IMG/VR virus record: IMGVR_UViG_3300035070_002956
Coordinates: 1-23,999 of that record
Direction: 5' to 3' (one strand)
DNA length: 23,999 bases
From: a virus
In this document: positions 1-23,999 of the stretch, in pieces
How the letters are laid out: every line of letters starts with the position of its first letter
How positions within the stretch are numbered: the stretch's first letter is position 1
The notes under the pieces: model-generated
The model's database searches: none
Told to the model about the DNA's origin: nothing
The model's input: only the letters and a program-made list of their open reading frames with translations
Position numbers and translations under genes: made by a program

Positions 1-14
1 TAGACTGTTGCCAT
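1..14 (-). CDS. start of next late gene (cut by window edge)
   Basis: An ATG at 14-12 on the minus strand follows the stop codon of the 71-residue gene by two bases, the same tight spacing as elsewhere in this operon. Only four codons (Met-Ala-Thr-Val) are inside the window, so nothing can be said about the product. Confidence 0.4.
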
Positions 15-16
15 AT

Positions 17-232
17 TTATTTTTTAGATATATCGACGAGACGTATTCCAATGCGACCCCCTTGGCGGTTTACAATATTGAGTGCAATGCGACTTAATAT
101 TGGCAGTTTACCTTTTGCGTGATTTGGAAACTCGACAACGTACATAATGTTAAATTTCAGTGATGCAAGCAGCTTCTCTTGCCCGCTCTTGAATGCTTCG
201 ACGCGCTTTTGTAATGCGTTCTTTTTTGCCAT
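17..232 (-). CDS. hypothetical small basic protein, 71 aa
   Basis: I do not recognise this gene. It is a short Lys/Arg-rich protein beginning MAKKNALQKR, with no membrane segment, Cys pair or known motif. It is the last complete gene of the structural operon inside the window and lies 37 nt after the lectin-like fibre gene. There is no Shine-Dalgarno sequence before its ATG; the leader reads CTCCTTCTAT. The next gene starts two bases after its stop. Its position after the fibre genes would suit a minor virion or late accessory protein, but that is inference from context only. Confidence 0.6.
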   Translation of the reverse strand: MAKKNALQKRVEAFKSGQEKLLASLKFNIMYVVEFPNHAKGKLPILSRIALNIVNRQGGRIGIRLVDISKK

Positions 233-269
233 ATAGAAGGAGTATACTAGAATTTGTTAAAAAATGCTT

Positions 270-1646
270 TTAGATGTTTCGGGATCGTCGCTGCCACATT
301 TTTACATAGTCAATATCAATGACTTTTTCCTCCGCGGCAGTCTTATTATCGACATAGAAATAAGACTTAAAGAGGTTATTTATGCTTGTTGAAATTTCCG
401 ACTCCAAGACTTGATCGACATAAACATAAATTTTTCCAACATAAATTTGAATGGTAAATCGATGAAACAATCCGTCATCCGGCATATCAATCCCCAAGTC
501 AACCAGTTGAATTGATCCGCCGTTATTATAGGCGAAATACAGCTTTGTTGCGTGCGTTGCGGTATCAAAGTAAAAGTAAGCGTAATGCGTAGAGTCGTAA
601 TACCACCCCCAGCGCCGCGCGGTGTCCGTAAGGTCGGTGTTAAATCGCAATAAAGCATCCCACCTGCACATTGATGAGTCGAAGGAGCGTTGGCTTGTAA
701 GGGTTGAGCTTCTGCTACCCGTAGCGGTCGTTGAGAGACGAAGATAAGTGATTTCATCGTTGAGTCCGTTTGATCCATCGGCAAATATTTCTTGGGTTCC
801 CGACGTTCCACCACCCGTCCAAAACAGCTTTGCTATTACAGAAGATGCTAGAACGGCCGGTGTTTCGTCAAATTCACTCACATGATGATACATGGGGAAG
901 TCAAGATATCCGTCAGAAGTAATTTGCGACTCCACGCTTCCCGTCCAAGGGCTATCGCTAATGCGGAAGGCAGCACTCGCTTTTGTAGCTGCCGAGTTAA
1001 TCACGCGGAAAAAATCACCGTCCCAATCATCTTCTGTATTTTCAGCGGTAAATCCATCCCCATGCACTGTATTTCCGGCAAATTTAAAAGCTGCGACATT
1101 CTGCCGTGCGGCTGTACTTGGGGTTGCTGTATCAGATCCGCGCCACTCAAAACCGACATAGGTGAGGCCGTCCACAAGGCGCGCGCATGATTGTGCAGCG
1201 TCGGCTGCAAGAGTTAAAGACCGTCCGCTACCCAGCACCTGAATAAACCCATCGTCCGCATCGATCAGAAGGGTTTGGAATCCGCCCGGCCCATAGGCGC
1301 GGAATGAGTTTGTATCTATTTTAATGCCTGTTGCAGCAAGCGCAGATGTTTGAATAAGAGCACCTGTAATAACGCCCCCAAGAATGGTGAGTGATTCCGC
1401 AATAACCGCTCCAAGCATTGAAACGCGAAAAGGCGCATCATCATAAAGTCTTGCACCAAGCCATAGCCCCTGTCGATCAACACGAAATACATTGTCGCCA
1501 CCGTCTCCGATGTTGATTTCGCGCGCATCAGAAAGAAAGCGACCGCCGTCCGTTGGATCACTGGCCTCCATTGGAACATATGGCACTTCCGTCCACGGAT
1601 TTACGGGCGTTCGGTCGTCCATTGAGATAACTTCCTCTTGATCCAT
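270..1646 (-). CDS. putative tail fibre with lectin-like C-terminal domain
   Basis: 458 residues. The N-terminal 100 residues contain a segment (VFRVDRQGLWLGARLYDDAP, then FRVS) of the type found in phage proteins that attach fibres to a tail. It is followed by low-complexity Gly/Ala/Thr-rich beta sequence. The last 180 residues alternate aromatic and Gly/Thr residues (WGWYYDSTHYAYFYFD, then DGLFHRFTIQIYVGKIYVYV, then IDIDYVKMW). This resembles a concanavalin/LamG-like jelly-roll that binds sugars or other surface ligands. The gene lies 5 nt after the tail propeller gene, at the distal end of the structural operon where receptor-binding proteins usually lie. Role as receptor-binding fibre is inferred; the fold is judged by eye. 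An internal Met at residue 9 could also be the start. Confidence 0.6.
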   Translation of the reverse strand: MDQEEVISMDDRTPVNPWTEVPYVPMEASDPTDGGRFLSDAREINIGDGGDNVFRVDRQGLWLGARLYDDAPFRVSMLGAVIAESLTILGGVITGALIQTSALAATGIKIDTNSFRAYGPGGFQTLLIDADDGFIQVLGSGRSLTLAADAAQSCARLVDGLTYVGFEWRGSDTATPSTAARQNVAAFKFAGNTVHGDGFTAENTEDDWDGDFFRVINSAATKASAAFRISDSPWTGSVESQITSDGYLDFPMYHHVSEFDETPAVLASSVIAKLFWTGGGTSGTQEIFADGSNGLNDEITYLRLSTTATGSRSSTLTSQRSFDSSMCRWDALLRFNTDLTDTARRWGWYYDSTHYAYFYFDTATHATKLYFAYNNGGSIQLVDLGIDMPDDGLFHRFTIQIYVGKIYVYVDQVLESEISTSINNLFKSYFYVDNKTAAEEKVIDIDYVKMWQRRSRNI

Positions 1647-1651
1647 ACAGT

Positions 1652-3307
1652 TTAGTTAAAACTTAACTCAACAACGTCCACTTCTGGCGCTAGATTTCCG
1701 CTTGCATTTAGCTCCACCTTTACTTGCACGACGCTTCCCACAGGCATCGCCGTCTCGCACTCCACGATTTTATTAATGCTATCAACACGCGTGCCAATTT
1801 CTGTCCATTCAGTAGCCCAGTTGGCTTTTTGGTAAATCTTAATTGATGTTCCCTCTGGAAGTGATCGATAGCCCACGAACCCGCCGAACCGCTTGCCCTC
1901 ATTACGCACGAAATTGATCGCCTTAGTGACCAAGGAGGCGCTTGGAACCTTCGCCGAGGTGTCGAGTACGTCTACGCCGAAAACAATCGCTGTATGGACG
2001 CCTGATTGCGTTCCAGACGTTACAACACGTCCAGTTGAACCACCCGCAATGGCGTGCGCGGCTGTATCGTAAAGATGAATCGTGCCAGATGTAATGGATT
2101 TAGCGTAATACACCGTTCCAGCCGTTACACCCGTTGGGAGTGCGCCCGTTGTTGTGAATTTTATTGGGTCTCCGTCAGAAAGCTGATGTCCGGCAAATGT
2201 TACAACGCCCGGATCGGCAATTGTCATTGTTATTGTCGCCTTTTCTTGCCATGAAACAAGTAAATCTGTCTCAACAAGCTCCAAGCATCCAATATCAATA
2301 TTTTCATACGTTCCGCGCGAGATAAGCCACTCCAAATTGAGTACCATTGGATAGTTTCTGTCGTAATTTCCCAATGAATACACCCCCTGTTTTGCCGGAT
2401 TTCCACTTACGTTAGAGAGTCCAAATAATGGAAGGCCAGATTGATTGATCGTGGCACTTGGATGAACGATAGCCGCGCCAGACCCAGCCCAATTCCCGGG
2501 AATTCGTTTAAAAGTGCTCAAACTTTGCCCATCATAGCTGTAAATATTCCCTTTGCGCCCAGCATTTACAAGAATCATGTTATCCGTATCAAGAAACGAG
2601 TTTATTCCAGTTTCCGGTATAGAATCGGCCACGCTATAACTGCCGCTCCATGTGTTCCAGCGGAGAATTTCAGTGGCAACTTTTACGACAGAAACGAATG
2701 TCCCGAGTACAAGATCAGTCAAAATAGTCCCAAGCGCTTTTACGCGTAGCGGAGTCTTAATGTCGAGTGCATTTGCCGAGAAAGTGCCTGCATTTACCTG
2801 CGCGACATAGTGCGCATCGCCAATATAAAGAACTTGGTTTACTTCGCGCATTGGGTGAAAATCTGCGTCTGTATTTGTAAATGTGGCAAAGCTATCATTT
2901 CTGCCCGTCCAGTCGGTAGGGGTTCCAACGGCAACACGCCCTAAGCGAGACTGCATTGCGTAATAAATATAGCCCTGATATTCGTATGCCGATAAAATAC
3001 CCACGGCACCAGCAGCCGGCGCCACAGTGGCAACATAGCTATAAACGCCAGCCGATGTACGTTTCCAAATCTTTCCATTGGTACTACCGAATAAATATGT
3101 AAGCCCATCACTGCATGGGACTATTGCGCGCACCAAGTCATCAATTACCCCGTCGCTTTCCTTCGTCAATTTTTGGTTTACCTTCAAAAACCCCGGCTCT
3201 GAATGAATATCGCAGCCAATCATTTCGGCGACGCTTCCAACAGGGCCTTGAAGCGACGAATCCGAAATTCCTCCGAGGTTAAAGTCTTTTAATGTAATGA
3301 TATTCAT
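1652..3307 (-). CDS. tail propeller / stabilisation-like protein
   Basis: 551 residues. The start, MNIITLKDFNLGGISDSSLQ followed by a 'GC.IHSEPGFLKVN' segment, resembles podoviral tail-nozzle/stabilisation proteins (P22 gp10-like), which open by describing a set of elements and then form a beta-propeller. Repeated blades (LTYLFGSTNGKIWKR, YEYQGYIYYAMQSRLGRV, NVLYIGD-type) support this. Residues about 366-440 hold a separate module (PGVVTFAGHQLSDGDPIKF, then GALPTGVTAGTVYYAKS) common as an inserted domain in phage tail and fibre proteins. The C-terminus is a beta-sandwich-like stretch. In such phages the protein plugs the portal/adaptor and carries the fibres. It sits between a membrane-anchored coiled-coil gene and the fibre gene. 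Exact homology cannot be proven by eye. Confidence 0.6.
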   Translation of the reverse strand: MNIITLKDFNLGGISDSSLQGPVGSVAEMIGCDIHSEPGFLKVNQKLTKESDGVIDDLVRAIVPCSDGLTYLFGSTNGKIWKRTSAGVYSYVATVAPAAGAVGILSAYEYQGYIYYAMQSRLGRVAVGTPTDWTGRNDSFATFTNTDADFHPMREVNQVLYIGDAHYVAQVNAGTFSANALDIKTPLRVKALGTILTDLVLGTFVSVVKVATEILRWNTWSGSYSVADSIPETGINSFLDTDNMILVNAGRKGNIYSYDGQSLSTFKRIPGNWAGSGAAIVHPSATINQSGLPLFGLSNVSGNPAKQGVYSLGNYDRNYPMVLNLEWLISRGTYENIDIGCLELVETDLLVSWQEKATITMTIADPGVVTFAGHQLSDGDPIKFTTTGALPTGVTAGTVYYAKSITSGTIHLYDTAAHAIAGGSTGRVVTSGTQSGVHTAIVFGVDVLDTSAKVPSASLVTKAINFVRNEGKRFGGFVGYRSLPEGTSIKIYQKANWATEWTEIGTRVDSINKIVECETAMPVGSVVQVKVELNASGNLAPEVDVVELSFN

Positions 3308-3316
3308 ATGGTTTAT

Positions 3317-3712
3317 TTAGAAAACTATTTGCGAAACAGCGGCCACGAGCGTAATGAGTGTCAAAAGGCTAATAATCGTGCGCAACATTTCCGAACTTAT
3401 GCCCCAAATCTTTTTACGCTCCTTTGTCGCAGAATCGACAACGGCTTCTTGAGTGCGCCGATAATCTTGAAGTGATTTTATGTCCTCCTGAAGCCTCAAA
3501 ATTTGGTTATTGAAATGTTTTTTATCTTCCATGTAAGACTCGCGATCAACCTTTCGATCAGAAATATCTATAAAGCTCTTAACATGCGCGGAGAGTGAAC
3601 CCATTTGAGAGCTGAATGTCTCCTTTAGGGTATTCACAACATCGCTTAAATGCTTGAATTCTGCCGCAAGAACGGCTATTTCAACCTCTGCATTTTTGTC
3701 TTTTTCAGTCAT
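3317..3712 (-). CDS. coiled-coil protein with C-terminal membrane anchor
   Basis: 131 residues from MTEKDKNAEV. An open frame extends 22 codons further upstream, but that part overlaps the end of the preceding gene. The ATG at 3712 follows its stop by 4 nt and matches the spacing of the operon, so I use it. Residues 10-100 are rich in heptad-like Leu/Ile/Val with charged residues, a likely coiled coil. Residues about 110-131 (MLRTIISLLTLITLVAAVSQ) form one hydrophobic segment ending at the C-terminus. Proteins of this layout sit beside tail or lysis genes in many podoviruses. A holin-like, spanin-like or minor tail role is possible, and I cannot choose between them. No signal peptide. Confidence 0.65.
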   Translation of the reverse strand: MTEKDKNAEVEIAVLAAEFKHLSDVVNTLKETFSSQMGSLSAHVKSFIDISDRKVDRESYMEDKKHFNNQILRLQEDIKSLQDYRRTQEAVVDSATKERKKIWGISSEMLRTIISLLTLITLVAAVSQIVF

Positions 3713-3716
3713 ATGT

Positions 3717-5744
3717 TTATTCTTGGCGATCAACCTTTCTCCATGTAGATGTAATCTTTGAAACCTTGCTCCACGCACTTGTTACACGAGCCGATCCGGT
3801 CCAAGAACTTGCGACGCGCGTAACCTTTGCCCAAACTCCGGCAGTGAATCCATTGATTTTAAACCGTATGTGGACAGTGGCCTTTATGCGTTCCGTAAAG
3901 AACTTTCCAACGGATCGAGTAATTGAGGCAGCGACAGAAACAGACTCATTAAAGAACTTACCAATAACAATGCCGCCACGATCTAACGCTGTAATTGCCT
4001 CCACGAGCGATCTTCCAAGCGAACGTAATATTGAATCCACCGCAAAAACAGTTTCGCTAAGCGATTTTCCGACGGTTTTAATCATTGAAGATGCAACTAG
4101 TACCGACTCTGCAAATGAGCGACCCAATGTGTGCATCTTTGAAGCAATAACTTCAACCGTTTCCGAGAAAGAAATGAGAAGTGCGCGAATCAATGAATCA
4201 GAAACGGCCAATGTCTCTGTAAATACTTTTCCAGCCACTTTTAGCATTGATACAGCTACATTAACGGACTCTGAAAGGGTGCGCCCAAGAGTACGCAATG
4301 CAGTGTCGGTAGCATTTACTGTTTCAGTGAATACCCTGCTTATGGTGCGCGAAATGATATCTGTTACAGAAATACTATCTGAAAGCCCTAAGAAAATAAC
4401 TTTCATTTTCGCAAAAGCATCACTCACATTAACCGAATCCAAAAGGAATCGACCCAGCGTACGGCTCAAAGAGTCGCTTGCCTCAACCAAATCAGAAAGA
4501 ATCTTTGCAGAAATGCGAGCGCGAGCAGTGTCAGTGGCTTCAATTGTTTCCGAGAGCCTGCGGCTTGGAAGTTTTCTTGCCGTAGCGTCAGTTTCAACCG
4601 TCTCTGAACAGTCTATTGTAACGAGTGGCTCCGTTATCTCAATAGAAAGAATTTCGGCAAATCCATGCGCCCAGACATACAAAGTGTCTGTTAATTTGCA
4701 AAGCTGGTAATTGCGCGTTGTAATGTTTGGCGTAAATGTAACTCCCGTGCCCGTATTTTCTGGATCATAAGTGCCATTAGGTGCAACAGCCTGCGCATAA
4801 TCTTCTGTATTTTGCGTGTATACATGAAGCACAAGATCTCCGGAGACCTGAATGAGAGCGTTGTTTTCGGCGGCAAGCGTACTTGTTCCAAAGTTAACTA
4901 GATCGCTTCCGGACACAATGGCCATCGCATTTGACCCATTGATTTCATAACATCGTCTGCGGCCACCGCGTACCTCTGGCGAAGGCTCATATCCTCGCCA
5001 AGCCGCAATATGACCACCGCTTGAAGCCAATGAGTCAATTGCTACAAGTCCGGGGTCTTGTCCGTCAGACGTGTCAAATTCTACTGGAGAGCTAAGGGCC
5101 GTGATGGTCGTCGATGTGTACGAAAATGCTTGGTGAAATCCATCAGATGAAACACCTGCCCACTGTATGATGAATCTGCTGCTGGAAACAAGTATTAGTT
5201 GAGCAAAACTACAATTGGAAGGTTCAAATTCAACCGCTGCGCTTAGCGAGCTAATATCACCCGTGCTTGCATCAACCGCAAGCATCGTAACCCACCCATC
5301 ATTGGCCGTATCATTACCGACATGAAGAAGGCGAGTTGAGCTGATTGCATAAAGGTTCCCAAACCCACCATAATTGAACATTCCCGTATATGCTGCACCT
5401 TTTGTTGTTACGGCGTATGTGCTCAAGTTAATTGATAATGTACGGATCGCCTGCGAACTTGACCCTGTGGCATAAATTAGAGCCGCCGTTGTTGAGTCAA
5501 GCATTACAATGCGAGATGAGCTATTCATTGCATATACAGACGATGCAACCGTAAGGGCGGTTCCTATTGGTGTAATCGATCCATCAGAAGGATCTACTTC
5601 AAAAACTTGTACTTTTTTAAAAATAGCACTTGATTCTCCAAAAACAAGTAAAACATGCGTATCATCTATTCGACACGCACCGACGAAGTTGGTGGAATCA
5701 GGCACGGCGCCCGAATTGAGATGGGTTATGTCATTCAATGCCAT
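3717..5744 (-). CDS. virion propeller protein with 18-residue repeats
   Basis: 675 residues from MALNDITHLN. A GTG four codons upstream (5756) is possible but less likely. Residues 1-370 form a beta-propeller-like run of blades (DTHVLLVFGESS, SSRIVMLDSTTAALIYATGS, SSRFIIQWAGVS) of the type found in phage and bacterial surface proteins. Residues about 375-630 are some 13 repeats of about 18 residues with consensus RTLGRSLSETVNVSDSL. The C-terminal 45 residues have evenly spaced Trp (VWAKV, SSWTG, SAWSK, STWRK). Such repeat tails are usual in long thin fibres or adhesins. Its place between a fibre-like gene and the membrane-anchored coiled-coil gene fits a tail-fibre or adhesion role. Function is inferred from architecture and neighbours, not from a named family. 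Confidence 0.6.
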   Translation of the reverse strand: MALNDITHLNSGAVPDSTNFVGACRIDDTHVLLVFGESSAIFKKVQVFEVDPSDGSITPIGTALTVASSVYAMNSSSRIVMLDSTTAALIYATGSSSQAIRTLSINLSTYAVTTKGAAYTGMFNYGGFGNLYAISSTRLLHVGNDTANDGWVTMLAVDASTGDISSLSAAVEFEPSNCSFAQLILVSSSRFIIQWAGVSSDGFHQAFSYTSTTITALSSPVEFDTSDGQDPGLVAIDSLASSGGHIAAWRGYEPSPEVRGGRRRCYEINGSNAMAIVSGSDLVNFGTSTLAAENNALIQVSGDLVLHVYTQNTEDYAQAVAPNGTYDPENTGTGVTFTPNITTRNYQLCKLTDTLYVWAHGFAEILSIEITEPLVTIDCSETVETDATARKLPSRRLSETIEATDTARARISAKILSDLVEASDSLSRTLGRFLLDSVNVSDAFAKMKVIFLGLSDSISVTDIISRTISRVFTETVNATDTALRTLGRTLSESVNVAVSMLKVAGKVFTETLAVSDSLIRALLISFSETVEVIASKMHTLGRSFAESVLVASSMIKTVGKSLSETVFAVDSILRSLGRSLVEAITALDRGGIVIGKFFNESVSVAASITRSVGKFFTERIKATVHIRFKINGFTAGVWAKVTRVASSWTGSARVTSAWSKVSKITSTWRKVDRQE
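3880..4625 (-). repeat. coding repeats of about 54 nt in the propeller/fibre gene
   Basis: About 13 tandem degenerate units encode the 18-residue pattern R-T-L-G-R-x-[LF]-x-E-[ST]-V-x-[VA]-x-D-S. Units include RTLGRTLSESVNV, KVAGKVFTETLAV, HTLGRSFAESVLV and KTVGKSLSETVFA. The units have diverged at the DNA level, so this is an old protein repeat and not a recent duplication. The same composition leaves the opposite strand open for 314 codons. Confidence 0.75.
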
Positions 5745-5768
5745 AAATAAATTCACGCCTCATTATTC

Positions 5769-5807
5769 AACGAGGCGGGATTTTGAACCCCGCCCCGTTT
5801 TTTATTT
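5769..5807 (+). terminator. hairpin with T-tract reading on the plus strand
   Basis: The arms AACGAGGCGGG (5769-5779) and CCCGCCCCGTT (5789-5799) pair over 11 positions around a 9-nt loop. A T6ATTT tract follows in the plus direction. In plus-strand RNA one position is an A-C mismatch, while in minus-strand RNA it is a G-U pair, so the stem is better on the minus side, but no U-tract follows there. It lies in the gap between two minus-strand genes. It could end antisense transcription, or act as an mRNA-stabilising or processing hairpin in the late transcript. Confidence 0.45.
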
Positions 5808-5810
5808 GGA

Positions 5811-6467
5811 TTATGGGCGTGAGTACACAGTATCCCAAGTAACCTGCAATGAGTCTCCGTTTACTACGTTGACTGCCGAGAATACCTGACGGCACTTTAG
5901 AACACCAGATGAGCTGGCATTGAGCACTCCAGACTCCGTAACGGCCACTGTACCGCTAACAGTAAACGTATAAACGAGGCGCGCTGTATCGTTTGACGTA
6001 TTGGTTGTCGTGCGTGAAGCGGTCGCATTGGCGCGCGAAAGACCAGATGTCGAAACTTCTGTTTCAAGCGCCGTATCGCCGGCTGCGGCAGCGGTCGTAC
6101 CAGTTCCAACCGCGATGTAAGTAAACGCGGCTTCTGATCCAGCACCGTTATCGCGTGAGGCAATACCGGCAAGACCAGCATTAGTTACAAGGTTTTTAAT
6201 CTTGCGACTTCCACGCCATCGCCCGGTAATGAACGGGATGCGAAGACCATATGCTGCAAGATAGTTAAGAATTCCAGCCTTCACGACTCCATCTTCACTG
6301 ATCGGAGAGTCCACATGCTTGCGCATGAATTTCAAGAAGGCCATACCAAGCCTGTTTTCAACGAACATTTGCTTGATGTTTCCATTGGCGTCTCGGTGCG
6401 TATATTCTACGTTCTCGTACGCGCCAACAAGTTTTGGGGTTACTAGGTTCAATTTAAGAAGGCTCAT
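5811..6467 (-). CDS. putative tail fibre / virion protein
   Basis: 218 residues. The N-terminus (MSLLKLNLVTPKLVGAYENV) is followed by a mixed region and then, from about residue 115, a Thr/Ala/Ser-rich beta domain. That domain begins YIAVGTGTTAAAAGDTALET and ends with TFTVSGTVAVTESGVLNASS and VNGDSLQVTWDTVY. The 'GTGTT...DTALE.E' signature is familiar from phage tail-fibre-like and short-tail proteins. Its start codon overlaps the stop of the preceding gene (ATGA), so the two are translationally coupled. It follows two small paralogues and precedes the repeat-rich propeller gene. The virion role is from context and this signature; no enzymatic motif is seen. Confidence 0.6.
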   Translation of the reverse strand: MSLLKLNLVTPKLVGAYENVEYTHRDANGNIKQMFVENRLGMAFLKFMRKHVDSPISEDGVVKAGILNYLAAYGLRIPFITGRWRGSRKIKNLVTNAGLAGIASRDNGAGSEAAFTYIAVGTGTTAAAAGDTALETEVSTSGLSRANATASRTTTNTSNDTARLVYTFTVSGTVAVTESGVLNASSSGVLKCRQVFSAVNVVNGDSLQVTWDTVYSRP

Positions 6468-6796
6468 ACATTTTCGTTACTATTAAGAAGTTTCTCTCTA
6501 AGCAATTCAGCTTCCTCAAGTTGCTCATTAAGCTCGGCATCTTTTTCGGTCGTCTCAAGGTCTCTCTGACGCGTTTCGCAGAATTTATTTATTTCTGCTA
6601 GGATTTCTTGCTCATTAGAGCCAAGCTCGAAACCTAGTCGAAACACGCCTTCCAGCGTCGTATTCGCTTCTCCATTCTCGTCCAGCCCGTGCTTATAAAG
6701 CTCGAACCCAACGGATATTGAGTAGCGATTGTCTATCTGGACATAGATCGTTTTGCACTCAACGATCTTGTAGGTAAACATTCTTTCTTCGTCCAT
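6464..6796 (-). CDS. small paralogous protein B, 110 aa
   Basis: It shares an architecture with the gene directly upstream: an N-terminal (F/S)YKI beta strand, a stretch around VGFELY, a later GFEL, then an acidic helical C-terminus with ILAEINKFCETR. I judge the two to be tandem paralogues. This copy is acidic and helical at its end (LNEQLEEAELLREKLL). A start at an internal Met (MFTYKI, residue 6) is also possible. I use the first ATG because it follows the previous stop by 8 nt. Function unknown. Its place between the adaptor and a fibre-like gene suggests a minor virion or assembly protein. Confidence 0.6.
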   Translation of the reverse strand: MDEERMFTYKIVECKTIYVQIDNRYSISVGFELYKHGLDENGEANTTLEGVFRLGFELGSNEQEILAEINKFCETRQRDLETTEKDAELNEQLEEAELLREKLLNSNENV

Positions 6797-6804
6797 ATGT
6801 TGAA

Positions 6805-7098
6805 TTAATTTAAGTTTTCCTTGGTCAAAAGAGCTTCGATCGTACTTTGTGCGGCGGCTTCTTTCGCTTCACGCTCCGCGTCTGTGATTGGTTCAAGCTC
6901 CTTATCAAGCGCGGTAACAATACGATCAAGCTCGGCTTTAATATTTTCCTCCTTAGCATCCAGCCTAAAACCGTAATGCTTTGGTTCACCAAGCTCCTGT
7001 CCGTCAAGGTACACTTGCACGGTAACTTTCAGACATTCTGTGGCCTCCACTTGATCGTTTGCGACCTGTGCATTTAAGATTTTGTAGCTGTGTGTCAT
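6805..7098 (-). CDS. small paralogous protein A, 97 aa
   Basis: I start it at MTHSYKILNA. A longer frame begins 11 codons upstream but would overlap the end of the adaptor gene. The shorter start follows that stop by 13 nt and aligns with the start of the paralogous gene that follows. It has a beta-rich first half (LKVTVQVYLDGQELGEPKHY) and an alpha-helical acidic second half with EENIKAELDRIVTALDKEL. No known domain recognised. Pairing with its neighbour suggests a duplicated minor structural or assembly gene. Confidence 0.6.
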   Translation of the reverse strand: MTHSYKILNAQVANDQVEATECLKVTVQVYLDGQELGEPKHYGFRLDAKEENIKAELDRIVTALDKELEPITDAEREAKEAAAQSTIEALLTKENLN

Positions 7099-7111
7099 AA
7101 GGGGCTTTAAA

Positions 7112-7822
7112 CTAGTATTGAGAGCCGTCATTGTACGGAATGGACGCTACGAAATTGCGATCTAGATTAGCCTCCTTCATTTGCTCCAACTTATCAGCAA
7201 GATCGGCCTCATACGTTTTCTCCTTCTCTGAAAGAGGGATTGGTCGTGTTTGCGACGTTTTGTACGCAATAGAGACGGCAATAGCCAAAAGTCCGTGGAA
7301 CTCGCGAGGGAAGCCGTGGGAAACGCTAGACGGGTTTGCGTCCATCGCATTTGTTGAAGAAAGGTCTGTAAAGTCCGCAGGAAAGACAATTGCCCATAGC
7401 TTGATTCCATCTTCTACGGATATGATCGCTTCACCGGAATACAGAAAAAACGATTTGTCCCAAAGATCAAACGCGGGATCGCGATTGGCAAATTGCGACA
7501 AAATCGTTGCTTCATCGGTCGACTTTTCGTACTGCAAAAGGTCTGTTTCCACCAATTTGCTCCAATTCTCACCATCCAATTTAGCCTCAATGTACTTAAT
7601 CCGCGCCATGATTTCCGACGGCAACTCATACTCACGCTGTCCTGCTACCAAGTCAGCGGTTAAGCGAAGCCCGAAGTAGTCCTCGCCAACTTTTTTACCG
7701 ATTTGTTGCGCAATATCATCTTTAGCCAAATTTGCCAAAAGCAGAATTTCTGCATCCGTAAATGTGGTTACGTTTGTTTTTGTGTAATATCGGACAAGTG
7801 TGGCAAATTCTGTAAATTTCAT
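7112..7822 (-). CDS. head-tail adaptor (connector) protein
   Basis: 236 residues. It begins MKFTEFATLVRYYTKTNVTT, with an N-terminal helical part (TDAEILLLANLAKDDIAQQI) followed by DYFGLRLTADLVAGQREYEL and PSEIMARIKYIEAKLDG. This layout is well known in phage adaptor/connector-like proteins that sit under the portal: a helical bundle, an 'REYxLP' strand, then a small beta domain. The C-terminal helix (LSEKEKTYEADLADKLEQM) is also typical. It follows the capsid genes and precedes tail genes, as expected for a head-completion protein. Its start codon lies in the 3' arm of a hairpin described separately. Confidence 0.65.
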   Translation of the reverse strand: MKFTEFATLVRYYTKTNVTTFTDAEILLLANLAKDDIAQQIGKKVGEDYFGLRLTADLVAGQREYELPSEIMARIKYIEAKLDGENWSKLVETDLLQYEKSTDEATILSQFANRDPAFDLWDKSFFLYSGEAIISVEDGIKLWAIVFPADFTDLSSTNAMDANPSSVSHGFPREFHGLLAIAVSIAYKTSQTRPIPLSEKEKTYEADLADKLEQMKEANLDRNFVASIPYNDGSQY

Positions 7823-7848
7823 AAGCGGATTTGGCGGTTTCCGTTATG
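7820..7848 (-). promoter_or_regulatory. start-codon hairpin of the adaptor gene
   Basis: On the minus strand CATAACGGA (7848-7840) pairs with TCCG, a bulged C, then TTATG (7829-7820), giving 9 base pairs. The 10-nt loop is AACCGCCAAA. The adaptor ATG is inside the 3' arm. The same plan (CATAA and GGAAACCGCC on the left, TTATG on the right) is seen at the portal gene. A role in translational coupling or repression is inferred. Confidence 0.55.
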
Positions 7849-7850
7849 GT

Positions 7851-8300
7851 TTAAGAGAGTTCAGGCTTTGCAAGGGCAGATGCGCGCTGTGTAACCTCTA
7901 CCTCTACGCGATACTTGTTTGCAAGCATTTGAGCGACAGAATGTGGGATATCCACCATATGACCCTTCTTGATGATGAATGTGTACCCATTGATCTGCAC
8001 GATTTCCTCGGCTCCGGCTTTTTCTTCCGGCCCCAAAGGACAAATGAATGAAACTTTAGGTTCAGCGTCCAAGAGAGCCTTTGTGTCAGCCTTACGGTCT
8101 CCGGTTGGCACAAATCCCTTTGGCCAATGAGCCTTGCGCGCCACGGTGCCCACGGTGCGACCCTTAGTCTGAACTTTGGGTTCAGAGTCATTGTCGTCTG
8201 CGCCATCGTTTTTAGCGGCAGCGTCAGCAGCGGCTTTTTCAGCCTTTTCCGCGTCTCTCAATGCTTTTGCAGCATCTTTTTCTTCTTGTGTCTTAGCCAT
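7851..8300 (-). CDS. hypothetical virion-module protein, 149 aa
   Basis: The first 50 residues are a charged Ala/Lys/Glu/Asp-rich helix (DAAKALRDAEKAEKAAADAA). A compact C-terminal half follows (VSFICPLGPEEKAGAEEIVQ, then INGYTFIIKKGHMVDIPHSV). That half is reminiscent of small proteins found near the capsid gene in phages with N4-gp56-type capsids, but I know no function for it. It lies between the 85-residue gene and the adaptor gene. The GGAAACCGC motif occurs in its leader, about 27-35 nt before the ATG. No enzymatic motif. Confidence 0.6.
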   Translation of the reverse strand: MAKTQEEKDAAKALRDAEKAEKAAADAAAKNDGADDNDSEPKVQTKGRTVGTVARKAHWPKGFVPTGDRKADTKALLDAEPKVSFICPLGPEEKAGAEEIVQINGYTFIIKKGHMVDIPHSVAQMLANKYRVEVEVTQRASALAKPELS

Positions 8301-8343
8301 ATTGGCAATTTCTGTTTATGAATAAAGCGGTTTCCAAGTGGAC

Positions 8344-8601
8344 TTAAGCCTGTACGGTCAATGCAGCCGGAGCAGCAGCAGTAATTGCGGTTGCAGCGGC
8401 GTAGTTGGTATCAGTTACACCATCATCGGCGTTGAGCTTCGTGGTGAGTGTGTTGAAGTCTGAAATACGAGAACCCATGTCGGTTACGAGTTTCACAACC
8501 TCCGCACGAATAGCGGTAATGTCCGCAAGCATCGCGGTGAGCAACGCGCGATCATCCAAGTGTGTTGATCCCAAGTTTGATTCAGAAATATCTTCTGCCA
8601 T
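8344..8601 (-). CDS. hypothetical small head-module protein, 85 aa
   Basis: An Ala/Asp/Thr-rich protein with a central helix (LLTAMLADITAIRAEVVKLV) and the pattern KLNADDGVTDTNYAAA near the end. That pattern is familiar from short genes beside phage capsid genes, but it has no assigned function. It is placed directly downstream of the major capsid gene. A decoration or head-fibre role is possible by position only. The leader contains GGAAACCGCC about 26 nt before the ATG, and AAAAGGAT lies just before the start. Confidence 0.6.
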   Translation of the reverse strand: MAEDISESNLGSTHLDDRALLTAMLADITAIRAEVVKLVTDMGSRISDFNTLTTKLNADDGVTDTNYAAATAITAAAPAALTVQA

Positions 8602-8644
8602 ATCCTTTTATTTTAGTTGAATAAGAGGCGGTTTCCAGAAGGGC

Positions 8645-9607
8645 TTATGAAGCGGCTGAAACGATACGGGTCATGAAGGCGTTGTTGAGAATTTTCGCAA
8701 CGAACGTAGCCTTCCAACCAGATGTCGCACGCTGATCCAACGGATCGGCAGATCCCGCAGATCCAAGAGGCTTCACAATGTTCTTCATTGCTTCACCGCT
8801 AATACGAGAGATACCGTATGCGTTCATACCGAAGATCAATGTACCGTACACGTCGATTCCACCAGTACCAGCGGCAGTAAATACCTTGGCGTTGGTTGTT
8901 TCAATAAAGCGCACTTCCTCAATAGCACCAATTTCTCCCGGCAATACAGTCTTTTGAGACGGGTATTGTTCAACACTCACCCAACCTGTAAGGGTGCGGA
9001 GAGTATTTGAAATGTTCGGGTGGCAAATACCAATGAATGATGCGTTAACCGGAGCAGTTGCATAACCAGTAGAAGGATCGATCATGCGAGTTACTTTCTT
9101 CGCATTGTTGAGCTTCAATGTGGTTACCGCCGCAGTAATGTCGGCTTTGTCAATCACGTCGCCGGCAGCAACGTGGTCATTTTGGGTGTTACCCGTTCCA
9201 GAGTAGCTTGCGCTTGTTCCGGCAGCGAGTACGTCGCGAGTAAGCTGATCGAGAGTATCTCCAGCTTGGTCTCCCAAGATTTCGGCAGCCTCCATGAGCA
9301 CCATATCCTGTGATGAGTAGTCAACAACGTCAGAGACAGTGGTGAAATCACCATACTGCGCCACAACGGCTGTGATATCAGTTACAGAAAGATCACTTCC
9401 AGCAGGCGTTACACCTTCAGTAAGTGGGGTGGTCGCGGCGCTCAAGTTACCGTAGCGACGGAATTTGATTGTTGAGGTTCCAGCGTTCTTAGGAAGGTCG
9501 CGAACCTGTGCGAATTGTGTGTGAATGAACATCGCAACGGCACGATCCAAAAGGGTTCGGTCGTAAAACGCCGACACTTCATCTGGAATAGCTGATTTAT
9601 TGGTCAT
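8645..9607 (-). CDS. major capsid protein, N4-gp56 family
   Basis: 320 residues. The N-terminal region AFYDRTLLDRAVAMFIHTQF, then RDLPKNAGTSTIKFRRYGNL and TPLTEGVTPAGSDLSV, then VVAQYGDFTTVSDVVDY, follows the N4-gp56 family pattern closely: an Arg-rich N-arm with no propeptide, 'LPxNxGtxxxfrRY', 'PLtEGVTP' and 'QYGxFxxxsD'. The C-terminus (GWKATFVAKILNNAFMTRIV) also fits. It forms the capsid shell with an HK97-like fold, as known for this family. It lies directly downstream of the scaffold gene. No Shine-Dalgarno sequence; the leader is AT-rich (CTTAAATTAAATT). Confidence 0.88.
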   Translation of the reverse strand: MTNKSAIPDEVSAFYDRTLLDRAVAMFIHTQFAQVRDLPKNAGTSTIKFRRYGNLSAATTPLTEGVTPAGSDLSVTDITAVVAQYGDFTTVSDVVDYSSQDMVLMEAAEILGDQAGDTLDQLTRDVLAAGTSASYSGTGNTQNDHVAAGDVIDKADITAAVTTLKLNNAKKVTRMIDPSTGYATAPVNASFIGICHPNISNTLRTLTGWVSVEQYPSQKTVLPGEIGAIEEVRFIETTNAKVFTAAGTGGIDVYGTLIFGMNAYGISRISGEAMKNIVKPLGSAGSADPLDQRATSGWKATFVAKILNNAFMTRIVSAAS

Positions 9608-9639
9608 AATTTAATTTAAGTTTGAATAGAGTAGGTCAT

Positions 9640-10344
9640 TTAACGTCCCTGACGCACTCTAGCTTGTTCTGCCGCGACTTGAGCCGGTGTTGCTGTCCTC
9701 CAATCGATTGGTGAGACCGCATCACGGTTAGACCCTCCGCCTCCGGCCTGCGTTTCCTTCGCTTCTGCGTCGGCTTTACGGGCACGATCCGCTCCTAGCT
9801 TCATAAGGTGGTCAAATGCCACTTCGGCAAAGATCGCCTTGACAGGAAGGTTGCGGCGCGATGGGTGTTTCATCCATTTTTCTACCTTTTCGGCATACAT
9901 GCCTAGGTCTGGATGCTCTTTTAAGAATTCGGTTACTTCATGCGCGTCTTGAGCGGCGATATGTTCATCCACAATAGGGGTCAAAGCCTCTAATGGGTTT
10001 TCTTCATCCGCCTCTGCATCCTCCGCGCCCTCTGATGAGGATTCAGATTCTTCGGGTTCAGCGTCAATGTCCGCATTTTCGCGAGCTTGCTGTGCGGCGA
10101 GCTTAGCTATTTTTGCGTTCTTGCGCGCGATAATGTAATCCTTCTTCGTTTTTCGTTGATTTACGGAAGGTTCCGATCCATCATCGACAAACGTGTCGCC
10201 TGCTTCTGCATCTGTTGACGCAGTTTCAGCTTCGGTGGTCGTGGACTCGCCCGCTCCTCCCTGTGCTCCTGCGTTAGCATCGGCTCCGGGCGCTGGGGTT
10301 GCGACAGTTTCCGCGGCCGGAGCCGCTCCATTGTCTTCTGACAT
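9640..10344 (-). CDS. capsid scaffolding protein (putative)
   Basis: 234 residues, strongly acidic and Ala/Glu/Asp-rich through residue 130 and low in hydrophobics, with a helical middle (IIARKNAKIAKLAAQQAREN). A more ordered C-terminal part follows, ending IDWRTATPAQVAAEQARVRQ, a tail pattern familiar from scaffolds upstream of N4-gp56 capsids. It sits immediately upstream of the major capsid gene, with a structured gap before it, the usual scaffold position. It would guide procapsid assembly and then be released. No protease motif is seen. Confidence 0.7.
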   Translation of the reverse strand: MSEDNGAAPAAETVATPAPGADANAGAQGGAGESTTTEAETASTDAEAGDTFVDDGSEPSVNQRKTKKDYIIARKNAKIAKLAAQQARENADIDAEPEESESSSEGAEDAEADEENPLEALTPIVDEHIAAQDAHEVTEFLKEHPDLGMYAEKVEKWMKHPSRRNLPVKAIFAEVAFDHLMKLGADRARKADAEAKETQAGGGGSNRDAVSPIDWRTATPAQVAAEQARVRQGR

Positions 10345-10522
10345 ATTTTTTTGGCGTTACTCGCTCATTATAGGGTGTCGAATCCTACGCAAAGCGGATT
10401 AATAATCTCGTCGCCAAAGCGACGGTTGAGCGTTGGGACGCTCGGTAGGACACATGACTTAGAGTAGGAAACCGCCAAAGCTCCTGCTAAGCCACGCACC
10501 CATCCGAACGCCCCAGTACCCA
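10345..10522 (-). other. structured 178-nt non-coding gap before the scaffold gene
   Basis: No convincing ORF. It holds three stem-loops: CGTCGC/GCGACG around a 4-nt loop (10409-10424), GAGCGT/ACGCTC around a 4-nt loop (10428-10443), and CTTAG-AGT-AGGA pairing with TCCT-G-CTAAG (10458-10491). The recurring GGAAACCGCC is in the loop of the third, on the plus strand. On the minus strand a perfect TATAAT lies at 10372-10367, about 23 nt before the scaffold ATG. No U-tract follows the stems, so they are not simple terminators. It could be a late promoter leader, an RNA-processing site or a small RNA. A tRNA could not be folded here. Confidence 0.5.
10367..10372 (-). promoter_or_regulatory. possible -10 element before scaffold gene
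   Basis: A perfect TATAAT on the minus strand, 22 nt from the scaffold start codon, in the long gap. No good -35 is found at 16-18 nt upstream and there is no TGn extension, so promoter activity would need an activator or a phage factor. Confidence 0.3.
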
Positions 10523-10891
10523 CTATTCGCGATCCTGTGCAGCCTCTAGGGCTACGTTGTGGTACGGGTCAAAGTTTTGAATGTCCGTTGTCGAGGCCAG
10601 TAAGTCTCGAATGTACTGATTTGGCGTATCAAGGAGGGCTTTATTCAGCTCCAGCTTGTCTCGCGCCACATCTTGCTCATAGGCGGTCAATTTCTCGCCG
10701 GTCGAAGGGTCGCGACCCGTTATGATTGTACGTTCAAGGTATGCAATATTTTCCATGAGTACCTCCGCGATCAGCGCCCAACCCTGCGTTGCAAGCATGG
10801 ACGTGAGCGCGGCGGCTTTCTCGGCATTTGATACAGAAGGGGCGGCTTGCTGTACCGGCGCAATGTGAATTTTCTTCTTTTTTGTTGCCAT
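10523..10891 (-). CDS. hypothetical protein downstream of portal, 122 aa
   Basis: It begins MATKKKKIHIAPVQQAAPSV and then is mostly helical (EKAAALTSMLATQGWALIAE, VLMENIAYLERTIITGRDPS, YEQDVARDKLELNKALLDTP). No motif recognised. Its start follows the portal stop by three bases, so it is likely coupled. A helical protein in the slot between portal and scaffold could be a minor head or assembly factor. I know no firm homologue. Confidence 0.6.
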   Translation of the reverse strand: MATKKKKIHIAPVQQAAPSVSNAEKAAALTSMLATQGWALIAEVLMENIAYLERTIITGRDPSTGEKLTAYEQDVARDKLELNKALLDTPNQYIRDLLASTTDIQNFDPYHNVALEAAQDRE

Positions 10892-10894
10892 AGT

Positions 10895-12868
10895 TTATTG
10901 CAGCGGTGCTGCGTTATTGGCTGTTACCGGAATTCCGGGTGTTCCGACAGGACTTGTAAGCGGTGCTCCCATGTTTGCCTCGGCTACACCCTCCTTAGGG
11001 CGATTATTTGCAATATCCAGCTCTGGATTCATGCGTTTAATCATCATGGCCTTGCGGTGAGCGCGAATGTGGGCATATTTAGCAGGAGTATCAGCGGCCT
11101 TATTGTGCATTTCCATGTGAACAAAGTCGTCGTCGTTTACTTCCACTTCTACCTTCAAATTCTTGTCCAATTGTAGGTTTTCTTCCTCTGCTTCCATTTC
11201 GTCGGCAGTAGGTGGCAATACTTGGTCAACAACTTCCTTTGTAAATCCGGATAGGCGACCAATATAGCGAAGGGCAAAGCGCGAATTTGCTTCTTGAGGC
11301 GATGTTGCCATCACGTCTTTCAAGAATAGGCGATATTTCTGCAAGTCATTGGTGTTTCGAGACTCTGAAATGGCCTTAGATTCAATCTCAATATCCGGAT
11401 CAATCTTTGCAATGATGTTTTCTCGGGTAAGTTTGCGCCACGTCGGCCCCATTGAGCCACCGATGCGAATAACTTTTTCGTCGATACCATCCTTGAAATG
11501 CCGTTTATAGAGCGAGTACCACTTGCGCCAAAATTCTCGCTCACTCCATCCCCAAATCTTCGCAGTGAGGGAATAGCGCGTATCAACGCCGGTATCTTGT
11601 AGGTTAGCCTCTGTGGCCGTCCCCGCATCTGACGCTCCACCCTGACGCGTTACAGGTGTTGCCGTTGATTTCTGGGCTGCTGCATCAAGTACGTTGAGAA
11701 TCCAATCAACTTCTGACTTCACTGTTTGACGTTCAATTGCTTGAACAGCTCCGCTAGGAGGGCCGTCAACAGGTACATGCTTGTTGAAGTCGATGCCCAA
11801 GTTTCCACGGTTCTTGATCTTGTTTGTGTCGTACAGGTAGGTAGGGATCTGGCCAGTTTTAATGCTTTGAAGCGCAGTATTTTGAATGACTGATCGCGCA
11901 CGCTGCTTGTCTTCGATCAAGTCCGGCACTGATACACCGTCCCAGTCATGCGCCATCTTGTAACAAATGCGCTCATCAATTGGCCAGCATGTTTGATCGT
12001 CCAATACCTTGTATCGAATAACTTTTTTACCTCCGTCTGCGAGCGTAACGAATACCTTTTTGCCCTTCCAGTAGGTGAACCACTCAAGCGCACGGATTTC
12101 TACGTTATCGCCTGAAATTGAAGCCGCGCCTTGATTCATCTCATTGAAGCCTTGAGCGCCCAATCGTGCGCGTTCTGCTTCATCTAGGAGCGAATGGGTG
12201 TCGGTTCCACTTGGTTTAATGTTCTTATAATCAAAATAGACCCCCGCATTGTCCATGTCATTGCGATACAGGATGATCTCACGACCCCCGTAACGCATAG
12301 CGCCGCGCCCGCGCACGTCTCCATTGACTGATTTAGCCTTTGGATCGCGCAACCACGTCATCATGTCCACGACTTCCGGCAATGGGCACATCTTTTCGCG
12401 GTCGAATTCCATGTTAAGCAAAAGCGCACGCCCATAAAAAAGCGTGTTGAAGTCCCAATCATAGTCAAGCTGATCCTTGCCCATGAGGGTGTAGTCATAC
12501 TCGGCCAATGGCAATAGGTTTTCGGCCGTTTCTGCGTCCCCCTCCTCGCGTCCATCGAAAGAAACAGCGAGGCGATCATTGTACAAAGACGAAAGAACAG
12601 TCTGGAATGTAGTAAACAAAAGAGGATCTCCAATAGCCGTTTTATCGCGCTTTTGGTTTGAGTACACCTTCATGCGCAACGCCCATTCGTCGATCTTTGG
12701 CTTCATGAACTTCCAAGAGACGGTACGTTCTGCCTCAATCTGCTTCACGAGACCAGAAAAATCCTCTTTAACAGGCTGTGCTTTCTTTCCCTTCTTAACA
12801 GAATCTAAGTTTTCGGTCTCCTCGCCCTGTTGTGTTTCGACTTTAGTTTCTTTTGTTTTTTTTGGCAT
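10895..12868 (-). CDS. portal protein
   Basis: 657 residues. The N-terminus is charged and Lys-rich. Typical portal segments follow: WALRMKVYSNQKRDKTAIGD, an anchor-like LLFTTFQTVLSSLYNDRLAV, then YDWDFNTLFYGRALLLNMEF, and WLRDPKAKSVNGD. A long central region leads to the helical stem/clip and crown-like end, with a Glu-rich helix VVDQVLPPTADEMEAEEENL. Length and position between terminase and scaffold/capsid match the portal of podoviruses with N4-gp56-type capsids. It forms the dodecameric DNA gate at one capsid vertex. Its ATG lies in a strong hairpin that also includes the stop of the upstream gene. Confidence 0.78.
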   Translation of the reverse strand: MPKKTKETKVETQQGEETENLDSVKKGKKAQPVKEDFSGLVKQIEAERTVSWKFMKPKIDEWALRMKVYSNQKRDKTAIGDPLLFTTFQTVLSSLYNDRLAVSFDGREEGDAETAENLLPLAEYDYTLMGKDQLDYDWDFNTLFYGRALLLNMEFDREKMCPLPEVVDMMTWLRDPKAKSVNGDVRGRGAMRYGGREIILYRNDMDNAGVYFDYKNIKPSGTDTHSLLDEAERARLGAQGFNEMNQGAASISGDNVEIRALEWFTYWKGKKVFVTLADGGKKVIRYKVLDDQTCWPIDERICYKMAHDWDGVSVPDLIEDKQRARSVIQNTALQSIKTGQIPTYLYDTNKIKNRGNLGIDFNKHVPVDGPPSGAVQAIERQTVKSEVDWILNVLDAAAQKSTATPVTRQGGASDAGTATEANLQDTGVDTRYSLTAKIWGWSEREFWRKWYSLYKRHFKDGIDEKVIRIGGSMGPTWRKLTRENIIAKIDPDIEIESKAISESRNTNDLQKYRLFLKDVMATSPQEANSRFALRYIGRLSGFTKEVVDQVLPPTADEMEAEEENLQLDKNLKVEVEVNDDDFVHMEMHNKAADTPAKYAHIRAHRKAMMIKRMNPELDIANNRPKEGVAEANMGAPLTSPVGTPGIPVTANNAAPLQ

Positions 12869-12895
12869 AAAGGAAATGGCGGTTTCCTTTTATGC
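12865..12895 (-). promoter_or_regulatory. hairpin joining upstream stop codon and portal start
   Basis: On the minus strand GCATAAAAGGAAA (12895-12883) pairs with TTTCCTTTATGC (12876-12865) over 12 base pairs with one bulged A, closing a 6-nt loop CCGCCA. The left arm contains the TAA of the 90-residue gene and the right arm contains the portal ATG. A ribosome ending the upstream gene would open the stem, so translational coupling is the simplest reading. A protein-binding translational operator is an alternative. Confidence 0.65.
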
Positions 12896-13162
12896 TTTTG
12901 GTGGGCTTATTAAATTGTCGATAGTGATTTGGGCAATGCGCACAACCTCGCTATAAATTTTCTCCACTTGAGGCTTTGAATATGGAGAATCCTGTCTTCG
13001 CAAGAAGTATAGCACACGATTACGCCAGTCGGGACGGACAGATAAATGGGCTGTGTAAATCTTTCCATTGTGAACAGTTAAATATTCAAAATGGTTTTGA
13101 AAGTTGCGCACATAAATATCGTGTTTGCGATACTGCGTCAGTGCGAAGGTTCGGATTGTCAT
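12890..13162 (-). CDS. hypothetical protein between terminase and portal, 90 aa
   Basis: A compact basic protein with many aromatic residues (MTIRTFALTQYRKHDIYVRN, then FEYLTVHNGKIYTAHLSV) and a C-terminal helix (VEKIYSEVVRIAQITIDNLI). I do not recognise a family. It starts 6 nt after the nuclease gene of the terminase and its stop codon is in the portal-start hairpin, so its translation probably controls portal synthesis. No Cys or membrane segment. Confidence 0.6.
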   Translation of the reverse strand: MTIRTFALTQYRKHDIYVRNFQNHFEYLTVHNGKIYTAHLSVRPDWRNRVLYFLRRQDSPYSKPQVEKIYSEVVRIAQITIDNLISPPKA

Positions 13163-13168
13163 ATAGTT

Positions 13169-14011
13169 TTATGCGTAAGGGTCTGGATTATATTCGGGCG
13201 TGAAACCTTGAGAATATGTGGGCATTTCGTGAAATTGTGGCTCTTGGAACAGAAGGCGACCAAGACACTCAATCATGTGGTCATCCTTGTCGAGCGTGGT
13301 CTGCTTCTTGCTGTGCTCCTCGGCACTGCGACCCTTCCACTCGGCCCAGCGATAATGCTCCATCTCCCAAATAAGCTGTGTACAAGTGTCGAAAATATAG
13401 ACTTCCGGCGCGCGTAGCATTTCGGATTGTCCGGGCAATTCTTGGTATGAGAGTGCGTCTTCAATGCGTTTGTCGGATTGTGAACGTGCCTTCGTTGCCT
13501 CAACATAATGAACACCGTATTCGCGCAGCCTACTCGCAAGGGATTTATTCGTATGCTGATCTTCAATCATTGCGGAAGGGTCAATGATATTTCGCTCCAT
13601 GCGGTACAGGCTGTTCTTTTCCTTCACGCGCGTTGCCAGCTCCTCTGTCCCATTCTGACATTTAAGCCATAGCTCATCACACACAAATTTCTGTCCCTGA
13701 CGATTGACTGCAAGCCATAGTCCTGCGTCATTCGTTCGGGGGTGAGGATCGAGCGCGTGATAGACCGTATAATCCGCCAAATTGACTTGGAATGGCCGAA
13801 TAACGTGGATTGATCGGCTGAATCGCTTGAATCGCAGACCAACCAAGTGCTGAAATTTACCCTCAATACGGGCATGTTTTTCTTCTTCCGTATACTGCGC
13901 GATCATGTTTTCAATGTGTGAGTGCTCCAAGTGTCCGCGCACCCCATGAATCTTGCAGGCAGCCTCCACATCGGCCTCAATGTGGGCGATTGTTTTAATC
14001 TTGTCTGACAT
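13169..14011 (-). CDS. terL: terminase large subunit, nuclease half
   Basis: 280 residues holding the linker and RNase H-like nuclease of a phage large terminase. Residues 36-65 (MIAQYTEEEKHARIEGKFQH) correspond to the usual ATPase-nuclease linker. The acidic active-site residues are D88 in YHALDPHPRTND, D144 in NIIDPSA and D243/D244 in LDKDDHMIE. The nuclease cuts concatemeric DNA at headful or cohesive-end packaging. The ATPase domain is absent here and lies in the separate gene just upstream, whose TAA is one base from this ATG. Expressed alone this protein would need the ATPase partner. The terminal segment (MPTYSQGFTPEYNPDPYA) may bind the portal. Split is natural, a +1 shift or a sequencing artefact; see findings. 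Confidence 0.8.
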   Translation of the reverse strand: MSDKIKTIAHIEADVEAACKIHGVRGHLEHSHIENMIAQYTEEEKHARIEGKFQHLVGLRFKRFSRSIHVIRPFQVNLADYTVYHALDPHPRTNDAGLWLAVNRQGQKFVCDELWLKCQNGTEELATRVKEKNSLYRMERNIIDPSAMIEDQHTNKSLASRLREYGVHYVEATKARSQSDKRIEDALSYQELPGQSEMLRAPEVYIFDTCTQLIWEMEHYRWAEWKGRSAEEHSKKQTTLDKDDHMIECLGRLLFQEPQFHEMPTYSQGFTPEYNPDPYA

Positions 14012-14012
14012 A

Positions 14013-14699
14013 TTATTTCTCTACTTCGGCGGCCTTATCTTTCTTGGCCACAATCTCATCAAACATCCATGCTGAACCGTTAAGAGGCGTTGCGGTAATG
14101 AAAAGAACCCCACCGGCACGCAAGCGAGAAATACACGCCTTATAGATCGGCTCCGTTGGCGGCTCATCGCACCAGATCCAGCCAAGCGTCGGGCCTTCAA
14201 ATTCTTTCGGGTCTTGCTCGTTGGTCATGATGTCAAACGTCCACCCATTGTCCATCTCCCATTGGCTATTGAATTGTTTGCCGCCCTTCGTCGCCTTATA
14301 GCGTCCAAGCGGTAGCCATTCTTCAAGCGTTGGAATCAGGTTTTTTACAATGTTTGACGCCTGCGAAACGACACGCCCGCGCTTTGGATATGGCCATTCG
14401 CGGTACAAAGGATAGTCAAACCATTTATTCTCTAGGTTGTCCTGTCCGAACATGATATTCGCAACCACATTGGCAGCCACGCATGTCTTCCCAACACCAT
14501 TGGCAGCAGAAAAGAAAACGACTAGGCGTTTGTCTTCGCCCACCTCGCGAATAAACTCCTCGCACTTCCCGTTCGGCTCATAAAACCGAAACTTCTCATG
14601 CAAAAGTCTGTATGCTTCCTCCTCTCGGAGTTCGCGAATAGTGCTCACAGGATCTTCCCCGAGCAATTCGCGCAATTCTGCTTCGTCGATCTCTGCCAT
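14013..14699 (-). CDS. terL: terminase large subunit, ATPase half
   Basis: 228 residues covering the packaging motor ATPase only. Walker A is AANGVGKT (65-72). Walker B with its catalytic acids is LGWIWCDE (172-179), and the coupling motif is TATP (202-205). The adenine-binding and Arg-finger region upstream fits a terminase and not another P-loop NTPase. The protein stops after WMFDEIVAKK and a short acidic tail, where a normal large terminase would continue into the linker and nuclease. Those follow in the next gene after TAATATG. It drives DNA translocation through the portal. It starts 2 nt after the peptide deformylase stop. Confidence 0.82.
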   Translation of the reverse strand: MAEIDEAELRELLGEDPVSTIRELREEEAYRLLHEKFRFYEPNGKCEEFIREVGEDKRLVVFFSAANGVGKTCVAANVVANIMFGQDNLENKWFDYPLYREWPYPKRGRVVSQASNIVKNLIPTLEEWLPLGRYKATKGGKQFNSQWEMDNGWTFDIMTNEQDPKEFEGPTLGWIWCDEPPTEPIYKACISRLRAGGVLFITATPLNGSAWMFDEIVAKKDKAAEVEK

Positions 14700-14701
14700 A
14701 A

Positions 14702-15223
14702 TTATTTAGGACTATCAAAAAAGATATTCTGACCATTACAATGATCGAATTCGTGTTGAAATACCTGTGAAGCTAAGCCGTCGAGCCAACGCGTACGTCG
14801 CTTGAGGCCCCAGAATCTACTTTTCACTCGATACGCGACCTTTATGCGGTCGAAGCGGTTAAGTCGCTTCTGGCGTCGATATGGGAACGATAAGCACCCC
14901 TCGGCGTATTCTTTTGCGTTTGGCTTCTTACCCAAAGAGCCATCAAGCATTTTTGCATCAATGTGATACGGCGCCTTCAAAATCTTTGGATTAATAATCA
15001 CGCGCTCCTTATAGCTTCCATCCTCAATAAGCGCCTGATCCACGACAAAGAAACTAAATGGGTTTTCACTCACCTGCGCATGTGCGAGGGCATATCCGGC
15101 ATTGTGGTGGCCGTGGAATCCTCGGCGATCAAGCATTTTCTTCATTTCTTCCGCATCTTGCTCGATTTGGGAATACCGGCGCACGCGTTCAGAAACTTTG
15201 TAATGGATTGGGATTATTTGCAT
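14702..15223 (-). CDS. def: peptide deformylase
   Basis: 173 residues, full length for the family. The three metal/catalytic motifs are all present: motif I as GYALAHAQ (43-50; family GxGLAAPQ), motif II as EGCLS (108-112) with the metal-binding Cys110, and motif III as HEFDH (157-161) with two metal-binding His and the catalytic Glu158. It removes the formyl group from the N-terminal Met of new proteins, in the cytoplasm. Motif I has lost two usual residues (Gly and Pro replaced by Ala), but the active-site residues are intact, so activity is likely. Deformylases are known from other phages; here it sits between the small terminase and the large terminase, an unusual place. It starts 3 nt after the 41-residue gene. 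Confidence 0.87.
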   Translation of the reverse strand: MQIIPIHYKVSERVRRYSQIEQDAEEMKKMLDRRGFHGHHNAGYALAHAQVSENPFSFFVVDQALIEDGSYKERVIINPKILKAPYHIDAKMLDGSLGKKPNAKEYAEGCLSFPYRRQKRLNRFDRIKVAYRVKSRFWGLKRRTRWLDGLASQVFQHEFDHCNGQNIFFDSPK

Positions 15224-15226
15224 AGA

Positions 15227-15352
15227 TTATTTTTTAGGGATCGCGACGTGGCAAACCTTGCACAACTCGGTTGCATATCTGAATCCGGATCGTATAGGGA
15301 GCCTGAATGGATGATTAAATAATCTGCAAATAGCTCGTTTTACTCCTCGCAT
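15227..15352 (-). CDS. small Cys-containing ORF, 41 aa
   Basis: A short basic ORF (MRGVKRAICRLFNHPFRLPI, then RSGFRYATELCKVCHVAIPK, ending in K) with a single CxxC (CKVC). It starts 10 nt after the small terminase stop, behind an AACCGCCATTTT leader of the type seen at other genes here, and ends 3 nt before the deformylase ATG. This packing and the leader support a real gene. No function known; a single CxxC could bind zinc as a dimer. Confidence 0.5.
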   Translation of the reverse strand: MRGVKRAICRLFNHPFRLPIRSGFRYATELCKVCHVAIPKK

Positions 15353-15362
15353 AAAATGGCGG

Positions 15363-15845
15363 TTAAGACTTAAGAAGGGCTTTCTTTGCTTTAGCAATGA
15401 CCTCGGCCAGCTCCGCGTTGCTCATGTTTCCAAACTTACGCTTTGATAGCTCGATCTTCTCTGGGGCAAAACTTCCACGCAATTTGTGTGCCATATCGAT
15501 TGCCGCGCGACGTGCCGCATGATCGGGTCGCCTGCGTTCAAGTATTTTTTTTCCTCGCGGGATAAAAACCACATCTTCAGCCAAGAATAATTCCTTGTGT
15601 TTCTCCGCGACGAATTCTTGCGGTAAATACTCGTCCATCAACTGTTGCCATGACTTGGATTTTGTAACTTGCTGTGGGTTTTTTGCCGTCGTAGCAGGAT
15701 AGCCAGCCTTGCGCATAGCTCCGCTTAATGATTTTCCCTTATTTTCCATTAAAATCTTCGCGGCTTTTCTCATGCGTAAACTCGGCTTCCGGTTCTGCGG
15801 CGCTTTCTTTTTCTTCTCCCCTCCTTTTGTAATTTCATCAGGCAT
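15363..15845 (-). CDS. terS: terminase small subunit
   Basis: 160 residues. A basic N-terminus (KKKKAPQNRKPSLRMRKAAK) leads into a helix-turn-helix-like segment (ILMENKGKSLSGAMRKAGYP followed by ATTAKNPQQVTKSKSW). That layout is shared by phage small terminases that recognise the packaging site. The remainder is helical (DHAARRAAIDMAHKLRG), ending in a Lys-rich helix (AKAKKALLKS). It is the first gene after the terminator that ends the early operon and the first of the packaging module. It would form a ring that loads the large terminase on concatemers. Its ATG follows the leader GGCACCGCCAAAAATT and can pair within a 5-bp stem (AGGCA with TGCCT) with CCGCC in the loop. Confidence 0.75.
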   Translation of the reverse strand: MPDEITKGGEKKKKAPQNRKPSLRMRKAAKILMENKGKSLSGAMRKAGYPATTAKNPQQVTKSKSWQQLMDEYLPQEFVAEKHKELFLAEDVVFIPRGKKILERRRPDHAARRAAIDMAHKLRGSFAPEKIELSKRKFGNMSNAELAEVIAKAKKALLKS

Positions 15846-15874
15846 AATTTTTGGCGGTGCCTTATTTCGCTAGA

Positions 15875-15883
15875 AATATATCA
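15875..15883 (-). promoter_or_regulatory. possible extended -10 promoter of the late operon
   Basis: On the minus strand TGATATATT (15883-15875) is an extended -10 (TGn plus TATATT), directly after the terminator of the early operon and 30 nt before the small terminase ATG. No good -35 is present because the upstream DNA is the terminator's T-tract. A late promoter here is inferred from position. Confidence 0.4.
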
Positions 15884-15884
15884 C

Positions 15885-15918
15885 GAAAATAAAAAAGAGG
15901 CGCGTTTGCGCCCCTCTT
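15885..15918 (-). terminator. rho-independent terminator of the early operon
   Basis: On the minus strand AAGAGG (with a bulged GG) and CGC pair with GCG and CCTCTT around a 4-nt AAAC loop (15918-15895). The run TTTTTTATTTT follows immediately. It begins 3 nt after the stop of the 40-residue membrane gene, the last gene of the early operon, and separates it from the late operon. Confidence 0.8.
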
Positions 15919-15920
15919 AT

Positions 15921-16043
15921 TCACAGGAAAAGCAATTTTATCAGTGCCAAGACAATCAGAAACTCCTTCACAATGCCCATGAGCAATATAACAAATCCCG
16001 TCTGCCTATTGTCTGGCAATAGATCGACCTTCAAAAGAATCAT
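15921..16043 (-). CDS. tiny membrane protein, 40 aa
   Basis: The ATG overlaps the stop of the preceding gene (ATGA), showing coupling, and the stop is followed by the terminator. The sequence is MILLKVDLLPDNRQTGFVIL, then 20 more residues of which most are hydrophobic (LMGIVKEFLIVLALIKLLFL). Residues about 17-40 make one membrane-spanning helix that runs to the C-terminus. Function unknown. A membrane effector, a regulator of a membrane protein or an unusual holin are possible. Confidence 0.65.
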   Translation of the reverse strand: MILLKVDLLPDNRQTGFVILLMGIVKEFLIVLALIKLLFL

Positions 16044-16462
16044 ATCATTGTTTTTAATCGCTCAATCGTGTCTGCCGGTGTATGACCATCAAACTTAGGC
16101 GCATGATCGAGCGTTTCTGCAAATTGTGTTTCATCCCAACGACTCAAGGGCAAGTGGTAGGTAATCTGACGACCATCCGCGTATCCCATGCCAAGCACAA
16201 ACCAATCCACATACATTGGGGTATCGTCCGGGTGGTGCTGTTTTGAGCGCCACGTCTCATTGGGCTGCCTAAGTGCCTTGCTCACTCCCGCAATACATCG
16301 AAGCAATGCGATCCAAAGCGTAATCCGGTGATCGTATAGCTCCCCGAAAGTGTGGTATCCGTCCGAAATTATGTCTGTATTCTGTAAATCGATTATTAAG
16401 GACTGATTCGTTTGATCCTTAAACACATGCGCAAATGGGTCTGAAATGATTATTTTTGCCAT
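16040..16462 (-). CDS. conserved phage protein with FDGH motif, 140 aa
   Basis: The core YHTFGELYDHRITLWIALLR is followed by WRSKQHHPDDTPMYVDWFVL, GRQITYHLPLSRWDETQFAE, and a C-terminal APKFDGHTPADTIERLKTMI. This arrangement (HTFxELYxHR, WRSKxH, ITYHLP, [WF]DGHTxxDxxERL) is a recurrent phage protein family that I recognise by pattern. I know of no demonstrated function. Several conserved His and Asp could bind metal. It is coupled by ATGA to the tiny membrane gene that follows. Confidence 0.7.
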   Translation of the reverse strand: MAKIIISDPFAHVFKDQTNQSLIIDLQNTDIISDGYHTFGELYDHRITLWIALLRCIAGVSKALRQPNETWRSKQHHPDDTPMYVDWFVLGMGYADGRQITYHLPLSRWDETQFAETLDHAPKFDGHTPADTIERLKTMI

Positions 16463-16516
16463 AAATTTAATTAATGCTTTAATAGCTCTGGACTCTCGCG
16501 TCTTTCTATTTTCCCA

Positions 16517-16675
16517 TCATTTTACGAAATAGGCTTTTACTTTTTGCACCGTGAAATCATCACGATGAAAGCCATATTCGTTGAAATAATCTCGGGCCGC
16601 TTCACGGGTATCAAATATCACCTTTGCGCGCTTTGCTTCTTTTGAAACAATTGCCCAATATGTTTGGCTTTTCAT
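16517..16675 (-). CDS. small hypothetical protein, 52 aa
   Basis: A 52-residue ORF starting MKSQTYWAIVSKEAKRAKVI and ending FTVQKVKAYFVK. Its ATG overlaps the YopX gene's stop codon (ATGA), which supports translation. It has a mixed charged composition with the aromatic pattern YFNEYGFHRDDF. I do not recognise a family. A gap of 54 nt separates it from the FDGH gene. Confidence 0.65.
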   Translation of the reverse strand: MKSQTYWAIVSKEAKRAKVIFDTREAARDYFNEYGFHRDDFTVQKVKAYFVK

Positions 16676-17076
16676 ATCAATTCAGGGTTCTCAAATACAT
16701 TTCCGATCACCTCTAGTTTTTCTGGGCGCAACCCGCCACCACAATGTCCACAATTCTCTTTACTGTCCGAAAATGGTTCAAAGCCGCAACTCCCAGTGTG
16801 CCACATAACAACTTGCGGCTTGATAAATTCCGACTTAACAATATCCCCTTCGTAGATCTCTTTACCATTCCTATCAATTAGTCCGGTAAAATCAATAATT
16901 GTGCAATTATTAAATCCTTCAAATACACACAAGGTAGCAAAGCTATCTTTCCGTGATGGTCCGCTCGATTTTCCAATCGTTATGTCATCGCCTCTCCAGC
17001 ACTTATTTTCATGATCCCAAGCCTTGAATTTTCTTTTTCTAGAAATGTCTGGCGGCAAATATTTAACTTCGTTCAT
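16672..17076 (-). CDS. YopX-family phage protein
   Basis: 134 residues with the family pattern: N-terminal KFKAWDHENKCWR, central DFTGLIDRNGKEIYEGDIVK, VVMWHTGSCGFEPF, and C-terminal VIGNVFENPELI. The family is common in phages and has no agreed function, though the fold includes an SH3-like barrel. Cys-Gly-His-Cys (CGHCGGG) near residue 111 is extra. It is in a run of small early genes next to the Dam-type methylase. Confidence 0.85.
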   Translation of the reverse strand: MNEVKYLPPDISRKRKFKAWDHENKCWRGDDITIGKSSGPSRKDSFATLCVFEGFNNCTIIDFTGLIDRNGKEIYEGDIVKSEFIKPQVVMWHTGSCGFEPFSDSKENCGHCGGGLRPEKLEVIGNVFENPELI

Positions 17077-17100
17077 AACAATATAGCTTATTCTTGTTTG

Positions 17101-17514
17101 TTAGTCGGAGCGGAAAACAACGATCATACTTGGAAAAGGAGCGCTATTAGCGTGGCCGCCAAACTTTAATCGACCTTTGATAAATCGTATTTCCGCCTTT
17201 CCATAAATGTAATCGTGAAACCACCGTGTATCTGTGCGAGCTGGCAGGAGACAAACCACCACGCCCCCCCTCGCTTCACTTGCCTTTTTAATCCAATGCT
17301 TAATTTCTCGTCCATATGGTGGATTCATAAATACTGACTCATTGTCCCATGACTGTATCAGCCCATGATCTTCTTTTGTGAAATATTTGGCACACTTCGC
17401 ATTATCTTTCGTCGCACATGGATCAAGTGTGAAATGATACTCATGATTTAATTCGTCAAAAGTATCTTGCGGCGTGGCCCATAGATCAGTTTTGCTTGAA
17501 AAGTGTACATTCAT
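17101..17514 (-). CDS. Dam-type DNA N6-adenine methyltransferase
   Basis: 137 residues matching the phage N-6-adenine methyltransferase family (Dam-like). Visible parts are LWATPQDTFDELN, the SAM-binding segment FTLDPCATKDNAKCAK (DPCA at 31-34), the catalytic NPPY (64-67), and the C-terminal PARTDTRWFHDYIYGKAEIR, FIKGRLKFGG and SAPFPSMIVVF. It transfers a methyl group from SAM to adenine in phage DNA, which can protect it from host restriction. It is short but complete. It starts by ATGA overlap with the preceding 88-residue gene. No partner nuclease is seen in the window. Confidence 0.88.
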   Translation of the reverse strand: MNVHFSSKTDLWATPQDTFDELNHEYHFTLDPCATKDNAKCAKYFTKEDHGLIQSWDNESVFMNPPYGREIKHWIKKASEARGGVVVCLLPARTDTRWFHDYIYGKAEIRFIKGRLKFGGHANSAPFPSMIVVFRSD

Positions 17515-17777
17515 ACCCCTCTCATATTACGGAGGACTTGAACCACACCTTCATCTATATGACCCATTGTTTTGTCAGTGATTTGAATCTCCGCTTCGAG
17601 AAGGAGGGACTGTAGGCTTCTCGCAAGGAATATGCGTGCCTGTTTACATGCAGCGTCGTACCCTTGGTTTGCTGCATCATCTCGGCTATCCGAATCCTCT
17701 ACGAATACCCACCCAGCTTGCTGCGCAACGTCCTTGTCGAACTCCTCCATTATCTCCTCTATGTTTTTTGGTTGCAT
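17511..17777 (-). CDS. hypothetical protein, 88 aa
   Basis: An acidic, helical protein (IEEIMEEFDKDVAQQAGWVF, later ARIFLARSLQSLLLEAEIQI). It overlaps the 143-residue gene by 19 nt. A second Met (residue 10, 17750) has a better ribosome site (GAGGAG three bases before the ATG) and would leave an 8-nt gap, so the true start may be there (79 aa). No motif. It is coupled to the methylase gene. Confidence 0.55.
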   Translation of the reverse strand: MQPKNIEEIMEEFDKDVAQQAGWVFVEDSDSRDDAANQGYDAACKQARIFLARSLQSLLLEAEIQITDKTMGHIDEGVVQVLRNMRGV

Positions 17778-18190
17778 AAAATATCGTGCAGGAAGTTAAT
17801 CGTCTCTTCGCTCTGGTCATCGAGGGAGTCTTTGTGGAGGTTCCAGTTGGCGATTTGTGCTTTCGGCAAGTCGCAGAACATATCACCATCACTTGCTATT
17901 GTAAATCGTGAAGGCAGGTACGCACTTTCGTATGTAGGTAATTCGTAGTTTTCAAGGTGCGACCATACCGCAATCAACACATCCGCAAGGCGAATGGAAC
18001 GCGGCGTTAGTCCAACGTGTCGATTTGGGTAACGTTCGTAGTTTTTTTCTCTTGACCATTCATCTATCCAGCACCGAGGACATCCATTTACATATTCTGC
18101 ATAACGCCTATTGCAACCGTTACAACGATACTCCATGATTTCGGGTACGGCTTCGATTATCTTTGCTCGGACTTGTTCGAGTTTTGTCAT
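17759..18190 (-). CDS. zinc-ribbon phage protein of unknown function
   Basis: 143 residues. The N-terminus EQVRAKIIEAVPEIMEYRCN leads into a four-Cys knuckle (CNGCNRRYAEYVNGCPRC). Then comes TPRSIRLADVLIAVWSHLEN and a C-terminal LHKDSLDDQSEETINFLHDI. The 'IIEAVPEIMEL...RPIRLADVL...WNLxKDxLDxQSEETIxFL' pattern occurs in many environmental phages, with no known function. Zinc binding is likely from the Cys spacing. It overlaps the next gene by 19 nt and the previous one by 4. Confidence 0.7.
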   Translation of the reverse strand: MTKLEQVRAKIIEAVPEIMEYRCNGCNRRYAEYVNGCPRCWIDEWSREKNYERYPNRHVGLTPRSIRLADVLIAVWSHLENYELPTYESAYLPSRFTIASDGDMFCDLPKAQIANWNLHKDSLDDQSEETINFLHDILCNQKT

Positions 18191-18408
18191 ATGCTTTTAT
18201 TCCGTGATTCAAGCTCCGCTTCCAATGGGCTCACATCGAGCTTGCCTTCAAAATAACGGATCGTGTTTTTCAAATGTTCCTCTGTCATTTCCTCAAGCCG
18301 CATTTCCACACCCTCTCGGGTGGTATGGAAACCTTCTTGCCAGCCCTGCTCGATCTCGTTTGGGCTTTCCGGCTCTGCCATTAAATTGTTTTCTTCAATG
18401 TATGCCAT
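18187..18408 (-). CDS. hypothetical acidic protein, 73 aa
   Basis: Starts at MAYIEENNLMAEPESPNEIE. A longer frame exists upstream but lies inside the preceding gene; the chosen ATG follows that gene's TAA by one base. Very acidic, with helical EGVEMRLEEMTEEHLKNTIR. No known family. The leader contains AAACCGCT, partly inside the end of the upstream gene. Confidence 0.55.
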   Translation of the reverse strand: MAYIEENNLMAEPESPNEIEQGWQEGFHTTREGVEMRLEEMTEEHLKNTIRYFEGKLDVSPLEAELESRNKSI

Positions 18409-18409
18409 A

Positions 18410-18658
18410 TTAAGCGGTTTTGAATTCATAGCTATTGTGTCCCATAGCCCCTTGCGCATAAATGTAATTTCCATTCAAAACCTTCATAAAGCAATCGCAG
18501 CACAGATCGAGTTTCGTCATAGACAGATACGCGGGGCTTGTTCTTCCCTCCTCCTGCTCGGTGGTAAAAATGACTTGGATTTCTTGGTTTCGCTTTCCTC
18601 CCTCGCAATTCATCGCTCCTTGTTCGCAAACATCACACAGTATTATAGTTTTTTGCAT
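18410..18658 (-). CDS. small zinc-ribbon protein, 82 aa
   Basis: I start it at MQKTIILCDVCEQGAM, two bases after the stop of the miniprotein upstream; the longer frame would overlap that gene. It has CDVC near the N-terminus and CCDC later (LDLCCDCFMKVLNGNYIYAQ), four Cys in the order of a zinc ribbon. It ends in a short GAMGHNSYEF motif that recurs in phage small proteins. Zinc binding is inferred; the partner is unknown. Confidence 0.65.
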   Translation of the reverse strand: MQKTIILCDVCEQGAMNCEGGKRNQEIQVIFTTEQEEGRTSPAYLSMTKLDLCCDCFMKVLNGNYIYAQGAMGHNSYEFKTA

Positions 18659-18660
18659 AT

Positions 18661-18771
18661 TTATTCTTCGATTTCTTCTGGCACATTTACGCACTGATCC
18701 TTACAATCACGACATAGACCATATTCTCCGTATGCGGGAGCACCACAACAATCGCTTACTAAATTTGACAT
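18661..18771 (-). CDS. zinc-ribbon miniprotein, 36 aa
   Basis: The 36 residues MSNLVSDCCGAPAYGEYGLC followed by RDCKDQCVNVPEEIEE contain a CC(G)-x10-CxxC zinc knuckle. This kind of tiny CCGAP...CxDC protein is frequent in phage genomes. The stop is two bases from the next ATG. It is below most annotation length limits, but the Cys spacing and packing support it. Function unknown. Confidence 0.7.
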   Translation of the reverse strand: MSNLVSDCCGAPAYGEYGLCRDCKDQCVNVPEEIEE

Positions 18772-18788
18772 AGATTTTTTTAGTTTGA

Positions 18789-19583
18789 TTAATGCGTATC
18801 AAGATCGATCTCGCCAATGAGCTTAAAGAGTCGCACCTGACTGCCATTTTGTTCCACATGAAACATTGAGGCGGTTTCTTTTGTGTACCAGTGAGACTCT
18901 AGGAATTCCTTGTATTTCTTCAATCGCTGTACGCGCCGCGCTTCCTTCGCTTCGTCTTTCTTGGCCTGCTCCTCTGCCGCTTCTTTAGCTTTTTGCTCGT
19001 CGATCACGCGTTGCTTTTCAAGCTCGGCAGCCGCTTGCGCTCGTCGCGCTTCCTCGGCTTTACGGGTCTGCGCCAATAATTCCTTTTCGCGGGCTTCCGC
19101 TTCTTCGCGCAGTCTTTTGTTTTCTGCTTCCATTTTTGCGCGCGCCTCTCTTTCGGCTTCTTCTGCACGAATACGATCCGCTTCGGCCTTCTTTTCTTCT
19201 TCTAATCGGAGCGCTTCAAGCATAGCTTTTTGTTGATTTTCCTCGAATTTCTCTTGATTTTCTAGGTATGTTTCAATCGGCTGTATCAGGGCTTTTAAGA
19301 CATTTGAAATGCCGTCAATCGCCTTTCCTTCGCGCAATGATTCTTCCTTCATTTCTTTGCGGGCGCGCTCGATCTGAACACGCCTTTCTTTAAGGAACAA
19401 TCGACCCTCACGCGCCATTTTCATCTCCGCCTTTTGATCGACACTTGTAACAACGATTGCCCGCGCTTTCTTTTCCCACTCTGCGGCCATTTTGAAATGG
19501 TCTTGGAACTTTTCGAGAATATACTGCGCTTTTGAGGGCTGGAGTCCGCTTTCTTTGACAATGATTTCGAGTGAATTGTCCAT
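18789..19583 (-). CDS. large coiled-coil phage protein, 264 aa
   Basis: Residues 1-90 hold a globular part (ESGLQPSKAQYILEKFQDHF, RAIVVTSVDQKAEMKMAREG, RLFLKERRVQIERARKEMKE). That part resembles phage recombination-associated proteins of the DUF1351/coiled-coil type. Residues about 110-225 are a very long Glu/Lys/Arg/Ala coiled coil (EEEKKAEADRIRAEEAEREA). The C-terminus (YKEFLESHWYTKETASMFHV) is a small domain. Such proteins often accompany ERF or RecT in phages, and here the ERF gene is in the facing operon. Its exact role is unknown. It starts two bases after the stop of the preceding gene. Confidence 0.6.
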   Translation of the reverse strand: MDNSLEIIVKESGLQPSKAQYILEKFQDHFKMAAEWEKKARAIVVTSVDQKAEMKMAREGRLFLKERRVQIERARKEMKEESLREGKAIDGISNVLKALIQPIETYLENQEKFEENQQKAMLEALRLEEEKKAEADRIRAEEAEREARAKMEAENKRLREEAEAREKELLAQTRKAEEARRAQAAAELEKQRVIDEQKAKEAAEEQAKKDEAKEARRVQRLKKYKEFLESHWYTKETASMFHVEQNGSQVRLFKLIGEIDLDTH

Positions 19584-19585
19584 AT

Positions 19586-19858
19586 TTAGATTTTTACAAT
19601 TGGTCTTATTTTTGACATGACATCGCTGCGCATGAAGCTACGCTCGCACTCTGGGCACTCTCCGCATTGATCCTCGCAGCCCTCGTGCCCCGCCACGGCG
19701 TCAGAAACGGTATAGAGCCACTTGCGGTCGCGTTCAGTGATAACTCGGCTTATAAGCGAGCACAGGTCGTTTTTCAGGTCTTCGGTAATTCCAGATTCTT
19801 TCAAAAGGTACAGGGCGCGGCGCTGCACTTCGTCGATCTGTTGTTCTGTTGTAAGCAT
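19586..19858 (-). CDS. hypothetical Cys-cluster protein, 90 aa
   Basis: First gene of the internal transcription unit that starts at the operator-bearing promoter. A helical N-terminal half (EQQIDEVQRRALYLLKESGI) is followed by a Cys cluster (GCEDQCGECPECERSF) with five Cys in 15 residues that could hold zinc. Proteins with an HEGCEDQCGECPECERSF-like end are often seen as small phage ORFs. No known function. Confidence 0.65.
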   Translation of the reverse strand: MLTTEQQIDEVQRRALYLLKESGITEDLKNDLCSLISRVITERDRKWLYTVSDAVAGHEGCEDQCGECPECERSFMRSDVMSKIRPIVKI

Positions 19859-19888
19859 AGTGAATTGTGTTTAATGATTTATATTTCA

Positions 19889-19917
19889 AGTCTAATTCAA
19901 CGAGCGGTCGTTGTCAA
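19889..19917 (-). promoter_or_regulatory. operator-controlled promoter A, minus strand
   Basis: On the minus strand TTGACA (19917-19912, perfect -35) is followed by a 17-bp spacer and TAGACT (19894-19889, 4 of 6 to TATAAT). The spacer holds the palindrome CAACGACCGCTCGTTG (19913-19898; arms CAACGA and TCGTTG on the plus strand). It drives the 90-residue gene and the genes after it, about 30 nt before the ATG. A repressor bound there would block RNA polymerase. A TTATCCCCA (one mismatch to the DnaA box) lies at 19923-19931. Confidence 0.75.
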
Positions 19918-19932
19918 GTAAGTTATCCCCAC

Positions 19933-20472
19933 CTACCTTTTCAGCCAAATAATGTCGCCATCCATTTGTAAAAATGGATAATTTCTAGCCATATTCCGTA
20001 TTTTTACAGGCATCCGGTCTGATCCTCGGCGCGGGTTGATATAAACGGCGTACTTGGAAATATCCACGCGCTCCCCGCGCAATACGCGGTTCAAAATATC
20101 TCGCGTCCGGCTAGTCGGCTTCATGCGACGCATGTTTACCTTGAGCATGTGCATAGTCCTTGGCGATCCCTTTCCCGATCCAAATGGCGTCTTGCGTCCT
20201 CTACCGAGTCCGCGCGCCCGAAACTCTGCTTCTGTGCAAGTTCCCTTTATGAAATCGCACCGGATACAGGACACGGCTAAATTTTGCTCATTGTCGGCGC
20301 CACCTCGCGCAATAGGATTTTTATGATCCAAGCGCATCTCTTTCAGGTTAGCGATCAATGTTTTGCAATAGTAGCAAGTGTAATTTGCGGCTTTTAACAG
20401 GCTTGCGCGTTTTTCTGGCCCTAATCGCTTTCGGTCTTTCGGGTCGATAGTTCTTATTCCATTCCTCCACAT
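19933..20472 (-). CDS. HNH endonuclease
   Basis: 179 residues from MWRNGIRTID. This start is chosen because GAGGTG lies 6 nt before it, one of the few clear Shine-Dalgarno sequences in the window, and it follows the previous stop by 10 nt. The HNH core is CYYC (33-36), LDHKNPIARGGAD (D49-H50), NLAVSCIRCDFIKG (N64, C69, C72). The four Cys bind structural zinc and the DH/N residues form the ββα-metal active site. The family's usual 'CxxCN' Asn is Asp here. The C-terminal half (GRGRKTPFGSGKGSPRTMHM) is basic and may bind DNA. It may be a packaging cofactor, a recombination or a homing nuclease. It lies in the early operon, away from the terminase. Confidence 0.8.
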   Translation of the reverse strand: MWRNGIRTIDPKDRKRLGPEKRASLLKAANYTCYYCKTLIANLKEMRLDHKNPIARGGADNEQNLAVSCIRCDFIKGTCTEAEFRARGLGRGRKTPFGSGKGSPRTMHMLKVNMRRMKPTSRTRDILNRVLRGERVDISKYAVYINPRRGSDRMPVKIRNMARNYPFLQMDGDIIWLKR

Positions 20473-20482
20473 ACACTGCACC

Positions 20483-20944
20483 TCAACCGCTCCCAATATT
20501 TTTAGCAATCTCGCTAATGCTTTGCATACCTCCAGATCCATTGATATATCTCTGGCCACGCTCACCGGTTAAAAGCACCTTTACCTGCTCCCTGTCTTGT
20601 ATCTGCGCGTACTTCTCATTCCACTCATGAACACTTGGCACAACATCCATTGCCACCTCTGGGTAATAAAACGGGTCAATTCTTGCTTCTGGATTATTTA
20701 ACGCGTACCAAACGCCAAACCTTCGCACAGCCTTTGATCCATCGTGCAGAACACCGATTTCATGATCGTTGTCGTGTTCGCGTTTTAAATCCTCCTTCCA
20801 CATACCGGTAACATTTGAGAGGGTAATGACATTCCCCTGAATGACACTTGTCTTTTTTCCGGCGTTCATCGCTTGCAAAACGGCATCTGCCTCTTGCTGC
20901 GTGAGTTTCAATGAGTATCCTTCGATTGTTGTGAGTTTATACAT
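20483..20944 (-). CDS. hypothetical protein downstream of replication gene, 153 aa
   Basis: N-terminal half is a small beta/alpha unit (MYKLTTIEGYSLKLTQQEAD, VIQGNVITLSNVTGMWKEDL) and the second half is less regular (VWYALNNPEARIDPFYYPEV). No family recognised. It starts one base after the replication gene's stop and precedes the HNH gene by 10 nt, so it is likely co-expressed with both. Confidence 0.6.
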   Translation of the reverse strand: MYKLTTIEGYSLKLTQQEADAVLQAMNAGKKTSVIQGNVITLSNVTGMWKEDLKREHDNDHEIGVLHDGSKAVRRFGVWYALNNPEARIDPFYYPEVAMDVVPSVHEWNEKYAQIQDREQVKVLLTGERGQRYINGSGGMQSISEIAKNIGSG

Positions 20945-20945
20945 A

Positions 20946-21716
20946 TTAGCTTATAAATGCGACCTTATTTGGACTTTCTACTTGTTTTTTGTGATAGGCA
21001 CCGAGCTGCGCCCACTTTTCCTTAAGCTGATAAGGGGTTGTAATTATCGGGGCAAATTGATCCCCCTGTATTTGTGCGCAATATTCGATTGCCTTTAGCA
21101 CCTTTTCTTTTCCTAGTTGTTTAAGCATATACTCGATGGCTCCACGCTGCGTTTTATTGCCATAACTGATCGTTGGATTTAAACGCATCTGAAACGCTTC
21201 CAATATTTCATTTACATCATTTGACACTTTTGGCGCACCTTCTTCCGCGACGCTTGTCGTCGCAAGTGTAGCTACTGTAGCTTTCTTTATATTCTTATAT
21301 TTCTTTTCATTCTTTAGTATAGTGTCGACTTTGTTTCGACTTTGTTTCGACTGACGACCATTTTCTGTGTCGACTTTGACATCTGTGTAGTAGTTGTCTA
21401 ATTGCTGATAATAGCTATATCTATTGATTTTTACGATCATGCCGCGTGTCGACTTCTGTGTCGACAACATGTCGACTGATTTAGCCCATCTCAGAAATTT
21501 GTCCAATTGTCCCTTTGTGCAGCAACATGCTTGGCATATCCATTCATACTTTAGAAATAGCTCACCACGCTTTAGGCGCTTTGAATCTTGAAACGAGACG
21601 CGGTTAATAAGGTAAAACCAAATCTTGAACCATTTGTCCGGCTTATTGGCAAACACTTCGCTTTCAATAGTTTGCCTAGCCCATATTGTTGCGCCACCCT
21701 CTATCGGTAATCCCAT
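20946..21716 (-). CDS. DnaD-like phage replication protein
   Basis: 256 residues. The frame is open further upstream from a TTG, but I use the ATG at 21716 (MGLPIEGGATIWARQTIESE): it is the first ATG and its leader (TTTATTTTT) matches other genes. The N-terminal 110 residues resemble the winged-helix domain of phage replisome organisers: WARQTIESEVFANKPDKWFK, WFYLINRVSF, RGELFLKYEWICQACCCTKG, LDKFLRWAKSVDMLSTQKS, MIVKINRYSYYQQL. A Ser/Lys/Thr-rich linker follows. The C-terminal 80 residues (EILEAFQMRLNPTISYGNKT to YQLKEKWAQLGAYHKKQV) resemble DnaD-type C-terminal domains. It would bind the origin and load the host helicase. It is the first gene of the minus operon. Confidence 0.72.
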   Translation of the reverse strand: MGLPIEGGATIWARQTIESEVFANKPDKWFKIWFYLINRVSFQDSKRLKRGELFLKYEWICQACCCTKGQLDKFLRWAKSVDMLSTQKSTRGMIVKINRYSYYQQLDNYYTDVKVDTENGRQSKQSRNKVDTILKNEKKYKNIKKATVATLATTSVAEEGAPKVSNDVNEILEAFQMRLNPTISYGNKTQRGAIEYMLKQLGKEKVLKAIEYCAQIQGDQFAPIITTPYQLKEKWAQLGAYHKKQVESPNKVAFIS

Positions 21717-21738
21717 AAAAATAAACCACTTGATTGCA

Positions 21739-21771
21739 CCCACGTCTCGCCCTGCGAAACGCAGGCATGGG
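21739..21771 (-). promoter_or_regulatory. leader hairpin of the replication operon
   Basis: In the minus-strand 5' leader CCCATG pairs with CGTGGG (one U-G pair) outside, and CCTGCG pairs with CGCAGG around a UUU loop inside, with a 6-nt bulge GCGAGA on one side. It lies about 22 nt before the replication gene's ATG. It may affect translation or mRNA life, or be part of the origin. Confidence 0.5.
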
Positions 21772-21821
21772 TACAATTAAATGGTCTAAATTGCTACGGC
21801 GAGATCGTAACAAGCATCTAG

Positions 21822-21850
21822 ATTATATCATGCACAAAATTTCATAACAA
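21822..21850 (-). promoter_or_regulatory. promoter of the replication operon, minus strand
   Basis: On the minus strand TTGTTA (21850-21845) is followed by a 17-bp spacer and a perfect TATAAT (21827-21822). The 5' leader to the replication gene ATG is about 100 nt. The -35 overlaps operator B, so occupancy there should block this promoter. It diverges from the plus-strand promoter 21872-21900. Confidence 0.75.
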
Positions 21851-21860
21851 CCGCTCGTTG
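21845..21860. promoter_or_regulatory. operator B, 16-bp palindromic site
   Basis: TAACAACCGCTCGTTG matches the consensus CAACGACCGCTCGTTG at 13 of 16 positions and has its own inverted repeat ACAAC/GTTGT (21847-21861). It overlaps the -35 of the minus-strand replication promoter. The binding protein is not identified in the window. Confidence 0.7.
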
Positions 21861-21867
21861 TGGATAA
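21859..21867 (-). promoter_or_regulatory. perfect DnaA box
   Basis: TGTGGATAA on the plus strand is TTATCCACA on the minus strand, the canonical DnaA box. It overlaps the right end of operator B, in the divergent gap next to the replication gene. It suggests that host DnaA may act at a phage origin here. Confidence 0.5.
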
Positions 21868-21871
21868 GTCT

Positions 21872-21900
21872 TTGCAAACGACCCCTTGTTGTGTAATAAT
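21872..21900 (+). promoter_or_regulatory. operator-controlled promoter C, plus strand
   Basis: TTGCAA (21872-21877), a 17-bp spacer, then AATAAT (21895-21900, 5 of 6) with an extended TGT just before it. The spacer contains AAACGACCCCTTGTTG (21876-21891), a 13-of-16 match to the operator consensus. The architecture copies promoters A and D. It drives the 52-residue gene and perhaps all the plus operon. Confidence 0.7.
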
Positions 21901-21929
21901 AGGCCGGAGCACTTAATTTAAAAATATTT

Positions 21930-22088
21930 ATGAAAGACGAAACGATCAGTAGGGTTATGCGAAAAGTCGGAAGCCTTGGGGGAAAGAAAACGGTGTCAAA
22001 ATACGGAGCTGGACACATGAGTGAGCTAGGAAAAAAGAGCGCGGCAAGAAAAAAGGAATTGCGAGATAAAGCAACGAAATCAGCATAA
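21930..22088 (+). CDS. small basic KGG-like protein, 52 aa
   Basis: MKDETISRVMRKVGSLGGKK followed by TVSKYGAGHMSELGKKSAAR and a Lys-rich tail ending ATKSA. The Gly-Gly-Lys and 'KYGAGHMSELGKKSA' units recall KGG-type stress-protein repeats and small DNA-binding phage proteins. It is the first gene after promoter C, about 30 nt downstream. Very basic, so nucleic-acid binding is plausible; its size makes a repressor less likely. No Shine-Dalgarno. Confidence 0.7.
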   Translation: MKDETISRVMRKVGSLGGKKTVSKYGAGHMSELGKKSAARKKELRDKATKSA

Positions 22089-22095
22089 AGCACAC

Positions 22096-22104
22096 TTTTC
22101 CACA
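22096..22104 (+). promoter_or_regulatory. DnaA-box-like site
   Basis: TTTTCCACA fits the relaxed DnaA consensus TTWTNCACA. It lies 10 nt before operator D, as a similar site lies near operators A and B. Confidence 0.35.
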
Positions 22105-22111
22105 CCCATGC

Positions 22112-22140
22112 TTGCAACGACCGCTCGCTGGTGATATGCT
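22112..22140 (+). promoter_or_regulatory. operator-controlled promoter D, plus strand
   Basis: TTGCAA (22112-22117), a 17-bp spacer, and TATGCT (22135-22140) with an extended TGA. The spacer carries CAACGACCGCTCGCTG (22115-22130), 15 of 16 to the operator consensus. The -10 overlaps the perfect palindrome ATGCTAGCAT (22136-22145). It drives the second plus transcription unit with the recombination genes. Confidence 0.75.
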
Positions 22141-22148
22141 AGCATCAG

Positions 22149-22166
22149 GTAGGCGATTAAGCCTAC
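22149..22166 (+). promoter_or_regulatory. leader hairpin before the 48-aa gene
   Basis: GTAGGC and GCCTAC form a perfect 6-bp stem around the loop GATTAA, at the start of the transcript from promoter D. It is followed by AAAAACCGCCAATCAT and the ATG. Not followed by a U-tract, so it is likely a stabilising 5' stem and not a terminator. Confidence 0.5.
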
Positions 22167-22182
22167 AAAAACCGCCAATCAT

Positions 22183-22329
22183 ATGTTCACTACTATTGCG
22201 GACACAATCCGCGAAATGGAGGAAGCCGAAGCCTTGAGTGCGCAAGGAAATCCCGTAGCCGCCCTAGAGCTTTTGCTTGGTACACAGACCCCACACATAA
22301 TTCACGAACGACACGAAAATACCGTATGA
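22183..22329 (+). CDS. small hypothetical protein, 48 aa
   Basis: MFTTIADTIREMEEAEALSA followed by QGNPVAALELLLGTQTPHII and a short polar tail. One helix (REMEEAEALSAQGNPVAALE) resembles a TPR-like turn. Its TGA overlaps the next ATG (ATGA), a sign of coupling. It is first after promoter D. Function unknown. Confidence 0.65.
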   Translation: MFTTIADTIREMEEAEALSAQGNPVAALELLLGTQTPHIIHERHENTV

Positions 22330-22694
22330 AAGAAGTTATCGAGCTTCAAAAGATCAAGGCAGAGATCAAGAAACTGCAAGCGCGCGAAGATGAGCTAAAA
22401 GGAGAAATCCTTGTATGGATGAAGAAGCCAGAGCATAAGGGTGCAACCAAGATTCAGACTCCGTACGGGAACATTTCCCTAAGTGCGCGCAAAAAGTTCC
22501 GCTATACCGGAGACGTAGACATGATGGCCGAACAGCTTAAAATGGAAAAGGTTCTCCAAGAGAAAGTGGCCGTGAGCCGCGAGCAATGGATCGAGCTTGG
22601 TCGACCTAGCGACGTGCCGGTGTACGAAGTAACCGAGTTCCTGACCGTGACCGAAGCAAAACAAAATAAAGAGGAAAACATAATAAAAGCGTAA
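22326..22694 (+). CDS. coiled-coil protein of the recombination module, 122 aa
   Basis: N-terminal coiled coil (LQKIKAEIKKLQAREDELKG), then a conserved-looking core (KIQTPYGNISLSARKKFRYT) and an acidic end. The 'T.YGxxSxxxRKxxxYT' pattern resembles small phage proteins found beside ERF, RecT or SSB genes, in the manner of Gp157/Gam-like factors, but I cannot assign one. It is coupled to the 48-residue gene and lies 5 nt before the ERF gene. Confidence 0.6.
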   Translation: MKEVIELQKIKAEIKKLQAREDELKGEILVWMKKPEHKGATKIQTPYGNISLSARKKFRYTGDVDMMAEQLKMEKVLQEKVAVSREQWIELGRPSDVPVYEVTEFLTVTEAKQNKEENIIKA

Positions 22695-22699
22695 AACAT

Positions 22700-23608
22700 A
22701 TGGTAAAGCAAGCAAAAAAGATCAAACAAGTGAAGGCAGAGGTGATTGAGACGACCGCGATTGAAGTGCAACACCCAACAGAGCCGGCTTCGATCCAAAT
22801 GACACAAAGCGCCGATCAGTTGATCGCACAAGCAATCGACAAGGGCGTGTCGGTTGATACGATGGAAAAGTTGCTCGCCATGCGCCGTGAGTTGAAAGCC
22901 GAATGGGCGCTTGAACAATTCAATGCAGCAATGGCTAAATTCCAAGGCGAGTGTCCAATCATTGAAAAAAGAAAGGAGGTAAAAGACAACTCCGGCAAGG
23001 TACTCTACCGATACGCACCACTTGATGATATTAACGAGCAGACGAAGGAGATAATTGCCAAAAACGGATTTTCTCATGCTTGGGACACGGAGGAGGATGG
23101 AAATACAATCACCATTCTTTGTACTATCACCCACATCGCGGGACACAAAGAAGTCAGTCGCCTTAAGCTTCCAAGCAGCGGAGGTACTTCGATCATGTCC
23201 GGTCCTCAAAAGGTAGCGGCCGCTCTCACGTTTGGAAAGCGATATACATACTGCGATGGGTACGGGATCATGACAGGGGATGAAGATGTTGATGCGGCAA
23301 AGGATATCGTAGAGCCACCACATGCGCCGGTGGCTAAGCCAGCGCCAACGGTAGTGCCAAAGAAAACGGAAGTACCGCCCGCAAAAATCATGGTGACAGA
23401 AGAAAAGATTATTTCCGATTTATTCTTCCAGTTAGAAGTTGAGCCAAGCGTCCAAAAGGCGTGGATATTCCAGACAAATCGCGTAGACAATATTTCTGAC
23501 CTTACGAGCGCACAAGCGCAGACCATTATTCAGGCGCTCAAAGCAAAGGTTCAGCAACGCAAGGACGAAGAAGCCAAGAACGCCAACGTAATCGAAGTGA
23601 AAGAATAA
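22700..23608 (+). CDS. ERF-family single-strand annealing protein
   Basis: 302 residues. The ERF core (about 55-200) is seen in EQFNAAMAKFQGECPIIEKR, VLYRYAPLDDINEQTKEIIA, then ILCTITHIAGHKE and KVAAALTFGKRYTYCDGYGI. These are the family's signature: 'Y.YA.l..i...'; a central beta sheet; 'A.TYGKRYtl...gi...DeDdd'. The N-terminus (1-35) is a Lys-rich extension and the C-terminus a charged/coiled tail. It anneals complementary single strands in phage recombination and circularisation. It is next to SSB, a usual partner. Confidence 0.87.
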   Translation: MVKQAKKIKQVKAEVIETTAIEVQHPTEPASIQMTQSADQLIAQAIDKGVSVDTMEKLLAMRRELKAEWALEQFNAAMAKFQGECPIIEKRKEVKDNSGKVLYRYAPLDDINEQTKEIIAKNGFSHAWDTEEDGNTITILCTITHIAGHKEVSRLKLPSSGGTSIMSGPQKVAAALTFGKRYTYCDGYGIMTGDEDVDAAKDIVEPPHAPVAKPAPTVVPKKTEVPPAKIMVTEEKIISDLFFQLEVEPSVQKAWIFQTNRVDNISDLTSAQAQTIIQALKAKVQQRKDEEAKNANVIEVKE

Positions 23609-23622
23609 AATATTAAACAAAT

Positions 23623-23999
23623 ATGTCATCAGTAAACAAAGTGATCCTCATTGGTAACGCGACAAAGGACGTAGAGCTTAAGAAATTGGAATCAGGAAAG
23701 GCGGTGGCAGCATTCAGCATTGCCACCAACCGTGTTTGGAAAAACTCCGCCGGCGAAAAGCAGGAGGCGGTGGAATTCCACAACATTGTCCTATGGGAGA
23801 AGCTGGCAGAAATTGCAGCGCAATACTTGAAAAAAGGAAACAAAGTGTATATTGAGGGGCGCTTGCAAACCCGCGAATGGGAGGCACAGGACGGCACTAA
23901 ACGCCGCGCAACCGAGATTGTGGGGGAGAATATGACGCTTTTGACGCCGAAAGGATCGATGCCAAGCGCACCACAGACGCAGACTCATGCCGACATGGG
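23623..23999 (+). CDS. ssb: single-stranded DNA-binding protein (3' end outside window)
   Basis: The 125 codons in the window give an OB-fold SSB: NKVILIGNATKDVELKKLES, VAAFSIATNRVWKNSAGEKQ, VEFHNIVLWEKLAEIAAQYL, GNKVYIEGRLQTREWEAQDG, ATEIVGENMTLL. The fold continues to about residue 105 and is followed by a Pro/Gln/Thr-rich tail that runs off the window, so the usual acidic tip cannot be checked. The pattern ATNRVWK..AGEKQE..EFHNIVLW..LAEIA.QYLKKG is close to that of CPR/Patescibacteria SSBs, a hint of host. It protects ssDNA during replication and ERF-mediated annealing. Confidence 0.9.
   Translation, partial: MSSVNKVILIGNATKDVELKKLESGKAVAAFSIATNRVWKNSAGEKQEAVEFHNIVLWEKLAEIAAQYLKKGNKVYIEGRLQTREWEAQDGTKRRATEIVGENMTLLTPKGSMPSAPQTQTHADM

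Follow-up and report, generated by a model that had tools for sequence, protein, structure and literature searches.

Four copies of a 16-bp near-palindromic operator lie at early promoters of a podophage from uncultured bacteria, and the core of this operator, likewise placed in promoters, is found in a second phage lineage that is unrelated to it as judged from their proteins. Our leading reading, which we hold tentatively, is that a single dimeric repressor of early promoters, acting in trans, would use all four sites as its operators, a host origin of this repressor being slightly favoured. The window analyzed here comprises an entire IMG/VR record (23,999 bases).

We searched both strands of the window with the 16-mer CAACGACCGCTCGTTG, allowing up to three mismatches. 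Exactly four places were found, corresponding to six strand-matches against 0.18 expected, and none of 100 shuffled windows reached six. All four are intergenic, although non-coding DNA makes up only 6.45% of the window (coding share 93.5%). This confirms the four copies of the original prediction, which had feared sites of equal score scattered in coding DNA; coding matches appear only when the search is relaxed to four mismatches, which adds three places, every one of them in coding DNA. The earlier mismatch counts hold for A (perfect), C (13/16) and D (15/16), whereas B had been given as 13/16 and actually matches 14/16. The operators and the promoters that they occupy are as follows.

19898–19913, minus strand: operator A, perfect CAACGACCGCTCGTTG; with flanks TTGACAACGACCGCTCGTTGAATTA
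19889–19917, minus strand: promoter A, −35 TTGACA at 19917–19912, 17-bp spacer, −10 TAGACT at 19894–19889; 10/12 match to consensus
21845–21860, plus strand: operator B, TAACAACCGCTCGTTG, 14/16, two mismatches
21822–21850, minus strand: promoter B, −35 TTGTTA at 21850–21845, 17-bp spacer, −10 TATAAT at 21827–21822, with a TG extension
21876–21891, plus strand: operator C, AAACGACCCCTTGTTG, 13/16, three mismatches, 31 bp from B
21872–21900, plus strand: promoter C, TTGCAA at 21872–21877, 17-bp spacer, −10 AATAAT at 21895–21900
22115–22130, plus strand: operator D, CAACGACCGCTCGCTG, 15/16, one mismatch
22112–22140, plus strand: promoter D, TTGCAA at 22112–22117, 17-bp spacer, −10 TATGCT at 22135–22140, read by eye

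As originally described, the operator sits in the spacer at A, C and D, and at B it overlaps the −35 of a promoter with a perfect TATAAT. Promoter A, whose 17-bp spacer is occupied by operator A, heads a minus-strand unit starting at 19858 that encodes a 90-aa CxxC protein and then a 264-aa coiled-coil-like protein. Promoter B serves the unit of the DnaD-like replication protein and an HNH protein. Promoter C leads the 52-aa ORF at 21930–22088, and promoter D leads a 48-aa ORF followed by Gam-like, ERF and SSB genes. The main genes of this region are listed below.

20946–21716, minus strand: DnaD-like/O-like replication protein; the ORF is open to 21776, but the in-frame ATG at 21716 agrees better with homologues
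21930–22088, plus strand: 52-aa basic KGG-like protein, the first gene behind operators B and C
22326–22694, plus strand: Mu Gam-like protein
22700–23608, plus strand: ERF annealing protein; SSB is next, from 23623

In a scan for consensus promoters, A and B were the top two minus-strand matches, C was listed and D was not. The region-wide scan found 18 promoters against 12.2 by chance, so the −35 and −10 calls are weak on their own; the presence of the operator is what makes them credible. The reading of the four sites as a chance resemblance or an assembly artefact could draw on the imperfect matches of B (14/16) and C (13/16). It is already refuted by the counts of strand-matches and their intergenic positions, as well as by the independent recurrence in three other phages described below, and the four sites are real. 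The window carries a repeated near-palindrome overlapping early promoters, as in a phage early operator–repressor regulon. The spacer is a usual place for a repressor to bind, and this placement leads us to infer repression by occlusion. Sitting in the spacer, or covering the −35 in the case of B, a repressor dimer would keep RNA polymerase off all four early promoters, so that the replication unit, the recombination genes (Gam, ERF, SSB) and the early minus-strand unit would be held back jointly until repression ends.

To look beyond the window, viral contigs were scanned with the 16-mer pattern YAACRACCGCTCGTTG. This returned 28 stretches, which we judge to be about the chance yield for so large a collection. 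Of these, 27 lie inside open frames without promoter context. The exception, L022 in phage G035, reads TTGACAACGACCGCTCGTTGAATTACAGT and is identical to site A at 25 of 25 positions, covering the −35, the operator and AATTA (G035:1517–1541); it sits directly upstream of a gene. G035 is a podophage of 65% G+C with a weakly P22-like portal, and by tblastn and tblastx its proteins and those of the window share only an HNH resemblance, on which basis we consider its lineage unrelated to the window phage. Two relatives were found by portal, G418 (92% identical) and G419 (77%). Side observations in G035 are an ArdC-like antirestriction protein with an IrrE/M78-like part (230–1093) and a lone ParA (33877–34530; L134 and L135, respectively), both in a podophage without a recognized integrase.

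The exact 12-base core ACGACCGCTCGT occurs five times in G035, five times in G418 and twice in G419, where about 0.023–0.025 would be expected per genome. In 11 of the 12 cases a TANNNT −10 lies 1–5 bp downstream of the core, on one strand (local background 3.1%, p ∼3e-16). Several of these −10 elements are followed by an ATG 6 or 7 bases further on, a distance resembling that of leaderless transcripts. Between orthologous promoters of the lineage the core is 10–12/12 identical, while the 40-bp flanks mostly agree at only 7–21 positions; the one upstream flank with 35/40 agreement is itself coding DNA. All 12 exact cores and all four window sites are at promoters, and the sites are focused in promoter regions of two unrelated phage groups. 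Early genes of the window phage and of the G035 lineage are therefore probably under the control of one regulator, which supports the earlier claim of one regulator for several early promoters.

Looser patterns (TTGACAACGAN4TCGTTG; core plus −10; core plus −10 plus ATG) matched only G035, G418 and G419 among the viral contigs, apart from chance coding matches and one isolated possible exception. This is L183:6295–6326, a lone perfect palindrome AACGAGCGCTCGTT ahead of a −10-like hexamer and an ATG, with a symmetric centre and in a single copy. A BLAST search of phages and plasmids with the 30-bp promoter gave a Paraburkholderia match, rejected because it lies within a tniQ-like frame, and matches in Rhizobium, Pseudomonas and Haladaptatus, rejected because they overlap open frames or annotated genes. 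A literature search with the operator letters gave no match.

Most sites of the G035 lineage have no recognizable −35, and the palindrome abuts the −10. In T4, the MotA box takes the place of the −35 element and serves as an activator site, and the palindrome could likewise mark activated early or middle promoters. We regard this as improbable. In the window, at G035:1523 and at G418:775 the palindrome overlaps or adjoins a −35 that is good or perfect, and it lies within the spacer with a gap to the −10 that varies from 1 to 6 bp.

The core is never perfectly symmetric. Positions 5 and 8 both carry a C (a G when read on the opposite strand) in all 12 exact cores and in 4/4 window operators, which breaks the palindrome by one off-centre mismatch in every core. 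The symmetric versions ACGACCGGTCGT and ACGAGCGCTCGT were found in none of the four genomes (window, G035, G418 and G419). The binding protein seems to prefer, or need, an asymmetric centre. The orientation of the mismatch flips between the orthologous sites G035:29128 and G418:29015, suggesting that the site is used as a near-palindrome.

The structural genes of the window (portal, adaptor) resemble those of SU10-type podophages. Portal relatives, G001, G004, G005, G006 and G007 among others, are 50–64% identical; none was found in the phage collection. Among genome bins, portal relatives were found in one Verrucomicrobiota MAG and in two MAGs of Patescibacteria; as to the host, this is no more than a hint. 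A complete-looking relative, G004, is 38.9 kb long, and its terminase nuclease gene runs past the end of the record as if the genome were circular. Hence, ∼15 kb, about a third of the genome of the window phage, is probably missing from the contig.

A number of other genes were seen in this group. The large terminase of the window is apparently split into separate nuclease and ATPase ORFs (13169–14011 and 14013–14699), an arrangement suggested also in G001, G004, G005, G006 and G007. It is adjoined by a peptide deformylase gene (14702–15223) with homologues in G001, G004, G005 and G006. A Dam-type N6-adenine methyltransferase gave a family match, its position (17101–17514) being inferred from the sequence. 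In G004 an 80-aa protein (L084:2666–2908) has a sub-threshold match to the Acb2/Tad1 hairpin (E = 1.7e-5) and is a possible anti-CBASS sponge.

The motif was not found in the portal relatives or at 32 loci of replication protein homologues beyond isolated places with three mismatches. The original prediction had asked for conservation in relatives, and this absence, taken alone, would have spoken against it; the motif is instead conserved in the unrelated G035 lineage. When the non-coding DNA of 12 virus records and three MAG contigs was scanned generically for palindromes that are repeated and not AT-rich, the window and G006 stood out, together with one weak overlapping case in G038:C12. The palindrome of G006 is of the CTATCGATAG type and occurs at six sites against 0.25 expected.

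L092 of G006: CTATCGATAG sites at 17122, 19502 and 19513
L093 of G006: CTATCGATAG sites at 2399, 2413 and 4874

Three of the six sites lie 2 bp upstream of −10-like hexamers. Two pairs have 11-bp spacing, and one pair is within a rep-like gene, beside AATCATA repeats. As G006 carries its own palindrome family at early promoters, this phage group also contains the design in a version with a different sequence.

As an alternative, the original prediction had proposed a family of iterons to which the DnaD-like replication protein binds; DnaA might take part as well. Sites B–D do lie between the replication gene and the recombination genes, and two of only three TTWTNCACA boxes in the whole window lie within ∼10 bp of operators B and D. 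Two DnaA-box-like sequences and one repeat cluster are relevant here.

21859–21867, minus strand: DnaA-box-like, perfect TTATCCACA, overlapping the edge of operator B
22096–22104, plus strand: DnaA-box-like TTTTCCACA, 10 bp upstream of operator D
21321–21479, minus strand: (T)GTCGAC(TT)-type repeat cluster, GTCGACTT, inside the replication gene

Because DnaA-box-like sequences overlap B and lie close to D, the stretch from B to D may in addition belong to an origin of replication. As iterons, however, the operators are very improbable. Their spacing (1947, 31 and 239 bp) is irregular over 2.2 kb, mostly with one site per promoter, rather than that of a regular repeat; the same sites recur in G035, where the replication protein has no homologue, and they do not accompany that protein at the 32 homologue loci. 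The replication gene moreover carries its own internal repeats. These GTCGACTT repeats are better iteron candidates than the operators, and the cluster is a candidate lambda-O-like origin.

No repressor gene had been noticed in the window, and family searches against Pfam and PHROGs, which are blind to repressor families outside these collections, agree. Known repressor or integrase families were recognized in none of the 36 window ORFs, and none (including HTH repressors) in 50 ORFs of G035, in selected ORFs of G418, G419 and G006, or in the early region of G004. By eye, RHH-like ORFs were seen in G006 (L093:657–980) and G035 (39061–39285 and 39998–40198), but none matched a family significantly, the only Pfam match being RHH_5 (E = 0.011) for one ORF. 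PDB sequence searches gave no regulator, the 90-aa protein of the window matching only a short zinc-finger stretch, and AlphaFold models of this protein (pLDDT 60.5) and of an LGG...ARW protein of G419 (pLDDT 57.5) were too poor for structure search.

The genes first behind the operators are small and of early type. G035, G418 and G419 each have one operator before an LGG...ARW gene or operon and another before a basic protein of 46–53 aa. The 52-aa KGG-like protein of the window bears only a loose likeness to the LGG...ARW proteins of the G035 lineage, and we rejected homology because the similarity is too weak. A protein of the 52-aa KGG-like or LGG...ARW type is nevertheless a candidate autoregulator.

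The same regulon could be run by a repressor encoded by the phages themselves, of lambda or RHH type (for immunity or Cro-like), located in the missing ∼15 kb of the window phage and being an unrecognized small protein in the G035 lineage. We consider this a serious possibility, if somewhat less probable than our leading reading. About a third of the genome is missing, judging from the 38.9-kb relative, the RHH-like ORFs offer candidates, and the separate CTATCGATAG family of G006 looks as if related phages differ in repressor specificity. Against it, the searches above gave no confident repressor, and two unrelated lineages would each have to acquire one and then evolve 4–5 scattered operators. 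For our preferred reading, a repressor supplied in trans, the slight preference for a host-encoded protein over one in the missing third rests on the two unrelated lineages sharing an identical operator in non-homologous promoters, and on neither lineage encoding a recognizable repressor. Each lineage would then have evolved its sites independently toward a factor already present in its hosts.

We looked for a host regulon in the groups whose MAGs contain portal relatives, which may not be the true hosts. In Patescibacteria the core had 14 exact matches in 380 genomes, rarer than the reversed control, and in Verrucomicrobiota core plus −10 was found in 0/115 genomes. The motif is thus not enriched in promoters of these two groups, which counts against a host factor. 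A host factor is also unnecessary if the repressor lies in the missing ∼15 kb, and the distinct G006 palindrome fits a phage-encoded immunity specificity equally well. A more far-reaching reading, in either of two forms, is in our opinion rather unlikely: unrelated podophages may have independently borrowed the near-palindromic ACGACCGCTCGT site, perfect symmetry of which would not be tolerated, of a host factor widespread in some uncultured bacterial group, with which these lytic-looking phages would time their early genes; or a new class of small basic regulator of the LGG...ARW/KGG-like type may be encoded directly behind the operators of both lineages.

In lambda, the OR and OL operators of CI and Cro are palindromic sites in spacers of early promoters facing both ways. 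The operator described here likewise fills the spacer of early promoters facing both ways, but instead of triple tandem operators there are mostly single sites, spread over four promoters, and no adjacent repressor gene was found. To our knowledge the operator matches no LexA box, and the literature yielded no helpful LexA motifs for other phyla. Phage GIL01 is repressed by LexA of its host (PMC4551915), and our model would similarly have a trans-acting host repressor on phage early promoters. Cluster A mycobacteriophages have stoperators, several genome-wide sites for one repressor, which are asymmetric and also act in elongation (PMC6550527, PMC9283540). Our model shares with them one repressor with multiple sites; unlike stoperators, which also lie inside transcription units, every accepted site here is at a promoter. 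Sites for host CtrA evolved independently in promoters of unrelated alphaproteobacterial phages (PMC9437464). Here too the apparent sites of one regulator are concentrated in promoters and would have arisen separately in unrelated lineages. CtrA itself and the motif that it reads in its host have been identified and tested, whereas here a 12–16 bp near-palindrome is known from sequence alone.

Taken together, the operator is a new specificity within a known kind of phage early-gene control, and the evidence that unrelated phages share it is unusual. Sequence alone thus gives an operator whose regulon can be measured in two groups of uncultured phages that are unrelated to each other, the G035 lineage contributing 12 exact copies, and DNA pull-down offers a direct way to the regulator. 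Should the regulator be a host protein, phages would here, as with CtrA and LexA, be using borrowed sites to read a signal of the host, and the motif could then help to trace the hosts of these phages.
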